Of a DNA stretch of 64,000 nucleotides, positions 1 to 64,000 are shown piece by piece. Below the pieces are notes generated by a model, which saw only the letters and a program-made list of their open reading frames with translations, ran no database searches and had not been told where the DNA came from. Where the stretch lies: assembly GCA_017936885.1 (NCBI GenBank), contig JAGBEO010000003.1, positions 166,259 to 230,258 of the forward strand. The letters are read 5' to 3'. Origin of the DNA: Lachnospiraceae bacterium. GTDB lineage: Bacteria > Bacillota > Clostridia > Lachnospirales > Lachnospiraceae. Position 1 is the stretch's first letter. Each line of letters starts with the position of its first letter. The position numbers were made by a program, and so were the translations under genes.

Positions 1-2
1 CC

Positions 3-3000
3 GTAGCTTTGGAAAAGACTTTGGATTTGAATTACGGTATTTCTGTTCAGGGACAGGCAGATGAAATCAGGGATGTTGTATATGCGGCAAACAATGTCAA
101 CAATCAGAGCGATAAAGATGGGAATAGTCTCGCAGGCAGCAGCATTGGTGTATTCTATTGGGAGCCTGCATGGCTTTCTACATATTATGTTTATAACGCG
201 GACGGTACGATAGATCAGGATTTGTATAAGAAAAATCAGGAGCTGTGGGAAGAATACGGTTCCGGATGGGCATCCAGCTATTCAGCAGAATATGATCCTG
301 ACGATGCCGGTAAGTGGTATGGCGGCAGTGCAATTGATAATCAGGCATGGTTTGATTTCGACGGTACGGCGCTTCCTACGGCTCAGATATACAGCCTGAT
401 CAGAACAGGCGCTTCTGCAGAGCGTGCGGTTGCCAGTGTGGAGACTAAATTGGAACTTGAACTTACAGTAGGCGATAAATTGAATTGGCCTAAGGTAACT
501 GCAATCTATAACGATGGTACGAAAGAACAAATTGACGTTGACTGGGATGAAGATGAACAGAAGTTAGTAAACACAGATAAGGTAGGGGAATATACCGTCA
601 GCGGTAAGGTTATCTGTGATAATAAGGAGTATAATGTTCTTTTGACTATTAAAGTGTCAAGATCGAATGCAAGTAATAAGCTTATCAATCCTGGATTTGA
701 AGCTCGTGATAATGGCTGGGTTCAGACATATACCAAGGGTACCGGAAGTGTTGAAGCCAACGGTGATAACCCTCGCAGTGGGTCTTATGGATATAATTTC
801 TATTGTGAAGAACCTATGCAGTTTACGCTGACACAGACATTAACAGATCTGGAAGCAGGAACCTATACATTCGGTGGTTACATTCAGGGTAATGATATGG
901 GTTCGGACAATTTACAGTATGCTTTTGCTGAGGTATATGATGCGGACGGTAATCCTAAAGCGGTTAAGAATGCATCGGCTTCCTTGTCCGGATGGATGAT
1001 CTGGAATAATCCGGAAGTTACCGGTATATCTGTCTCCGAAGGTGATACGCTGGTAGTAGGGATGAAGATTACTCTGGATGAAGCTTATGGATGGGGAAGT
1101 TTTGATGATCTCTATCTGTATGGTACTTATGATATTACAGTGGACGAGGGTATTACAAACGGTGAGGTAACTGTCAGCGATCTGGAAGCAGGAAGCGGAG
1201 AGAGAGTCAAAGTAACATTGACCCCCGACAAAGGATATAATTTATCCACACTGACAATTTCGGGAAAGAGCATAGAAGACAGTACATTCCTGTCGTCCGA
1301 TCAGGCAACATCATCTTATGTGCCAGCAGAGGGAGATAGTGCAGTAAATGCGGTTGTCCTTACATATAAACCGGACATTACAGATGCGACAAGCGAATAC
1401 TTTATCATGCCAAATGGAAATGTGACAGTCAGTGCATCCTTTACAAGCATCTTTGATGAGAATGCAAAAGTATCTTTGGATGAGACGAATACGGATATTG
1501 TAGTGGATGAAATCGAAGATCAGTGGGCAACAGGAAAGAAGATTACACCTGCTGTTACGGTATCTTATAAAGGGTATAAACTGACATCTGCAGATTACAC
1601 CGTAACATACAAAGATAATATAAAGGTAGGTACGGCTCAGGCAATACTGAAAGGTAAAGGCAGATTTGAAGGTACAAGAACAGTTACTTTTACCATTAAA
1701 GAGGATACCAGAATTGATATTTCCAAGTATAAAGTTGTTTTGCAGAACAGTGATGTAGGAGCAGCATCATACTATCTGGGAGAACAGGAAGAAGTTGAGC
1801 CGACAATTAAACTGATGAATGGTGAGAAAGAGATAGATGCCAATGAATATACACTGTTCTATCAGAATAACAAGAAAATAGGTACGGCAACTTTGGTTGT
1901 ACTGCCTAATGAAGAGTCTGGTTATAAGGGCTCTGTTACAAAGAAATTCAATATTGTAAGATGCCCGCTTAACAGTCAAAATATTACGGTTAGTATTCCG
2001 GTGACATCATACACCTATACCGGAAATAAGATTACACCGTCTGTTACCGTGAAGTATCAGGGTAAGACATTATCAAAAGGTAAGGACTATACGGTAACTT
2101 ATGCAAATAACCAGAATGTAAGTACCGAGAAGAAGCCGGCAACTGTGAAGATTACCGGAAAAGGAAATTATTCGGGAAGCAGAACGACTTATGATCTTAC
2201 TGCCAATAATAAAGCCGGTACTGATAAACTGATCTTTATGATTACGCCTAAAGCAATCAGTGCGTCCAGCGTTACATTAACGGCTGCAAGCTTAGCCAAT
2301 ACCGGTAAGGCACAGTCGCTGAAGCTTACTGTTAAAGACGGCACCAAGGCACTGACAACAAAACAGTATGAGATTACGAAAATTGTCATGACAGAGGACG
2401 AGAACGGCACTGCGGTTTCAGCGGAAGATGGAGCAATCTATACCAAGGGAACCAAAGGTCAGAGCGCGAGAGTAAAGAAAGCAGGTAAGTACGAGGTTAC
2501 GATTGCCGGAAAAGGAAACTATGACAGTACAACGACCAGAACTGCAACTTTCCATGTAATAGGCAAAGACCATTTGCTTTCAAATGCCCAAATTAAAATA
2601 ACAGGCAAATATTATTATTCGGGGGCAGCAATCAAACCGCAGATGACAGTTAGTATTGCAGGGAAAGTTCTGGAGGAAGATAATTACACGGTATCTTATA
2701 TTAATCCTGCTACAAAGGTAACTACTAATATCAATGCGGGTAAAGCAATGGTTACCATTACAGGTAATGAGGAGAAGGGTTATTACGGAACTAAAACGGC
2801 AACCTTCACAATTAACAGAAGGTCAATTGCAACCGAACTGGGTAAGAAAAATGCGCTTGCTACAGGAATTATTCAGACACCTGTTTTCTCTAAGACAGTA
2901 TTAACGCAGTTGGAAGAAGACGGCGCTACTGTGGAAACAGTTGAAACGTCAGCAATCAAGGATAGCAACGGAAACTTTATATCAGTTGCAATTCCTTATA

Positions 3001-3737
3001 CCGGATATGCTCAGACACCGGCGTTTACGTTTACTTCTGTGAATGCAACAGACTCCGACTCGGGATCAATGACGCAGACGCTCATAAACGGCACCGACTA
3101 TACGATTACTTATAGTAATAATGTAAAAGGCGGAAAAGCGGCATCGATTACCGTGAAAGGAAAAGGCAATTACAGCGGCAGCGTAACAATCAAGAATGTA
3201 TTTACAGTGGCATCCAGAAGCCTGGATGATTTCAGTATCACAGTTGATTCGGCTGTATACACCGGTAAGGCATTAAAACCGGCAGTTACCTTTACAGACA
3301 AGACAACCGGTAAAGTGGTAGATCTGAGAAAAGACGTGGCTTACACGGTATCTTATAAGAATAATATAAAGGTAGCAAATAAGAGCGCAGCAAATGCAAA
3401 GACAACACCATATGCAGTTGTTACGATGAAAGGTTTGGCGAAATCAGCAGACGGTTCCAAGACAACCGGCAAGATCTATTTCACGATCAATAAGGCTACT
3501 ATCACGGAAGCAAATGTTAATGATATTGCAATACAGACTTATAAAGGTAAAGCATTGACACCGGCAGTTACGATTAATGTAAACGGAAGGAGACTTAAAG
3601 CAGGCAGGGATTATGTTGTTACTTACACGAATAATATCAGACGAAGCAGTAATCAGACGATAGGATATGCTACGATTGAGGGTAAAGGCAACTATTCCAC
3701 ATTGACACCAATTGTAAAGAAGTTTGTAATTAAATAA
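3..3737 (+). CDS. Secreted GH53 endo-beta-1,4-galactanase, 3' part, with CBM and Ig-like repeats
   Basis: The reading frame is open to the window edge, so the gene starts upstream and about 1240 C-terminal residues are visible. The motif GVFYWEPAW (about residues 47-55 counted from the TTG at 9) is the signature near the end of the GH53 (arabinogalactan endo-beta-1,4-galactosidase) barrel. The two catalytic glutamates of this family lie before it and are outside the window. A bacterial Ig-like domain follows (about 140-215), then a jelly-roll-like module (about 225-375, 'NPGFEARDNGW') resembling the galactan-binding CBM61 often fused to GH53. The rest is a long series of repeats of the form 'Y.G....PAVTV..G....DYTVTY.NN....A...KGKGNY.G', typical of large Lachnospiraceae surface proteins. 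No LPXTG or membrane anchor is visible at the C terminus, which ends FVIK. The inferred role is extracellular degradation of type I arabinogalactan/galactan from plant pectin. Family call sure, CBM number less so. Confidence 0.85.
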   Translation, partial: VALEKTLDLNYGISVQGQADEIRDVVYAANNVNNQSDKDGNSLAGSSIGVFYWEPAWLSTYYVYNADGTIDQDLYKKNQELWEEYGSGWASSYSAEYDPDDAGKWYGGSAIDNQAWFDFDGTALPTAQIYSLIRTGASAERAVASVETKLELELTVGDKLNWPKVTAIYNDGTKEQIDVDWDEDEQKLVNTDKVGEYTVSGKVICDNKEYNVLLTIKVSRSNASNKLINPGFEARDNGWVQTYTKGTGSVEANGDNPRSGSYGYNFYCEEPMQFTLTQTLTDLEAGTYTFGGYIQGNDMGSDNLQYAFAEVYDADGNPKAVKNASASLSGWMIWNNPEVTGISVSEGDTLVVGMKITLDEAYGWGSFDDLYLYGTYDITVDEGITNGEVTVSDLEAGSGERVKVTLTPDKGYNLSTLTISGKSIEDSTFLSSDQATSSYVPAEGDSAVNAVVLTYKPDITDATSEYFIMPNGNVTVSASFTSIFDENAKVSLDETNTDIVVDEIEDQWATGKKITPAVTVSYKGYKLTSADYTVTYKDNIKVGTAQAILKGKGRFEGTRTVTFTIKEDTRIDISKYKVVLQNSDVGAASYYLGEQEEVEPTIKLMNGEKEIDANEYTLFYQNNKKIGTATLVVLPNEESGYKGSVTKKFNIVRCPLNSQNITVSIPVTSYTYTGNKITPSVTVKYQGKTLSKGKDYTVTYANNQNVSTEKKPATVKITGKGNYSGSRTTYDLTANNKAGTDKLIFMITPKAISASSVTLTAASLANTGKAQSLKLTVKDGTKALTTKQYEITKIVMTEDENGTAVSAEDGAIYTKGTKGQSARVKKAGKYEVTIAGKGNYDSTTTRTATFHVIGKDHLLSNAQIKITGKYYYSGAAIKPQMTVSIAGKVLEEDNYTVSYINPATKVTTNINAGKAMVTITGNEEKGYYGTKTATFTINRRSIATELGKKNALATGIIQTPVFSKTVLTQLEEDGATVETVETSAIKDSNGNFISVAIPYTGYAQTPAFTFTSVNATDSDSGSMTQTLINGTDYTITYSNNVKGGKAASITVKGKGNYSGSVTIKNVFTVASRSLDDFSITVDSAVYTGKALKPAVTFTDKTTGKVVDLRKDVAYTVSYKNNIKVANKSAANAKTTPYAVVTMKGLAKSADGSKTTGKIYFTINKATITEANVNDIAIQTYKGKALTPAVTINVNGRRLKAGRDYVVTYTNNIRRSSNQTIGYATIEGKGNYSTLTPIVKKFVIK

Positions 3738-3747
3738 AAATATGAGC

Positions 3748-3802
3748 AAGGAGCTGTTGCAAAAGCAGATTAGTAATCTGCCGGAGCAATGGCTCCTTTT
3801 TT
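3748..3802 (+). terminator. Rho-independent terminator after the galactanase gene
   Basis: AAGGAGC (3748-3754) pairs with GCTCCTT (3792-3798) and is followed by a T run. The long loop holds a second hairpin, GCAGATT-AGT-AATCTGC (3764-3780), and an inner TTGC/GCAA pairing. Confidence 0.8.
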
Positions 3803-3855
3803 GTGTCATTGAGTCTGAAAAGCTATTTTTAATATCACATTTTGTTGTTATGCTA

Positions 3856-3885
3856 TTGCCGAAATAATAGGGGGGGGGGTATAAT
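3856..3885 (+). promoter_or_regulatory. Promoter with a 10-G tract in the spacer (candidate phase-variable promoter)
   Basis: A perfect -10 box TATAAT (3880-3885) is directly preceded by ten consecutive G (3870-3879). A -35-like TTGCCG lies at 3856-3861, giving an 18-nt spacer. Slippage in the G tract would change the spacer length and so the promoter strength, as known for phase-variable promoters in other bacteria. It lies 50 nt upstream of the start at 3935 and could also drive the protease gene. The -35 is only a 4/6 match. Confidence 0.55.
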
Positions 3886-3934
3886 AAAATTGGTTTTTTT
3901 TAGTAATACACAATATATGTAGAAGGGAGATTAA

Positions 3935-4297
3935 ATGAAACAAAAGATGCTGAAAATCATCATTGTGATTGCAATCATCCTTGTGCTGATGCTGGCAGGA
4001 TGGTATGTGATGTTTTCTTATTTAGGCATTGGACCGGCTTTTCCGTTTCTTCCGGAGCAGGAGATTGATATGGAGAGTGTCGAGATGGGAAAATTGGCGG
4101 AAGATCAATTGATGGCATTGGTGGAAACCGAAGACGGGGCTGAGGAAATCGCAGAGCAGTATGGTATTGAACTGGTTTCTTTTGCAGACGGCGTGGCAAC
4201 CTACAGAACGCAGGAAGATCCGAATGAAGTGATTGTAAGAGGACAGGAAAACGGATATCCGCAGCTTTATCTGAATTATGTTCGGACAATTGATTAA
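3935..4297 (+). CDS. Small membrane-anchored protein resembling a free-standing subtilase propeptide
   Basis: This is a 120-residue protein with an N-terminal hydrophobic helix (about residues 7-29), so it is either anchored with its C-terminal part outside or exported. Residues about 67-119 (pattern 'EEIAEQYGIEL...GVATYRTQED...YPQLYLNYVRTI') match, by eye, the propeptide-like region of the subtilase encoded next (pattern 'AETIAEAYHAEL...GVVTMKLTEG...PAVYPNYYRYI', about residues 245-305). Both keep the IAE-Y-EL core, the GV.T strand and the YP..Y.NY...I ending. I9-type propeptides fold next to, chaperone and inhibit their protease. The inference is that this gene supplies an inhibitor or chaperone for the downstream protease. 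The start has a GAAGGGAG ribosome site 6-7 nt before it. It sits 51 nt before the protease gene, under the G-tract promoter. No named family is recognised. Confidence 0.7.
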   Translation: MKQKMLKIIIVIAIILVLMLAGWYVMFSYLGIGPAFPFLPEQEIDMESVEMGKLAEDQLMALVETEDGAEEIAEQYGIELVSFADGVATYRTQEDPNEVIVRGQENGYPQLYLNYVRTID

Positions 4298-4348
4298 GCA
4301 ACAGAGTTCACAATAGTTACATTCATTAGTGAATAATAATAAAGAAAG

Positions 4349-7300
4349 ATGAGGAGAGAGATGAGTACAACGAGAAAAGTAAGGAATGCTGTGTTATCAC
4401 TGCTGTTATCCGCGGCTTTGATTGCGGAACCGACGGTTGGTTCTGCTGTTGCATATGCTGCAGAGCCTGTTGACGGACAGCGTGTAAGTTTCAGTGTGAC
4501 AGAGGATGAGCAGGACGGTTCCGGTGAATCAGGAAGCAAAGAAGGCGGTTCCAGTGAGTCAGGGAAAGAAGAAGGCGGTTCCAGCGAGTCAGGGAAAGAA
4601 GAAGGCGGTTCCGGTGAGTCAGGGAAAGAAGAAGGCGGTTCCGGTGAGTCAGGGAAGGAAGAAGGCGGTTCCGGTGAGTCGGGGAGCGAAGAAGGCGGTT
4701 CCGGCGAGTCAGGGAGCGAAGAAGATGGCTCTGGTGAATCAGGAAATGAGCAGGATGGTTCCGATGAGTCAGGAAGTGAAGAGGACGGTTCAGAAACAGA
4801 GGAAGATGATGAACTGAATCAGGAAGAAGAGAATCCGGAAACAGAGGAAGAATCTGAAGAAGTGGATGAACTTGAAGAGGAAAAGACAGAGAAAGAAACA
4901 GAGGATGAAGAAGAGGAGAAGTTAGAAGGCTTTTCTTCCATGCCCTCCGGTTATAAGCTCTCATCTGAACAGAAGGAACTGAAAGCGGACCTGGCTGCAA
5001 GTATGAGTTCTTTTGATGAAGACGGAGAAGGTTCTCTTTATGTTGAGAGAGAAGTATTTGCTTTTGCAGATTCAAGAGAGGAAGCGGAAACGATTGCAGA
5101 AGCTTATCACGCAGAATTGATTGAGTATGATCTGGGTGTTGTTACTATGAAGCTGACAGAGGGGACTTCTGTCGGTAAAGCATTACGGGTGGCAGCATCT
5201 GCGGATAACAATCTGCCTGCTGTCTATCCGAATTATTACCGTTATATTACTACGGAATCGGAGTTAGAGGAAAGCAGCAGTGATTCTGATTCCCAGATAG
5301 AGATTGTGGAAGAAGAATATGACACGGCAGCAGATGAAGAGTTGGGAAGTGAAGAAGGGGATGTATTATCTCCGGAAGCTTATGAGTATGCGGTGGAGGC
5401 ATACAGTGATCCTTATTTGTCCCCCGGAAGCAGTATGTATCAGTGGCAGCATGTTAATGTCGGTTCCGTCTATGCGTGGAATGCAGGATATACCGGAAGC
5501 GGTGTTAAGGTGGCAGTGCTGGACAGCGGTGTGACTCCGATGTCAAATGAGCTGACACTTGCCGGAAATGCAAATGCAATCAGTCCTTCCAGTGCGGCAA
5601 CAGACGGCAACGGACATGGAACACATGTGGCAGGTATTATCGGTGCGAAAACCAACTCGATCGGCGGTGCAGGTATTGCGCCGAATGCGAGCATTTATAA
5701 TGTTAAGGTAATGAGTGATGACGGTTCTGGTACGGATGATGATATCTTAAGAGGTATTCAACAAGCCATTGACTGGAAAGTAAATGTAATTAACATGAGT
5801 TTAGGCGGTGTTGGATACAGTACGGCTTTCCAGAATAAAATTAATCAGGCATATAAGAACGGAATAGCTGTTTTTGCTGCTGCAGGCAATGACGGCGGCA
5901 GTAATATGCATTATCCCGCAGCGTATGATCATGTAATCAGTATTGGTGCGGTAGATAATAATAATGAGAGAGCATCTTTTTCAAATTATGGAGCATGGGT
6001 GGATCTGAGTGCGCCGGGTGTTAATATCTGGTCTACCGGAACCAGTGGAACTTCTTATGTGAGTATGAGCGGAACCTCCATGGCATGTCCGGTTGCCGCA
6101 GGTGAAGCAGCGGTTATTTTGTCTGCAAATCTGTCAGCAATCAAAGGGAAATCCGGCGGTGCCAAAGTGGATGCTTTGGAAAACTTTATGAAGGCAAATG
6201 CGGTTAATGCCGGTTCCGGTATGGGCAGAGGCGTTACCAGCCTGACGAAGGCATTTAATATCAGTGTAGCATCAGCAAAGCCGGCGGCACCGAATATTAT
6301 AGCATCGGTTGCAAAGAATGCACAGAGTGTATCGGTTAAGATCACGGCGGCAGCAGGAACAACGATTTACTATACGACAGACGGTAAGGCACCTACTTAT
6401 AAAGATGGTGTTGCAGGAGCTAATACCTTGCGGTATACGGGAACTGTTATGATAGCAGATGTGCAGAAGGGAACAGTACAGGCAATTGCAGTCAATGCAA
6501 GCGGTGTATCCAGTGCGGTGAAAAAAGTCAGCTTTACCTTAAAACCGTATGTGTCAAGTATTGAGATTTCCGGCGTGTCCCAGGTTGTGAAAGGGAAATC
6601 CTCCCAGTTAACCGCGACAGTATTGCCGACTTATGCAACAAATAAGAAGATAACATGGAGTATAAAAAAGAGTAATGGAAGTAAGGTTGAAAAGGCAGAT
6701 GGCGTAACCGTTAGTACCAATGGTAAAGTGACTGCGACTAAGACAGCAAAAGCAGGAACTTATACTGTAACGGCAAAGGCACAGGATGCTTCCGGTAAAA
6801 CGGCTACATATACGATTACAATTATTGATTCGGTTAAGATAGCATCAGCGAAGTTTACCTCAACGAAATTGGATCTGGCAATACCGACCAATAAAACATA
6901 TAATATGTCATCGATGCTTGATGCAAAGACAGTATCGGGTGCGAAGGCAGCGGTATCTGATTTTAAGTGGACGAGCAGCAATACTGCGATTGCAACCGTA
7001 GATGCCAAGGGTGTTGTAACACCGAAGGCACCGGGCAGTGTAACGATTACTGCACTGGCGAATGATACAAGTAATAAGAAGGCAACCTGTAAACTGACAA
7101 TTAAGCAGCTTGCAACCACGGTAACGATTACGGGAGATAACCAGGTTGCACGCGGTAAGAGACTCACCTTAAAGGCAACAGTAGATCCGACCAATGTAAG
7201 CAATAAAAAGGTTACATGGAGTATTACGAAAAGCAATGGAAGTCAGGTGTCAAAGACAGACGGCGTAACAATCAGCTCATCAGGTGTTGTGTCAGCTACA

Positions 7301-8302
7301 GCAAAAGCAACAACGGGAGCTTATAAAGTAACGGCAACAGCGGCAGATGGAAGTAAGTGCGCTGCTTCCAAGACGATTACGGTCAAAGGCGGTGTGATCA
7401 ACTCTTTGACCTTTGATAAGAAGGCGGGTACTATTTACCGGACGGCAGGTTCTTCTTCGGCACCTACCAAAATGACGATTAAGGCGACCCTGAAAGGAAC
7501 CAGCGGATTTGCAGGCAATGCCTATACGTGTACAAGCAGTAATGAGGGTATTGCTACCGCATCGGCAACAGGAACAAACGGTACGGTAACGATTACAGTA
7601 AAGGCAACAGGCAAAGCCACCGGCAAGACAACGATTACGCTTGCATCTACCGATGGAAGCAATAAGAAGGCGACATGTACAGTTACGGTAAATAATCCGG
7701 TATCCAAAATAAATATTGCCCCTACAGCCGGCAATAACAACTATGTTGCGAAAGGAAAGACTTTAGCGCTGAAAGCAACATTAGAGACAGAATACGGTGC
7801 AGTTTCCAATAAGAATGTGACATGGAATATATACGACAGCAATGGAAAAGAAGCAACTGCCAAGTCTCATGGCGTGTCCATTAATGCCAGCGGTACGGTA
7901 AATGTAACGAAGACTGCTAAGTTAGGTACTTACAAGGTGAAAGCAACTGCTAAGGACGGAAGTGGTGCTAATGCTTCATATAGTATTAAAGTCACAGAGG
8001 GTGTTGAGGAAATATTTGTATTATATAAGGGATATCCATTAACTACAAAAGGGACGAATACCATGAAGCAGTATTGGACGGCTTACTTCCCGATTTCATG
8101 GGAATCATCCAATGGCAGTTATTCCGGTTCTTTTGCGGTTTCATCCTCTAATCCTAAAGTGATGTCAGGATCGATCGTATATTCGAACGGTTATCCATAT
8201 CTTTTGGTTTCTGCAGATAATCCAGGAACTGCAACTATTACACTTAAGGCGATGGATGGCAGCGGTAAACAGGTGAAATATAAGTTTAGGGTATATAAGT
8301 AG
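4349..8302 (+). CDS. Secreted subtilisin-like serine protease (S8) with acidic repeat region and Big_2-type repeats
   Basis: A cell-surface or secreted protease of about 1317 residues. It has a signal peptide (residues about 1-38, ending VAYAA), nine in-frame 10-residue repeats of the type GSGESGKEEG (DNA 4517-4786), a strongly acidic stretch, and a propeptide-like domain (about 245-305). The S8 domain has the complete triad: Asp392 (VAVLDSGV), His423 (GNGHGTHVAG) and Ser577 (SGTSMACP), plus the oxyanion Asn in AAAGNDGG. A chitobiase-C/FN3-like module follows ('TTIYYTTDGKAPTY'), then four or five Big_2 Ig-like repeats. There is no LPXTG motif, so the means of wall attachment is unclear. An in-frame ATG at 4361 follows AGGAG with a 4-nt spacer and is an alternative start. 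The natural substrate is unknown. The preceding gene may encode its partner inhibitor. Confidence 0.93.
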   Translation: MRREMSTTRKVRNAVLSLLLSAALIAEPTVGSAVAYAAEPVDGQRVSFSVTEDEQDGSGESGSKEGGSSESGKEEGGSSESGKEEGGSGESGKEEGGSGESGKEEGGSGESGSEEGGSGESGSEEDGSGESGNEQDGSDESGSEEDGSETEEDDELNQEEENPETEEESEEVDELEEEKTEKETEDEEEEKLEGFSSMPSGYKLSSEQKELKADLAASMSSFDEDGEGSLYVEREVFAFADSREEAETIAEAYHAELIEYDLGVVTMKLTEGTSVGKALRVAASADNNLPAVYPNYYRYITTESELEESSSDSDSQIEIVEEEYDTAADEELGSEEGDVLSPEAYEYAVEAYSDPYLSPGSSMYQWQHVNVGSVYAWNAGYTGSGVKVAVLDSGVTPMSNELTLAGNANAISPSSAATDGNGHGTHVAGIIGAKTNSIGGAGIAPNASIYNVKVMSDDGSGTDDDILRGIQQAIDWKVNVINMSLGGVGYSTAFQNKINQAYKNGIAVFAAAGNDGGSNMHYPAAYDHVISIGAVDNNNERASFSNYGAWVDLSAPGVNIWSTGTSGTSYVSMSGTSMACPVAAGEAAVILSANLSAIKGKSGGAKVDALENFMKANAVNAGSGMGRGVTSLTKAFNISVASAKPAAPNIIASVAKNAQSVSVKITAAAGTTIYYTTDGKAPTYKDGVAGANTLRYTGTVMIADVQKGTVQAIAVNASGVSSAVKKVSFTLKPYVSSIEISGVSQVVKGKSSQLTATVLPTYATNKKITWSIKKSNGSKVEKADGVTVSTNGKVTATKTAKAGTYTVTAKAQDASGKTATYTITIIDSVKIASAKFTSTKLDLAIPTNKTYNMSSMLDAKTVSGAKAAVSDFKWTSSNTAIATVDAKGVVTPKAPGSVTITALANDTSNKKATCKLTIKQLATTVTITGDNQVARGKRLTLKATVDPTNVSNKKVTWSITKSNGSQVSKTDGVTISSSGVVSATAKATTGAYKVTATAADGSKCAASKTITVKGGVINSLTFDKKAGTIYRTAGSSSAPTKMTIKATLKGTSGFAGNAYTCTSSNEGIATASATGTNGTVTITVKATGKATGKTTITLASTDGSNKKATCTVTVNNPVSKINIAPTAGNNNYVAKGKTLALKATLETEYGAVSNKNVTWNIYDSNGKEATAKSHGVSINASGTVNVTKTAKLGTYKVKATAKDGSGANASYSIKVTEGVEEIFVLYKGYPLTTKGTNTMKQYWTAYFPISWESSNGSYSGSFAVSSSNPKVMSGSIVYSNGYPYLLVSADNPGTATITLKAMDGSGKQVKYKFRVYK
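4517..4786 (+). repeat. Nine 30-bp in-frame coding repeats in the protease gene
   Basis: Nine units start with GGTTCC and encode GS(S/G)ESG(K/S)EE(G/D). The central units differ by one or two bases only, while the outer units are more diverged. Because the unit is 30 bp, recombination between copies would change linker length without breaking the frame. Confidence 0.9.
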
Positions 8303-8323
8303 TTTGCACTACATAGCACAGAA

Positions 8324-8365
8324 AGCAGGACTTACTTGGGAATCCAAATAAGTCCCGCTTTTTTA
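8324..8365 (+). terminator. Rho-independent terminator after the subtilase gene
   Basis: A hairpin of AGC-GGACTTA-TT against AA-TAAGTCC-GCT (8324-8359), with two small mismatches, is followed by six T. Confidence 0.85.
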
Positions 8366-8400
8366 TTTCCATTAAAATTCTTAATTTTCCCTTATCCAAG

Positions 8401-8429
8401 TGTACACTATCTTCATTTTCGGGTATAAT
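8401..8429 (+). promoter_or_regulatory. Putative promoter of the DUF3048 lipoprotein gene
   Basis: TATAAT at 8424-8429 lies 17 nt after TGTACA (8401-8406), a weak -35. It is placed 85 nt before the start codon at 8514. Confidence 0.45.
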
Positions 8430-8513
8430 AAAAACATTCATGGTGTAAAAATTATATATATGGCAAAATAAAATCACAGCCCAAAGTACAAACAGTGCAG
8501 AAAAGAGGTACCA

Positions 8514-9767
8514 ATGTTTCAAAAGAAAGCAGCTTTACTCACAGCAACCATATTAACGATAACAACCTGTCTGACAGCCTGCGGGAAGGAACGTGAACCT
8601 CTGCCGGAACCACAGGTAGACGAAGTACAGGAGGAAGAGGAAATAGAGACAGAGCCGGAAGAAGAGCCGGTGGAGGAAGAAGAACTAACCACAGCCTACC
8701 CGGTGATCGAAGAACGGGAAGAAGTAAACGGTGAGATCCAAAGCTTCCTGACCGGAGAATGGACAAGCGTTGAACAGGCCAAGAGAAGACCTATCGCCGT
8801 CATGATTCCCAATAACGCCCCGGCTATGCCCCAGTACGGCTTATCGCAGGCGGGTATTATTTACGAAGCTCCGGTGGAAGGCCGTATTACCAGATTGATG
8901 GCAGTATTCGAGAATTTTGATGAATTGGATAGGATTGGCCCGGTCAGAAGCAGCAGGGACTATTATATATATATGGCGATGGGGTATGAAGCCATCTATT
9001 GCAACTGGGGACTTGCCAAGCCCTATGTAGAAGAATTGATTAACAGGCCGAATTATTACAATATCAGTGCAGCGGTAGACGGTATTCATAATCCTGCGGA
9101 TGAAGCCTTTAAGAGAGTCAGTCGGCCGGGTTATGCCCTGGAGTTTACCGGCTATCTGGATATTGAAGGCGTATTTAAGGCAGCGGAGCGTCTGGGTTAT
9201 GACTGGAATTATGATGAGAATTATGTGCCTCCGTTCCTATTTGCAGCAGATGATGTAACGGCGGATTATGCGGATAACGATGCTGCTGCCCTCATTTATC
9301 CGGGTGGCAAGTCCGGTGGTAATTCCGGCGGCTACGGTTCATATCACCCTTATTTCGAATATCATGAGGATGATCATCTGTACTATCGTTATCAGGATGG
9401 TAAGGCGCAGATGGACGAATATAATAATGAGCAGCTTGCAGTAAGCAATGTGGTATTCCAATATTGTCATGGTGAGGTCAGAGATGACCACGATTATCTT
9501 GCATTCGGTGTACACGGTGAAGGCGATGCCATTGTCTTTACGAACGGTAAAGTAATCAAAGGCAAATGGATGCGTTATGACGGTGATTTTACACCGGCGA
9601 AATTCTTTGATGAAGAAGGAAATGAGATTATCTTTAACCAGGGTAAAACGTGGATATGTAATATCTGGCAGGAGTACGGTGAATATGTGGAGTATGGTAC
9701 GGATTCCAATAATCTGACTACACCGGATGTGCCCTCTGTCACCGGAAACGACAAAGAGGATACGTAA
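8514..9767 (+). CDS. DUF3048 domain lipoprotein (YerB-like)
   Basis: A 417-residue exported lipoprotein. The signal peptide ends in a lipobox, LTAC (Cys24 is the lipidated residue), followed by a Glu-rich linker (about 30-65). The body matches the DUF3048/YerB family: 'RPIAVMIPNNAPAMPQYGLS', 'IIYEAPVEGRITRLMAVF', 'IGPVRSSRDYYI', and the C-terminal half 'VVFQYCHGEVRDDHDYLAFG' with 'YDGDFTPAKFF'. The family is widespread in Firmicutes and anchored outside the membrane, but its function is not established. The gene stands alone, with its own promoter-like sequence and a terminator behind it. Base composition resembles that of its neighbours. Confidence 0.9.
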   Translation: MFQKKAALLTATILTITTCLTACGKEREPLPEPQVDEVQEEEEIETEPEEEPVEEEELTTAYPVIEEREEVNGEIQSFLTGEWTSVEQAKRRPIAVMIPNNAPAMPQYGLSQAGIIYEAPVEGRITRLMAVFENFDELDRIGPVRSSRDYYIYMAMGYEAIYCNWGLAKPYVEELINRPNYYNISAAVDGIHNPADEAFKRVSRPGYALEFTGYLDIEGVFKAAERLGYDWNYDENYVPPFLFAADDVTADYADNDAAALIYPGGKSGGNSGGYGSYHPYFEYHEDDHLYYRYQDGKAQMDEYNNEQLAVSNVVFQYCHGEVRDDHDYLAFGVHGEGDAIVFTNGKVIKGKWMRYDGDFTPAKFFDEEGNEIIFNQGKTWICNIWQEYGEYVEYGTDSNNLTTPDVPSVTGNDKEDT

Positions 9768-9841
9768 GTATCTGCAGATACGGCAAAGTCCGGCTGTTGG
9801 TGGCAGAATGAGAGAAGAGCATATTGACAGAAGATGTACGA

Positions 9842-9879
9842 GAACCCTCAGGCCGTGTTGTGTCCTGAGGGTTCTTTTT
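9842..9879 (+). terminator. Strong rho-independent terminator
   Basis: GAACCCTCAGG (9842-9852) pairs perfectly with CCTGAGGGTTC (9864-9874) and runs into TTTTT. It closes the DUF3048 transcription unit. The rest of the gap to 10079 shows no other clear feature beyond a possible extended -10 (TGGTAAAAT, about 10017-10025) for prmA. Confidence 0.9.
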
Positions 9880-10079
9880 ATCTTCTTTTAGTCTATGGGC
9901 TATGTTTTCCGGCTGCTGTTTATAAGGGGAATGGCAGCGAACGCGGAAAAATACTGATTTTTCAAAAATTATTTTAATATTTTCCAAGTGAGAAAGGTTT
10001 TAAGTATGCCGGATATGTGGTAAAATCATGGTTATGGAAACTGGGAAGTTTCACAAAAATTGAAATGAGGTTATATTTC

Positions 10080-11069
10080 ATGAAATGGATGAAATTCAGA
10101 ATTAAAACGATTACGGAAGCAGAAGATATTATTATCAGTACCCTCTATGACATAGGTTTAGAGGGCGCTCAGATTGAAGATAAGATTCCCCTTACGGCGT
10201 TGGAGAAGGAGCAGATGTTTGTAGATATCCTGCCTGACGGACCGGAGGATGACGGTATTGCATACTTAAGCTTCTTCGTGGAAGAGAAGGAGGATGGCAG
10301 TCTGGAGGTAGACGGCATGCCGACCGATAAGGATACAATCGTATCACAGATTGAACAGGAATTGGAGGAACTGCGGTTTTTCATGGAAATCGGGGAAGGC
10401 TCCATAACAGTGACAGAGACCGAAGATATTGACTGGATTAACAATTGGAAGCAGTATTTTCACCAGTTCTATATTGATGACCTTTTAGTCATTCCTTCCT
10501 GGGAAGAGGTTAAGGAAGAAGATAAGGACAAAAAAATACTACATATAGATCCGGGCACAGCTTTTGGTACGGGTATGCATGAGACGACTCAGTTATGCAT
10601 CCGTCAGATTAAGAAATTCCTGACTCAGGAGACGGAATTATTAGATGTAGGAACAGGAAGCGGTATTTTGGCAATCTTAGCTTTGATGTACGGCGCAAAG
10701 CATGCCGTTGGCACGGACTTAGACCCTTGTGCGGTAGAAGCGGTAGCGCAGAATATGGAAGCGAACCATATTCCGCAGGAATCCTTCCAAATGATGATTG
10801 GTAATATAATCACGGATCAGGAAGTACAGGATAAAGTGGGGTATGAGTGCTATGATATCGTGGTGGCAAACATTCTGGCGGATGTGTTAGTGCCGCTGAC
10901 TCCGGTGATTGTGCATCAGATGAAAAAGGGTGCCGTCTACATCACATCAGGAATCATTAATACGAAAGAAGAGACAGTCAGACAAGCTGTGGAAGCGGCA
11001 GGCTTAGAGATTTTAGAGGTAACCTATCAAGGCGAATGGGTGTCTGTGACGGCTCGCAAGAATTCATAG
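10080..11069 (+). CDS. prmA: Ribosomal protein L11 methyltransferase PrmA
   Basis: An SAM-dependent methyltransferase that trimethylates lysines and the N terminus of ribosomal protein L11 in the cytosol. The SAM-binding motif LLDVGTGSGILAILAL, the TDLDPCAVEA acidic motif II and the VVANILADVL catalytic-loop motif are clear. The N-terminal substrate-recognition domain begins MKWMKFRIKT. The frame is open further upstream (to 10017), but ATG 10080 gives the family-typical N terminus and has GAGG about 9 nt ahead. Length (329 residues) is normal. It begins a group with VanZ-like and rsmE genes, both ordinary neighbours in clostridial chromosomes. Confidence 0.95.
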   Translation: MKWMKFRIKTITEAEDIIISTLYDIGLEGAQIEDKIPLTALEKEQMFVDILPDGPEDDGIAYLSFFVEEKEDGSLEVDGMPTDKDTIVSQIEQELEELRFFMEIGEGSITVTETEDIDWINNWKQYFHQFYIDDLLVIPSWEEVKEEDKDKKILHIDPGTAFGTGMHETTQLCIRQIKKFLTQETELLDVGTGSGILAILALMYGAKHAVGTDLDPCAVEAVAQNMEANHIPQESFQMMIGNIITDQEVQDKVGYECYDIVVANILADVLVPLTPVIVHQMKKGAVYITSGIINTKEETVRQAVEAAGLEILEVTYQGEWVSVTARKNS

Positions 11070-11161
11070 TCTGATTTGAGAATTTTGCTGCATTGTTCAT
11101 GAATATGCCTGTCGGCAGGCAGCAAACTGCTCCGACATGGATGATAGGTATGAAGATTTAT

Positions 11162-11692
11162 ATGAATAGAAGAATAGAGAAAGAAAGCATACGAAGATGG
11201 AGAAATCTGGCGGGAATTCTGGCATTGGTGTGGATGTGTGTGATTTTCGCTTTTTCGGCGCAGACGAATGAAGAGTCCAGTGTAGTAAGCGAGGGACTCA
11301 GCTATCGGATGGTTCATTCCACCGGATTTCTTTTCCATTTACATTTAGATGAGGAACAGCTTAGAAAGATAGCTGTATCCATTGAGAGCTTTGTCAGAAA
11401 AGGTGCGCATATGACGGAGTATGCCATTCTGGCAATCCTGCTTTTTATCTGGATCGGCAGATGGGAGATAAGTGTGCTGCGCAGAAGCAGCATTGCAGTG
11501 GTTGTGACGGCGCTTTATGCGTGCAGTGACGAGTTCCATCAGTTGTTTGTAGTGGGACGGGCAGGATGCATCCGTGATGTGATGATAGACAGTGTGGGTG
11601 CTCTGTTGGGACTTGCACTTTTTCTGATACTTGACAGAGTTATCGGAAATGCAAGAACACGCAGGCAGCTTCGACGAAAAGAAGCCCCATGA
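11162..11692 (+). CDS. VanZ-like family membrane protein
   Basis: A small integral membrane protein with about four hydrophobic segments. VanZ-family marks are the end of the first helix with FAFSAQ, then RKGAHMTEYAILAILL, ALYACSDEFHQLFVVGR and DVMIDSVGALLG. The family is named after the teicoplanin-resistance protein VanZ, but most chromosomal members have no demonstrated role. The frame extends upstream to 11093, but the conserved family start fits MNRRIEKES at 11162. ATG 11150 is an alternative, and none has a strong ribosome site. The C terminus is basic (RTRRQLRRKEAP), consistent with a cytoplasmic tail. Confidence 0.85.
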   Translation: MNRRIEKESIRRWRNLAGILALVWMCVIFAFSAQTNEESSVVSEGLSYRMVHSTGFLFHLHLDEEQLRKIAVSIESFVRKGAHMTEYAILAILLFIWIGRWEISVLRRSSIAVVVTALYACSDEFHQLFVVGRAGCIRDVMIDSVGALLGLALFLILDRVIGNARTRRQLRRKEAP

Positions 11693-11770
11693 GGTATCAA
11701 AGCAGGATCATCTGATAAGCGGTTTGTGATCTGAGTGACAGATTGCGTAAAAACGGAGGAACAGCGGATT

Positions 11771-12514
11771 ATGTATCAGTTTTTTGTGGAGCCGTCACAG
11801 ATTCAGAATAAAAGAATCGTGATAACCGGCAGTGATGTCAATCATATTAAGAATGTTCTTCGCATGAAGGCCGGAGACGAGATCGCAGTCAGCAATGGGA
11901 TTGACGGTAAAGAATACCATTGCGGGATAGAATCGCTGACAGAGGATGAAATTGTCTGCGGGCTTCGTTTTATCAAGGAAGACGGTGTGGAGCTTGCCTC
12001 TAAGATTTATCTGTTCCAGGGACTCCCCAAGGCGGATAAGATGGAGTTGATTATACAGAAAGCGGTGGAACTGGGGGCTTATGAAGTGATCCCTGTGTCT
12101 GCCAAGCGGTGTGTGGTTAAACTGGATGAGAAGAAAGCGGCGAATAAGGTCAGCAGATGGCAGGGAATTGCAGAGGCGGCAGCCAAACAGAGTAAGCGCG
12201 CTGTTATTCCCCGGGTACATTCCGTATTGAACATGAAAGAAGCGATTGCCTATGCGCAGGATATGGAAGTAAAGCTGATTCCTTATGAACTGGCGGAGGA
12301 TATGCAGCATACAAGGCAGATGATTGAAGCGGTACAGCCCGGTCAGAGGGTTGCGGTTTTTATCGGCCCGGAGGGCGGTTTCGAGGAAAGTGAGATACAG
12401 ACGGCTTTGGAAGCCGGGATAGAGCCGGTCACACTCGGCAGGAGAATCCTGCGGACGGAGACAGCGGGATTCACGGTCATATCATGGCTGATGTATCATT
12501 TAGAGCAGGGATGA
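11771..12514 (+). CDS. rsmE: 16S rRNA (uracil1498-N3)-methyltransferase RsmE
   Basis: A SPOUT-fold methyltransferase that modifies U1498 of 16S rRNA. It has the N-terminal PUA-like domain ('IVITGSDVNHIKNVLRMKAGDEI'), then the trefoil-knot domain with 'KADKMELIIQKAVELG', 'RWQGIAEAAAKQSKR', 'VAVFIGPEGGFEESEI' and the C-terminal 'LGRRILRTETAGF' SAM loop. Start ATG 11771 follows GGAGGA by about 9 nt and yields the family-typical MYQFFVE. Length of 247 residues is usual. It is followed by a 214-bp gap with no convincing gene. Confidence 0.95.
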   Translation: MYQFFVEPSQIQNKRIVITGSDVNHIKNVLRMKAGDEIAVSNGIDGKEYHCGIESLTEDEIVCGLRFIKEDGVELASKIYLFQGLPKADKMELIIQKAVELGAYEVIPVSAKRCVVKLDEKKAANKVSRWQGIAEAAAKQSKRAVIPRVHSVLNMKEAIAYAQDMEVKLIPYELAEDMQHTRQMIEAVQPGQRVAVFIGPEGGFEESEIQTALEAGIEPVTLGRRILRTETAGFTVISWLMYHLEQG

Positions 12515-12728
12515 ACCGGCAGATATTAATGATTTTCGGAAAAAGGGATATTTGCGCGGATCGCAGTGACCATAGATCAGAAAAGAACATAATATATTAT
12601 ATGAGGCGACCTGATTCATTATTCGTTAAATTCAGCATAGCCGATGATAAAAGTTCCGATAGATGATAGGTTGAAAAATCACGCTGCTCTGACATGAATG
12701 ATTAGTCTGAAAGAAAGGAATGACAGAA

Positions 12729-13883
12729 ATGGAAGTGTATTTAGACAACTCTGCGACCACCAGATGCTTCGATGAAGTGGCGCAGTTGATGCATAAGATT
12801 ATGTGCGAGGATTACGGTAACCCTTCCAGTATGCATCATAAAGGAGTAGAAGCAGAACAATACTTAAGATATGCCAAAGAGACACTTGCCAGAATTTTAA
12901 AAGTAAATGAGAAAGAAATCCTCTTTACCTCAGGAGGTACGGAGTCTGATAATATTGCGCTGATCGGAACGGCGATGGCAAATCATCGAAGGGGCAGACA
13001 CCTGATCACGACTCAGATCGAGCACCCCGCGATTCTGCAGACGATGTCTTATCTGGAGGATCAGGGCTTTGAAGTGACATATCTTCCCGTAGATCATGAG
13101 GGCAGAATCTCTCTGGAGGATTTAGAACGTGCCATAAGACCGGATACGATATTGGTGTCGATTATGCATACCAATAACGAGATAGGAAGTTTACAGCCGC
13201 TTGCGGAAGCGGGTGCCCTGATCAAAAAATGTAATCCGCGTACCCTGTTCCATGTGGATGCGGTGCAGGGCTTCGGCAAGTTCCGAATCTATCCGAACAA
13301 AATGCATATTGATATGCTTTCGGTCAGCGGGCATAAGATTCACGGACCCAAAGGAGTCGGATTCCTCTATATCAAAGAAGGCTCCAAAGTGAATCCGATC
13401 ATGTATGGAGGCGGTCAGCAGAAGGGAATGCGATCCGGTACGGAGAATGTTCCCGGTATTGCGGGATTGGCCAAGGCGGCAGAGATGGTCTACGAGAATC
13501 TGGACCGTGATATGCAGAGAATGTATGGGCTGCGCGATATGCTGATCCGCGGTGTAAGCCGGATTGAGGATGTGAAAGTCAACGGCTGCTCGGGCAGCGA
13601 GGCTGCGGCACACATTGTGAGCCTGTCTGTCCGCGGCGTTCGCAGCGAGGTGCTTTTGCATGCGCTGGAAGAACGTGGGATTTATGTGTCTGCCGGAAGC
13701 GCCTGTGCATCGAATAAACCCCAGACATCTGCGACGCTCAAAGCCATTGGTGTAGAAAAAGATTTGTTGGATTCCACAATTCGTTTCAGTTTTTCGGTCT
13801 TTACAACAGAAGAAGAAATCCAGTATACTATACAGGCATTGTGTGAGATGATTCCTATGCTTAGGAGATATACGAGGCATTAG
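12729..13883 (+). CDS. Cysteine desulfurase (NifS/IscS family), likely sulfur donor for ThiI
   Basis: A PLP enzyme converting cysteine to alanine and a protein-bound persulfide. The start EVYLDNSATT, 'LFTSGGTESDN', 'TQIEHPAIL', the PLP-lysine motif SGHKIHGPKG and the catalytic-cysteine loop SAGSACAS are all present. ATG 12729 is preferred over ATG 12720 because GAAAGGA sits about 7-9 nt ahead of the former. The next gene, about 90 bp on, is thiI. In B. subtilis a dedicated desulfurase (NifZ) lies next to thiI and supplies sulfur for 4-thiouridine, so that role is inferred here rather than general Fe-S assembly. A structured hairpin repeat lies between the two genes. Confidence 0.92.
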   Translation: MEVYLDNSATTRCFDEVAQLMHKIMCEDYGNPSSMHHKGVEAEQYLRYAKETLARILKVNEKEILFTSGGTESDNIALIGTAMANHRRGRHLITTQIEHPAILQTMSYLEDQGFEVTYLPVDHEGRISLEDLERAIRPDTILVSIMHTNNEIGSLQPLAEAGALIKKCNPRTLFHVDAVQGFGKFRIYPNKMHIDMLSVSGHKIHGPKGVGFLYIKEGSKVNPIMYGGGQQKGMRSGTENVPGIAGLAKAAEMVYENLDRDMQRMYGLRDMLIRGVSRIEDVKVNGCSGSEAAAHIVSLSVRGVRSEVLLHALEERGIYVSAGSACASNKPQTSATLKAIGVEKDLLDSTIRFSFSVFTTEEEIQYTIQALCEMIPMLRRYTRH

Positions 13884-13893
13884 AAGTATGAAA

Positions 13894-13952
13894 GGGAATG
13901 AAGTTATACTAAGATTGCAAAGAACGCAATCTTAGTATAACGAAACATTCCC
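13894..13952 (+). repeat. Structured hairpin repeat, copy 1 (desulfurase-thiI gap)
   Basis: GTTATACTAAGATTGC (13903-13918) pairs perfectly with 13926-13941 across a 7-nt loop. The outer GGGAATG (13894-13900) pairs with CATTCCC (13946-13952). There is no T tract, so it is not a standard terminator. A second copy with compensatory base changes lies at 46680-46739. Confidence 0.85.
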
Positions 13953-13970
13953 GAAAGAATGGAGAAAAAT

Positions 13971-15149
13971 ATGTTTACAGCTTTTTTGATAAAATATGCC
14001 GAGATCGGTGTAAAGGGAAAGAACAGATATTTATTCGAGGACGCATTAGTGAAGCAGATTAAATATGCCCTTAAGAAATGTGAAGGCTCTTTTGCAGTAC
14101 GTAAGACGGACGGACGCATCTATGTGGACGCTATGTCTGAATTTGATTTTGATGAGACAGTGGCTAATCTGCAGAAGGTGTTTGGTATTTCCGGTATCTG
14201 CCCGGTAGTCTATGTAGAGGACGAGGGATTTGAGAAATTGGGAGAGACCGTTGTCAAGTATATTGATGATGTGTATCCGGACAAGCATAAGACCTTTAAG
14301 GTGGCAGCCAGACGTGCAAGAAAGAATTATCCTCTGAATTCCATGGAGATTAATATGGAGATGGGGGGTATTATTTTAGATGCTTATCCTGAGATGAGCG
14401 TAGATGTGCATCATCCGGACATCCTTCTGAATATTGAGATTCGTGACAAGGTATATATTTACTCCGAGATCATTCCGGGACCGGGCGGTATGCCGGTGGG
14501 AACGGGCGGCAAGGCTATGCTGCTCTTGTCAGGCGGGATTGATTCTCCCGTAGCCGGCTGGATGATTGCGAAGCGCGGTGTGAAAATTGATGCCGTATAT
14601 TTCCATGCGCCGCCGTATACCAGTGAGCGTGCAAAACAGAAAGTGGTGGATCTGGCGCGCAAGGTGGCTGCTTATACAGGGCCGATTTATCTGCATATTA
14701 TTAATTTTACGGATATCCAGCTCTATATCTATGACAAATGTCCCCATGATGAATTGACGATTATTATGCGGCGTTATATGATGCGGATTGCAGAACATAT
14801 TGCGAAAGAGACGGAATGTCTGGGATTGATTACGGGAGAGAGTATCGGGCAGGTGGCTTCCCAGACGATGCACTCTCTGATGGCTACCAATGAAGTCTGC
14901 GAACTTCCGGTTTACAGACCGTTAATCGGATTCGATAAAATGGATATTGTAGATATTTCCGAGAAGATTGACACCTATGAGACATCGATTCTGCCATACG
15001 AGGATTGCTGTACGATCTTCGTGGCAAAACATCCTGTGACCAAGCCGAATCTGAATATTATCAGGAAACATGAGAAAAACTTATATGAGAAGATTGATGA
15101 ATTGGTGCAGACAGCGCTGGATACGGATGAGTTGATTATTGTACAATAG
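13971..15149 (+). CDS. thiI: tRNA 4-thiouridine synthetase ThiI (tRNA sulfurtransferase)
   Basis: Catalyses ATP-dependent thiolation of U8 in tRNA and in some species contributes to thiazole synthesis. It contains the N-terminal ferredoxin-like/THUMP region ('IKYAEIGVKGKNRYLFE' onward), the PP-loop ATP site MLLLSGGIDSPVAGWM, and the C-terminal 'GESIGQVASQTMHSL' and 'PYEDCCTIF' motifs. It lacks the C-terminal rhodanese domain of the E. coli enzyme, which is the usual Firmicutes form (about 392 residues), so sulfur must come directly from the desulfurase encoded just upstream. ATG 13971 has GGAG 7 nt ahead. The in-frame ATG 13959 has a poor ribosome site. Confidence 0.95.
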   Translation: MFTAFLIKYAEIGVKGKNRYLFEDALVKQIKYALKKCEGSFAVRKTDGRIYVDAMSEFDFDETVANLQKVFGISGICPVVYVEDEGFEKLGETVVKYIDDVYPDKHKTFKVAARRARKNYPLNSMEINMEMGGIILDAYPEMSVDVHHPDILLNIEIRDKVYIYSEIIPGPGGMPVGTGGKAMLLLSGGIDSPVAGWMIAKRGVKIDAVYFHAPPYTSERAKQKVVDLARKVAAYTGPIYLHIINFTDIQLYIYDKCPHDELTIIMRRYMMRIAEHIAKETECLGLITGESIGQVASQTMHSLMATNEVCELPVYRPLIGFDKMDIVDISEKIDTYETSILPYEDCCTIFVAKHPVTKPNLNIIRKHEKNLYEKIDELVQTALDTDELIIVQ

Positions 15150-15170
15150 GTTCAGGCTAAAGCCTGAACC
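15149..15170 (+). repeat. Perfect inverted repeat at the end of thiI
   Basis: GGTTCAGGCT (15149-15158) pairs with AGCCTGAACC (15161-15170) and overlaps the last base of the thiI stop codon. A second short inverted repeat (GCAAGAA 15171-15177 / TTCTTGC 15191-15197) follows. Neither has a T tract on the + strand. It may stabilise or weakly terminate thiI mRNA. Confidence 0.6.
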
Positions 15171-15229
15171 GCAAGAAGCAACACAGTTGATTCTTGCCGG
15201 GTGGATTTGCGTATTGTATTGCGGTATAA

Positions 15230-15258
15230 CAAAAAAGGAACCGCTTGTCTGCGGTTCC
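15230..15258 (-). terminator. Rho-independent terminator of the HPr/Crh-like gene
   Basis: GGAACCGC (15237-15244) pairs with GCGGTTCC (15251-15258). Six A at 15231-15236 read as a T tract on the minus strand, just past the end of the minus-strand gene. Confidence 0.85.
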
Positions 15259-15284
15259 GATTTGTTTCTAATGATAAGCGATAC

Positions 15285-15515
15285 TTACATGATGTATGGT
15301 TTTAAAGCTTCCATAACTTCATCAGTACCATCTTCAGCATGGATGTTCAGATCGATAGGTTTGGATAAATCTAAACTGAAGATACCCATGATAGATTTCG
15401 CATCGATAACGTATCTACCGGATACTAAGTCGAAGTCATAATCAAACTTTGTAATATCATTTACAAAAGATTTAACCTTATCAATAGAATTTAAAGAAAT
15501 CTGTACTGTTTTCAT
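15285..15515 (-). CDS. HPr-family protein lacking the active-site histidine (Crh-like)
   Basis: A 76-residue protein with the HPr fold pattern. HPr normally carries 'GLHARPA' with the phosphorylatable His15, but this region here reads NSIDKVKSFV with no histidine. The regulatory-serine motif is kept (AKSIMGIFSLDL, Ser41, equivalent to Ser46 of HPr). That combination is the one seen in B. subtilis Crh, a catabolite-repression cofactor that cannot carry PTS phosphate. The inferred role is regulatory (HPr kinase/CcpA pathway) rather than sugar transport, though sequence outside the motif is diverged. The start is preceded by AAAGGAGG on the minus strand. It is monocistronic, with its own promoter and terminator, divergent from mtaB. 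Confidence 0.85.
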   Translation of the reverse strand: MKTVQISLNSIDKVKSFVNDITKFDYDFDLVSGRYVIDAKSIMGIFSLDLSKPIDLNIHAEDGTDEVMEALKPYIM

Positions 15516-15556
15516 TTAAGAATTACCTCCTTTGATTTTTAATACCTTCTGCTATA

Positions 15557-15585
15557 ATACTAAATGTTGGAAGAACAAAAGTCAA
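15557..15585 (-). promoter_or_regulatory. Minus-strand promoter of the HPr/Crh-like gene
   Basis: On the minus strand, TTGACT (15585-15580) and TAGTAT (15562-15557) are spaced by 17 nt. The -10 overlaps a plus-strand TATAAT (15553-15558) that may serve mtaB with a poor -35 (TTGATT, 15-nt spacer), so the two divergent units could interfere. Confidence 0.6.
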
Positions 15586-15618
15586 TGATAAAACAATACA
15601 AAAAATGCGGGGATTACT

Positions 15619-16926
15619 ATGAAAAGTGTAGCATTACATAATCTGGGATGCAAAGTAAACGGCTACGAAATGGACGTTATGCAACAAATGTTACAAGAAA
15701 AGGGTTATAAAATTGTACCATTTGATGAACCGGCCGATATTTACATTGTAAATACATGTACTGTCACTAATATAGCGGATAGAAAAAGCCGTCAAATGCT
15801 TCATCGGGCGAAGAAATTAAATCCGGATGCGGTTGTCGTTGCGGTCGGATGTTATGTACAGACGGACGAGGCGGGAGTCAGAAAAGATGCGGCGATAGAT
15901 CTGGCAATCGGAAATAACCGTAAGAAAGATTTGATCTCTATTTTGGAAAATTATCTGAAACAGCGGGAGTACAGCATAGATATCATCGATATCAACCACA
16001 CAGATGAATACGAAGAGATGTGCCTGAAGAAAACGGCAGAGCATACGCGTGCTTATATTAAAATTCAGGATGGCTGCAATCAGTTCTGCTCTTATTGTAT
16101 CATTCCTTACGCCAGAGGCAGGGTCAGAAGCCGTAAGGAAGAGGATATTCTGAGGGAAGTAGAGGGGATTGTGGCAGCAGGATATCAGGAGATCGTGCTG
16201 ACGGGAATCCATATCAGTTCCTATGGACTTGACAGGGGGAACCCGGAGCTTTTGCAGTTGCTGGGGAAACTTCAGGAGATCGCGGGACTTAAGCGTATCC
16301 GGTTAGGCTCCTTAGAACCCCGTATTGTCACTGAAGAGTTTGCAAGGCAGATCAGCGGGATGCCTAAAATCTGTCCGCATTTTCATCTTTCGCTGCAGAG
16401 CGGCTGTGACAGTGTGCTGAAGCGGATGAATAGACGTTATGACAGTGGGGAATACTTTCACACAACGGAGCTGCTCAGAAAATATTATGATAATCCGGCG
16501 ATTACAACAGATGTTATCGTAGGTTTTCCCCAGGAAACGGAAGAGGAATTTAAAGTAACGGAAGCGTTTGTGCAGAAGATAAACTTTTATGAAATGCACA
16601 TTTTCAAATATTCCAAGAGACAGGGAACTAATGCGGCCGTGATGGAAGGGCAGATTACGGAGGCTGAAAAAGGCAGGCGCAGCGCAATCCTGATCGAAGT
16701 CGGAAAAAGGATGTCGCATGCGTACCGTGCCGGTTACATAGGAAAGGAAGCGGAAGTGCTCTTCGAGGATAGGCACGAAATAGAGGGCCACACCTACTGG
16801 GTGGGGCATACACCGCAGTATGTCAAGGTGGCGCGGGCGGCTGACAGCGCTGAAAATCTGAATAACCGGATTGTAACAGGCACTGTGACGGGTTTTTTGG
16901 ATGATGAAATTTTGCTTATGGAATAG
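15619..16926 (+). CDS. mtaB: tRNA t6A37 methylthiotransferase MtaB
   Basis: A radical-SAM methylthiotransferase that converts t6A37 of ANN-decoding tRNAs to ms2t6A. The UPF0004 domain has its three cluster cysteines (LGCKVN, NTCTVTN, VGCYVQ). The radical-SAM cluster motif is CNQFCSYC followed by IIPYARGRVRSR, and a C-terminal TRAM domain follows (about 370-435). The start 'MKSVALHNLGCKVNGYE' is typical of the MtaB/YqeV branch, as opposed to MiaB or RimO. Length of 435 residues is normal. A GGGGATTACT site precedes the ATG. Confidence 0.95.
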   Translation: MKSVALHNLGCKVNGYEMDVMQQMLQEKGYKIVPFDEPADIYIVNTCTVTNIADRKSRQMLHRAKKLNPDAVVVAVGCYVQTDEAGVRKDAAIDLAIGNNRKKDLISILENYLKQREYSIDIIDINHTDEYEEMCLKKTAEHTRAYIKIQDGCNQFCSYCIIPYARGRVRSRKEEDILREVEGIVAAGYQEIVLTGIHISSYGLDRGNPELLQLLGKLQEIAGLKRIRLGSLEPRIVTEEFARQISGMPKICPHFHLSLQSGCDSVLKRMNRRYDSGEYFHTTELLRKYYDNPAITTDVIVGFPQETEEEFKVTEAFVQKINFYEMHIFKYSKRQGTNAAVMEGQITEAEKGRRSAILIEVGKRMSHAYRAGYIGKEAEVLFEDRHEIEGHTYWVGHTPQYVKVARAADSAENLNNRIVTGTVTGFLDDEILLME

Positions 16927-16980
16927 ATTGAAAAATCATGCCGGATAGCATGAATTGATAGAACGTTATCTTTAAAGTGA

Positions 16981-17009
16981 TTGAATTTTGTGTGATGATA
17001 GAGTATTAT
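16981..17009 (+). promoter_or_regulatory. Promoter of the ireB-ruvX-DUF1292 operon
   Basis: TTGAAT (16981-16986) and TATTAT (17004-17009) are separated by 17 nt, 55 nt upstream of the ireB start. Confidence 0.55.
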
Positions 17010-17064
17010 GGTAATAATAGGGGTAAATATCATAAACAGAAACAATGGATAAGGGCGTGAAACA

Positions 17065-17328
17065 ATGCAGGATTTAGAGAATACACAATTTTTTAGAGTA
17101 GAGACGGAACCGGAGACGGGTGTGAAACTGGTACTTGCCACAGTATATGAAGCATTGACGGAGAAGGGATATAATCCAGTTAATCAGATCGTGGGTTATA
17201 TTATGTCCGGTGATCCTACTTACATTACGAGCCATAAGAGTGCGCGAAGCCTGATTATGAAAGTGGAACGTGATGAACTGGTAGAAGAGATGTTAGTGGA
17301 ATACATTAAGAACTCACTCAAGAAATAG
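17065..17328 (+). CDS. ireB: IreB family regulatory phosphoprotein (UPF0297)
   Basis: An 87-residue cytosolic protein matching the IreB/YrzL (DUF965) family over its whole length ('[19 protein letters not shown]', '[14 protein letters not shown]', '[18 protein letters not shown]'). In Enterococcus IreB is a substrate of the PASTA-domain kinase IreK and a negative factor for cephalosporin resistance. It heads the conserved Firmicutes set ireB-ruvX-DUF1292, which is intact here. The next gene starts 22 bp downstream, so co-transcription is likely. Confidence 0.93.
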
Positions 17329-17350
17329 GAATGCGGAAGAGACAGCGCAC

Positions 17351-17785
17351 ATGAGAATTATGGGATTGGATTTTGGTTCCAAGACGGTGGGAGTGGCGAT
17401 CAGTGATTCGCTGCTGATTACTGCACAGGGAATCGAGATTATCAGAAGAAAAGATGAGAATAAGCTTCGGCAGACGTTAGCGCGTATAGAAGAACTGATT
17501 GTAGAGTACGAGGTGTCGGAAATCGTGCTGGGACTTCCGAAGAATATGAATGATACGCTTGGGGAGAGAGCTGAGCTTTCTCTCGAATTTAAGGACAAGC
17601 TGGAGAGAAGAACCGGGCTTCCGGTTGTTATGTGGGACGAGCGACTTACCACAGTTTCAGCGGATAAAGTAATGATGGAAGCGGGAATCCGCAGAGAACA
17701 CCGCAAAGAATATGTGGACAAGATCGCAGCCGTATTTATTTTGCAGGGCTATCTGGATTATCGTGGAAGCAAGGAGAAGAATTAA
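17351..17785 (+). CDS. ruvX: Putative pre-16S rRNA nuclease / Holliday junction resolvase RuvX (YqgF)
   Basis: A 144-residue RNase H-fold protein. The conserved '[17 protein letters not shown]' (first catalytic Asp), '[11 protein letters not shown]', '[13 protein letters not shown]' (acidic residues) and the closing '[14 protein letters not shown]' define the YqgF/RuvX family. The family is thought to process the 5' end of 16S rRNA, and resolvase activity has also been proposed. Its stop TAA at 17783-17785 directly abuts the GTG start of the next gene, so translation is probably coupled. Confidence 0.93.
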
Positions 17786-18040
17786 GTGGAAAAGATTGTA
17801 TTTACACCGGCAGGAGAAGCGGCTGTAGAGTTTTATGTACTGGAGCAGACGAGACTGGGCGGTATCGATTATATTTTAGTGACGGATTCGGAACAGGGTG
17901 ACGGAGAGGCACTGATCCTGCGCGATATGTCTGCGCCGGAAGAGGAAGAGGCAGTGTACGAGATCGTGACAGACGATGAGGAATTAAACGCAGTAGCGGC
18001 TGTGTTTGAAAATATGTTGGAAGATATTGAATTATCGTAA
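17786..18040 (+). CDS. DUF1292 family protein (YrzB-like, UPF0473)
   Basis: An 84-residue acidic protein with the DUF1292 pattern: 'KIVFTPAGEAAVEFYVLEQT', 'IDYILVTDSEQGDGEALILR', 'YEIVTDDEELNAVAAVFENML'. It starts with GTG immediately after the ruvX stop codon. Position and sequence match YrzB of B. subtilis. The function is unknown. It ends the ireB-ruvX group, and a 155-bp gap follows before RNase J. Confidence 0.9.
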   Translation: MEKIVFTPAGEAAVEFYVLEQTRLGGIDYILVTDSEQGDGEALILRDMSAPEEEEAVYEIVTDDEELNAVAAVFENMLEDIELS

Positions 18041-18195
18041 AGAAACAGTTACATATGGAGCAGTGTTAAGCGGCTTGCAGATAACAGAAAGCTGGTACCG
18101 GGTAGAGACGGGATGTACAGGAGGGTATCAGTACAGTATCGCAAAGCCCCTTGAACAGACTCTGTTTTAACTGAAAGAAAATGGAGGTAGATTTT

Positions 18196-19872
18196 TTGAA
18201 GAAAATTGAACAAGGGAAAGCAGCGTCGAAGCTGAAAGTTATCCCATTAGGCGGATTGGAGCAGATTGGGCTTAATATTACTGCCTTTGAGTATGAGGAT
18301 AGTATTATTGTGGTGGACTGCGGTCTGTCGTTCCCGGAGGATGAGATGCTGGGAATTGATCTGGTCATTCCTGATATTACCTATCTGAAAGATAATGTGG
18401 ATAAAGTAAAAGGATTCATGATTACCCATGGACATGAGGATCATATCGGGGCATTGCCTTATGTATTGAAAGAATTAAATGTTCCTGTCTATGCGACAAA
18501 ACTGACGATGGGTATTATTGAGAATAAGTTAAGAGAACATGATCTGCTGAACAAGACCAAGCGTAAAGTGGTCAAGTTCGGACAGTCCATCAATTTAGGA
18601 CAGTTCAGGATCGAATTTATCAAGACCAATCACAGTATCGTGGACGCGGCAGCGTTAGCGATCTATTCGCCTGCCGGAGTGGTAGTGCACACAGGCGATT
18701 TTAAAGTAGATTATACGCCGGTATTCGGTGATGCTATTGATTTACAGAGATTTGCAGAACTCGGTAAAAAAGGAGTATTGGCACTGATGTGTGATTCTAC
18801 CAATGCCGAGAGATTAGGATTTACACCTTCCGAGAAAACGGTCGGCAGAACTTTTGATACGCTCTTTTCGGAACACAAGGATACGAGAATTATCATTGCT
18901 ACCTTTGCGTCCAATGTGGACAGAGTGCAGCAGATTATCAATACTGCCGATAAATTCGGCAGAAAAGTAGTGGTAGAGGGAAGAAGCATGGTCAATATCA
19001 TTGATACGGCTTCTACTCTTGGATATTTACAGATCCCTGAGCATACTTTGATCGATATCGAACAGCTTAAGGATTATCCGGCAGAGAAAACCGTTATTAT
19101 TACTACGGGAAGTCAGGGTGAGAGTATGGCGGCGCTCAGCCGTATGGCCAGCGATACCCACAGGAAAATTTCTATCATGCCGGGAGATACGGTTATCTTC
19201 TCTTCCCATCCGATACCGGGTAACGAGAAGGCGGTTACCAATGTGATTAATGAATTGCAGATGAAGGGCGCTGATGTTATCTTTCAGGATGTACATGTGT
19301 CGGGACATGCCTGTCAGGAAGAAATCAAGCTGATTTATTCTCTGGTTAAGCCCAAATATGCGATTCCGATTCACGGAGAGTACAAGCACAGAAAAGCGCA
19401 GGCCAAAATCGCCGCAGAGCTGGGAATTCCGAAAGACCATATCTTTATGCTGCAATCCGGTGATATGCTGGAGATGGATCATGAGAGTGCGCAAGTGAGC
19501 GGCAAGGTTCCGGTGGGGGCTATTCTGGTAGACGGACTGGGTGTTGGAGATGTGGGCAATGTGGTATTGCGTGACAGGCAGCATCTGGCAGAGGACGGTA
19601 TCCTGATTGTGGTGCTGGCGCTTGATTCCTACAGTGATCAGTTGGTATCCGGTCCGGATATTGTGTCAAGAGGATTTGTTTACGTAAGGGAGTCTGATGA
19701 ATTGATGGACGAGGCGCGTCTGTTAGTGAATGAGGCTGTGCAGAAATGTCTTGATAAAGGACAGGCGGATTGGGGTAAGCTTAAGGCTACAATCAAAGAT
19801 GTGCTTGGTGATTTTGTGTGGAAGAAAACAAAGAGACGCCCTATGATTCTGCCCATCATTATGGAAGTGTAG
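18196..19872 (+). CDS. Ribonuclease J
   Basis: A metallo-beta-lactamase/beta-CASP RNase with 5'-3' exonuclease and endonuclease activity in mRNA decay and rRNA maturation. The metal site ITHGHEDHIGALPY, 'VHTGDFKVDYTP', 'MCDSTNAERLGFTPSE', the beta-CASP histidines ('SSHPIPGNE', 'DVHVSGHACQEE', 'YAIPIHGEYKHRK') and the C-terminal domain ('TKRRPMILPIIMEV') are present. The frame is open from ATG 18181, but the ribosome site GGAGG (18183-18187) lies inside that extension. A TTG at 18196, 8 nt after it, is the likely true start, giving 558 residues, a normal length. Confidence 0.93.
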   Translation: MKKIEQGKAASKLKVIPLGGLEQIGLNITAFEYEDSIIVVDCGLSFPEDEMLGIDLVIPDITYLKDNVDKVKGFMITHGHEDHIGALPYVLKELNVPVYATKLTMGIIENKLREHDLLNKTKRKVVKFGQSINLGQFRIEFIKTNHSIVDAAALAIYSPAGVVVHTGDFKVDYTPVFGDAIDLQRFAELGKKGVLALMCDSTNAERLGFTPSEKTVGRTFDTLFSEHKDTRIIIATFASNVDRVQQIINTADKFGRKVVVEGRSMVNIIDTASTLGYLQIPEHTLIDIEQLKDYPAEKTVIITTGSQGESMAALSRMASDTHRKISIMPGDTVIFSSHPIPGNEKAVTNVINELQMKGADVIFQDVHVSGHACQEEIKLIYSLVKPKYAIPIHGEYKHRKAQAKIAAELGIPKDHIFMLQSGDMLEMDHESAQVSGKVPVGAILVDGLGVGDVGNVVLRDRQHLAEDGILIVVLALDSYSDQLVSGPDIVSRGFVYVRESDELMDEARLLVNEAVQKCLDKGQADWGKLKATIKDVLGDFVWKKTKRRPMILPIIMEV

Positions 19873-19904
19873 GATTTGCACATTATACTTAAGGAGGAAA
19901 CATC

Positions 19905-20237
19905 ATGTCAGACAGCGATATCATGATAGCGACAAAAGAATTTGCAGAGACGATTCAGAAATCGGATACTTATCAGAAATATTATTATCAGAGGGAAAAG
20001 ATTAAGCGGCAGCCGGAATTGTACGATAAAGTAAATGAATTCCGTCAGAGAAATTTCGATTTGCAGAATGAGGTTGATAGTGAGGAATTGTTTGACCGCA
20101 TGGAAGCTTTTGAGAAAGAGTATGAGAAATTCCGCGAGAATCCGCTGGTAGATGATTTTTTGAGGGCTGAGCTGGCATTCTGCAGAATGATGCAGGACAT
20201 CAATGTACTTCTCACGACAGAAATAGACTTTGAGTAA
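19905..20237 (+). CDS. YlbF family regulator
   Basis: A 110-residue all-helical protein ('MIATKEFAETIQKSDTYQKY', 'EFRQRNFDLQNEVD', 'FLRAELAFCRMMQDINVLLT') of the YlbF/YmcA family. In B. subtilis YlbF, YmcA and YaaT form an Fe-S-containing complex that modulates RNase Y activity and developmental decisions. Its placement 32 bp after an RNase J gene is compatible with an RNA-decay role, but that is inference. A strong AAGGAGG lies ahead of the start. Confidence 0.88.
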   Translation: MSDSDIMIATKEFAETIQKSDTYQKYYYQREKIKRQPELYDKVNEFRQRNFDLQNEVDSEELFDRMEAFEKEYEKFRENPLVDDFLRAELAFCRMMQDINVLLTTEIDFE

Positions 20238-20255
20238 AACGCTTCGGAATGAGGT

Positions 20256-20651
20256 ATGGATATGAAAGCAAAATTGATTATTGGAGCCACGGTGGAGTTG
20301 GTCATTAAAGTGGTTGTGTTTGTAGCCATTGTGATGTTTATTTTAAACACATCCGTCAAAGCATATGATTATGGATACCGGGTGTTTGCGGAGGAACCTG
20401 TCTCTGTGGGAGAAGGCAGAACAATCAGCGTAATCGTGGAAGAGGCGGACTCTGTTAAGGATGTGGGCGAAATGCTGCAGGAAAAAGGGCTGATCCGGGA
20501 TGCTAATTTATTTATGGTTCAGGAACTTTTGTCTGAGCAGCATGGCAAGATCCGGGCGGGGATCTATGATCTGAATACGTCTATGACGAGCCAGGATATG
20601 CTGGCAGTCATGGCAGCAGAAAGTGATACGGAGGAAACCGTAGAAGAATAG
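20256..20651 (+). CDS. MltG-like membrane protein without the catalytic domain
   Basis: A 131-residue protein with one N-terminal transmembrane helix (about residues 10-32) and an extracytoplasmic domain resembling the first, LysM-like part of endolytic transglycosylase MltG/YceG ('ISVIVEEADSVKDVGEMLQEKGLIRDANLF', 'KIRAGIYDLNTSMTSQDML'). Full MltG (about 350 residues) has a catalytic glutamate further on, and the protein stops before it, so it cannot be a transglycosylase on its own. Because B. subtilis places mltG (yrrL) in front of yrrM (next gene here), it is orthologous by position. Perhaps it binds glycan or regulates another enzyme. Confidence 0.8.
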   Translation: MDMKAKLIIGATVELVIKVVVFVAIVMFILNTSVKAYDYGYRVFAEEPVSVGEGRTISVIVEEADSVKDVGEMLQEKGLIRDANLFMVQELLSEQHGKIRAGIYDLNTSMTSQDMLAVMAAESDTEETVEE

Positions 20652-20666
20652 AAACGGGGGATTATC

Positions 20667-21308
20667 GTGATAGTAGATGAGCGCATGAGTGCATTCATTG
20701 ATTCTCTGGACGCCGGCAATACTCCTTTTTTGAATGAAATAGAGCGGGAAGCGAAAGAAACCAATGTGCCGATTATCCGGACGCAGATGCAGAGCCTGAT
20801 GAAGTTCCTTCTGGCAATGCAGAAACCCATGTCGATTCTGGAAGTTGGCTGTGCCATTGGTTTTTCTGCTTTGTTGATGAGTGAGTATGCACCGGAAGGA
20901 TGCAGGATCACAACCATTGAGAAATATGAGAAAAGAATCCCGATTGCCAGAGGGAACTTCAAGCGTGCGGGACGGGAAGAAAGCATTACATTGTTAGAAG
21001 GTGATGCTGCCGATATTCTGAAAGAGCTTACGGGAACCTACGATCTGATTTTCATGGATGCGGCCAAAGGTCAGTACATTCACTTTCTGCCGGATATCCT
21101 AAGGCTGATGCCCCGGGGCGGAATCCTTTTGTCAGATAATGTCTTACAGGACGGGGACATCATTGAATCCCGGTTTGCAGTGACGAGACGAAATCGTACC
21201 ATACACAGCCGTATGAGGGAGTATTTGTATGAAATAAAGCATCATCCCGAGTTGGAAACGGTGATACTGCCGGTGGGTGACGGTGTTACCATTAGTATCA
21301 AAAAATAG
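20667..21308 (+). CDS. trmR: O-methyltransferase, probable tRNA 5-hydroxyuridine methyltransferase TrmR
   Basis: A class I SAM methyltransferase of the catechol-OMT-like family. The SAM site is ILEVGCAIGFSALLM, with 'RITTIEKYEKR' and the metal-binding 'DLIFMDAAKGQY' and 'LLSDNVLQDG' segments. In B. subtilis the neighbour arrangement yrrM-yrrN-yrrO corresponds to TrmR plus TrhP U32 proteins, which form mo5U34 in tRNA. Here the U32 gene starts 8 bp after this one, so the same role is inferred. Length of 213 residues is normal. Confidence 0.88.
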   Translation: MIVDERMSAFIDSLDAGNTPFLNEIEREAKETNVPIIRTQMQSLMKFLLAMQKPMSILEVGCAIGFSALLMSEYAPEGCRITTIEKYEKRIPIARGNFKRAGREESITLLEGDAADILKELTGTYDLIFMDAAKGQYIHFLPDILRLMPRGGILLSDNVLQDGDIIESRFAVTRRNRTIHSRMREYLYEIKHHPELETVILPVGDGVTISIKK

Positions 21309-21316
21309 GAGAAACG

Positions 21317-22588
21317 ATGAGAAAACCTGAGTTATTGATTCCGGCGAGCAGTCTGGAAGTTTTGAAAACTGCGGTTATATTTGGCGCAGATGCGGTATAT
21401 ATCGGCGGTGAGGCTTTCGGGCTTCGCGCCAAAGCCAAGAATTTTACTTCTGAGGAAATGGCGGAGGGGATTGCCTTTGCCCATGAACACGGAGTGCGTG
21501 TCCATGTGACGGCGAATATTCTGGCACACAATTATGATCTGGAAGGAGCCGGGGCATATTTTCATGAATTAAAAGAATTAAAGCCGGATGCACTGATCAT
21601 TGCGGACCCCGGCATGTTTACGCTGGCAAGGGAGATCTGCCCGGAAATCGATATTCATGTGTCCACGCAGGCGAACAACACCAATTATATGACCTACCGG
21701 TTCTGGTACGAACAGGGCGCGAAGCGCGTGGTATCCGCCAGAGAACTGTCCCTGCGTGAGATTAAGGAGATCCGTGAGGACATCCCGGAGGATCTGGAGA
21801 TCGAAAGCTTTATTCACGGTGCCATGTGTATTTCCTATTCCGGCAGATGCCTCCTGAGCAGTTATTTTACGGGAAGAGACGCGAACCACGGCGCCTGTAC
21901 ACACCCATGCCGCTGGAAATACGCGGTGGTGGAAGAAAAAAGACCGGGAGAATATCTGCCTGTCTATGAGAATGAAAGGGGCACCTATATCTTTAATTCC
22001 AAGGATCTGTGTATGATTGAACATATTCCTGAGATGATAGATGCGGGGATCGACAGCTTCAAGATAGAAGGAAGGATGAAGACCGCGCTCTATGTGGCTA
22101 CGGTGGCGCGCACCTACCGCAAGGCGATTGACGATTATCTGGAATCCGAAGAGAAATACCGTGCCAATATGGACTGGTACAAAGCGGAGATCTCCAAGTG
22201 CACCTATCGCCAGTTCACCACGGGATTTTACTTTGGTAAGCCTGATGAGAATACGCAGATTTATGACAATAACACTTATGTGAACGAATATATTTACTTA
22301 GGGATCGTAGGAAGCCTGGTGCCGGAACCGGGTGCCGGTCGTGAAGAGACCGGAAACCGTGAGACCTGTACCTGCGCCCGCTTTGAACAGCGCAATAAGT
22401 TCAGTGTGGGTGATTCCATTGAAATTATGAAGCCGGACGGTAGGAATATTCCCGTGAAAGTGCTTGCCATGTATAATGAGGACGGGGAGCCGGTAGAGTC
22501 CTGTCCGCACTCGAAGCAGATGATGGATGTAAAATTATCCACAATTCCGGCGGTATATGATATACTGCGTGTCAGTAACGACCGGTGA
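21317..22588 (+). CDS. U32 peptidase family protein, probable tRNA 5-hydroxyuridine synthesis protein TrhP
   Basis: A 423-residue member of family U32 ('PELLIPASSLEVLKTAVIFGADAVYIGG', 'DIHVSTQANNTNY', 'ESFIHGAMCISYSGRCLLSS', 'GACTHPCRWKY', 'SFKIEGRMKTALYVA'). The cysteines in CISYSGRC and CTHPC are the conserved set associated with an Fe-S cluster. Although named peptidases, U32 proteins such as TrhP/YrrO hydroxylate U34 of tRNA. Following trmR directly, it would supply ho5U for methylation. Only one U32 gene is present here, as against two in B. subtilis. After it comes a 339-bp gap in front of glnN. Confidence 0.9.
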   Translation: MRKPELLIPASSLEVLKTAVIFGADAVYIGGEAFGLRAKAKNFTSEEMAEGIAFAHEHGVRVHVTANILAHNYDLEGAGAYFHELKELKPDALIIADPGMFTLAREICPEIDIHVSTQANNTNYMTYRFWYEQGAKRVVSARELSLREIKEIREDIPEDLEIESFIHGAMCISYSGRCLLSSYFTGRDANHGACTHPCRWKYAVVEEKRPGEYLPVYENERGTYIFNSKDLCMIEHIPEMIDAGIDSFKIEGRMKTALYVATVARTYRKAIDDYLESEEKYRANMDWYKAEISKCTYRQFTTGFYFGKPDENTQIYDNNTYVNEYIYLGIVGSLVPEPGAGREETGNRETCTCARFEQRNKFSVGDSIEIMKPDGRNIPVKVLAMYNEDGEPVESCPHSKQMMDVKLSTIPAVYDILRVSNDR

Positions 22589-22927
22589 CAAAACGCAACA
22601 GCGTGAAACGCCTGCCCGAAGGTTATATTTTGGTTGACCGTCATAGTGTCTGTATTGTACAATGTGAGCAGTGAGTTTTCGGAGCTGCCTCGCATTGTAC
22701 ATAATCAAATTTTAATTTTTTTAAAATATGGTATTGCATTTTTGAAAAAAGTAGAGTATCTTATAGAAAAGGTCAGCTGACAAAGATCGGCAGACCTGAC
22801 ATATAGGTATCTAGAACGAGGGTGTTCCAAAAAGATTTATTTTTGGGGCATTTTTTTTGTGTTACGGGAGTGTGTGACAGCTAAGGGAGGTTCTGGAATC
22901 CTTAAATGAGGAAAGGAAGATGAAAAA
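22589..22927 (+). promoter_or_regulatory. Structured leader/regulatory region of glnN
   Basis: No gene is seen. TGTACAATGTGAG (22656-22668) pairs with CTCGCATTGTACA (22689-22701) as a long hairpin with one G-U pair. GGTCAGCTGAC occurs near 22771. CCAAAAA / TTTTTGG (about 22826-22843) is followed by eight T (about 22849-22856), an attenuator-like arrangement. A GGAAAGGAAGA ribosome site precedes ATG 22928. No known riboswitch class was recognised. Regulation of nitrogen assimilation by termination control is a reasonable inference. Confidence 0.5.
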
Positions 22928-25039
22928 ATGAGCGAAGTATTTAATGTTGAAGAGATTTTCGGACAAAACGTATTCACTCTCGGCAAGATGAAGGAACGTC
23001 TGCCGAAGAATGTATACAAAGAGGTTGTAACAGTTATGGATCAGGGCGGCGAGTTATCCATGGAGACGGCTAACGTAGTCGCTAAAGCTATGAAAGACTG
23101 GGCTGTAGAAAACGGCGCAACACATTATACCCATTGGTTCCAGCCGCTGACAGGCATTACAGCAGAGAAACATGACGCTTTCGTGGCACATCCGGACGAG
23201 ACAGGTAAAATGCTGACAGAGTTCTCCGGTAAAGAATTAATTAAGGGCGAGCCGGATGCATCTTCTTTCCCCTCAGGCGGTTTAAGAGCTACTTTCGAGG
23301 CAAGAGGATATACCGCATGGGATATCACATCCCCCGCTTTCTTAAAAGAGTCAGGATGCGGAACAATTCTTTGTATTCCTACCGCATTCTGTTCTTACAC
23401 AGGTGAAGCGCTGGATAAGAAGACACCGCTTTTACGTTCCATGGAAGCGCTCAGCGAGCAGGCACTGCGTATCGTAAGGCTGTTCGGCAACACAGGCGCT
23501 ACCAAGGTGGTAGCATCCGTAGGACCGGAGCAGGAATATTTCTTAGTAGATAAAGATTTATATATGAAGAGAACTGACCTGATGTTCGCAGGACGTACTT
23601 TATTCGGCGCACCGGCACCGAAAGGTCAGGAGATGGAAGATCATTACTTCGGTGTTATCAGAGAGCGTGTCGGCGCTTACATGAAAGACTTAAATGAGGA
23701 ACTTTGGAAACTGGGCGTGACAGCTAAAACACAGCATAACGAAGTTGCTCCGGCACAGCATGAGCTGGCACCTATCTATGAGACTGCTAATATTGCAGTA
23801 GATCATAACCAATTAGTAATGGAAGCAATGAAGAGAGTTGCTATCCGTCACGGTATGAGATGTCTGCTTCATGAAAAACCATATGCAGGCGTGAACGGTT
23901 CCGGTAAACACAACAACTGGTCTATCACAACAGATAACGGTGTAAACCTCTTAGATCCGGGTGACACACCGAATGAAAACATTCAGTTCTTATTGGTACT
24001 TGCCTGCATCATGAAAGCTGTTGATACCCATGCTGATCTGCTTCGTCAGTCTGCATCCGATGTCGGTAACGACCACAGATTAGGTGCAAACGAGGCACCT
24101 CCGGCAATTATCTCTATTTTCCTCGGAGAGCAGCTTGAGGATGTTGTAACACAGTTGATCGAGACAGGTGTGGCTACTTCTGTTAAGGAGGGCGGCAAGC
24201 TTTTGACCGGTGTTAAGACACTCCCTGACTTCCAGAAGGATGCTACCGACAGAAACAGAACTTCACCTTTTGCTTTCACAGGTAATAAATTTGAGTTCCG
24301 TATGGTTGGTTCCGCCGACTCTATCGCAAGCCCGAATACAACCTTAAATGCCATCGTTGCAGAGGCATTCTGTGAGGCTGCTGACAGACTGGAGAAAGCA
24401 GAGGATCTTGAACTTGCAATCCACGATCTGATCAAAGAGTATATGACAGAGCATCAGAGAATCATCTTCAACGGCAACGGTTACTCGGATGAGTGGGTTG
24501 TGGAAGCTGAGAGAAGAGGACTTCCTAACATTAAGTCCATGATTGAAGCTGCAAGCACTATCACAACAGATAAGGCAGTTAAGTTATTTGAGAAATTCGG
24601 TATCTTTACGAAGGTCGAGCTGGAATCCCGCGAAGAGATCATTTATGAGACTTATGCTAAGACGATCAATATCGAAGCATTAGCGATGATCGATATGGCC
24701 GGAAAACAGATTATCCCTGCTGTAATCAAGTATACTAAGGTGCTGGCAGATACTATAAATGCAGTAAAAGAAGCAGGCGCGGATGCGAGCATACAGGCAG
24801 CGCTCTTAAAAGAGGTTAGTGAGAAACTGGCAGCTATGCAGACAGCACTGGCTAAGCTGGAAAAAGCAGAAGCAGAAGCTTCCGCAATGGAAGATGAAAA
24901 GGCACAGGCATTCTTCTATAAGGATACAGTAAAAGTAATCATGGAAGAGCTTCGTGCACCTGCTGATGAGTTGGAGATGATCGTTGATAAGGATATCTGG
25001 CCGATTCCTACATATGGCGAGTTGATGTTCGAAATCTAA
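22928..25039 (+). CDS. glnN: Glutamine synthetase type III (GlnN)
   Basis: Condenses ammonia and glutamate to glutamine using ATP. At 703 residues it is of the large dodecameric GSIII type. Family marks include '[21 protein letters not shown]', '[19 protein letters not shown]', '[11 protein letters not shown]', '[19 protein letters not shown]', '[11 protein letters not shown]' and '[14 protein letters not shown]'. The C-terminal extension is rich in Ala/Lys/Glu (coiled-coil-like, about 600-680). Codon use is of the highly expressed type. It is transcribed alone after a long leader and is followed by a GAAA-loop hairpin and tRNA-Gln. Confidence 0.97.
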
Positions 25040-25058
25040 GATTGATTGTAATACCTGT

Positions 25059-25088
25059 CAGGGGCGGATAAGAAATTATCCGCCTCTG
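25059..25088 (+). terminator. GAAA-tetraloop hairpin after glnN
   Basis: A 13-bp stem (CAGGGGCGGATAA / TTATCCGCCTCTG, one G-U) is closed by a GAAA loop. There is no T tract, so it may be a 3'-end stabiliser rather than a true terminator. Confidence 0.5.
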
Positions 25089-25213
25089 TTACAGTGTAAT
25101 TGACAGCCTTGTATTTTAGCGTATAAAAGAGCGCTTCCCGGGAAAAATATTCGATAGAAATTATTGGAAAGACAGAAAAAAAACACATTTTTAAAAAAAA
25201 TTGAAAAAAGGGC

Positions 25214-25242
25214 TTGTCAAATTCATATTTATCCTATATAAT
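25214..25242 (+). promoter_or_regulatory. Promoter of tRNA-Gln
   Basis: TTGTCA (25214-25219) and TATAAT (25237-25242) are spaced by 17 nt. The tRNA begins 14 nt after the -10 box. Confidence 0.85.
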
Positions 25243-25255
25243 TGTTAATTGTTGA

Positions 25256-25327
25256 TGGGCTATCGCCAAACGGTAAGGCAACGGACTCTGACTCCGTCAT
25301 TTCAAGGTTCGAATCCTTGTAGCCCAG
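25256..25327 (+). tRNA. tRNA-Gln (anticodon CTG)
   Basis: The 7-bp acceptor stem is TGGGCTA / TAGCCCA with discriminator G. The D arm is CGCCAAACGGTAAGGC, and the anticodon stem ACGGA / TCCGT closes loop CTCTGAC, giving anticodon CTG for codon CAG. The T arm is AAGG-TTCGAAT-CCTT. The 3' CCA is not encoded (CTA follows). It has its own promoter and terminator. Confidence 0.95.
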
Positions 25328-25331
25328 CTAG

Positions 25332-25363
25332 AACCCCGGTTGATATTTCAACCGGGGTTTTGA
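25332..25363 (+). terminator. Terminator of tRNA-Gln
   Basis: AACCCCGGTTGA (25332-25343) pairs with TCAACCGGGGTT (25348-25359), followed by TT-GAT. The stem is strong and the T run short. Confidence 0.85.
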
Positions 25364-25525
25364 TATCATAACGATAATCCTTCTGACATCGAAAACAAGC
25401 TTTGAGATGAAAGAGAGGCATATAATATCTGAGGCTCTGACAGGGAGACTTTATATGGCTGTATCTTTCGGAAGAAGGATGCGGCTTTTTTCATATTTTG
25501 CATGATTAGAACAGGGGGAACAGGA

Positions 25526-25807
25526 ATGCAGACACGAGTGGCTACGATCAGCATTATCGTGGAAAATACGGAATCCGTGGAGAAGCTGAATACGCTGTTG
25601 CATGAATACGGACAGTACATCATCGGCAGAATGGGACTGCCCTATCGCAAATGCGGTATTCACATCATCAGTGTGGCGATCGATGCGCCGCAGGACATAA
25701 TCAATGCGCTATCCGGCAAAATCGGCAGGCTGCAGGGGATCAACAGTAAGATCGCATATTCCAGCATTGTGTGTGAAGCATCCGAAACAGGAGAAGATCA
25801 ATCATGA
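25526..25807 (+). CDS. TM1266 family protein, putative regulator of the [FeFe]-hydrogenase system
   Basis: A small ferredoxin-like-fold protein ('TRVATISIIVENTESVEKLN', 'GQYIIGRMGLPYR', 'IHIISVAIDAPQDIINALSGKIGRL') of the TM1266 family, which resembles the ligand-binding domain of NikR and commonly lies beside hydrogenase maturation genes. ATG 25526 is chosen because GGGGG lies 9 nt ahead, although an in-frame ATG exists at 25502. Its TGA overlaps the ATG of hydE (ATGA at 25804-25807), so the two are translationally coupled. It has no recognisable DNA-binding domain, so regulation by ligand or protein contact is more likely. Confidence 0.88.
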   Translation: MQTRVATISIIVENTESVEKLNTLLHEYGQYIIGRMGLPYRKCGIHIISVAIDAPQDIINALSGKIGRLQGINSKIAYSSIVCEASETGEDQS

Positions 25808-26841
25808 GGGAATTGATTGACAAGCTGGCGGCAGAGCATGACCTGACAGATGAAGAGTGGAAACAGTTGATTGAGGGCGAGTATGACAGATCCCTGCTTT
25901 ATGCGAAGGCTGATGAGATCCGGAGGCAGAAGTACGGAACGGATGTCTATATCAGAGGTCTGATTGAGATATCCAGCTATTGCAGAAATGACTGTCTCTA
26001 CTGCGGTATCCGCAGGAGCAACAGCCATGCCCAGAGATACCGTCTGTCTAAGGAACAAATATTGGAGTGCTGTCAAACCGGATATGAATTGGGATTTCGA
26101 ACCTATGTCATGCAGGGCGGCGAGGATACTTTTTTTACCACAGAATATGTGACAGAATTGGTAAGCGAGATTAAGAAGAGGTATCCAGACTGTTCGGTGA
26201 CACTCTCCTTAGGGGAACGAGAGAAAGCCGACTATCAGGCATGGTATGATGCGGGGGCAGACCGCTATCTGCTGCGCCATGAGACGGCGGACAGGCTCCA
26301 TTATGAGAAACTTCACCCGGCAGAATTAAGCTACGATCACCGGATACAATGCCTGTATGATCTGAAAGAAATCGGTTATCAGGTGGGATGCGGCTTTATG
26401 GTGGAATCACCTTGTCAGACTGTGGAGAATCTGATCGCAGATATGCGGTTTCTGCGTAAATTCCAGCCTCATATGGTGGGAATAGGGCCGTTTATCCCGC
26501 ACCATGATACTCCGTTTCGGGACAAACCGCAGGGGAGTCTGGAAAAGACGCTTACCATGGTGGCGTTGATTAGGCTGACGCTGCCGCAGGCGCTGATTCC
26601 GTCTACCACGGCATTGGGAACGATCCATCCGCAGGGCAGAGAGCTGGGATTAAAGGCGGGAGCCAATGTGGTGATGCCCAACCTGTCGCCGGTATCCGTG
26701 AGAAAACAATATTCACTTTACGATAACAAGATCTGTACCGGAGATGAGGCGGCGGAATGCATTGCATGTATGAAACGAAGAGTCGCTTCCGCGGGCTATC
26801 AGATAGTGGTAGACAGAGGGGACTGGCGCGGCAGCAGTTAG
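25804..26841 (+). CDS. hydE: [FeFe]-hydrogenase H-cluster radical SAM maturase HydE
   Basis: A radical-SAM enzyme acting in synthesis of the H-cluster diiron subcluster. The cluster-binding CRNDCLYC lies at about residues 60-67, followed by GIRRSN, 'TYVMQGGEDTFFT', 'LSLGEREKADYQAWYDAGADRYLLRHETA', 'VGCGFMVESPCQT' and 'GIGPFIPHHDTPF'. These separate HydE from the related biotin synthase and PylB. Length of 345 residues is normal. It stands first among hydE-hydG-hydF, in the same orientation. Confidence 0.95.
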   Translation: MRELIDKLAAEHDLTDEEWKQLIEGEYDRSLLYAKADEIRRQKYGTDVYIRGLIEISSYCRNDCLYCGIRRSNSHAQRYRLSKEQILECCQTGYELGFRTYVMQGGEDTFFTTEYVTELVSEIKKRYPDCSVTLSLGEREKADYQAWYDAGADRYLLRHETADRLHYEKLHPAELSYDHRIQCLYDLKEIGYQVGCGFMVESPCQTVENLIADMRFLRKFQPHMVGIGPFIPHHDTPFRDKPQGSLEKTLTMVALIRLTLPQALIPSTTALGTIHPQGRELGLKAGANVVMPNLSPVSVRKQYSLYDNKICTGDEAAECIACMKRRVASAGYQIVVDRGDWRGSS

Positions 26842-26943
26842 TGCAAAGATGGCAGTTAAAGAAACATCGGATTATAAAATATTAAAAAGAACTGAAGATT
26901 CAGAATGGAACTAAGGAATAATCAAGAAAGGGAAGGTAGAACA

Positions 26944-28383
26944 ATGTACGATCCGAAATCATTATGTGCAGACGATTTTATAAATCACGAGGAAATATTG
27001 GCTACGCTGGAATATGCGGAGCAGAACAAGAACAACAGGGAACTGATCGATCAGATTCTTGAGAAGGCAAAGCCTAAGAAAGAGGGAAATTCAACGGTGT
27101 GCAGCGGCTTGAACCACAGAGAGGCATCGGTATTGCTTGCCTGCGAAGATCCGGAGGTGCTGGAAGGGATGTATGCGCTTGCAGAAGAGATTAAGTTAGC
27201 TTATTACGGAAACCGTATTGTCATCTTCGCGCCGCTGTATCTGTCCAATTACTGTATTAACGGCTGCGTATACTGCCCGTATCATATGAAAAACAAACAT
27301 ATCCCGCGTAAGAAGCTGATGCAGGAGGAAGTAAAGCAGGAGGTTATCGCCTTACAGGATATGGGACATAAGCGTCTTGCCATCGAGGCAGGGGAAGATC
27401 CGCAGAACAATCCGATTGAATATATTTTGGAGTGCATTAAGACGATTTATTCCATTCAGCATAAGAACGGGGCGATCCGTCGTGTGAATGTGAACATTGC
27501 GGCTACCACGGTAGAAGAATACCGTATGTTAAAGGAAGCCGGAATCGGCACGTATATTCTTTTCCAGGAGACTTATCACAAGGAAAGCTATCTGCAGCTC
27601 CATCCCACAGGGCCGAAGCATGATTATAACTATCATACGGAAGCCATGGACAGAGCTATGGAAGGCGGTATTGATGATGTGGGACTGGGCGTATTGTTTG
27701 GTCTGGAACTTTATAAGTATGAGTTCGCAGGACTTTTGATGCACGCGGAGCACTTAGAGGCTGTGCACGGAGTGGGCCCCCATACCATCAGCGTGCCCCG
27801 CATTAAACGGGCTGATGATATTGACCCTTCCGCTTTTGATAATGGCATCAGCGATGAGATATTTGCGAAGCTGTGTGCGTTGATCCGTATAGCAGTGCCT
27901 TACACCGGTATGATTATTTCTACCAGAGAGAGTCAGGCGGTGCGCGAGAAGGTAATCCGTCTGGGAGTATCCCAGATTTCAGGCGGTTCCAGAACATCAG
28001 TAGGCGGTTATGCGGAAGAAGTGCGTCCTACCGATACGGAACAGTTTGACGTATCGGATCAGCGTACGCTGGACGAGGTAGTGAAATGGCTGATGGAGAT
28101 GGGGTATATTCCGTCCTTCTGTACGGCATGTTACAGAGAGGGCAGAACCGGTGACCGTTTCATGAGTCTGTGTAAATCGGGGCAGATTCAGAACTGTTGT
28201 CATCCCAATGCGCTGATGACCTTAAAGGAATATCTGATGGATTATGCGGCGGAGGATACGAAAGCCATCGGTGAAGCACTGATCAAGGCGGAATTAAATA
28301 ACATTCCGAAGGAGCATGTGCGTGAGATTGCCAAAGATCATCTGGCTAAGATCGAGGAAGGCATCAGGGATTTCCGGTTCTGA
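26944..28383 (+). CDS. hydG: [FeFe]-hydrogenase H-cluster radical SAM maturase HydG
   Basis: A radical-SAM tyrosine lyase that cleaves tyrosine to p-cresol and delivers CO and CN ligands as an Fe(CO)2CN synthon. The SAM cluster motif CINGCVYC comes after 'IVIFAPLYLSNY'. The C-terminal domain carries the cysteines of the second, auxiliary cluster ('CTACYREGRTGDRFM', 'SGQIQNCCHPNALMTL'), which are diagnostic of HydG as against ThiH. ATG 26944 follows GGGAAGG. An in-frame ATG at 26905 lies before that site. Confidence 0.96.
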   Translation: MYDPKSLCADDFINHEEILATLEYAEQNKNNRELIDQILEKAKPKKEGNSTVCSGLNHREASVLLACEDPEVLEGMYALAEEIKLAYYGNRIVIFAPLYLSNYCINGCVYCPYHMKNKHIPRKKLMQEEVKQEVIALQDMGHKRLAIEAGEDPQNNPIEYILECIKTIYSIQHKNGAIRRVNVNIAATTVEEYRMLKEAGIGTYILFQETYHKESYLQLHPTGPKHDYNYHTEAMDRAMEGGIDDVGLGVLFGLELYKYEFAGLLMHAEHLEAVHGVGPHTISVPRIKRADDIDPSAFDNGISDEIFAKLCALIRIAVPYTGMIISTRESQAVREKVIRLGVSQISGGSRTSVGGYAEEVRPTDTEQFDVSDQRTLDEVVKWLMEMGYIPSFCTACYREGRTGDRFMSLCKSGQIQNCCHPNALMTLKEYLMDYAAEDTKAIGEALIKAELNNIPKEHVREIAKDHLAKIEEGIRDFRF

Positions 28384-28521
28384 TTCTATAAAGACTGCAG
28401 CGTCCGTGAGCTTATTATAAGCAGGCGAAGTATAAACCGTTTCAGTAAAGAAAAACGGTGCAAGAAACAAACAGGGGAAAACAATAATGAAGATCAGGGT
28501 ATACGGGAAAGGCAGATTGCT

Positions 28522-29778
28522 ATGGGAATGAACAACACACCTTCGGGAGAACGAATTCATATCGGGTTTTTCGGCAGGAGAAATGCCGGAAAGTCGAGTC
28601 TGGTCAATGCGGTAACAGGGCAGGATCTGGCGGTGGTCTCCGAACAGAAAGGAACCACTACTGATCCGGTCTATAAGGCAATGGAGCTGCTGCCGCTTGG
28701 CCCGGTCATGATTATCGATACCCCGGGTTTTGATGATGAGGGAAGTCTGGGAGAACTTCGGGTGAAGAAGACGAAACAGGTTTTGAATAAGACCGATGTG
28801 GCTGTCTTAGTGGTAGATGCCGCGGAGGGTATGTGCCCCTGTGACGAAGAATTGACAGCGCTTTTCAAGGAGAAGAAGATTCCGTATATTGTGGCATTCA
28901 ACAAGGCGGATTTGCTGGAAAAGCAGGCTTGGCCGGAAGGACAGGGCAGTTTGCCCGTGATTGGAATGAAAGGGCAGACGGAAGTGCAGCCCGAGAATGC
29001 AGCCGTCATAGTGGTCAGTGCATTAAAGAAGCAGGGTATATATGAGTTAAAGGAAATGATTGGCAGTCTGGCAGCTTCCGAGGAAAATGAAAGGAGGCTG
29101 GTGGGTGATTTGGTTAGGCCCGGTGATTTTATTGTGCTGGTAGTCCCCATTGATTCTGCGGCGCCTAAGGGAAGACTGATTCTGCCCCAGCAGCAGATGA
29201 TCAGGGATCTCCTGGAGACGGGAGCGGTTTCTGTCGTGGTGAAGGAGAGTGAACTGGCAAAGACGCTGACACGGCTGGGACAAAAACCGGCTATGGTCAT
29301 TACGGACAGTCAGGCATTCGAGGAGGTGTCTCAGATTGTGCCAAGTGATATTGCGCTCACATCCTTTTCTATCCTGATGGCACGGTATAAAGGGCTGCTT
29401 ACTACGGCAGTACAGGGGGTGAAGGCGATTGATAAGCTCAAGGACGGCGACCGTGTGCTGATTGCGGAAGGGTGTACTCATCACAGACAATGTGACGACA
29501 TAGGCACCGTGAAAATTCCGCGCTGGTTAAAGAAATATACCGGAAAAGAACTGGTGATAGAAACTTCTTCCGGCACGGGATTCCCGGAAGATTTATCTCC
29601 TTATGCGCTGGTGATCCATTGCGGCGGCTGTATGCTGAACGAGAGAGAAGTGCGCTGCCGTATGCAGTGTGCCGTGGATGTGGGAGTGCCGATTACCAAT
29701 TACGGGATAGTGATTGCTTATATGAAAGGGATCTTAGGAAGAAGTATTGAGATATTCCCGGATCTGCATTTGTCATAG
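28522..29778 (+). CDS. hydF: [FeFe]-hydrogenase H-cluster maturation GTPase HydF
   Basis: The scaffold GTPase that transfers the diiron subcluster to apo-hydrogenase. The G domain has GRRNAGKSS, GTTTDPV, DTPGFDDEG and NKAD. A dimerisation domain follows, then the C-terminal 4Fe-4S site with CTHHRQCDD and HCGGCM, matching the conserved CxHx(n)HCxxC pattern. No hydrogenase structural gene lies nearby, so the substrate enzyme must be encoded elsewhere. A 174-bp gap follows. Confidence 0.95.
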   Translation: MGMNNTPSGERIHIGFFGRRNAGKSSLVNAVTGQDLAVVSEQKGTTTDPVYKAMELLPLGPVMIIDTPGFDDEGSLGELRVKKTKQVLNKTDVAVLVVDAAEGMCPCDEELTALFKEKKIPYIVAFNKADLLEKQAWPEGQGSLPVIGMKGQTEVQPENAAVIVVSALKKQGIYELKEMIGSLAASEENERRLVGDLVRPGDFIVLVVPIDSAAPKGRLILPQQQMIRDLLETGAVSVVVKESELAKTLTRLGQKPAMVITDSQAFEEVSQIVPSDIALTSFSILMARYKGLLTTAVQGVKAIDKLKDGDRVLIAEGCTHHRQCDDIGTVKIPRWLKKYTGKELVIETSSGTGFPEDLSPYALVIHCGGCMLNEREVRCRMQCAVDVGVPITNYGIVIAYMKGILGRSIEIFPDLHLS

Positions 29779-29952
29779 TTTTTTACGGGAAAATGTGTTA
29801 TGCTTATAGATAAAGTTCGCGGCAGTTTAGAGGCAGGGGAAGCGCAGGAATCTTCTTGTGGATGGAATCTATAAATAAGTAAGGCCATAGAGCAGAGACA
29901 GGGGTTTTTGAATTTACTTTATGAGCCTATAAGAATGAAAGAGGAAAAATAA

Positions 29953-30678
29953 GTGTATACATTTGACGGCAGAGTTAGATACAGCGAAGTGGGCGTAGAC
30001 GGGAATATGACACTAGAGTCACTTTTGGATTATTTTCAGGATGCATCCATTTTTCATTCGGAGGATGTGGGGCTTGGTGTAGATTATTTTAAGGAAGTAA
30101 ATCAGGCGTGGCTGCTGTCGGCATGGCAGATTTGCGTGAACCGCCGCCCGCGTCTGTGCGAAAATATTATCATCGGCACATCACCTTATGAATTCAAAGG
30201 CTTTGTGGGGTCCCGTAATTTCTGGATGGAAACAAAAGAAGGAGAGGTACTCGCGTATGCGAACTCTGTCTGGAGTCTGATGGATCTGGAACGGATGATG
30301 CCTGCGAAGGCGAGAGAAGATTTTGCATCTATCTACCATCTGGAAGAGAAATATCCGATGGAATATGCACCCCGCAAGATCCGTGTTCCGGCAGATGGCA
30401 CGGCAAAGGAACCATTTGCGGTGAAGACTCACCATCTGGACACCAACAACCACGTAAATAACGGACAGTATGTGCGCATGGCGATGGATTACATTCCGGA
30501 GAATTTTGAGATCAGCCAGCTTCGTGTGGAATATAAAAATCAGGCGGTGTTAGATGATGTGATCTATCCGGTGGTGGCAGATAGTGAGGATGGGCAACTG
30601 TATACGGTGTCTTTGAACAGGGAAGACGGGAAACCATACAGTATTGTGGAATTACGTCGGGACGAAAACAAACTCTGA
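29953..30678 (+). CDS. Acyl-ACP thioesterase (FatA/FatB-like)
   Basis: A 241-residue double-hotdog protein of the plant/bacterial acyl-ACP thioesterase family, which releases fatty acids from ACP in the cytosol. The first hotdog has 'RVRYSEVGVDGNMTLESLLDYFQDAS' and 'WLLSAWQICVNRRPRLCE'. The second carries the conserved active-site motif HHLDTNNHVNNGQYV. The start is GTG 29953, preceded by GAAAGAGGAAAA. Chain-length specificity cannot be read from sequence. The next gene starts 33 bp on. Confidence 0.9.
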   Translation: MYTFDGRVRYSEVGVDGNMTLESLLDYFQDASIFHSEDVGLGVDYFKEVNQAWLLSAWQICVNRRPRLCENIIIGTSPYEFKGFVGSRNFWMETKEGEVLAYANSVWSLMDLERMMPAKAREDFASIYHLEEKYPMEYAPRKIRVPADGTAKEPFAVKTHHLDTNNHVNNGQYVRMAMDYIPENFEISQLRVEYKNQAVLDDVIYPVVADSEDGQLYTVSLNREDGKPYSIVELRRDENKL

Positions 30679-30711
30679 TACAGAATACGGAAAACACAGA
30701 ACGGAGAGACT

Positions 30712-31548
30712 ATGATTCAATTAGGTGAAATACAGACATTACAGGTAGTAAAAAAAGTGGAATTCGGTGTATATTTAGGTGACGGCATCAATCGGGAGGA
30801 AAGAGTATTGCTTCCGAAGAAGCAGGTGCCCGCAGAGGCTCAGATCGGTGATGCAATTGAAGTATTCGTCTATCGTGATTCCAGGGACAGGCTCATTGCC
30901 ACCACGAACATGCCGAAGCTTACACTTCACGGCGTGGCAAGAGTAAAGGTGGCGCAGGTAGGGAAAATCGGCGCTTTTTTGGACTGGGGATTGGAGAAAG
31001 AACTGCTGCTTCCCTATAAAGAGCAGACCAAACGGGTATCGGCCGGGGAGGAATGTCTGGTGGCGCTTTACATTGATAAGAGCAGCAGGCTCTGTGCGAC
31101 TATGAACGTGTACCCTTATCTGGATACGGACAGTCCCTATCATAAAGATGATAAAGTAACGGGCACTGTCTATGAGATCAGTAAAAATTTCGGCGCTTTC
31201 GTGGCGGTGGATGACCGGTATTCAGGATTGATTCCGCAGAAGGAGCTGTACGGTAATGTACAGATCGCAGATGTGGTGACGGCACGGGTAACCGGAGTGA
31301 AAGAAGACGGAAAGCTGGATTTAAGTATCCGCGAGAAAGCATATCTGCAGATTGAACAGGATGCGGAGAAGGTGTTATCCATTATTGACAGCTTTGACGG
31401 GGCTCTGCCTTTTAACGATAAGGCATCACCGGAAGTGATCAAGCGGGAAACACAGATGAGTAAGAATGAATTTAAACGTGCGGTAGGACATCTGCTTAAG
31501 AATGGCAGGATTGTGATAACGGAAAAGGCAATCAGGAGAATTGACTAG
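30712..31548 (+). CDS. CvfB-type S1 RNA-binding protein
   Basis: A 278-residue protein with S1-like beta-barrel modules ('GVYLGDGINREERVLLPKKQ', 'VGKIGAFLDWGLEKELLLPYKEQ', 'GTVYEISKNFGAFVAVDDRYSGLIPQKEL') and a C-terminal winged helix ('MSKNEFKRAVGHLLKNGRIVIT'). This layout is that of CvfB/YitL, a conserved RNA-binding regulator linked to virulence gene expression in staphylococci. The target RNAs are unknown. It starts with ATG after ACGGAGAG. Confidence 0.9.
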   Translation: MIQLGEIQTLQVVKKVEFGVYLGDGINREERVLLPKKQVPAEAQIGDAIEVFVYRDSRDRLIATTNMPKLTLHGVARVKVAQVGKIGAFLDWGLEKELLLPYKEQTKRVSAGEECLVALYIDKSSRLCATMNVYPYLDTDSPYHKDDKVTGTVYEISKNFGAFVAVDDRYSGLIPQKELYGNVQIADVVTARVTGVKEDGKLDLSIREKAYLQIEQDAEKVLSIIDSFDGALPFNDKASPEVIKRETQMSKNEFKRAVGHLLKNGRIVITEKAIRRID

Positions 31549-31605
31549 GAAGTCAAATGCTATCAATTCGAAACGAAAAAGAACCGGGATGATAAAGGGC
31601 TTGAA

Positions 31606-32520
31606 ATGAACAGTAAAAAATCAAATTGGCTTTTTCTTACAATTATATTAGTGCATTTTGCAGTCGTAGCATTTCTGCTTTTTATGGGCAGCAGAATCGA
31701 GTTTGGTATTATGATCAATCTTTTGGTAAGTGAAGGTATTATTGCAGTTCCGGCAGTCCTGTTCCTGCTTTTCTCTAAAAGCAGATGGGGTGAGGTGCTG
31801 GGCTTTCATAAGATCAGAATATCAACTTTTTTCATGATTGTGCTTTTCACCTTTCTGGTTATGCCTCTGATTACGGTTCTCAATGCAATTTCCATGTTTT
31901 TTACGGAGAATGCGGTGGCATCCATGGAGCAGGACATTATGGGCGTTGCCTTTCCCGTTATGTTATTTCTGATTGGCATGTTCGGACCGTTCTGTGAAGA
32001 GTTCGTATTCCGCGGGGTGATATACGGCGGCTATCTGAAATCGGGTAATAAGCTGCGGGCGATTCTTCTGTCGGCGCTTTTATTCGGGCTGATGCATATG
32101 AATGTGAATCAGGCAATTTATGCCTTTGTGATAGGAATTTTGCTGGCATTTCTGATGGAAGCCACGGGCAGCCTGTGGGCACCGGTGTTCTGTCATATGA
32201 TTTTCAACTCGGAACAGGTCTGCCTGATGTATCTGTCTAATAAGATATTGGGGCTTCTGCCGGAGACGGGCATTGAAGCTATGCAGATTACGCAGGAAGA
32301 ATTACTGGCTGCGCTCAGTGTTTATCTGGTGATTGCGGCGATTACAACACCTATTGCCCTCTGTGTGCTGGCGTGGATTGCGAAGAATGAGAACAGAGAG
32401 ACCGATGTAAAACAGATATGGGTAAAACGCGGGGAAGCCAGGGAATATCTGGTGAGCGTCCCGCTTATTATAGCGATTGTACTTTGTCTTGCCTATATGA
32501 GTCTGGAGTTTATTCTATAG
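31606..32520 (+). CDS. CPBP family intramembrane glutamic endopeptidase
   Basis: A 304-residue membrane protein with about eight hydrophobic segments. The three CPBP (Abi/type II CAAX-like) motifs are present: GPFCEEFVFRGVIYGGYL (EExxxR), LLFGLMHMN and VFCHMIFN. Such proteases cleave within or near the membrane, and bacterial members often process or protect against peptides, but the substrate is unknown here. It is followed by a strong bidirectional terminator shared with the convergent small gene. Confidence 0.9.
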   Translation: MNSKKSNWLFLTIILVHFAVVAFLLFMGSRIEFGIMINLLVSEGIIAVPAVLFLLFSKSRWGEVLGFHKIRISTFFMIVLFTFLVMPLITVLNAISMFFTENAVASMEQDIMGVAFPVMLFLIGMFGPFCEEFVFRGVIYGGYLKSGNKLRAILLSALLFGLMHMNVNQAIYAFVIGILLAFLMEATGSLWAPVFCHMIFNSEQVCLMYLSNKILGLLPETGIEAMQITQEELLAALSVYLVIAAITTPIALCVLAWIAKNENRETDVKQIWVKRGEAREYLVSVPLIIAIVLCLAYMSLEFIL

Positions 32521-32560
32521 ATATTTGCGGGAATTATGGTCACGATACAAGGAGACGGAA

Positions 32561-32602
32561 AAACGCTATGCAGAAGGTTTCCCCGACTGCATAGCGTTTT
32601 AT
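32561..32602. terminator. Bidirectional terminator between the convergent CPBP and YjfB-like genes
   Basis: AAACGCTATGCAG (32561-32573) pairs perfectly with CTGCATAGCGTTT (32587-32599). A T run follows on both strands. Confidence 0.9.
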
Positions 32603-32618
32603 AGTTCCTTTGTAATAA

Positions 32619-32810
32619 TTAAATGGAGATATCAATATTAGAACCAATGTGAGGATTCACGGATAACTCCATGGCAGCGGCGTCCATCATGCCTACGATC
32701 TGGTCTCCCGTAGAAGAAGCCTGATCCAGAGATTTGCTTAACATAGCTACACCATAAGCACTCTGTGTATTTACGGTGGACATCGCCATAGATAAAGCAG
32801 CAATATCCAT
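32619..32810 (-). CDS. YjfB family protein (putative motility protein)
   Basis: A 63-residue protein, 'MDIAALSMAMSTVNTQ' then 'GVAMLSKSLDQA' and ending 'NPHIGSNIDISI'. This is the small YjfB/putative motility family often found with flagellar regulons in Bacilli and Clostridia. Its function is not defined. It is monocistronic and convergent with the CPBP gene. A GGTGAT ribosome site precedes the start on the minus strand. It suggests, without proving, that the organism is flagellated. Confidence 0.85.
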   Translation of the reverse strand: MDIAALSMAMSTVNTQSAYGVAMLSKSLDQASSTGDQIVGMMDAAAMELSVNPHIGSNIDISI

Positions 32811-33025
32811 AAGATCACCATGCCTTTCTCAAATTATTATTACATACAGTATATCATACCATGTCCGAAATGGCGAGTTTTTTATATGGGATTTTAGAGC
32901 ATTTATTATTTGTATAAAATGTCTAAATGGTAAAAATAGGGAAAAACGTCTTTTTCCTTGTAAAATACACAAAAAAGTCATGATTTAAGGTAGATTTTTT
33001 TGTAAATATAGATTAAAATAGAAGA

Positions 33026-33058
33026 CAAGTGTTGTTTTTTGATATAAAACAATGTTTG
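33026..33058. promoter_or_regulatory. Palindromic operator-like sequence upstream of the CdaR-like regulator
   Basis: TTGTTTT (33032-33038) and AAAACAA (33046-33052) form an inverted repeat, extended by CAAG.../...TTTG arms. It lies 50 nt before the regulator start and is a candidate autoregulatory site. Confidence 0.35.
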
Positions 33059-33101
33059 TTGCTTTGTGTAATTTGCTAAAGGAATGATAAGGGGTGGGGG
33101 T

Positions 33102-34190
33102 ATGATTTCAAATCAGATTTTGCAGAACACCATTGAAGGGTTAAAGTCCATTGCAAGAGTGGAATTATGTGTCATGGATATTGATGGGAAGGCAGTTGCC
33201 ATGACAGAAGGTGAGATGGAAAAGTGCGGCAAGTCGGCAGCAGAATTTGCCAAATCTCCGGCAGATTCACAGGAGATACAGGGGTATCAGTACTTTAAGA
33301 TATTTGATGAGCAGCAGTTGGAGTATATTCTGATTGCAGGCGGTGTGGGTGAAGATGTCTACATGGTTGGCAAGATGGTCGCATTTCAGATACAGAATCT
33401 GCTGGTGGCATATAAGGAGCGGTTTGATAAGGATAACTTTATTAAGAACCTGCTGCTTGATAATCTGTTGCTGGTAGATATCTACAGCCGTGCCAAGAAG
33501 CTGCATATTCAGACGGATGTAAAGCGCGTAGCACTGATTATAGAGACTGATAATACGAAAGACAGTAATGTGTTGGAGATTATGCGTACTTACTTCGGCA
33601 GCAACAGTAAGGATTTTATCACCGCTGTGGATGAAAATAATGTCATTGTGGTGAAGGATTTGTCAGAAGGGGAAAGCGTAAAAGAAATTGATAAAAATGC
33701 GGCGGCTGTTGTTGCCTTCCTGCAGAAGGAGAATTTTAAGAAGGTAAGAATAGCTTACGGTACTATTGTCAGTGAGATCAAGGAAGTCAGCCGCTCTTAC
33801 AAAGAAGCTAAGATGGCGTTGGATGTAGGCAAGATATTCTTTGATGAGAGAGATGTAATTGCGTACAGCGAACTGGGAATCGGAAGACTGATTTATCAAT
33901 TGCCGATCCCGTTGTGTAAAATGTTTATCAAGGAGATTTTCGACGGCAAGAGTCCTGATGATTTCGATGAAGAGACATTGACAACGATTAATAAGTTCTT
34001 CGAGAATTCCCTGAATGTATCGGAGACTTCCAGACAGCTTTTTATTCACCGGAATACTCTGGTATACCGTCTGGATAAGCTGCAGAAGAGCACAGGGCTT
34101 GACTTAAGAGTGTTTGAGGATGCCATTACCTTTAAGATTGCTCTTATGGTCGTCAAATATATGAAGTATATGGAAAGTTTTGAGTACTAA
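33102..34190 (+). CDS. CdaR/PucR-type transcriptional regulator
   Basis: A regulator of about 362 residues. The N-terminal region ('QILQNTIEGLKSIARVELCVMDIDGKAVAMT') resembles the sugar-diacid-recognition sensor domain. The C-terminal HTH ('INKFFENSLNVSETSRQLFIHRNTLVYRLDKLQ') is the PucR/CdaR HTH_30 type. The middle ('VRIAYGTIVSEIKEVSRSYKEAKMAL') is the GGDEF-like region of this family. ATG 33102 sits after GGGGTGGGGGT, while ATG 33084 overlaps its own ribosome site. The gene lies 21 bp before ftsE, but no sugar-acid genes are near, so the regulon is unknown. Confidence 0.85.
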   Translation: MISNQILQNTIEGLKSIARVELCVMDIDGKAVAMTEGEMEKCGKSAAEFAKSPADSQEIQGYQYFKIFDEQQLEYILIAGGVGEDVYMVGKMVAFQIQNLLVAYKERFDKDNFIKNLLLDNLLLVDIYSRAKKLHIQTDVKRVALIIETDNTKDSNVLEIMRTYFGSNSKDFITAVDENNVIVVKDLSEGESVKEIDKNAAAVVAFLQKENFKKVRIAYGTIVSEIKEVSRSYKEAKMALDVGKIFFDERDVIAYSELGIGRLIYQLPIPLCKMFIKEIFDGKSPDDFDEETLTTINKFFENSLNVSETSRQLFIHRNTLVYRLDKLQKSTGLDLRVFEDAITFKIALMVVKYMKYMESFEY

Positions 34191-34211
34191 GAAATATAGG
34201 TGGTGAACAAC

Positions 34212-34943
34212 GTGGCAGAGAAGAGAAAAAAGAAAAGCACAGCAGTGGATAAAGAGATTATTACCCTTACCAATGTCTGTAAAGCATACTCTACCGGTGC
34301 TCCGGCACTGAAAGATGTCAACCTTCGTATTAATAAAGGTGAGTTCGTTTTTATCGTAGGAGACAGCGGCTCGGGCAAATCAACCCTGATTAAGCTTTTG
34401 TTGCGTGAACTTACGATTACCAGCGGATATATCAATGTCATGGGCTATGATCTGGCGAAGATCAGACATCGTAAGATCCCGAAGTTCAGAAGAAATTTAG
34501 GCATTGTATTTCAGGATTTCCGTCTTCTGAAAGACAGAAATGTGTATGACAATGTTGCTTTTGCGCAGAGGATTATCCAGAAATCCAACAAAGAGATTAA
34601 AAAGAATGTGCCGAGTATTCTGGCAATTGTAGGACTTGCGGGCAAGTATAAGGCTAAGCCGAGACAGCTTTCCGGCGGTGAACAGCAGAGAGTGGCACTT
34701 GCAAGAGCGCTGGTGAATCAGCCTGCTATTCTGCTTGCGGATGAGCCGACAGGTAATCTGGACCCGAAGAATTCCTGGGAAATTATGAAACTGCTTGAGC
34801 AGATCAATGAGAACGGCACTACTGTAATCGTGGTAACGCACAACAGAGAGATTGTCAATGCGATGCAGAAGAGAGTGGTTACCCTGAAGAAAGGTGTCAT
34901 TGTAAGCGACGAGGAAAAGGGAGGGTATATCGATGAGGATTAG
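34212..34943 (+). CDS. ftsE: Cell division ATP-binding protein FtsE
   Basis: The ABC ATPase of the FtsEX complex at the division site. Walker A is GDSGSGKST, the Q loop VFQDFRLLKDR, the signature LSGGEQQRVALARAL and Walker B ILLADEPTGNLDP. An AGGTGGTGA ribosome site lies 5-6 nt before GTG 34212, which is preferred to the two upstream in-frame GTG codons. The 3' end overlaps ftsX by 11 nt, so translation is coupled. FtsEX does not transport; it uses ATP to activate the peptidoglycan hydrolase encoded next. Confidence 0.95.
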   Translation: MAEKRKKKSTAVDKEIITLTNVCKAYSTGAPALKDVNLRINKGEFVFIVGDSGSGKSTLIKLLLRELTITSGYINVMGYDLAKIRHRKIPKFRRNLGIVFQDFRLLKDRNVYDNVAFAQRIIQKSNKEIKKNVPSILAIVGLAGKYKAKPRQLSGGEQQRVALARALVNQPAILLADEPTGNLDPKNSWEIMKLLEQINENGTTVIVVTHNREIVNAMQKRVVTLKKGVIVSDEEKGGYIDED

Positions 34944-35829
34944 TACGTTTTTCTATACACTCAGGCAGGGATTTCGCAACCTTTTCAGAAATAAATGGTT
35001 TACCTTGGCATCTATTGCGACGATCAGTGCCTGTTTGTTTCTGTTTGGACTGTTTTATGCGATCGTAACGAATTTCCAGCATATTGTTAAGACGGCGGAG
35101 GAAGGCGTATCTGTGACGGTATTCTTCGATGAAGGACTTGAGGAAATTAAGATACAGCAGATTGGCGATCAGATCAATAAACGGCCGGAGGTATCCGCTA
35201 TACACTTTGTGTCTGCCGAGGAGGCATGGGATACTTTTAAGGCAGAATATCTGGGTGAGTACGCGGATGGCTTTACAGAGAATCCGTTAGAAGATTCCGC
35301 TAACTATGAGATTTACTTAAATGATGTATCCATGCAGCCTGCGCTGGTAACCTATCTGGAGTCGTTAGACGGAGTGCGGCTGGTAAACCGTTCCGATATT
35401 GCGGCTACCACGCTGACCGGTGTCAATGCCCTGATTGCATATGTGTCCGTGGGTATTATCGCAATTCTGTTTGCAGTATCGGTATTCCTGATCAGCAATA
35501 CGGTTACCATCGGTATTTCCGTGCGTAAGGAAGAAATTAATATTATGAAATATATCGGGGCGACGGATTTCTTTGTCAGATCTCCGTTCGTGATTGAAGG
35601 TATGCTGATTGGCTTAATCGGTGCAGCGATTCCGATGGGTATTATTTATATGTTATATAATGTGGTACTTGAGTATGTGACGAATCGGTTTTCAATGTTG
35701 TCTTCCCTGCTTAGCTTCTTGACGGTGGAGGAGATTTTCAATGTATTGATTCCTATTTCTTTGGGAATAGGTGTAGGTATCGGTTTCCTGGGAAGTATTG
35801 TGACAGTTAGAAAACATTTGAGAGTGTAA
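34933..35829 (+). CDS. ftsX: Cell division protein FtsX
   Basis: The permease-like partner of FtsE, 298 residues. It has an N-terminal cytoplasmic segment 'YTLRQGFRNLFRNKWFTLASI', a first TM helix (about 25-46), a large extracellular loop with 'SVTVFFDEGLEEIKIQQIG' and 'NPLEDSANYEIYL', then three TM helices in the C-terminal FtsX domain (about 170-295). The extracellular loop is the known docking site for hydrolases such as PcsB. It is followed 23 bp later by a coiled-coil M23 protein of that type. Confidence 0.95.
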   Translation: MRISTFFYTLRQGFRNLFRNKWFTLASIATISACLFLFGLFYAIVTNFQHIVKTAEEGVSVTVFFDEGLEEIKIQQIGDQINKRPEVSAIHFVSAEEAWDTFKAEYLGEYADGFTENPLEDSANYEIYLNDVSMQPALVTYLESLDGVRLVNRSDIAATTLTGVNALIAYVSVGIIAILFAVSVFLISNTVTIGISVRKEEINIMKYIGATDFFVRSPFVIEGMLIGLIGAAIPMGIIYMLYNVVLEYVTNRFSMLSSLLSFLTVEEIFNVLIPISLGIGVGIGFLGSIVTVRKHLRV

Positions 35830-35852
35830 TAATCATCAGCGTAGGGAAATAT

Positions 35853-37061
35853 ATGAAACATTGGAAGAAAGCGGTATGTTTACTGATTAGTATGTCGATC
35901 TTATTTACATATGCCTGTCCCAGTGAAGCGGCAACCACGAATGAGAGTATCCGGGAGAAAGAAGCAGAGATTGCAGAGGCGAAAAAAGAAGTCTCCAATT
36001 TGAAATCAAATCTGACGGATGTGGAGAAGCTGAAGGAAGAGCTGGAGAAGTCGAAGAGTGATCTGACGGCGTATGTGGTGGAGCTGGATGGACAATTAAG
36101 CAGCATACAGACAAAGATTGAACAATATAATACATTAATCACAGAAAAAGAAGAGGAAATTGAAGAGACCGGCAAAGAACTGGAAGAGGCGATTGAACAG
36201 CAGGAACAGCAGTATGAAGCGATGAAGAAGCGTATCAAGTTCATGTATGAGAAAGGTGATACTTTCTATCTGGAACTGCTGCTTACTTCCGGCGGATTTG
36301 CTGATATGACGAATAAGGCTGATTATATAGAGGCTCTGTCCAGATATGACAGAAACAAGCTGGAAGAATATGCCCAGACAACCGAACTAATCCAACTATG
36401 TAAGGAAGAACTGGAAGCGGAGAAGGAAGTGCTGGATGAGGCAAAGCTTGCGGTAGAGCAGGAAGAAGCCAATGTAAATACCCTGATTGCGGAGAAGGAA
36501 GCACAGATTACCGCGGTGTCCGGCGATATTTCCAATAAAGAAGCTGCCATCAAAGAATATGAAGATATGATCGCCCAGCAGAATGCTGAGATTGCGGCAC
36601 TGGAAAAAGCGGTGGCAGAAGAAAAAGCGAGACTTGCGGCAGAGAATGCGCAGGCGAGAATTTATAACGGCGGTATGTTTGCGTTCCCTCTTACCAGTTA
36701 CACGCGAATATCTGATGAGTACGGTAACCGTATCCACCCTATCTTGGGTACACAGCAGTTCCATAACGGTGTGGACTTTGCAGCTCCGGCAGGTACACCG
36801 ATTCTGGCGGCCTATGACGGTGATGTGGTGGCAGCGGCGTACAGCAGTTCTATGGGCAACTACATTATGATTGATCATGGAAGCGGATTGTATACGATAT
36901 ATATGCATGCTTCGGCATTGTACGTATCCAAGGGGCAGACAGTTACCAAGGGACAGACGATTGCCGGAGTGGGTACTACGGGAAGATCTACAGGTAACCA
37001 TCTGCATTTCAGTGTACGTCTGAACGGAAGTTATGTAAGTCCGTGGAATTATATACAATAG
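35853..37061 (+). CDS. Coiled-coil M23 peptidoglycan hydrolase (FtsEX-activated, EnvC/PcsB-like)
   Basis: A 402-residue exported protein. The signal peptide (about 1-27) ends near SEA. Long coiled coils (about 30-125 and 165-265, rich in Glu/Lys/Ala) hold a central helical hairpin. The C-terminal LytM/M23 domain (about 275-402) carries DEYGNRIHPILG, the zinc motif HNGVDFAAP and HLHFSV. All metal ligands look intact, so it should be an active endopeptidase, unlike EnvC proteins that only activate amidases. Position right after ftsEX supports a function in daughter-cell separation controlled by FtsEX. Confidence 0.92.
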   Translation: MKHWKKAVCLLISMSILFTYACPSEAATTNESIREKEAEIAEAKKEVSNLKSNLTDVEKLKEELEKSKSDLTAYVVELDGQLSSIQTKIEQYNTLITEKEEEIEETGKELEEAIEQQEQQYEAMKKRIKFMYEKGDTFYLELLLTSGGFADMTNKADYIEALSRYDRNKLEEYAQTTELIQLCKEELEAEKEVLDEAKLAVEQEEANVNTLIAEKEAQITAVSGDISNKEAAIKEYEDMIAQQNAEIAALEKAVAEEKARLAAENAQARIYNGGMFAFPLTSYTRISDEYGNRIHPILGTQQFHNGVDFAAPAGTPILAAYDGDVVAAAYSSSMGNYIMIDHGSGLYTIYMHASALYVSKGQTVTKGQTIAGVGTTGRSTGNHLHFSVRLNGSYVSPWNYIQ

Positions 37062-37095
37062 AGGACAGTATATTTTAAGTAGGAGATGAATCGTT

Positions 37096-38466
37096 TTGAA
37101 TCAAAACGGAGATAACAATTACTATAACAATGATTATAGTCAACCAAGAGGTCAGGGAATGCAGAATCCATATTATCAGCAGCCTGCACCGGTACCGCCG
37201 GGACATCCTCAGCCCGGAATGCCTTCGGACGGGCAGAATAAAGGCGGCATACTTATGCTGGGAATGCTGTTAGGAGTGATCCTGACAACGCTTGTTGGCG
37301 GATGTACATTCGTGGGAATGAAAATAGTGGATCTGTCTAAAAGTAATTCTGCGAAGCAAGCCAGTGCCGGTGCGGACGGTGCCGACAGTGTAATTAATGA
37401 AGACAGCATAGAGAAATTGGAAGCGATCGAGGATGTGATCGACCAATATTATTATAAAGACGAAGATATTGACACGGATGCGATGATTGAGGGTATGTAT
37501 GCAGGAGTCGTGGATTCTTTGGGAGATCCCTATTCCGTTTACTACACGGCAGAAGAATGGCAGTCACTGATGGAGGAGACAGAAGGCATCTATTACGGAA
37601 TCGGTGCCTATCTAAGCCTTGATCCGGCTACCGGACTGGCTAAAATCAGCGGTGTGATTGCAGATACGCCTGCCGAGGAGGCCGGTCTGAGAGAGAATGA
37701 CATCATCTATCAGGTAGACGGTGAGAGCGTGCAGGGATTGGAATTATCCGAGATCGTATCTAGAGTAAAGGGTGAAGAGGGTACATCAGTACATCTGACC
37801 ATTGTAAGAGAGGGTGAGACGGACTATCTGGAAATTGACGTGACCAGACGTCAGATTGAATCGCCTACAGTTAATTATGAGATGTATGATAACGGCATCG
37901 GCTATATTCAGATCACGGAGTTTGATGATGTGACGACAGACCAGTTTACGGAAGCGCTGGCAGTCATCAAAGGCTCTGATGCCAAAGGACTGATTCTGGA
38001 TCTGCGCGGTAATCCTGGCGGCAGTCTGCCGGTAGTAGTCGATATTGCCAGAATGATCCTTCCCGAAGGAAGAATTGTATATACGGAAAATAAATACGGC
38101 GAACAGGAGGAATACACCTGTGACGGAAAGCATGAGCTTGAGATGCCGCTTGTGGTATTGGTAAACGGTAATTCCGCCAGTGCTTCTGAAATTCTTGCCG
38201 GTGCCATTAAGGATTACGGGAAGGGTACTTTGATCGGAACCACTACGTTCGGTAAGGGTATTGTGCAGAGAGTGTTGCCTTTGACAGACGGTACGGCACT
38301 AAAGCTTACGATCAGCGATTATTATACGCCGAATGGCAACAACATTCACGGCATCGGTATTGAGCCGGATATCGAGTGTGAGCTCGATGCGGAAGCGTAT
38401 TATGAGGATGGCGCAGATAACCAGTTGGAGCGTGCGATTGAAGAGATGGAGAAGATGATCAAGTAG
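37096..38466 (+). CDS. S41 family C-terminal processing peptidase (CtpA-like)
   Basis: A 456-residue membrane-anchored protease. A cytoplasmic Asn/Gln/Pro-rich tail (1-48) precedes one TM helix (about 50-75). A PDZ domain (about 155-240, 'GVIADTPAEEAGLRENDIIYQVDGE') follows, then the S41 domain with 'GYIQITEFDDVTTDQF', 'LILDLRGNPGG', the nucleophile Ser in VNGNSASASEILAGA and the Lys base in FGKGIVQ. It starts with TTG 37096 after AGGAGATGAATCG. In Firmicutes, ctp genes often follow ftsEX-M23, suggesting it trims or degrades the hydrolase. That link is inferred. Confidence 0.92.
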   Translation: MNQNGDNNYYNNDYSQPRGQGMQNPYYQQPAPVPPGHPQPGMPSDGQNKGGILMLGMLLGVILTTLVGGCTFVGMKIVDLSKSNSAKQASAGADGADSVINEDSIEKLEAIEDVIDQYYYKDEDIDTDAMIEGMYAGVVDSLGDPYSVYYTAEEWQSLMEETEGIYYGIGAYLSLDPATGLAKISGVIADTPAEEAGLRENDIIYQVDGESVQGLELSEIVSRVKGEEGTSVHLTIVREGETDYLEIDVTRRQIESPTVNYEMYDNGIGYIQITEFDDVTTDQFTEALAVIKGSDAKGLILDLRGNPGGSLPVVVDIARMILPEGRIVYTENKYGEQEEYTCDGKHELEMPLVVLVNGNSASASEILAGAIKDYGKGTLIGTTTFGKGIVQRVLPLTDGTALKLTISDYYTPNGNNIHGIGIEPDIECELDAEAYYEDGADNQLERAIEEMEKMIK

Positions 38467-38508
38467 TAGGGCTGCGCTGTTGCGGCATGAGCAAATATGA
38501 GTAATAGG

Positions 38509-38540
38509 AATCCACCGCGGACTCGTGGTGGATTTTATAT
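38509..38540 (+). terminator. Terminator of the ftsEX-M23-S41 unit
   Basis: AATCCACCGCG (38509-38519) pairs with CGTGGTGGATT (38524-38534), including one G-U, followed by TTTTATAT. Confidence 0.88.
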
Positions 38541-38631
38541 TATAAATTATCAGAATGTATAATTGTATTATTGCAATAAAAGAGATAAACTTAGCGTATA
38601 GAAAACGGGATTATGGAGAAAGGAATGTAGT

Positions 38632-38763
38632 ATGGCAATATCAAATATAAAAATTATGTTTGACTGTGGAGTGGAGAAGGTGTGGAATACCGTAACATCT
38701 CTTGAAAATTATGGGTGGCGTAGTGATTTAGGCAGGATAGAAATTCTAAATGAAAAGAAATAA
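38632..38763 (+). pseudogene. N-terminal remnant of an SRPBCC-fold protein
   Basis: An ATG with GAGAAAGGAATG ahead encodes 43 residues and then stops. 'MAISNIKIMFDCGVEKVWNT' with 'VTSLENYGWRSDLG' is the start of the SRPBCC (AHSA1/START-like) family of about 140-150 residues. The remainder is absent, replaced by unrelated sequence before the hydrolase gene. It is probably a truncated, non-functional gene; the match to the family is by pattern memory. Confidence 0.6.
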
Positions 38764-38820
38764 ATAAGATATACTTGGCTTGTAAAGCAACAGCAAATTG
38801 CTATGTAAGGGGAAGAAAAG

Positions 38821-39738
38821 ATGCTACTCAATGAACGATTAAATTTAAGACTGAATGGTGCGGAACAATATATTAATATTCGTTCCAGAAGGGATAATGC
38901 CCCTTTACTTGTATATCTGCACGGAGGACCGGGAGATGCAGCGCTTCCTTTGATGCTGAAATATAATAGCGAACTGGAAAAAGATTTTACGTTAGTGGTA
39001 TGGGAGCAGCGAGGAGCGGGCAAGTCTTATTATAAATTTTCACAAGAAGAATATATCACTATTGACACCTTCGTGGAAGATCTGCACCAACTGATTCTGA
39101 TCCTGCTAGAACGGTTTGGACAGAAGAAAGTGTATTTGGTCGGTCATTCCTGGGGGAGTGTTCTTGGCTTGCATTACATACAGAAGTACCCTAAAAATGT
39201 ACATACCTATATTGGATGCGGTCAGGTAATAAATATGATAAAATCCTGCCGGATTGCCTATGAATATGCCATGGAACATGCAGATCAGAGAACAAAGCAC
39301 AGGCTAATGCAGATTGATCCTTTATACACAGGAGACAACTGGATTCGGGAGTTGTTATTTGTGACGAAGCAAGTGGTTAAGTATAAAGGCTCTTTGTATG
39401 ATAAGCAGAATTATAATTCATTGGTTTTGCCATTCCTGTTTTCCAAAGAGTACAGTTTTGCTGATCTCATTAATCGACAAAGAGGCGCTATGCAGTCAAT
39501 TGCTTTTTTGTGGCAGGAGCTTATGACAGTGAATTTTGAAACCGTAACAAGTTATGAAGTACCAATAATATTTGTAGAGGGGCGACATGATTACCATGTA
39601 TCGTCAACTGTGGTAAATAGCTATTTTCAGAAGATTGAATCAGAAAAACGGTTCGTCTGGTTTGAGCATTCCTGTCATTTTCCGCAATGGAGCGAGAGTG
39701 AGAAATTTAATGAGCTGATGGTTGAGTTAATTGCGTGA
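38821..39738 (+). CDS. Alpha/beta hydrolase (proline-iminopeptidase-like)
   Basis: A 305-residue cytosolic alpha/beta hydrolase. The oxyanion motif LVYLHGGPGD, 'LVVWEQRGAGKSYY', the nucleophile elbow VGHSWGSVLG, a late Asp (EGRHDYHVS) and a His (FEHSCHFPQWSE) make a complete triad. HGGPG is typical of S33 prolyl iminopeptidases and related lactonases. The substrate is unknown. It has slightly more AT and less regular codon use than the ftsEX region. Confidence 0.85.
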   Translation: MLLNERLNLRLNGAEQYINIRSRRDNAPLLVYLHGGPGDAALPLMLKYNSELEKDFTLVVWEQRGAGKSYYKFSQEEYITIDTFVEDLHQLILILLERFGQKKVYLVGHSWGSVLGLHYIQKYPKNVHTYIGCGQVINMIKSCRIAYEYAMEHADQRTKHRLMQIDPLYTGDNWIRELLFVTKQVVKYKGSLYDKQNYNSLVLPFLFSKEYSFADLINRQRGAMQSIAFLWQELMTVNFETVTSYEVPIIFVEGRHDYHVSSTVVNSYFQKIESEKRFVWFEHSCHFPQWSESEKFNELMVELIA

Positions 39739-39875
39739 AAGATGTTTTGATATTTTATGTAACAAATTAGTGTCACAAAAACAGTTATGTTTTGTCTAAT
39801 TATATAGGAAAGGGATAAATGAACTGTCGGATGACGAATTTATCCAAGATTGCGATACATAGAATGGAGGAAAAT

Positions 39876-40508
39876 ATGGAGAACAAGACAAACGAAGAAC
39901 TGTTTATTTTGATTGATCAGGCTACCGCAGGGGATAAACAATCTCTTGAAAAGGTTATTCTCAGCGTACAGGATTTAGTATTCAATCTATCTTTGAGAAT
40001 GCTGGGAACCTTTACGGATGCGGAAGATGCGACACAAGATATTTTATTGAAAATTATTACGCATTTGTCCTCTTTTAAGAAAGAGAGTTCCTTTTCAACA
40101 TGGGTGTTTCGTATTGCCGTGAATCATTTAAAGAACTATCAAAAGCATATGTTTGCCCATTGCTCTTTGAGTTTTGAATATTACGGAGACGATATAGAAA
40201 ATGGGGAAATTCAGAATGTGCCGGATCTGACGCAGAATGTGGAGAGATCCATTTTGGCAGAAGAATTGAAGATGTCCTGCACCAATGTTATGCTGCAGTG
40301 TCTTGATGCAGAGAGTAGATGTATTCTGATATTGGGAACCATGTTTAAGGTAGATAGTCGTATAGCAGGCGAAATTTTAGGTATGAGTTCCGAAGCATAC
40401 AGACAGAGGTTTTCTTTTTTTAAAGCCTATGCATCGCCTGAGAAGATAATCCAGTTTGTCAAAGCGTTTTTGGATTCAAATTCTCTATCCATTGTGAAAA
40501 ATTCATAG
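39876..40508 (+). CDS. ECF-like RNA polymerase sigma factor
   Basis: A protein of about 210 residues. Sigma region 2 is clear ('DLVFNLSLRMLGTFTDAEDATQDILLKI', 'FKKESSFSTWVFRIAVNHLKN'). Region 4 is weaker ('DAESRCILILGTMFKVDSRIAGEILGMSSEAYRQR') but keeps an HTH-like 'SRIAGEILGMS'. ATG 39876 follows GGAGG with a 5-nt spacer, while in-frame ATGs from 39819 are less likely. No anti-sigma factor gene is adjacent. The next gene is DUF2461, 15 bp on, so the pair may be an operon. Confidence 0.8.
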   Translation: MENKTNEELFILIDQATAGDKQSLEKVILSVQDLVFNLSLRMLGTFTDAEDATQDILLKIITHLSSFKKESSFSTWVFRIAVNHLKNYQKHMFAHCSLSFEYYGDDIENGEIQNVPDLTQNVERSILAEELKMSCTNVMLQCLDAESRCILILGTMFKVDSRIAGEILGMSSEAYRQRFSFFKAYASPEKIIQFVKAFLDSNSLSIVKNS

Positions 40509-40523
40509 CAGGAGGATTCAAAT

Positions 40524-41207
40524 ATGGATATGCAGATGATATTACAATACTTATCTGACTTAGAAAAAAACAATGACCGTGAGTGGTATCATCGTCACAA
40601 AGCACAATACAAGGAAGCCAATGCGGAATTTGAAGCACTTTTGCAGGAATTGATTTTAGAAATCGGGAAAATGGACAGTAGTGTCCTGCATAATGTTCCC
40701 GGAGATATTACCTTTAAGCTTGTGAGAGATACCCGTTTCAGTCATGATAAATCACCTTATAATCCGGCTTTTCGTGCACATATTTCATCTATGGGAAAAC
40801 TGCCGATTCCGGTAGGATACTACATTATGGTCAAACCCGGTAATCAATCGTTTCTGGGTGGCGGGCTTTTCACTGATATGTTTAAGGATGCCACAGCAAT
40901 GGTACGCGATTATATTGCCGCAAATCCGGATGAATGGAATGAGATTATTTGTGCCGCAGATTTTCAGAAATATTTTACGGTACATGGAACTGCTTTGAAG
41001 AATGTTCCTAAGGGGTATGATAAGGAGCATTCGCAGGCTGAGTTTTTGAAATTTAAAAGCTGGTATCTGGAATATCCTGTGAAGGATGAGGAGTTGTTGG
41101 ATGCTGAGGCGTTTATATTACGAGCGACAGAAATTTTTGAGGTTATGAAGCCTTTTAATGATTATCTGAACAGGGCACTTGGAGGATTTAGGATGCCTTC
41201 AAGATGA
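40524..41207 (+). CDS. DUF2461 family protein
   Basis: A 227-residue protein matching the DUF2461 family ('LQYLSDLEKNNDREWYHRHKAQY', 'FKLVRDTRFSHDKSPYNPAFRAHIS', 'YYIMVKPGNQSFLGGGLF', 'YDKEHSQAEFLKFKSWYLEY'). The family is common in bacteria and some fungi, and its function is unknown. It follows the sigma factor gene by 15 bp with an AGGAGG ribosome site, suggesting co-expression. A hairpin with flanking A and T tracts follows. Confidence 0.88.
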   Translation: MDMQMILQYLSDLEKNNDREWYHRHKAQYKEANAEFEALLQELILEIGKMDSSVLHNVPGDITFKLVRDTRFSHDKSPYNPAFRAHISSMGKLPIPVGYYIMVKPGNQSFLGGGLFTDMFKDATAMVRDYIAANPDEWNEIICAADFQKYFTVHGTALKNVPKGYDKEHSQAEFLKFKSWYLEYPVKDEELLDAEAFILRATEIFEVMKPFNDYLNRALGGFRMPSR

Positions 41208-41233
41208 AGCGTGATTTTCGAGTATAGGGAAGA

Positions 41234-41290
41234 AAAATAAAAGTACAGAGGAATAGAACAAAAGTTCGATTTTCTCTGTACTTTTATTTT
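41234..41290. terminator. Long inverted repeat / bidirectional terminator between DUF2461 and the uvrB fragment
   Basis: AAAATAAAAGTACAGAG (41234-41250) pairs perfectly with CTCTGTACTTTTATTTT (41274-41290). The stem is A/T-tract flanked on both sides. The loop holds a LexA-type box, so it may combine termination with regulation. Confidence 0.75.
41256..41267. promoter_or_regulatory. LexA (SOS) box upstream of the uvrB fragment
   Basis: GAAC-AAAA-GTTC followed by G fits the Gram-positive LexA/DinR consensus CGAAC-N4-GTTCG except for the first C. uvrB is a classical SOS gene in B. subtilis. The box lies 125 nt ahead of the broken uvrB copy, and only a degenerate version (TGACAAAAGTTCG, 44586-44598) lies ahead of the intact gene. 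Confidence 0.65.
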
Positions 41291-41305
41291 CTTCTCTGCT
41301 ATAAT
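41277..41305 (+). promoter_or_regulatory. Promoter of the uvrB fragment
   Basis: TATAAT (41300-41305) lies 17 nt after a weak -35, TGTACT (41277-41282), close behind the LexA box. Confidence 0.5.
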
Positions 41306-41391
41306 ACAGTTTGATAGCGGCATACTAGGTATAGAAGAATTGTGAATGCTCATTTGGACTTGGCAGAATTGATTCTTATAAAGGAGATTTC

Positions 41392-41667
41392 ATGGATTAT
41401 TTTGTACTTCATTTAGAATATCAGCCCACCGGCGATCAGTCCTAGGCAATTGCCGAGTTAGTGGAGAGATTTCAAAAGGGTAATCAGTTTCAGACTTTAC
41501 TTGGTGTAACTGGCTCCAGCAAGACGTTTACTGTGGCGAATATCATACAGGCGCTGATTAAGCAAACCCTTGTCATTGCACATAATAAGACACTGGCAGG
41601 ACAGCTATACGGCGAGTTCAAAGAGTTCTTTCCGGAAAATGCAGTGGAGTATTTTGTGCCCTACTAA
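41392..41667 (+). pseudogene. uvrB: Broken duplicate of the uvrB 5' end
   Basis: ATG 41392, with AAGGAG 7 nt ahead, opens a frame colinear with the first about 91 residues of UvrB ('LEYQPTGDQ', '[10 protein letters not shown]', '[20 protein letters not shown]'). It has an in-frame TAG at 41443-41445, a Walker A change (GSSKT instead of GSGKT) and a stop right after FVPY, where intact UvrB continues SYYDYY. Nucleotide identity to 44730-44970 is high but clearly not complete, so the copies have diverged. It cannot make a functional protein. Confidence 0.9.
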
Positions 41668-41965
41668 GCGTCGGGGTTTTCAGGCCCGTTATTTAGTGTT
41701 ATTTGGTGTTATTTATCCCATATTTTGTGGACTATATGGACTGAATGGATTGGGTAAATCTACCTGGACAGAATGAGTTTAGTGACTTTTATTCGTAAAA
41801 GTGATCATAAAAGAGAAAGCCGCTCATGATGTTGCCATTGAAAAAACTGATAAGAGATATGAAGTGTATAGAGTAAAACAGGATAGGAAATAAATTTCTG
41901 GATTTGATAGGGAAGCAGAAAAGGATTTTAAAGGTTAAAGATAGAAAAGCAAGGAGAAACAAAAT
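41668..41965 (+). other. Gap between the uvrB fragment and the cassette genes
   Basis: No intact gene. It holds one copy of a 29-bp repeat (41772-41800). After it there is a short decayed coding trace: the frame around 41836-41892 reads 'KTDKRYEVYRVKQDRK', reminiscent of proteins found on clostridial conjugative elements, though too short to name. GGAGAAAC at about 41951-41958 serves as ribosome site for the next gene. Confidence 0.4.
41772..41800 (+). repeat. 29-bp direct repeat, left copy, flanking the nuclease cassette
   Basis: AATGAGTTTAGTGAC, four variable bases, then ATTCGTAAAA. The right copy is at 44557-44585, and 26 of 29 positions agree. Confidence 0.75.
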
Positions 41966-43285
41966 ATGATTTCAACAGATCGTGCAGGTCAATATACTGA
42001 AAATCCCGATTTAAATAGTGAAATCTTGGTATGGATAAATAAACGTATACTATCTTTAGTTAGAATGTATAAAGAATTGGGAGATGATACAGGATGGGAT
42101 TATGAATATTTAAGGATTTGCTTCCCGAGAACATTTATAGAAGATAATGGTACAGAAAAATGTTTGCAAGTTGTAAATGATATATGTGACATTTTGCGAT
42201 CTGATTATATAAGAAAAGATCTGAAATTAATATATAAATATGTTTTAATTAGAATTGTTGAAGATTTCCAGATGTTATATGAAGATGCTAAGAAGAGTGG
42301 AGAAGAAGATCTTTGTAATATTTATTTTCCGCCAATGGATGAAAAATTGGTAAAAAAGATTTATAAAGAGTTTGGTTATGAGTTTGAAAAAAGAGGAGAG
42401 ATTAAATCTAGTGATGATGAAAATCACCCGCAGTTACTGATAGAATATGGTTTAGAAGATATTGATGGCTTGTTTTGGGATGATGTTTTTGATTATACGG
42501 AAATTGAATCTATAGATCCATTTATTGAAGAGTGTATTGATAAAATTGAACAAGGTGAATTAGTGTTATGGGATTTGGAATATTATGTCGATTTAATGTC
42601 GAGATCAACCAAAGAACGATATTATCAAGTAAAGCCATTTTTGAATAAAATATACGAAGAAATGGAAAACAATAGAGTAAATCAGATTGTTGATACTTAT
42701 ATTCGTACGAATACAAGAAAACACTTGAATAAAGAAGAACTCCTAAAGGATGTATGTTCAGTATGTAAAGTTTTGCAGGGAAGTATGAAGATTCTTAAGA
42801 AAGGGGAAAATAATTATAATACATATATACGAGATTTATTGAGAAACAAAGGCTATGATGTTTTAGATCAAACGCTTAGAGGAGAGTCAGAGAGTAAAGA
42901 GCACATAGGGGAGATAGATTTTGAAATTATGAAGACAGCAGAGATTCCTTTTGCAATTTTTGAAGCTTTAATTATGTATGGCTTTTTTGATAGTCAAAAG
43001 AAATATTTCATAAAGCATTTGAAAAAGTTGTTAGATAACTATAATCCAATGGGTGTTCCGATAACTTTTTTGGTAAGTTATGTGAAATGCCAAAAAGAGA
43101 AATTTGATGAGTGCTATATGAATTATAAAGAACTTCTTCAAGAACATAAAGTTGCAGATTTTGTCCCTTATCATATATGCGAGCATGAACAAACAGAAAA
43201 TTATTTGTATTGTTTGGAGTGTGCCTATATATGTGGAAAAAATGCAATTACAGTATATAATATTTTTGTACATATAAATGAATAA
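41966..43285 (+). CDS. Uncharacterised protein with a C-terminal nuclease-like (PD-(D/E)XK-type) motif
   Basis: A 439-residue AT-rich gene with no named family recognised. Residues 1-280 are predicted helical and acidic, without obvious motifs. Residues about 283-400 read 'NYNTYIRDLLRNKGYDVLDQT', then GEID (315-318), then PFAIFEAL (Glu333), then 'KHLKKLLDNYNPMGVPITFLVSYVK'. An N..R.LL...GY.V.DQT segment followed by GE(I/L)D and an E-A-L strand is the pattern of restriction-endonuclease-fold domains found at the C terminus of several bacterial conflict proteins, with E316/D318 and E333 as candidate acidic residues. Codon use (AAA, ATA, TTA-rich) differs from the flanking uvr genes. It precedes a YhcG-type nuclease by 139 bp inside a repeat-flanked cassette. 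Antiviral or anti-plasmid function is inferred, not shown. Confidence 0.6.
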   Translation: MISTDRAGQYTENPDLNSEILVWINKRILSLVRMYKELGDDTGWDYEYLRICFPRTFIEDNGTEKCLQVVNDICDILRSDYIRKDLKLIYKYVLIRIVEDFQMLYEDAKKSGEEDLCNIYFPPMDEKLVKKIYKEFGYEFEKRGEIKSSDDENHPQLLIEYGLEDIDGLFWDDVFDYTEIESIDPFIEECIDKIEQGELVLWDLEYYVDLMSRSTKERYYQVKPFLNKIYEEMENNRVNQIVDTYIRTNTRKHLNKEELLKDVCSVCKVLQGSMKILKKGENNYNTYIRDLLRNKGYDVLDQTLRGESESKEHIGEIDFEIMKTAEIPFAIFEALIMYGFFDSQKKYFIKHLKKLLDNYNPMGVPITFLVSYVKCQKEKFDECYMNYKELLQEHKVADFVPYHICEHEQTENYLYCLECAYICGKNAITVYNIFVHINE

Positions 43286-43423
43286 AGAAATCTATTTTGG
43301 GGATACACCATATATTATTCTGATTGCTTTAACTGAAATGCCTAAAGGACATGGCGGATGTGACATGATTTTCAATTATTGCAGTTTCGGTTTTGATTGC
43401 AAATGATTTGGAGGAAAGGTTAT

Positions 43424-44446
43424 ATGCTGATAAATAATGATGAGTATATGAAAGTACTCGACAACATTCTTAACTGTATAAAGACATCACAATATAAAGT
43501 CATGCTTAATGCGAACTTGGCATTAATGCATCGAAATTGGATTATAGGTAATTATATTCAAGAAAATAGTAATTGGGGACAGGGGTTTCTGAAAAATTTG
43601 TCAAGAGATATAAAAGCAAATTTTCCTGATGTATCTGGATTTTCAGAGAGAAATTTGCGTGACATGAAAAAATTCGCCTCTATTTTTGAGGAAGATGATA
43701 TTGATGCATATGGATTAGCAGGTATTACATGGTATCACCATAAAGCATTAATGGGCAGGGTAAAGTCTAAAGATGCATATATTTGGTATGTAGAAAAGAC
43801 TATTCAAAATGGGTGGTCACATGACATGTTAGAATTTCAAATCGATAGTAATTTGTATATGCGACAAGTGGAAAAGCCCAAAATACAAAATTTTGAAGGT
43901 AGGTTACCGGATCAACAAAGTGAACTGGCAATTCAGACTATGAAAGATCCATACATTTTTGATTTCGTTCAATTCCGAGAGGGAATGATCGAGAGAGATA
44001 TCGAAACAGAACTGGTTAATAATGTAAAAAAATTTCTTATTGAATTAGGAACAGGATTTGCCTTTGTTGGTGAGCAATTTGAAGTAAATGTAAATGGTGA
44101 TGAGTTTTTTATAGATTTATTGTTTTATCATTACAGATTACATTGTTTTGTAGCAATTGATTTAAAAACCGGAAAATTCACACCGGACATGGCAGGAAAG
44201 ATGAATTTTTATTTGTCTGTTTTGGATGATATGGTTAAAAGTGATTTAGATAATCCATCAATTGGTTTGATATTATGTAGAAATGAAAATAAGCTAGTTG
44301 CGGAGTATTCACTTAAAGATATGAGTAAGCCAATTGGAGTGTCAGAATATAAATTAATCAATGATTTACCTAAAGAATTGCAGAACATACTACCTACTTC
44401 GGAAGACATTGAAACGAGAGTAATGAGAAAATACGATTGTGATTAA
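43424..44446 (+). CDS. YhcG/DUF1016 family PD-(D/E)XK nuclease
   Basis: A 340-residue protein. The N-terminal DUF1016_N helical domain has 'NLALMHRNWIIGNYIQE', 'LSRDIKANFPDVSGFSERNLRDMKKF' and 'ITWYHHKALMGRV'. The C-terminal nuclease domain has 'FVGEQFEVNVNGDEFFIDLLFYH' and 'CFVAIDLKTGKF', giving the D...(D)xK active-site arrangement. The family is widespread near restriction-modification and defence genes, and its biochemical role is not settled. ATG 43424 follows GGAGGAAAGG, while an in-frame ATG at 43397 precedes that site. The gene is AT-rich like its upstream neighbour. Confidence 0.88.
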   Translation: MLINNDEYMKVLDNILNCIKTSQYKVMLNANLALMHRNWIIGNYIQENSNWGQGFLKNLSRDIKANFPDVSGFSERNLRDMKKFASIFEEDDIDAYGLAGITWYHHKALMGRVKSKDAYIWYVEKTIQNGWSHDMLEFQIDSNLYMRQVEKPKIQNFEGRLPDQQSELAIQTMKDPYIFDFVQFREGMIERDIETELVNNVKKFLIELGTGFAFVGEQFEVNVNGDEFFIDLLFYHYRLHCFVAIDLKTGKFTPDMAGKMNFYLSVLDDMVKSDLDNPSIGLILCRNENKLVAEYSLKDMSKPIGVSEYKLINDLPKELQNILPTSEDIETRVMRKYDCD

Positions 44447-44447
44447 C

Positions 44448-44475
44448 TAATTCGGCACACACGTGTGCCGAATTA
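44448..44475. repeat. Near-perfect inverted repeat after the YhcG gene
   Basis: TAATTCGGCACAC (44448-44460) pairs with GTGTGCCGAATTA (44463-44475). There is no T tract. It could be a weak terminator or a binding site at the cassette edge. Confidence 0.6.
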
Positions 44476-44556
44476 AAATAGTGGTAATTACAAATCATGG
44501 AGTTGGTTTTATTTATGAATCTATTTAGCATTATATTATACTATTGGATAAAGGAA

Positions 44557-44585
44557 AATGAGTTTAGTGACCTGCATTCGTAAAA
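44557..44585 (+). repeat. 29-bp direct repeat, right copy, flanking the nuclease cassette
   Basis: AATGAGTTTAGTGAC, four variable bases, then ATTCGTAAAA, in the same orientation as 41772-41800. It lies about 114 nt before the uvrB start. Confidence 0.75.
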
Positions 44586-44698
44586 TGACAAAAGTTCGTC
44601 TATTAGCCAGCTATATGAACACTTCATTTCAAATATTTTACGAATTTCTGACCAATACACCAATTTTTAATGGGTCACTTGGAGGTGAAAAACACGCT

Positions 44699-46687
44699 AT
44701 GAAGTTTAAATTGCACGCAGAATATCAGCCCACAGGCGACCAGCCGCAGGCGATTGCCGAATTGGTAGAAGGCTTTAAAAAAGGCAATCAGTTTCAGACA
44801 TTGCTTGGTGTGACCGGCTCTGGCAAGACGTTTACTATGGCGAATATCATACAGGCACTGAACAAGCCGACTCTTGTCATTGCACATAATAAGACACTGG
44901 CAGGACAGCTCTATGGCGAGTTCAAAGAGTTCTTTCCAGAGAACGCGGTAGAATATTTTGTATCTTATTATGATTACTACCAGCCGGAGGCATACGTGCC
45001 ATCTACAGATACCTATATCGCGAAAGACTCCGCGATCAATGATGAGATCGATAAGCTGCGTTTGTCCGCGACAGCTTCTTTGACGGAGCGTAAAGATGTG
45101 GTAGTGGTTGCCAGTGTGTCCTGTATTTACGGTTTGGGAAGCCCGGAAGAATATGCGGGCATGAGTATGTCTCTAAGACCCGGTATGCAGCGGGATCGGG
45201 ATGATGTGATCAGGGGACTGATTGAGATGCAGTATAACCGCAATGATATGGACATGGAGCGCTGCTGTTTCCGTGTGCGGGGGGATGTGTTGGAAATCTA
45301 TCCGGCGCAGGGTGGAGACTATCTGATTCGTATTGAATTTTTCGGTGATGAGATTGACCGGATTGCAGAGACTGACCCGTTAACAGGGCAGGTGCACGCT
45401 ACATTAGAGCATGTGATGATCTATCCGGCTTCGCATTATGTAGTGCCGCAGGAAAAGATCAACGTTGCCTGCAAGGAAATCGAACGGGAATTAGAAGGCA
45501 GAGTGAAATATTTCAAAGGGGAGGACAAGCTGTTGGAAGCCCAGCGTATCTCGGAGCGGACTAATTTTGATATCGAGATGCTGCGGGAGACAGGATTTTG
45601 TTCGGGTATCGAGAATTATTCCCGTCATTTGAACGGTATGGCAGAGGGAGAACCGCCCTTTACATTGTTAGATTATTTCAAAGATGATTTCCTGATTATC
45701 ATAGATGAGTCCCATATGACAATACCGCAGATACGCGGTATGTTTGCAGGAGACAGATCCCGTAAGAATACGCTGGTGGATTATGGATTCCGTCTGCCGT
45801 CTGCACTGGACAACAGACCGCTCTGCTTTGAGGAATTTGAGCAGCATATCGACCAGATGCTCTTTGTGTCAGCCACGCCGTCTGAGTATGAAGCGACTCA
45901 TGAACTGTTCAGGACGGAGCAGATTATCAGACCGACAGGGTTATTAGATCCGGAAGTGGATGTGCGTCCTGTGGAGGGACAGATTGATGATCTGATTTCG
46001 GAAGTGAATAAAGAGGTGGCAGATCATAACAAGGTGCTTGTCACCACGTTGACGAAGCGAATGGCAGAAGACTTGACAGATTATATGAAAGAAGTAGGCA
46101 TCCGTGTGAAATATCTGCATTCGGATATCGACACACTGGAGCGGGCAGAGATTATCCGTGATATGCGGTTGGATGTGTTTGACGTATTGGTGGGTATCAA
46201 TCTGCTCAGAGAGGGACTGGATATTCCGGAGATTTCTCTGGTAGCAATCCTGGATGCTGATAAGGAGGGATTCTTACGTTCCGAGACATCCCTGATACAG
46301 ACGATCGGACGTGCGGCGCGTAATGCGAAGGGTCATGTGATTATGTATGCGGATAATATGACAGATTCCATGAAAAACGCGATTACCGAGACGAATCGTC
46401 GTAGGCAGATCCAGCAGAAGTATAATGAAGAGCATGGGATTACACCGCAGACGATACAGAAAGCGGTTCGTGATCTTATCAGTATTTCCAAGACGGTTTC
46501 CAAGGAAGAAATGAAGTTTGAGAAAGATCCTGAATCCATGAGCAAGCAGGAGCTGGAGAAGCTGATTAAGGATGTGGAAAAGCAGATGAAGAAAGCGGCA
46601 GCGGATTTGAACTTCGAGGCGGCAGCAGAATTGCGTGACCGTATGGTAGAGTTGAAAGGGAAACTGAGGGACTTTGACAGGGAATGA
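44699..46687 (+). CDS. uvrB: Excinuclease ABC subunit B (UvrB)
   Basis: The damage-verifying helicase of nucleotide excision repair. Walker A is [10 protein letters not shown]. The beta-hairpin region is '[22 protein letters not shown]', Walker B is IIDESHMT, 'LFVSATPS' follows, motif VI is '[12 protein letters not shown]', and the C-terminal UVR domain is present ('[30 protein letters not shown]'). ATG 44699 follows GGAGGTGA and gives 662 residues, the normal length. The frame stays open upstream to ATG 44558, and those 47 residues match no UvrB and derive from the cassette edge. The 5' end is duplicated at 41392-41667. The 3' end overlaps a structured hairpin repeat. Confidence 0.95.
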
Positions 46688-46739
46688 AGTAACACTAAGA
46701 CTGCAAAGTACGCAGTCTAAGTGTTACTAAGTCATTCCC
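46680..46739 (+). repeat. Structured hairpin repeat, copy 2 (uvrB-uvrA gap)
   Basis: GGGAATG (46680-46686) pairs with CATTCCC (46733-46739). The inner GTAACACTAAGACTGC (46689-46704) pairs with 46712-46727 around a 7-nt loop, with a single A-A mismatch. It overlaps the uvrB stop codon. It is homologous to 13894-13952. Confidence 0.85.
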
Positions 46740-46816
46740 GGAAGAACGCAAGAGCAGCGTTCTTCCCGTGAAATGGTACAAATTATATACATTGTATATA
46801 GAATAGGAGAACAGGC

Positions 46817-49681
46817 ATGTCAGATACAATTAAGATGCGACCAAGAGAATATATTAAGATTCGTGGTGCGAATGAGCATAACCTGAAAGGAATTGATGTG
46901 GATATTCCGCGGAATGAGTTTGTTGTGCTTACCGGGTTATCGGGTTCCGGTAAGTCTTCTTTGGCTTTTGATACGATCTATGCGGAGGGGCAGAGACGTT
47001 ATATGGAGTCCTTGTCCTCTTATGCACGTATGTTCTTAGGTCAGATGGAGAAACCAAATGTGGAGAAGATAGAGGGTCTTTCTCCGGCTATTTCCATTGA
47101 TCAGAAATCTACGAACCGTAACCCCCGTTCCACGGTTGGAACCGTGACGGAGATTTATGACTATTTCCGTTTGCTGTATGCCCGCATCGGCATTCCACAT
47201 TGTCCCAATTGCGGTAAAGAGATTCGCAGGCAGACAGTAGATGAGATTGTAGATCAGATTCTGGCACTTCCGCAGGGGACGAAGATTCAACTGCTTGCTC
47301 CGGTTGTACGGGGCAGGAAAGGTGAGCATGTCAAAGTGTTTGAGCGCGCTAAGAGAAGCGGTTATGTCAGAGTGCGTGTAGACGGTAGTCTTTATGATTT
47401 GTCCGAAGAGATTAATTTAGAGAAGAATATTAAACATAATATTGAGATTATAGTGGATCGTCTGGTAGTGAAGGAAGGTATCGAGAGACGTCTGACAGAT
47501 TCCATTGAGAATGTCTTTGCCCTCGCCGAAGGACTTATGATACTTGATATAATCGGCGGGGAACCCATTAATTTCAGCCAGAGCTTTGCATGTCCGGATT
47601 GCGGTATCAGCGTCAGTGAGATTGAGCCGAGAAGTTTTTCCTTTAATAATCCTTTCGGTGCCTGTCCGCAGTGCTTTGGTTTGGGATATAAGATGGAATT
47701 TGATGTGGATTTGATGATACCGGATAAAAGCCTGAGTTTAAAGGAAGGAGCAATCTCAGTATTGGGATGGCAGTCCAGCGGTACAAAGGGAAGTTTTACC
47801 AATGCAGTATTGCAGGCATTAGCGGACGAGTTCCGGTTCAGTATGGATACACCTTTTGAGGAATTGTCACCGGAGGTACAGGATATCATTATTAACGGTA
47901 CCGATAAGAAAGTTGATGTATATTATGAGGGTCAGCGAGGCAAGGGAGTATATCCGATTGCTTTTGAGGGATTGATTAAGAATGTAGAGCGTAAATATCG
48001 TGAGACAGGATCTGATACCACGAAGCAGGAATTTGAAACTTATATGAGAATTACGCCCTGTAAAGAATGTAAAGGGATGCGTTTGAAGAAGGAAGCTTTG
48101 GCGGTAACAGTCTGTGATAAGAACATTTATGAAATTACATCCCTGTCTATTGCAAAGCTTCATGCATTTGTGGGAAACATGAAGCTGACCCCGCAGCAGG
48201 AACTGATCGGGAAACAGATTTTGAAGGAAATTCGTGCCCGAGTGGGTTTCCTAATGGAAGTGGGATTGGAATATTTAAGTCTGTCCAGAGCCACAGGTAC
48301 GCTTTCCGGAGGAGAGGCACAGCGTATCCGTCTGGCGACGCAGATCGGATCAGGTCTGGTAGGTGTCTGCTATATTCTGGATGAGCCCAGTATCGGTTTG
48401 CATCAGAGAGATAATGATAAACTGATTGCAGCGTTAAAGAATTTGAAAGACATGGGAAATACCCTGATTGTAGTAGAACACGATGAGGACACGATGCTGG
48501 CGGCAGACCATATTGTGGATATCGGGCCGGGAGCAGGCTCTCATGGCGGTGAAGTGGTGGCGCAGGGAACTGCAGAAGAAATCATGCAGATAGAAGAGTC
48601 CGTAACAGGTCAGTATCTAAGCGGTAAATTGCAGATCCCGGTTCCGGCAGGCAGAAGAAAACCGACCGGATATCTGACGGTTAAAGGCGCAGAGGAGAAT
48701 AATTTAAAGAAAATAGATGTGAAGATTCCTACGGGAGTCATGACCTGTGTGACAGGTGTGTCAGGTTCAGGCAAGAGTTCTCTTGTGAATGAGATTCTTT
48801 ATAAGAGGCTGGCAAGAGATTTGAACAGAGCACGCACCATTCCCGGCAAGCATAAGAGTATTCTGGGAATGGAACAGTTGGATAAGGTTATCGACATTGA
48901 CCAGTCGCCGATCGGAAGAACACCACGTTCTAATCCAGCGACTTATACGGGTGTATTTGACCAAATCAGGGATTTGTTCGCATCAACCCAGGATGCGAAA
49001 GCGCGCGGATACAGCAAGGGAAGATTTAGTTTCAATGTAAAGGGCGGACGCTGTGAAGCCTGCAGCGGTGACGGCATTATTAAAATAGAGATGCACTTTT
49101 TGCCGGACGTGTATGTACCTTGTGAGGTCTGCGGCGGCAAGCGGTATAATCGAGAAACACTGGAAGTAAAGTATAAAGGAAAGAGCATCTATGATGTACT
49201 GGATATGACGGTAGAGGAGGCAGTGCCTTTCTTCGAGAATCTGCCTTCTATTCGCAGAAAGATCGAGACACTTTATGATGTAGGGCTTTCCTATGTGAAG
49301 TTAGGACAACCCTCTACTACTCTTTCCGGTGGCGAGGCACAGCGTATTAAGCTGGCGACAGAGCTTAGTAAGCGCAGTACAGGTAAGACAATCTATATTC
49401 TGGACGAGCCGACTACAGGTCTTCATTTCGCGGATGTGCACAAGCTGGTGGATATATTGCATAAGCTGGCTGAGGGCGGCAATACGGTGGTAGTGATCGA
49501 GCATAATCTGGACGTGATTAAAACTGCTGATTATATCATTGACATGGGACCGGAAGGCGGTGAAGGCGGCGGTACGGTGGTAGCGGAAGGCACGCCGGAG
49601 CAGATTGCCGAGAATCCGAATTCCTATACGGGCATCTATGTGAAGAAGATGTTGGAGAGGGCTAAGAAACAGCAGAATTAG
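46817..49681 (+). CDS. uvrA: Excinuclease ABC subunit A (UvrA)
   Basis: The damage-recognition ATPase of excision repair, 954 residues, normal length. It has two ABC modules: first Walker [17 protein letters not shown] with signature [16 protein letters not shown] and [14 protein letters not shown], and second [16 protein letters not shown] with [16 protein letters not shown] and [14 protein letters not shown]. Zinc modules are CPNCGKEI (paired with the later CPDCG and CPQC) and [19 protein letters not shown] with [13 protein letters not shown] 46817 follows GGAGAAC. It forms the usual uvrB-uvrA pair with 129 bp between the genes. Confidence 0.97.
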
Positions 49682-49760
49682 AATTAATTGACATGGAAAA
49701 TGAAAAAACGGACGAAACCAATCTTTTCCTTGACATTTGCTTTTAGAACGATTTATAATA

Positions 49761-49791
49761 CAAGTCCGCCTGTTTTTTGCGGGCGGACTTG
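49761..49791 (+). terminator. Inverted repeat after uvrA (terminator-like)
   Basis: CAAGTCCGCC (49761-49770) pairs with GGCGGACTTG (49782-49791). T6 lies in the loop rather than after the stem, so termination is uncertain. A second hairpin (TCTCCGG 49809-49815 / CCGGAGA 49822-49828) follows. Confidence 0.45.
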
Positions 49792-49895
49792 TAAAGTACA
49801 TAAGGTATTCTCCGGCTGTCACCGGAGAGACAGACCCTACTTGGCAAGATATTTCATCTGCTCAGGCAGAAATATAACTACCAGGAGGAAGCAAA

Positions 49896-50467
49896 ATGAT
49901 TACGATGGAGCACGTATGTAAATCGTACAAAGTAGCAAAAAGAAACGCAGGTATGAAGGAAGCCTGCAAAGCCCTGTTCCGCAGAGAAGCCCAAACCATT
50001 CAGGCATTGTCTGATGTTAGTTTTACCATTGAAGACGGTGAGATGGTGGGGTATATCGGACCTAACGGAGCAGGCAAAAGTTCTACCATTAAAATTCTAA
50101 GCGGAATTCTCACACCGGACAGCGTACCCAGCTTTGGTGGGATGTTCCGGTCATAGATTCCTTTGAACTGTTAAAGGATATCTATTCTGTTTCCCGAAAT
50201 GATTATCAGCATAATTTAGAAGAACTGACAGAGTTATTGCATTTACAGGAATTATTAAAAATGCCGACCAGGCAGTTGTCTTTGGGACAGCGGATGCGGT
50301 GTGAACTTGCGGCATCTTTACTGCATTCACCGAGGATATTGTTTCTGGACGAGCCAACGATCGGTCTGGATGCGGTTTCCAAGCTGGCAGTGCGGGATTT
50401 CTTTTTCCCTGTGTGCTACAGTGTGTGGCGATTGGGAATGCGGCATTATCAGTCGGCAGGGTCGTAA
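49896..50467 (+). pseudogene. Decayed ABC-2-type transporter ATP-binding protein
   Basis: The first frame (49896-50156) encodes the start of a multidrug-type ABC ATPase with Walker [13 protein letters not shown] and '[10 protein letters not shown]', then is interrupted by a deletion plus frameshift. The homologous sequence resumes in another frame from about 50129 ('[16 protein letters not shown]', 'MPTRQLSLGQRMRCELAASL', 'RILFLDEPTIGLDAVS') and breaks again after 'VRDFF'. The piece between Walker A and the Q loop and the C-terminal third are missing. No permease genes follow. It is clearly non-functional. Its intact ribosome site AGGAGG lies 8 nt before the start. Confidence 0.85.
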
Positions 50468-50638
50468 GCGTAAAGAGAAAAGTTAAAGAAACTGTTTACT
50501 TGAAATCCGAAAATCAGTGTCCCAATATGGAAATGTCACGCAAAGTAGCAGAAAAATCCCGAATGTAACTTCTGGCTGCTTGTTATGCAAAGAAAGATTT
50601 TCTATATTTGGCGTAACAAAAAGAAGGAGGTTTTGGTA

Positions 50639-51535
50639 ATGACATTTGCAGAGAAATTAAAAACCATTCGCAGGCAGACGGGGGTATCGCAGGAGCAACT
50701 GGCAGAAAAGCTCGGTGTGTCAAGGCAGGCCGTCACAAAATGGGAAACGAACGCAGGCATCCCGGATATTGGAAACATCATGGCAATCTCCGCCCTGTTC
50801 GATATTTCCATTGATGAATTGCTTTCCAATGAAAGAGGAGGGACAAAGCCGGTGGATTATCTTTTTGAGAGCGTTACGGAGTATGACATCGATGAGCCGA
50901 AACACTATGATATGAAATTTGGCGGGGCGAAGAAATTGATATTATCAGGTTATACAGGCGAAAAAATTCGTGTCCGTTTGGCATCCAATACGCTCTCCAC
51001 GATTCAGAACGATTTTAAGGTCAAGATTGACGACATCAGAAAACGGATTGATGTGGATGTAAACCGCAGGAACGGAGTATCCGAAGCAGCGGCAAAGGAG
51101 GCGGTCAGCATTTTCGTCCAGATTCCATCGCCTTATATCGGGAAGATTGAATGTGCGGTCAATGCAGGGGCTGTGGAAGTACGTTCTTTGGAGTGTGAGC
51201 AGATAGAACTTGACGCAAAGACACCGAGTCTCATTCTGGAGGATGTCATCGGCACGGTAGAGATAAACTGTAACCTTGACATGGAAGTTGTTTGTCGCTC
51301 TTTAAATGGAGAGGTGGCAATCAATCAGGTGTCAGCGACATCAAAGATCCATATCCCGGATGGCACAATCTTTACTGCCGTTACGAAAGGCATCGGCACG
51401 AGTATCTCCTATGAAATGGACAGAAAACAGACAGAAAGGTTTGATACACCCGATGCGGATAATAGGATCGAGCTGAACGGCATCAAGAGCGAGCTTGTTA
51501 TCTGCGTGGACAAAGAAGGGAGTTCGGTAAGATGA
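50639..51535 (+). CDS. HTH (Xre-type) regulator with a DUF4097-like beta domain
   Basis: A protein of 298 residues. The N-terminal Xre HTH is 'TGVSQEQLAEKLGVSRQAVTKWETNAG' (about 15-45). The C-terminal part (about 100-290) is a beta-helix-like stretch of short repeats ('IECAVNAGAVEVRSLECEQIELDAKTPSLILEDVIGTVEINC') resembling the DUF4097 adhesin-like fold seen after HTH domains in Firmicutes. ATG 50639 follows AAGGAGG, while an in-frame ATG at 50585 is upstream of that site. The stop overlaps the start of the CPBP gene by 4 nt (ATGA), so it probably regulates or senses with the membrane protein encoded next. Confidence 0.85.
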   Translation: MTFAEKLKTIRRQTGVSQEQLAEKLGVSRQAVTKWETNAGIPDIGNIMAISALFDISIDELLSNERGGTKPVDYLFESVTEYDIDEPKHYDMKFGGAKKLILSGYTGEKIRVRLASNTLSTIQNDFKVKIDDIRKRIDVDVNRRNGVSEAAAKEAVSIFVQIPSPYIGKIECAVNAGAVEVRSLECEQIELDAKTPSLILEDVIGTVEINCNLDMEVVCRSLNGEVAINQVSATSKIHIPDGTIFTAVTKGIGTSISYEMDRKQTERFDTPDADNRIELNGIKSELVICVDKEGSSVR

Positions 51536-52326
51536 AAACAAATTATCTTAAGAAATATATCATCAGCTCCTATATTTTAGTCTGGGCGCTTATTATTTTG
51601 GTGGCAGGCTCGGCAAGTCTGGTCTTTCATGCACCGCCTGTTGTTATGTGGATCATTCGCAATCTTATTGCATGGTCGCCGACTTATCTGCTTCTGATTG
51701 GCTGGAAGCATTTCAGACCTGATGAAACAAGAATGGCTTTTATAAAAAGATGCTTTTCGGGCAAAGTAAAGACGCTCCCTTTGTTGCTCTCCTTTGCCCT
51801 TTCCTTTGGAATCAGCGTATTGTCGTTGTTCATTTTTTCTGTCATTGAGAAGAAGCCGATGTTATCCTACATCAATCTGGGAACAACAGCATTGCCGCTT
51901 AGTATTTTTCTGTCCTTTACTTCGGGACCGACGGGCGAAGAGTTAGGATGGCGGGGGTTTATGAGAGAGGAATTTAACAAGAAGTACGCTTTTCTGCAAT
52001 CCGCTGTCTGTCAGGGATTGGTGTGGTGCTTCTGGCATACTTTGTTATGGGTGGTGGACTCGGAATTTACCGACTGGAGGGCGGTGCCCTATATTATTTC
52101 CAACATTGTTGTGATTACTTCAATTACCGTTCTGATGAACATTTTTTTGGAAAGGCATAATAACCTGCTTTACTCAGTGCTGTTACACTTTGGCTTTAAT
52201 ATCATCTATGTATTTTTGGATGCAGGTATAGGTTTCTTTGTGATTCTGACCGTTCTGTATCTGGTCATTATGCCGATTGCCGTGCTGATAAGGAATAAGA
52301 CGGTAAAAAGAGCATCAGTTGAATGA
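51532..52326 (+). CDS. CPBP family intramembrane protease
   Basis: A 264-residue, seven- to eight-helix membrane protein. The CPBP motifs are SGPTGEELGWRGFMREEF (EExxxR), LVWCFWHTLLW and LLHFGFN. Translation is coupled to the preceding regulator by a 4-nt overlap. The function may be peptide-toxin immunity or regulated proteolysis, which sequence cannot distinguish. Confidence 0.88.
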   Translation: MKTNYLKKYIISSYILVWALIILVAGSASLVFHAPPVVMWIIRNLIAWSPTYLLLIGWKHFRPDETRMAFIKRCFSGKVKTLPLLLSFALSFGISVLSLFIFSVIEKKPMLSYINLGTTALPLSIFLSFTSGPTGEELGWRGFMREEFNKKYAFLQSAVCQGLVWCFWHTLLWVVDSEFTDWRAVPYIISNIVVITSITVLMNIFLERHNNLLYSVLLHFGFNIIYVFLDAGIGFFVILTVLYLVIMPIAVLIRNKTVKRASVE

Positions 52327-52369
52327 ATGAAAAAAGTTTTACAACAGATAATTACGGGGGCAAAAGAAA

Positions 52370-52918
52370 ATGGAAAAATTTATCAAATCTATGGAAAATC
52401 AATACCTTCATTCGTCACTTGAATTAGTAGAAGATGTCTTTGCACAGTGGGATAATCCTGAAGAAGGAAAGGTGGTACGTCAGCTTGTTGAGGAAATAAG
52501 GGCAAAAAAATATTATATTCCGGAACTGGAACTTATCATGGCAGATGAAAACGATACTGTTATAGGGTATGCAATGTTTTCAAGATTTCATATTGAGGGA
52601 AAGTATGAGGATGAGTTACTTATATTGACACCTGTTGCCGTGAAAACGGAATTGCAAAGGCAGCATATCTCAAGAGATCTGATCGAATACGGATTTATAA
52701 AAGCGAGGGAACTGGGATTTACAGCGATTCTTGTCGAGGGAAATCCGCAAAATTATAACCCCAGAGGTTTTAAGACAAGCGCTGATTTTGGAATCGTAGC
52801 AGGTCCAAATGTCCGTTTACCCCATGTGAGCTGTCTGATGGTAAAAGAACTGGTTGACGGAGCATTGGATCATATCAGCGGCATTGTAGATTATTCATTC
52901 TATGATGCATTGCGTTAG
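52370..52918 (+). CDS. GNAT family N-acetyltransferase
   Basis: A 182-residue acetyltransferase. The GNAT core is visible as 'ELELIMADENDTVIGYAMFSRFHI', 'LLILTPVAVKTELQRQHISRDLIEYGFIKARELGFTAILVEGNPQNY' with the acetyl-CoA-binding Q-R-x-x-I/L region, and the terminal 'PRGFKT'. The Q-x-x-G/A loop is modified (QRQHIS). The acceptor substrate is unknown. It follows the CPBP gene by 43 bp, with a GGGGGCAAA ribosome site. Confidence 0.85.
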   Translation: MEKFIKSMENQYLHSSLELVEDVFAQWDNPEEGKVVRQLVEEIRAKKYYIPELELIMADENDTVIGYAMFSRFHIEGKYEDELLILTPVAVKTELQRQHISRDLIEYGFIKARELGFTAILVEGNPQNYNPRGFKTSADFGIVAGPNVRLPHVSCLMVKELVDGALDHISGIVDYSFYDALR

Positions 52919-52989
52919 GATAAAATAAATTCCTGCTTGGAACATTTCAATCGGTTCACATAGTCCATTCATGTTATGTTATAATTCAT

Positions 52990-53130
52990 TTAAGTAATTG
53001 CGAAACTCGCCAAGCTCGTTCGCGATCTTGAATCAAAACAGGGATGAATTCGTGCGGAGCAAGAATTCTACAATAAAATATGGATAATCCTACATTTTAG
53101 GCACACTTTAATAAGCCTTAGACTTTATGG
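52990..53130 (+). repeat. Direct repeat, copy 1, at the 3' side of a decayed transposase gene
   Basis: These 141 nt are identical to 63860-64000, where the window ends, so the true repeat is longer. It contains GCGAA.../...TTCGC and GAATTCGTGC / GCAAGAATTC hairpins. It ends 30 nt before the transposase stop codon and is probably the terminal part of an insertion sequence. Confidence 0.9.
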
Positions 53131-53159
53131 AGTTGGTAAGTCCTATGCTATGAGAGACT

Positions 53160-54474
53160 TTAAGCTTCGAATGTATTCATGATGATTGATTTTGTCTGCA
53201 AGAACAACCGTAATGAGTTGTGTGATACCGGCAAGAATAAGATCAGCATGTAAAGTCTTCTCGTTTTGGGTCGGCGCTCTGCGAGACATAGATTATCCTT
53301 GATGTGATTGATGTCTCTTTCGACAACAGTCCTGATTTTATAGGTGTTATCCCATTCTTCGGTTCCGTGGATTATTCCTGGATAAGCACGAAGATTCTTT
53401 TCCGGATAGATGTAGACCATGCGTCCGCATTTAGATGAAGTACAAGGGTTTTCACAAAAACAATAGCGATGGGCTTTTTAGTTGTTTTGTTGTAAATCCA
53501 TTTCATTTTTGGACAGACGAACTTGAAAGTAGGAATGCCGCGTCTTAAGTTTGATCTGCTGCCCTCCGGTTTCATGGGAAGCGAAGGATCGTGGGGACAA
53601 CAGGGAATGCCGGCTTCGTTGATGGTATAATCCTGATTTTCAAGTCCAGACCTTGCATTCAACGGAATGTATGCTTCCCGGAAATGTTTATTATCACCAA
53701 AAGTGTTACCGGTAAGAAGGTTTTAATAGAGTTCTACGGTATCGAAAGCTGCATCGCTAAGGAATGTTTTGGGATTGATCAGTGGATGTTTTGAAAAGAA
53801 GTCTTTGAGTGTTAGGATCAAAAGCTTTGAATCATGAACACACTTATCTTCGTCAGGGGAATCGGATTTCTTTTCTACAACAATATCAGGATGAAGTCTT
53901 TATTATAAAAAGAAATATGACGAATGATGCCAAGACCGTTGGTAACAATACCAAACTTGAAGACGTAGCAAAAATGACCATTGATATACAGCTGCTTAAT
54001 GATTCTGTTTGCGTACTTTGGATTATTTTCGGTAACGAAAGCTTCAATACCCGAAGAATCAAAGATGGTCATATCAGCCATAGAAGAATCAATCGCCTGG
54101 CAGATGGGTTGGGTAACATCGACGAGGTTATCGAATACAAGCTGTAAGTAATCTAAAAAATCCTGTTTAAAGCGGGTGATTTTAGAAGCATCAGGAACCT
54201 TTGTAAAACCACAGAACCCACGAAAGGGTTTAGAGTAAGTGAGAAATGTTAAAAGAAGCTGATCTGTAGGGATAGAGAAAATACGCTGAATGATCAAAGC
54301 CCATAATAAGGCTTGCAGAGGGTATTTACGGGGGCGCCCCGTTGATGCATAGAAATGATTTCTAAAGGAAATCGGAATAATTTCATCAATATGGATATGA
54401 GTTTCTAATAGGGAAAGAAACGCAGGTTTGTCATCATCAAATCTTTTTAGGTAATCTGAAAAAATATCTGCCAA
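53160..54474 (-). pseudogene. Decayed DDE transposase of an insertion sequence (IS1182/DUF772-like)
   Basis: On the minus strand the first frame (54474 to 53875) encodes a DUF772-type N-terminal domain ('FRNHFYASTGRPRKYPLQALLWALI', 'LLLTFLTYSKPFRGFCGFTKVPDASKITRFKQDF') and the catalytic Asp region 'DSSMADMTIFDSSGIEAFV'. It then shifts frame near 53890 and continues in others ('VVEKKSDSPDEDK' about 53880-53840; 'NARSGLENQDYTINEAGIPCC' and 'PTFKFVCPKMKWIY' 53660-53500; the C-terminal 'TYKIRTVVERDINHIKDN' about 53340-53270). Several frameshifts and a stop make it inactive. The domain order matches DDE transposases of the IS1182/IS5 type; the exact family is not certain. Confidence 0.85.
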
Positions 54475-54666
54475 AGAAAGCTGTTTATATGGTATGATAG
54501 GTATCAGAATAACGCCTTTCCTAGACGGTGGATTTTAGTTTTTCGACAACTCTATTATACCATATCCGGTGAGGAGTTATTTTATTTTGTAACAAGAAGA
54601 AACCTGATTTTATGCGGGTTTCGGCATTTTGCAAACGCCTATATAGAAAGGATAGGAAGGGCAATC

Positions 54667-56214
54667 ATGGCAATTCCAACAAATATAAAAACATTACTAT
54701 CCGGCGAAGTAGTCGAATGGGCAAGAATTGAATTTAAAGAAACATGGGATCCGGCGGCTTCCTTGAAATCTGTTTGTGCATTTGCCAATGACCTTGATAA
54801 CTGGGGCGGCGGCTATATTGTCATAGGTGTGGAGGAAGAGGATGGTCGCCCGGTGTATCCACTAAAAGGTGTGCCGATTGAAAAGCTTGATAAATATCAG
54901 AAGGAGATATTTTCAAAATGTAAGCTTATCAGACCTGCATATATGCCGATTATTGGTGTGGAAACTTACCAGGATAAGCATTTTATTGTGATTTGGTGTC
55001 CGGGTGGTGAAACACGCCCATATTCATCTCCCAAAACAATGGATAAGGACAATAAGGAGCGTATTCACTACATTCGTAAGTCCTCTAACTCAGTAGAACC
55101 GACAGATGAGGAGGAGAAGGATTTGTTTAATCTTGCAAATAGAGTTCCTTTTGATGATCGTGTAAATCACAAGGCGGAGATGTCGGATTTGAATATTACC
55201 CTTATTCAGAATTACCTGAAAGAGGTAAAAAGCTCCTTGTATGAGAAGTCGAAAACAGGGGATTTTATTGAGGTGTGCCAAGATATGAACATTGTTAGTA
55301 CCCTACCAGAATACACCAAGCCTAAGAATGTGGGCTTGATGTTTTTTAGCATGGAACCGGACAAGTTCTTTCCGTATACCCAGATTGATGTGGTGCAGTT
55401 TCCGAGTGGTCTTGGTGGCGATGATATTATTGAGAAAACCTTCAAGGGTCCGATTCAGCAACAACTTCGGGATGCATTGCAGTATATTCGTAATGTAGTT
55501 ATTACTGAAAAGGTTATAAAGTATCCTGACAGGGCAGAATCAGACCGATTTTTTAATTTTCCGTATGCAGCAATAGAAGAGTCATTGTCGAATGCTGTTT
55601 ATCACCGTGCCTATGATGAGCGTGAGCCAATCGAGGTACGTGTTGAAAATGACAGAATTGAAATAGTAAGCTTTCCGGGACCTGACCGTTCTGTAACGAT
55701 TGAAGGCTTAAAAAGCTATCGAGTATCAAATCGCCGCTACAGAAACCGTCGAATTGGTGACTTCTTGAAAGAATTGCATTTGACAGAAGGTAGAAATACC
55801 GGATTTAAAAAAATATTGGATGCACTTGAGGCAAATGGCTCTCCAAAGCCGGAATTCGAGACGGATGAGGATAGAAGTTATTTTATAACGAGATTGTTTA
55901 TACATGAAGGGTTTGCTAAAGGAGCAAATGAACAAAACTTGAACGAAGTGAATGAAAAAAATGAGCGAAGTTTGAGTGAAGTTTTGAGCGAAGTTTTAAA
56001 AACAAGCGATTTTTGTAAATTAGAGAAGTTAATCAAATTTATTGAAGAAAAGGGAGAAATAACGCCAAAGGAGGCGGAAGCAGTTAGCGGAAAATCTGTA
56101 GCAACCGTAAGAAGGTATTTGAAAATGTTGGTTGAGACAGGTTATGTAGAAGCAGAGGGAAAAACTAATAATTCTGTTTATAAGATTAGCGATCACATGA
56201 ATGAAAATTATTAG
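54667..56214 (+). CDS. Schlafen AlbA_2 domain / HATPase-type regulator with winged helix
   Basis: A 515-residue protein. The N-terminal AlbA_2/Schlafen domain is 'EWARIEFKETWDPAASLKSVCAFANDLDNWGGGYIVIGVEEEDGRP' (about 15-60). A GHKL ATPase-like middle (HATPase_c_4) is 'FPYAAIEESLSNAVYHRAYDEREPIEVRVENDRIEIVSFPGP', with the EESLSNA N-box-like helix. A low-complexity linker with repeats of N-E-x-N/S-E-V-L is followed by a winged helix ('EKGEITPKEAEAVSGKSVATVRRYLKMLVETGYV'). Such proteins are thought to be DNA-binding regulators, and some lie in phage-defence islands. The gene stands alone within the accessory block, with GAAGG upstream of ATG. Confidence 0.85.
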   Translation: MAIPTNIKTLLSGEVVEWARIEFKETWDPAASLKSVCAFANDLDNWGGGYIVIGVEEEDGRPVYPLKGVPIEKLDKYQKEIFSKCKLIRPAYMPIIGVETYQDKHFIVIWCPGGETRPYSSPKTMDKDNKERIHYIRKSSNSVEPTDEEEKDLFNLANRVPFDDRVNHKAEMSDLNITLIQNYLKEVKSSLYEKSKTGDFIEVCQDMNIVSTLPEYTKPKNVGLMFFSMEPDKFFPYTQIDVVQFPSGLGGDDIIEKTFKGPIQQQLRDALQYIRNVVITEKVIKYPDRAESDRFFNFPYAAIEESLSNAVYHRAYDEREPIEVRVENDRIEIVSFPGPDRSVTIEGLKSYRVSNRRYRNRRIGDFLKELHLTEGRNTGFKKILDALEANGSPKPEFETDEDRSYFITRLFIHEGFAKGANEQNLNEVNEKNERSLSEVLSEVLKTSDFCKLEKLIKFIEEKGEITPKEAEAVSGKSVATVRRYLKMLVETGYVEAEGKTNNSVYKISDHMNENY

Positions 56215-56367
56215 AAACTATGAATAGACTAACTATTAAAAGTCAAGTCTGAAAATTAGTTTTTTAACTGAGTGTATTATACACTTTGAATAAATCAGAA
56301 CCTTGAAAACAGCATGACAAAAAGAGCATCAATAATGGTGCTCAAAAGGAGATATGTAATCAGATGC

Positions 56368-57543
56368 TTAGTATACTTTGATATATGTCTGTCCGGATTT
56401 CTCTAATTGGTAAATTACCCGTACAAGTTTCTTGGCTGCATGGGAAATGGCGACATTGTAATGTTTACCCTCTGCCCGTTTCTTTGCAAGATAAGCTGCA
56501 AAGGTTGGATCCCAGTGGCAAACATACTTTGTTGCGTTATATAAAGCATAGCGGAGATATCGTGAACCACGTTTTTCCATATGTGAATAAGCACCATCCA
56601 GTTGACCTGATTGGTAAGTAGATGGAGATAATCCTGCATATGCCAATATCTTGTCTGGAGAACCAAATCTGTCAAAATCGCCGATTTCAGCAATAATCAT
56701 GGCACCCATGCGATAGCTGATACCTGGAATGGATAGGATAGGTGAATTGATTTCATCCATGATGGTTTGGATTTCTTTTTCAATCTCGTCGATCTCTGTA
56801 TCCAGTTCCTGAATGAGTTTAATGGTATGCTTTAATTCCAGAGATTTTGCAGGCATTTGGGAACCAATAGAATTCCTTGCGGCTTCACGAAATAGGATTG
56901 CTGTATCTTTACCGTAATGCCCTTTCGAGGCATTGATCAATAAATGTGAAAGCCGTGTAAGATGAGCAGAAGCCACTGAGGACGCACTAGGGAATTCCGA
57001 GAGTAATACATAAACAGAAGACATATGGAGAGTAGGAACCAGCTTTTCCAGCTCAGGGAACAAGATCGTCACAAGGCGGGTTATGGAAGTTTTGAGTTTT
57101 GCATGTTCTTTTACTTTATCAAAACGATAACGAGTTAGTGACTTGAGTTCCTCATTGTGGTAAGATGTGTCTGAGTAGGACTTTAAGTTCACATCAGACA
57201 TCACCATAAGAGCTATTGTATGGGCATCCACTTTATCCGTTTTGGTCTGTCTAAGGCATAGACTTTTTCTGTACAGATTTGTGTGCAACGGATTGATAAC
57301 GTAGGTCGGCAAACCTTTATCAAGAAGAAAGCCCAAGAGATTGTAATTATAGTGTCCAGTGGCTTCTAGTCTTATTTTTACTTTGTGAAAGTCTTCTGTA
57401 AGAGATGAGATTTTTTGAAGAAGGTCATTGAAGCCATCTCGGTTATTAGAGATGGTAAAAGGTTTAAAAAGGACATCTCCATCTGAGTTTGTGATAAAGC
57501 AATCATGCTTATCTTTGGCAACATCAATTCCAACATAAATCAT
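56368..57543 (-). CDS. IS110 family recombinase (transposase) A
   Basis: A 391-residue IS110-superfamily enzyme. The RuvC-like DEDD domain is IYVGIDVAKDKHD, LEATGHYNY and TDKVDAHTIAL. The Tnp_20 domain is 'ILSIPGISYRMGAMIIAEIGDFDRFGSPDKILAYAGL', 'HMEKRGSRYLRYALYNAT', with the catalytic Ser in KRGSRYLR. The start lies 8 nt after AAAGGAG on the minus strand. It looks intact. A non-coding stretch of about 250 nt lies 5' of the gene (57544-57790), the place where IS110-group elements encode their bridge RNA. No terminal inverted repeats are expected in this group. The element's exact ends are not defined here. Confidence 0.95.
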   Translation of the reverse strand: MIYVGIDVAKDKHDCFITNSDGDVLFKPFTISNNRDGFNDLLQKISSLTEDFHKVKIRLEATGHYNYNLLGFLLDKGLPTYVINPLHTNLYRKSLCLRQTKTDKVDAHTIALMVMSDVNLKSYSDTSYHNEELKSLTRYRFDKVKEHAKLKTSITRLVTILFPELEKLVPTLHMSSVYVLLSEFPSASSVASAHLTRLSHLLINASKGHYGKDTAILFREAARNSIGSQMPAKSLELKHTIKLIQELDTEIDEIEKEIQTIMDEINSPILSIPGISYRMGAMIIAEIGDFDRFGSPDKILAYAGLSPSTYQSGQLDGAYSHMEKRGSRYLRYALYNATKYVCHWDPTFAAYLAKKRAEGKHYNVAISHAAKKLVRVIYQLEKSGQTYIKVY

Positions 57544-57790
57544 AGTACTACTCCTTTAAAAGATATTTGATACTGTTTTAGGACCACAGGTACTCTCTGC
57601 GATTGTAACCTTGTTCTAAATAAACCGTCATGCGGTATCTAACTGATTAACAACTAAACAAAGAGGCTGTGGCTGGAGTCTACTCAAAACTATCGCGTGG
57701 TAGGAGGCGAGAACCAGTCCACAGTATCTTAAAACAGAATAGCCTAACCTGTAGAAAAGGTAAAGAATGGCTATGATTATATAATACAAG
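57544..57790 (-). ncRNA. Candidate bridge RNA region of IS110 element A
   Basis: A non-coding 5' flank of recombinase A, transcribed in the same (minus) direction. A strong stem with one bulge is visible: CTGTGGCTGG (57667-57676) against CCAG-T-CCACAG (57714-57724). The 37-nt terminal region contains a nested CTA...TAG hairpin around 57690-57704. Structured loops in the non-coding end next to the recombinase are the known layout of IS110 bridge (seek) RNAs, whose loops pair with target and donor DNA. Boundaries and loop assignments are not resolved. Confidence 0.5.
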
Positions 57791-57906
57791 GAGCATTCCT
57801 GTTAAGTAACAAATGACAGGTTTGCAAAAAATGAGTGTCACCCATAGAATAATGATTGTTAACTTGGCGGTTAATAAAAATCATTTTTCGAAGGAGACAC
57901 CCACAA

Positions 57907-59184
57907 ATGAATTGTAAACAAAATCAGAAAATCAATCAAGTAAAAGAATCAACTTTGGTAGTTGGAATCGACATTGGAAGTACTACACAGTATGCCAGGG
58001 CTTTTGACTGGCGCGGCATTGAACTAGGGAAAGTCTTTACATTCAGCAACAGCAGGGAAGGATTTGAGAACTTCAAAAGCTGGATGCAGCGGTTACAGGA
58101 CAAGTACAAAAAGTCAGATGTCATTGTAGGAATTGAGCCAACAGGTCATTACTGGTTTGACCTTGGCGCTTATCTTGAGGATGGAGGCATCCTTCTGGTT
58201 ATGGTTAACCCTTATGCGGTAAAGCAGACCAAGGAACTGGATGATAACAGCCAAAGTAAGAATGACAGAAAAGATCCAAAGGTGATAGCAAAGCTTGTCA
58301 TCGAGGGAAGATATTCAGAACCGTATATACCGGATGGTGTGTATGCAGATTTAAGGATTATGGTGGCCAATCGGAAGAGACTTATCAGGGAACTTACCCA
58401 GATCAAAAACAGATTTGCCAGATGGTTCGCCATATATTTCCCCGAATATAAAGAAGTGTTTGGGGATTATGAAGCACAAAGCAGTATGATGCTTCTAAAA
58501 GTAGCCTGTACTCCAGAAGCAATCGTTGAACTTGGAGCCGAGAAAATCAATCAAATCTGGCGGGATGCAAAGTTGAGAGCTGTTGGAATGAAAAGGGCAA
58601 CGACCCTGTGCGAAACGGCCAGACGAAGCATTGGCTTAAAGAAAGGCTCTTCGGCGGCCGAGTATGAAATGAAGCTTTTGCTTGCGGATTACGAATACAA
58701 GACAGCACAGCTTGATTCCGTTATGGAAGAGATAACAGGCTTGTGTAAACAGATACCCGAAAGCGGGCAGATGCTTGCCATCAAAGGTATAGGAGTGGTC
58801 ACTGTAGCCGGATTTCTGGCTGAGGTTGGTGATGTGAGGCGTTTCGAATCACCAAGGCAGATACAAAAGCTGGCCGGGCTTTCACTAAGGGAAAACAGTT
58901 CGGGAAAACATAAGGGACAGACAACCATCAGTAAAAGAGGCCGGAGTAAGCTGCGGGCTGTACTGTTCAATGCGGCAATCCCGTTGATAGCTAAAAACCC
59001 GGAGTTCCGGTCATTGCATGAGTATTACACAACCAGAGCAAACAATCCGCTAAAAAAGAAACAGTCAGTGATTGCCATCAGCTGTAAGCTGATAAGAGTC
59101 TTCTACGCTATCCTGGCAAATGGTGTAACCTATGATCCACAGAAAATGATATCTGACATTCATAGGCAGCCACAGGCGGCATAA
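57907..59184 (+). CDS. IS110 family recombinase (transposase) B, IS1111-like layout
   Basis: A recombinase of 425 residues, divergent from recombinase A. The DEDD marks are VVGIDIGSTTQYARA, VGIEPTGHYWFD and KNDRKDPKVIA. The Tnp_20 part is 'LAIKGIGVVTVAGFLAEVGDVRRFESPRQIQKLAGLSL', 'GQTTISKRGRSKLRAVLFNAA', with Ser in KRGRSKLR. ATG 57907 has AAGGAG 10 nt ahead; the open frame from 57856 lacks one. The gene looks intact. It is only distantly similar to recombinase A, so the two are different elements lying head to head. A longer non-coding region lies 3' of it (59185-59520). Confidence 0.95.
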   Translation: MNCKQNQKINQVKESTLVVGIDIGSTTQYARAFDWRGIELGKVFTFSNSREGFENFKSWMQRLQDKYKKSDVIVGIEPTGHYWFDLGAYLEDGGILLVMVNPYAVKQTKELDDNSQSKNDRKDPKVIAKLVIEGRYSEPYIPDGVYADLRIMVANRKRLIRELTQIKNRFARWFAIYFPEYKEVFGDYEAQSSMMLLKVACTPEAIVELGAEKINQIWRDAKLRAVGMKRATTLCETARRSIGLKKGSSAAEYEMKLLLADYEYKTAQLDSVMEEITGLCKQIPESGQMLAIKGIGVVTVAGFLAEVGDVRRFESPRQIQKLAGLSLRENSSGKHKGQTTISKRGRSKLRAVLFNAAIPLIAKNPEFRSLHEYYTTRANNPLKKKQSVIAISCKLIRVFYAILANGVTYDPQKMISDIHRQPQAA

Positions 59185-59520
59185 AGAAGACAACTGTGAG
59201 GTTCAGAAAGACGTCCGCCGAAAGGTGCTGAAAGGAACAGGAAAGCCAAGAAAACATAGAGAGCCGTAGTCAGATTTCAGTCCATCAGAGCACAGACTCA
59301 GTTTAGGAGCATCATGACGCCCCTTTATGGATAAGCAGAACGAAGGAATTGAGGACCCTGCAGTAAAGGAGATCCCGTATGACATGGGAGGTTAGGCTGC
59401 CGTAAGGAGTTGGGGATTAGAAAGGCCGATCATAGCAAAATAAGACGACGTCTTATTAAATGTACCCCAAACATCCATTATCCATGATTTTAGGCCAGGG
59501 GGAATGGCATAGACTTAAAA
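59185..59520 (+). ncRNA. Candidate bridge/seek RNA region 3' of IS110 element B
   Basis: No gene is visible in 336 nt after recombinase B. Members of the IS1111 group carry their guide RNA downstream of the recombinase. The region contains a perfect stem AATAAGAC-GAC-GTCTTATT (59439-59457) and GC-richer blocks than the flanking accessory genes. Element boundaries are not fixed. The call rests mainly on layout. Confidence 0.4.
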
Positions 59521-59601
59521 AGCTTTTCTATGAAAAAAGAAAATGTAAGAAAAAGCAAGTTAACAAGAGAAAAACAAAGATTATTATGGGAGGAGGTTAA
59601 T

Positions 59602-61416
59602 ATGCTTGATGAAGTGAAATTCTTAAGAGAACTTCCTATTTTACATGGAAAAATTGAAATGCCGGTTTATAAAGGTGTGTGTACTGGTGTATACCTAATT
59701 TGCGAAAATGGTATGGGTTTTATAAGCATTTTTTGTACCAATGAAAGAAAAGAAAATGCAATGCTTGGTTATGATGTGATCAGAAATAAAGTGACATTTT
59801 TGTCATTACATCAAATAGAAATGTTAATCTGCAAGATTGGAAAGGAACAAGATTCAGAATTGCATTTTAATAAAGGTGTGGCTTTTGATGGTATTCATGA
59901 GGTAGTCAAGCATAATAGAGATACTTTTAAGGATAAAGGCATTATAGATATAAATGGAACAAAAATATTTTATGATGTTCGTGCTGATATGGTAGGCGTG
60001 TCTTTGAGGATGATTATTAATGAAAATGAATATGTTATTGATGAAATGGCAAGTGCTTTATTTGAAGATTTTTCATGTAAATTTACAATTCATGAGGAGC
60101 AATTAGATGAGAAAATCAAAAAAGTAAGTCTTCAAAAAGATATAGATTTAGTGATTAATCTAGCTGGTGTTGATTATAGAGAAAAAGGCATAATATTCAA
60201 GACTGATAAAAGAAATAAGCAGTACACATTAAAGTTGATGTCTTACCCGATGTATATGTTAGGGCATATGGTTATAAATAATCTTGTGTTTCAAAACATA
60301 CGAAATCCTTTTGTGATTGTAAAATATATGCTTGAGTCGGTTGATATAGATATTAATGGTGTTATGGTGCCAAATGAATTAAAAGCAGAGCGAACTTTTT
60401 TGGTTGCTATGGCAATAAATAATTTGAAATTACTAAATGGGACCTGTTCTGTCGGAGATGTACGAATAGGAGAAGAGATAAAAGTCAGTTCAGAGTTTGA
60501 AAAACTTCTTGAAAAAGGAGGTTCAAATGAGCGTGTTATAATATGGACAGATCAAAGGGCCACTAACCATTATGAAGCATATTCATTAGCTAAAGAAAAG
60601 CTGATGAGAGTTGTGGATTTGGTTGTATTCTTTGCTAAAAATGATTGTATGGCAGAATACTTTGGTATAGGAGAAATGTGCGAACATTGGGAGGCGAGTA
60701 GGTTGTTTCCTGAAATTAGCTTGATGAATATTGCCTATATAGAAGATTGTATGGATAGACAAGCTATTTGTGTATCAGGTAATGAGCGAATTGAACCTCA
60801 TGTCAGAGAATTAGATGAATTGGACTTAAATAATATGGAGTCTGATTGGATTGAGAAATGTTACATAAAGTGTACTCAGGAAAGAAATAAAAAAATCGAA
60901 AGTCTTTTTAATGCAATACGATGGATAAATAAAGTTGGAAACTCCATAAATAAAGGTGATAAAATTATATACTGCGTAATGGCATTAGAATTTTGTTTAT
61001 ATAAAGAAAAAGGCAATACAATTGTTGAGGATAAATTGAATGAGTATGGGATTGAAGAGCAATCATTGATGAAAATACTCACTCAAAATATATGTGTAAA
61101 AATCAAATCGGAAGGTTTAGAAAATGCTGACGCCCAGTTTCTGGAGAAATTTGAAAAAGACATGAATAGTTATTTGACTTCAAAATTAAAAGAAGCAAGT
61201 TTTAACAGTAAATTGCAAAGAATGGTGGCGCGATTGGATGTTCCGATAACGGAAGATGAAATGGAATTGATAGCTCTCTTTAGAAGAAAGAGAAATTCTA
61301 TGATACATGGAAAAGGAATGGATGAAATAAAAGAAACAAGTATTAAAAAAATGATAGGGATTGTTTCTAAAATTATCACCTACAAATTACAGGAGGTGTT
61401 GGGGGGAGATGCTTAA
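59602..61416 (+). CDS. Uncharacterised large protein with a C-terminal HEPN-like RNase motif
   Basis: A 604-residue AT-rich gene. ATG 59602 directly follows GGGAGGAGGTTAAT, a much better ribosome site than that of ATG 59530, which is in frame. Residues about 1-250 are mixed alpha/beta with no recognised motif ('LPILHGKIEMPVYKG' at the start resembles the opening of ApeA-like proteins only loosely). A helical part includes 'WTDQRATNHYEAYSLAKEKLMRVVDLVVFF'. The last 70 residues read 'MVARLDVPITEDEMELIALFRRKRNSMIHGKG', with R-N-x3-H matching the HEPN active motif (Rx4-6H) and the placement of Apea-like HEPN domains. Some such proteins abort phage infection by RNA cleavage. The next gene starts at the base after its stop codon. 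Family assignment is tentative. Confidence 0.6.
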   Translation: MLDEVKFLRELPILHGKIEMPVYKGVCTGVYLICENGMGFISIFCTNERKENAMLGYDVIRNKVTFLSLHQIEMLICKIGKEQDSELHFNKGVAFDGIHEVVKHNRDTFKDKGIIDINGTKIFYDVRADMVGVSLRMIINENEYVIDEMASALFEDFSCKFTIHEEQLDEKIKKVSLQKDIDLVINLAGVDYREKGIIFKTDKRNKQYTLKLMSYPMYMLGHMVINNLVFQNIRNPFVIVKYMLESVDIDINGVMVPNELKAERTFLVAMAINNLKLLNGTCSVGDVRIGEEIKVSSEFEKLLEKGGSNERVIIWTDQRATNHYEAYSLAKEKLMRVVDLVVFFAKNDCMAEYFGIGEMCEHWEASRLFPEISLMNIAYIEDCMDRQAICVSGNERIEPHVRELDELDLNNMESDWIEKCYIKCTQERNKKIESLFNAIRWINKVGNSINKGDKIIYCVMALEFCLYKEKGNTIVEDKLNEYGIEEQSLMKILTQNICVKIKSEGLENADAQFLEKFEKDMNSYLTSKLKEASFNSKLQRMVARLDVPITEDEMELIALFRRKRNSMIHGKGMDEIKETSIKKMIGIVSKIITYKLQEVLGGDA

Positions 61417-62376
61417 ATGAATATTATTGAGTATTCCATTAGATTGGGCAAAGCATTAAATAAAACAGGACTAGGCAAGGAGATAAACAATATATATTTT
61501 TCCCTTAGAGATGAGTGCAACAGGCGTGGAGAAAAAGTGGTTAGTCACTATCAAATTTATAATCAGTGTGTAGAGCATGAGTGTTCTAGAAATCATTTTT
61601 ATGGTTGGGCAATTACTTATGAGAAAATGAAGCAGTATGTAAAAACTGATTTGGATAATGGAGATAAGTTTATTTTGGATACTGCGAAGTATGTACTTGA
61701 AAATGATGAGTTTAAAAAGATGTCGGATGTTAGCGAAAAGATGGGAAAAATGGCTGTTAAATTAAGTGATTCTATTATTTGCTCAAAATATGATGAAGAT
61801 ATTAAAGATTTATTAAAAATAATGAAAGTAAAGAATGCGGTTATGGATTTACAAATGGCAGTTGAAAGATCCGGGCTAAAAATTTTCTTACTAAAAAATG
61901 CAAATTTCTTAGCAATAAATGATGGATATGAGTTGGAGTTAAGAAAGAATAATTATATTCCTTATATAGGCGAGCATAAACCTGAACTGTTCAATAAGGG
62001 GATGAATGATATTTCTATTGATTTAGTAGATAGAATGATGTTTGTACAGTATATGATGTTAATGGGGATTTTTGAAGGTTTTTGGAATATTCTAATTGAA
62101 CTGTCAAATGAAGATGGTGTGGAGGGAGATTTGAGTCAACCGAGTGGAATACGACGAGGGTCATTTATACATAAAAATATAGGCAAAGAAATTGCAAATA
62201 AGGAAGCCTGGATGTATAAAATATATGATGATAGAGATAGTTTTTATTTCTTGGCAAATAAACGTACAATACATATAGAAAAGAATGAAGGGAAAAGCGA
62301 AGTATATGGTGTGGCATATCCCAAAGAAGATATAGGGCTTTTTGAAAAGGAAATTGTCACTGAATCAAATGATTAA
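61417..62376 (+). CDS. Uncharacterised protein, obligate neighbour of the HEPN-motif gene
   Basis: A 319-residue AT-rich gene whose ATG begins immediately after the TAA of the upstream gene, so the two are almost certainly translated as a coupled pair. No family is recognised. It is mostly helical, with Lys/Glu-rich stretches ('DLLKIMKVKNAVMDLQMAVERSGLKIFLLKNANFLAINDGYELELRKN'), a Cys-containing segment 'QIYNQCVEHECSRNHFYGWAI' and a late 'SGIRRGSFIHKNIGKEIA' that also contains an R-x4-H spacing, possibly coincidental. There is no signal peptide or TM helix. It could be a partner, sensor or antitoxin of the HEPN protein. Confidence 0.6.
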   Translation: MNIIEYSIRLGKALNKTGLGKEINNIYFSLRDECNRRGEKVVSHYQIYNQCVEHECSRNHFYGWAITYEKMKQYVKTDLDNGDKFILDTAKYVLENDEFKKMSDVSEKMGKMAVKLSDSIICSKYDEDIKDLLKIMKVKNAVMDLQMAVERSGLKIFLLKNANFLAINDGYELELRKNNYIPYIGEHKPELFNKGMNDISIDLVDRMMFVQYMMLMGIFEGFWNILIELSNEDGVEGDLSQPSGIRRGSFIHKNIGKEIANKEAWMYKIYDDRDSFYFLANKRTIHIEKNEGKSEVYGVAYPKEDIGLFEKEIVTESND

Positions 62377-62724
62377 AAATTATATGGTTTATGAGAAATA
62401 AGTATAGGATAAGTGGTAGAGTGGAACAGTTGATAAAAACCTTGCAAAACTACAAATTCGATTCTATAATCTACTCATGGATATGCAAGCCAACCGCAGA
62501 TGATTCTGTAAGTAGCAATTACCGGCTTGAAATCCAACGGAACCATACGCAATAATGAAAAAATGCTCTGGTACTGGAATGGTACTAAAAGCAGTCAGAA
62601 CGGTATGGAATAGGAACAAAATGCCTATACTTACAATACAAATATGTATAGTAAAATAATGAAAAGCACTATCTTACATTTCAAACTTTGCGAGTTTGAG
62701 TAGTGCGAGTATCTACAGACATAC
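62377..62724 (+). other. Non-coding or decayed stretch after the two-gene operon
   Basis: About 350 bp without an intact gene. A short open trace (about 62520-62610) has no recognisable family. A stretch near 62411-62480 has D-loop-like and T-loop-like words of a tRNA but no acceptor pairing. I see nothing else that can be supported. Confidence 0.4.
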
Positions 62725-63000
62725 CCTTTTATCCTGAAAAGGCAAAAAGAGAGTACCCTGAGACGCCTAGTCAAAAGAGTAAAAAACGAGAAAAAGAAAG
62801 ACCTTGTAGAGATGGAAAGTACATCTCTATGAGGTCTTTTCTAATTGGAGAAAAGCCTTGAAAAATAAGAAAATAAGAAGGATTTAAGAAAGAAAAATAG
62901 TAAAAAGTGGGTAGTGGAATCTGCTCTATCAAAGGTGGCAGAGAGGTGGCAAGAGACGTCTAGGGAGAGGATAATGATTTTTGCCCTTTCAGGATAAAGG
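62725..63000. repeat. MITE-like element with long terminal inverted repeats
   Basis: The left arm (62725-62748, CCTTTTATCCTGAAAAGG...) is the reverse complement of the right arm (62978-63000, ...TTTCAGGATAAAGG) apart from one mismatch and one indel. Similarity continues inward (CCCTGAGACGCCT at 62756-62768 against AGACGTCTAGGG at 62953-62964). The 276 bp between the ends carry no gene, only a hairpin. No target duplication was found by eye. Confidence 0.65.
62797..62840 (+). terminator. Terminator-like hairpin inside the MITE-like element
   Basis: AAAGACCT-TG-TAGAGATG (62797-62814) pairs with CATCTCTA-TG-AGGTCTTT (62822-62839) with one TG/TG internal loop, followed by T and CTAATT. Confidence 0.7.
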
Positions 63001-63169
63001 AGATTGCCCTATTACAGCGAGAACGCATTATTTATTTTATATGGTAGGTAATCAATATGGTTGCCTGCTGTATTTATCTTCTTTTTATTATGCATAATAG
63101 ATTAGAAAAGATGTTGCCATCACAGTGGGGATTTTGAAAGAATGAGGTATGGAAAGACCTATGAAATCT

Positions 63170-63233
63170 CGCACCAGTGGTGCGACTATTTAATTTCGAA
63201 AAAGTATTTGAAATGTAACGACAAAGACGTTAC
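63170..63233. promoter_or_regulatory. Two palindromes upstream of the toxin-antitoxin locus (operator candidates)
   Basis: CGCACCA-G-TGGTGCG (63170-63184) and GTAACG...CGTTAC (63215-63233) lie 25-90 nt before the antitoxin start. RelB/DinJ antitoxins bind palindromes near their own promoter, so this is the likely autoregulatory site. Confidence 0.5.
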
Positions 63234-63257
63234 TAAAGTGTTAATAAGAGGTGTTTT

Positions 63258-63860
63258 TTGGAAAAGACAGCAACACTAAATTTAAGAGTAAATACCACTG
63301 TGAAAGGACGAGCAGAGGAAGTTTTATCAAGATTAGGTATACCGATGTCAACAGCAATAGACATGTATTTGAATCAAATTTCTCTTACTGGAGGAATTCC
63401 TTTTGCTGTGACACTTCCGAAAGCACCTAATTCAATTAATATGGATTTAATGGCATCTGAGGATCTTCATGCAAAGTTACAAAAAGGTTATGATGATATA
63501 GAAGCTGGGAAAGTGCAAAATGCAGCAAGTGCATTTGCAAAATTTAGGAGAATCATTAGCATGAAGCAATATATAGTTGAAATTACAGATGAAGCAGTGG
63601 CAGATATGGAACAGCTTTATAATCATATTGCGTATGTCTTGCTTGCCCTAGAGAATGCAATTGGGCAGTATAATCGAATTGCTGATGAAATATTAGAGCT
63701 TGATGTTTTCCCAGAGCGTTTTCGAATTATGGATTCAGAGCCAGAACATTCAAAGGGGATCGAAGAATGTTGGTAGATAATTACTCGGTATTCTATGCTA
63801 TAAAAGAAGATAGAGTGATTATGACGGATGTGTTGTATAGTGCTTCAGATATAGAAGAAT
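63258..63860 (+). pseudogene. RelB/DinJ-type antitoxin fused to a frameshifted RelE-type toxin
   Basis: A TTG start after AGAGGTG opens 'EKTATLNLRVNTTVKGRAEEVLSRLGIPMSTAIDMYLNQ', the ribbon-helix-helix start of RelB/DinJ antitoxins, running to KFRRII. It continues without a stop into 'MKQYIVEITDEAVADMEQLYNHIAYVLLA', the start of a RelE/ParE-type toxin. At the junction, adding one G after AGG would give KFRENH-stop followed by ATG AAG, the normal two-gene order, so a 1-base deletion fused them. A second shift near 63752 ends the frame at 63776, while the proper toxin ending ('RRMLVDNYSVFYAIKEDR', 'TDVLYSASDIEEL') lies in another frame up to 63860, where the IS-linked repeat begins. The toxin is inactive. 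Confidence 0.85.
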
Positions 63861-64000
63861 TAAGTAATTGCGAAACTCGCCAAGCTCGTTCGCGATCTTG
63901 AATCAAAACAGGGATGAATTCGTGCGGAGCAAGAATTCTACAATAAAATATGGATAATCCTACATTTTAGGCACACTTTAATAAGCCTTAGACTTTATGG
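63860..64000 (+). repeat. Direct repeat, copy 2, running off the window
   Basis: Identical to 52990-53130 over all 141 visible nt and in the same orientation. By analogy with copy 1, a minus-strand transposase gene should begin about 30 nt past the window end. It abuts the last codons of the toxin remnant. Confidence 0.9.

Follow-up and report, generated by a model that had tools for sequence, protein, structure and literature searches.

An integrative element lacking an integrase gene is likely inserted in uvrB of a Lachnospiraceae bacterium and would supply a substitute 5' end

The window analyzed in this study is a stretch of 64,000 nucleotides from a Lachnospiraceae bacterium. A broken 5' end of uvrB (41392-41667, + strand) is located 3.3 kb before an intact uvrB (44699-46687, + strand; 44699 is the corrected start), and two intact open reading frames of 439 and 349 amino acids lie between them. 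The features of the locus are listed below, and those assigned to an element are putative.

37096-38466, + strand: S41 peptidase gene that we take to be ctpA-like from its sequence type; upstream host neighbor
41230-41306, + strand: native uvrB promoter module of the broken copy (right-end model positions 18-101, E 8e-8)
41392-41667, + strand: resident uvrB 5' end, apparently displaced, about 91 codons, with TAG at codon 18 and TAA at the junction
41655-41668, + strand: putative left junction (attL core), where uvrB likeness ends, at the matching point in relatives
41673-41817, + strand: putative left end of the element (profile from 15 other elements; sole match in 64 kb, E 5.7e-24)
41772-41800, + strand: left copy of a 29-bp direct repeat, arm-site-like
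41966-43285, + strand: cargo gene 1, 439 amino acids; its C-terminal half has distant relatives
43397-44446, + strand: cargo gene 2, 349 amino acids; DUF1016_N and YhcG_C PDDEXK nuclease, PADLOC candidate PDC-S02
44555-44700, + strand: element-type right end before intact uvrB (profile of relatives' intervals, E 1.8e-12)
44557-44585, + strand: right copy of the 29-bp direct repeat, with inverted TTTTACGAAT at 44636-44645
44699-44962, + strand: putative substitute, element-borne uvrB 5' end, about 88 codons including the Walker A motif (from the switch position in loci L131, L133 and L136 and the locus structure)
44963-46687, + strand: host part of uvrB, with the putative right junction at its start
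46817-49681, + strand: uvrA, downstream host neighbor

The fragment begins with ATG at 41392, has an in-frame TAG at codon 18, and possesses GSSKT instead of GSGKT as its Walker A motif. Its closing TAA (41665-41667) falls at the point where the likeness to uvrB stops. In the alignment with intact uvrB, 252 nucleotides were 84% identical at a distance of 3304 bp. The alignment and the reading of the open reading frames thus confirmed what the first-pass annotation had described, that is, a diverged copy of about 91 UvrB codons with a stop and a mutated Walker A upstream of the intact gene. Over 80 codons, 31 of the 40 differences were at third codon positions (7, 2 and 31 at the three positions; P = 1.3e-8 against one third). 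Because the differences are concentrated at third positions, the likeness of the two copies is due neither to chance nor to a recent duplication.

The two copies of the 29-nt direct repeat (41772-41800 and 44557-44585) were 90% identical, and a 26-nt pattern of its core found just these two sites in the organism's own genome at up to 3 mismatches and 0 in the control. The two-gene cassette had been described as flanked by this repeat. The two genes and the repeat are indeed present, but the repeat does not mark the cassette boundary: its left copy sits about 105 bp in from the left junction, and its right copy is followed by about 114 bp before the uvrB ATG. The repeat as a boundary or target duplication was ruled out, since it is sub-terminal and placed like the left/right repeat of other elements; it is an arm-site-like pair internal to the element. 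The element must also take in the first approximately 263 nt of the "intact" uvrB. A point against the integration of an element at this site is that the left/right repeat exceeded 60 shuffles in just 5 of 24 elements, with ties in 2 more.

The ends of the element were searched with two profiles, both built with the window excluded. The left-end profile was made from 15 of 25 other left ends, selected by eye for their mutual similarity (some elements have left ends of a second type), and the right-end profile from 39 integrase-to-uvrB intervals of relatives. Both matched the window at the predicted places.

Extra uvrB 5' fragments were found in 13 of 77 genomes of the window's genus, and in 9 of these 13 the fragment ended at codon 88-91. 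G001 was dropped, as its 38-nt DNA match was without protein support. In the family sample, a fragment ending at codon 89-95 was present in 33 of 397 genomes; among the re-searched genomes, limited to 74 picked by eye with at least 2 matches, the count was 32. The VS-TAG junction pattern occurred in 6 of 295 genomes of the order, against 4 for the reversed control, and in 0 of 299 genomes of the phylum. When four of the order matches were examined, three were true uvrB fragments, two of them from another family of the order, and G051 was not; in the remaining two (G122 and G128), fragments were present by other searches.

In relatives, two overlapping tyrosine-recombinase genes (int398 and int433), both with Phage_integrase domains, lie directly before the substitute uvrB start. 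At identities of at least 49%, uvrB adjoins the integrase in 40 of 41 loci, the remaining locus being cut by the end of its contig. In 39 of the 41, int433 is accompanied by int398 or at least by a remnant of it. Among 10 distant integrase loci (20-27% identity), uvrB was adjacent in 0; in three of these, the available sequence stops no more than 250 bp from the match. It had been noted that no integrase is visible, and this is true of the window, although the cognate pair was found in relatives, including those with ends like the window's. Two results stand against the element reading: no integrase or recognizable remnant was found in the window's cassette, and the window's own genome showed only distant integrase homologues (best E 9.4e-18). 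The G023 element encodes PF02534 (T4SS coupling protein) and PF00437 (T2SSE-type ATPase) proteins, and no relaxase was found among its 10 scanned proteins. Viral contigs were also scanned; the 7 relatives found there were 20-26% identical and in no case adjacent to uvrB, and a viral origin was rejected.

The arrangement in these relatives is as follows. The two-recombinase elements carry an arm-site-like region and then a substitute for the first approximately 88 uvrB codons. Once such an element has inserted, the resident 5' end remains upstream as a truncated piece, often closed by a junction stop codon, and the 5' end of the element is fused in frame to the remaining host uvrB. Two elements with an identical integrase had identical first 258-263 nt of uvrB, but the uvrB bodies were 28.5% different, and the switch from shared start to diverged body fell near nt 264-276 (L131, L133, L136). 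The first-pass annotation had proposed to compare the phylogeny of the fragment and of the intact 5' end with the species tree. In 31 loci, the element 5' end tracked the integrase rather than the host gene (rho 0.826 versus 0.358; partial correlations 0.818 versus 0.301). The fragment of G023 was 89-91% like the uvrB starts of 3 of its 5 nearest relatives, and its intact start was 78-79% like them. In the window, the comparison with the nearest relatives by uvrB body gave 73% to the fragment versus 80% to the intact start for G073, and 79% versus 78% for G077. That is, the window fragment is no closer to them than the intact start, which is a point against our reading, though not a decisive one.

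Upstream of the broken copy, the native promoter module contains a match to the pattern GAACAAAAGTTC at 41256-41267, a box that is presumably LexA-type (SOS). A comparison with relatives lacking the cassette had also been suggested, and we drew on relatives within the genus, which are of other species than the window's. Four such empty genomes have a single uvrB with ctpA about 200 bp (203-241 bp) before it, and the corresponding native module precedes uvrB in three of them (G007, G021 and G098, not G069). The element-type part of the right-end model was absent before uvrB in all four. In the window, the native SOS-type module is kept by the broken copy; before the intact copy, no native module was found, and the region there is of the element type alone. 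It thus seems that the element has parted uvrB from the LexA-type box in this organism, which would be a change of regulation. We considered that the window fragment might have arrived with an older element, given a partial match of the right-end model to the sequence before it, and dropped this idea because the matching part also precedes uvrB in the empty genomes. In G023 and G034, the fragment is preceded by an element-type right end and an integrase piece, and therefore the start there was left by an earlier element.

We consider it very probable that the window locus holds an integrative element without an integrase, inserted within uvrB and carrying a substitute 5' end; the linkage to the integrase, the end profiles and the promoter modules support the earlier proposal that an element integrated into uvrB and restored its target. 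The insertion site covers about codons 88-91 of uvrB, where the sequence encodes VS-YYDYY. There, int398/int433 would have recombined the attP of such an element with attB in an ancestor of the present organism. What is now missing (the integrase, the SOS promoter module and transfer genes, if any) may have been lost, or may never have been present if the element moved in trans. A CIME-like element, with a two-gene cargo including the YhcG-type nuclease, would then be left between attL and attR, and the uvrB in use would be a chimera, since the 5' end of the element (the front) would be joined to the host remainder. With less assurance, we are inclined to think that a Lachnospiraceae-wide two-recombinase family lands at the codons for the base of the UvrB beta-hairpin, carrying a spare SOS promoter and the P-loop-bearing first 88 codons; that the uvrB front is a module repeatedly exchanged between genera, with its regulation travelling along; and that integrase-less cassettes with defense-like genes move and pile up there.

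A variant of this view, to which we give somewhat less than even weight, is that the small cassettes are non-autonomous and that the integrases of resident ICEs move them in trans from one uvrB site to another. The search for differing cargo between duplicated uvrB 5' ends, proposed in the first-pass annotation, showed it in many genomes. Among 21 elements shorter than 10 kb that were read, 15 had no integrase piece, and cargo of integrase-less cassettes is common to hosts with diverged uvrB bodies: 1242 nt were 95.5% identical between G065 and G068/G071, whose uvrB bodies are about 80% alike, and a stretch with a SIR2 gene was 88-92% alike among G071/G068, G093 and the inner element of G032, with uvrB bodies 78-82% alike. 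These data fit movement in trans, but loss of the integrase after transfer would equally explain shared cargo. Moreover, the other 6 short elements (G024, G032 inner, G128, G212, G322, G409) keep an integrase piece, at least five at the expected place before uvrB, as deletion predicts. The G065 assembly has a second full uvrB on another contig, so that mixing is possible there (this copy was not counted as a fragment and was kept as one row in the 66-sequence comparisons). Also against the variant, 396 other genomes of the family contained no relative of the window's 439-residue protein that approaches full length; no family match to this protein was found in Pfam, NCBIfam or PADLOC. Domain searches found no integrase or transfer domains in the two cargo proteins of the window, and the YhcG-type nuclease is, from its domains, a candidate for defense.

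Recombination of the RecA type, in which foreign DNA is exchanged across the uvrB start by homology with no site-specific recombinase, would suit a window without an integrase, and exchange of this kind does occur. Across the genus, distances over the initial 240 nt of uvrB hardly tracked those of uvrA (rho 0.30), unlike windows from about nt 250 on (0.50-0.76), which speaks for the element reading; the change was centered near nt 340 and not 265, which is against it. The breakpoints in 11 close pairs were scattered over nt 139-967 (per-pair calls were mostly uninformative; G088/G036 was firmly at 166-186). Homologous recombination therefore also acts in uvrB. As the whole explanation, however, it is very unlikely: it predicts neither the fixed end point at codon 88-91 nor the stop at the junction, and accounts neither for the mutually alike, non-uvrB left ends (E 5.7e-24 in the window) nor for the 40/41 linkage with one integrase family. 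Of the earlier suggestion of a "non-autonomous or recombination-driven" cassette, the purely recombination-driven form is thus the poorer explanation and the part for homologous exchange is retained; site-specific integration is favored because the end point is fixed.

Simple tandem duplication of the uvrB 5' end, after which one copy decayed and unrelated genes were inserted, fits the stop and changed Walker A of one copy. In G409, a local duplication or gene conversion would fit, since the two copies are 96.7% alike together with about 380 bp upstream. For the window it is highly improbable and was rejected on the codon-position pattern. An excess at third positions was seen in all 19 pairs (weakest P 0.03; the G146 pair is fragment versus fragment), and therefore the copies diverged in different lineages while both were functional. 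Duplication also fails to account for an end point that dozens of genomes share, for the linkage to an integrase, or for the difference between the two upstream regions. An assembly or binning artefact has a negligible chance: drafts and metagenome assemblies are common among the genomes, but the window contig is continuous through the locus, and single-contig genomes (G135, G290, G418, G422) have a like arrangement within one contig.

Replacement of a 5' end on integration is already known. According to the cited parts of PMC4482086, integrase-bearing dusA islands and prophages replace the 5' end of a conserved gene and leave the original end behind. These islands resemble the uvrB elements in using imperfect direct repeats as att sites and in having a promoter before and after insertion; the uvrB elements differ in target gene, host group (Acinetobacter and Pseudomonas examples for dusA) and integrase arrangement. 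The replaced part of dusA includes a beta strand but no residue known, in the same source, to bind cofactor or tRNA; in contrast, the part exchanged in uvrB spans about 88 codons and includes Walker A, the ATP-binding motif of this core repair enzyme, and whole elements bring an SOS-type promoter for the gene as well. Insertion at a fixed point in the 5' coding region of a conserved gene was found in the window and relatives; a 5' end supplied by the element was found in relatives and, for the window, is supported by structural evidence; and a cognate integrase beside the att site was absent from the window and present in 40/41 loci of relatives. With uvrB as its target, the window element is not a dusA island proper. 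Whole-gene uvrB trees are thus unreliable in Lachnospiraceae, and the locus allows a direct test of the fitness cost of chimeric repair proteins. The uvrB site is also a possible hot spot of defense genes in common gut bacteria, and with its cognate integrase pair it offers a ready landing site for tools in hard-to-engineer Lachnospiraceae.

Among the literature matches listed, which lay outside subscription papers and preprints, none dealt with integration into uvrB; the uvrB passages seen in PMC10732058, PMC7466150, PMC4894674, PMC8795270 and PMC9728531 concern other matters. In the cited parts of PMC5704250, IMEs in the 5' end of ebfC or tatD have 5'-end targets, as in uvrB. The "Tyr duo" elements MTnPi1-3 described there possess two tandem, distantly related tyrosine recombinases, comparable to the int398/int433 pair, but target short loose motifs, unlike the gene start used at uvrB; no two tandem recombinase genes were found in the window. 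An ICE has conjugation genes and an integrase, which the window cassette lacks. CIMEs have lost integration and transfer genes and kept attL and attR (PMC5704250), and the window cassette likewise keeps both element ends and has no integrase or transfer genes. CIMEs and accretion are described in that source for sites other than uvrB, and its main text contains 0 occurrences of uvrB. Tandem accretion in an att site that holds a gene end is common to its ICEs/IMEs and to G032, in which three uvrB starts stand in a row.

The 5' end of uvrB occurs twice in the window. The features of the locus are as follows.

41392-41667: a diverged uvrB 5' end (the fragment), with TAG as codon 18, GSSKT instead of GSGKT, and TAA at the point where the likeness to uvrB stops
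41772 and 44557: two copies of a 29-nt repeat, 90% identical
Between fragment and gene: a cassette of two ORFs, one of 439 aa (ORF439) without family match and one for a protein of 349 aa that combines DUF1016_N and YhcG_C nuclease domains
44699-46687: complete uvrB, followed by uvrA

The fragment and the intact gene share a 252-nt block that is 84% identical and spaced 3304 bp, which bears out the first-pass annotation of a diverged UvrB start with an in-frame stop and a mutated Walker A motif 3.3 kb upstream. ORF439 has just four partial relatives in the 396 other family genomes, plus one partial match in genus genome G032. A 26-nt pattern of the repeat had no further match in its own genome at up to three mismatches. 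Between the upstream host neighbour ctpA and the fragment (38821-41207) are Abhydrolase, sigma-factor-like and DUF2461 genes. Close matches to them at this position were not found in the rest of the genus loci searched, so they may have come as cargo with an insertion that is older and now eroded.

The first 352 nt of uvrB were searched as DNA against 77 genomes of the genus, and the fetched loci were then searched at the protein level. Extra uvrB 5' fragments were found in 13 of the 77 genomes; G001, with a match of just 38 nt, was left out of the count.

G000, G017, G023, G024, G034, G065, G068, G071, G079, G093: fragment
G032: two fragments
G076: fragment cut by the contig end
G094: fragment and intact uvrB on separate contigs

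The fragment ends at codon 88-91 in nine of the 13 carriers, and at codon 79-81, with an eroded look, in G017, G024 and G079. From a family sample of 397 genomes, the 74 picked as having at least two matches were searched again, and in 32 of them a further uvrB copy is truncated at residue 89-95 (33 of 397 including the window's own genome). Many family fragments have a stop codon at the junction (VS-TAG or VSY-TAA), and the elements that were read measure 1.3 kb to 104.7 kb from fragment to gene. G032 (loci L037, L120) has three consecutive uvrB starts and a tyrosine recombinase remnant ahead of the second; that is, two successive insertions at one site. In the single contig of G146, a pair of uvrB fragments, accompanied by RhuM and YhcG genes (C1:5448000-5456000, L189), lies about 4 Mb away from the intact uvrB at 1456773, which suggests a large rearrangement through the uvrB site. 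At the site in G422 (L185, L186), an element of 23.5 kb contains several genes or pieces of tyrosine recombinases; it also encodes a YhcG-type protein, amid genes that, judged by eye, look defence-like.

Directly upstream of intact uvrB in G034 and G023, a gene encodes a protein of 433 aa in which Arm-DNA-bind_4, SAM-like and Phage_integrase domains are recognised. In G023 the gene of a second tyrosine recombinase, of 398 aa, comes before this one and overlaps it. When an alignment of three such proteins was scanned against a collection of genomes from 84,980 species, 44 loci were obtained, 41 at identities of at least 49% and three at 25-27%. A uvrB 5' end lies just downstream of the integrase in 40 of the 41; in the 41st (L139), the contig stops 274 nt past the integrase. 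The spacing was 223-407 bp in the 39 loci measured (L150 is cut by a contig end), and a full-length uvrB frame follows in 35 of these. In L124 and L143 uvrB stops at the junction as the fragments do, reflecting a further insertion; in L145 it is broken at residue 122, and in L152 it runs off the contig. The second recombinase, at least as a remnant, adjoins the first in 39 of the 41 loci. No uvrB was found beside the three loci at 25-27% or seven viral loci at 20-26%, three of these ten ending within 250 bp of the match. The hosts include Merdimonas faecis (of a lineage in Lachnospiraceae, Lachnospirales), Acetatifactor muris, Parablautia muri and Drancourtella massiliensis. At least one member of the family looks like an ICE, since a scan of 10 proteins from the 104-kb element of G023 identified a T4SS coupling protein and a T2SSE-type ATPase, and no relaxase.

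In 31 loci with full uvrB, distances over the first 258 nt (from codon 3) correlated with integrase distances at rho 0.826 and with distances over the rest of uvrB at 0.358; the partial values, 0.818 and 0.301, both exceeded all 999 permutations. L133 and L136 are identical in integrase and first 258 nt, with uvrB bodies 28.5% different. Furthermore, L131, L133 and L136 have zero differences across 700 bp upstream plus the first 263 nt, and divergence starts at nt 264 or 276. These results uphold, for the relatives, the earlier proposal that an element restores its target with a substitute uvrB end. Ranked by uvrB body, the five nearest relatives of G023 include G009, G099 and G100, whose starts are 89-91% like its stranded fragment and 78-79% like its intact start. 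Of the remaining two, G031 points in the same direction (83% vs 77%) and G094, whose own uvrB adjoins an integrase 91% like the query, in the opposite one (80% vs 90.5%). By these comparisons, the stranded copy is the start resident before the last insertion, and the working start arrived with the element. Ahead of the stranded starts of G023 and G034 there is in turn a right end of element type, together with an integrase piece; therefore, insertions recur. In the window, the fragment and the intact start are mutually nearest (85%); the fragment is no nearer than the intact start to G073 (73% vs 80%) and barely nearer to G077 (79% vs 78%). As a separate observation, the integrase genes of L131, L133 (G023) and L136 are identical in hosts whose uvrB bodies are 25-30% different, and the alignment of L131 and L136 to L133 extends for about 9.5 kb at 95-96%, which marks a recently moving element.

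Homologous exchange also has a part in the uvrB signal, since breakpoints scatter: the single best one ranges over 139-967 across 11 close pairs, being 178 (166-186) for G088/G036 and 268 (234-395) for G094/G009. In 66 sequences, the distance correlation with uvrA was rho 0.30 for the first 240 nt of uvrB and 0.50-0.76 for windows from about nt 250 on. With 90-nt windows, rho was 0.15-0.35 to about nt 370, 0.63-0.71 at nt 370-550, and 0.51-0.65 onward to nt 670. The genus-wide change has its centre at around nt 340 rather than 265, and the intervening stretch is highly conserved and hardly informative.

No integrase piece was found in the window element, in agreement with the first reading, and its own genome (93.6% complete) holds distant tyrosine recombinases only. 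An origin of short elements by deletion fits the retention of an integrase piece in six of 21 elements under 10 kb. Movement of integrase-less cassettes in trans is a live alternative, favoured by cargo common to such cassettes despite differing uvrB bodies. G065 and G068/G071 have 1242 nt of common cargo at 95.5%, with uvrB bodies at about 80%; G071/G068, G093 and the inner G032 element have a common SIR2-gene stretch at 88-92%, with bodies at 78-82%. Such sharing shows that the cassettes, or their sources, have moved. A family was assigned to 17 of 20 cargo proteins, which had been selected by eye and with a bias towards probable defence genes; short elements carry RhuM proteins, YhcG nucleases, an AAA_21/RloB pair, AAA ATPases, a nucleotidyltransferase/HEPN pair, and PIN, Fic and SIR2 proteins.

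Duplication is ruled out, because differences fall mainly at third codon positions in all 19 pairs (18 of fragment and intact gene, plus the two G146 fragments). The window pair has 7, 2 and 31 differences by codon position (P = 1.3e-8), and the weakest P of the 19 was 0.03. Given this excess, the copies had been diverging as functional genes in separate lineages by the time they met. An assembly fault is ruled out by the same arrangement in the single-contig genomes G135, G290, G418 and G422.

We return to the reading of an integrase-less element in uvrB that brought the front of the intact gene. A left-end profile of about 160 bp, made from 15 of 25 left ends known from other elements, selected by eye and omitting a second type (G065, G068, G071, G093, G094, inner G032 element), has a single match in the 64-kb window, at 41673-41817 (E 5.7e-24). 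A right-end profile from 39 integrase-to-uvrB intervals of relatives matches at 44555-44700 (E 1.8e-12), with another model part at 41230-41306 (E 8e-8), and weakly at the left repeat (41774-41802, E 0.06). This model consists of two modules. The first (positions about 30-103) is the ordinary uvrB promoter; it is present in three of four genomes with ctpA 203-241 bp before uvrB (G007, G021, G098; not G069), and in the window it contains GAACAAAAGTTC, a LexA-type box. The second (beyond about 140) precedes 13 intact uvrB genes, nine in genomes with a fragment or integrase and four in genomes without other evidence (G009, G067, G078, G085), and it is in none of the four empty genomes, where ctpA is close to uvrB. 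The window fragment has the first module only and the intact copy the second only, as replacement of the start by an element would predict, with the element's promoter module missing. A 20-nt inverted repeat (41234-41290, 95% complementary, 17-nt loop) surrounds the LexA-type box upstream of the fragment.

The 29-bp repeat had been described as flanking the two-gene cassette. The two ORFs and the repeat are real, but the repeat lies inside the junction. A left/right repeat, mostly of GTGA..ATTCGT type, is at this position, about +104 to +117 after the junction and -126 to -156 before codon 3, in six other elements (G034, G023, G251, G217, and G212 and G456, which tie with shuffles), and some elements have inverted copies on the right side; in this it resembles integrase arm sites. 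Such a repeat exceeds all 60 shuffles in five of 24 elements and hence is not general.

When UvrB is aligned to a chain of solved structure (offset +2), the junction comes before Tyr92-Tyr93-Asp94-Tyr95-Tyr96, the start of the UvrB beta-hairpin; the Walker A motif falls within the replaced part.

The nearest parallel described is the dusA island family, whose elements likewise replace the 5' end of their target gene (PMC4482086). PMC5704250 covers CIMEs, accretion, the 5'-end targets ebfC and tatD, and 'Tyr duo' elements. Among the matches listed, in a literature with few subscription papers, none dealt with uvrB as a site of integration. At the family level, the uvrB-site elements are well supported as belonging to the 5'-replacing kind already known, with putative mobility and a putative effect on regulation.

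In addition, UvrB frames of apparently 760-772 aa were seen in G239 (C7:28216-28866), G291 (C93:54976-55613) and G309 (C58:47248-47890). They seem to hold about 90-100 additional residues near residue 37-40, immediately ahead of Walker A, which may represent an intein-like or natural insertion.
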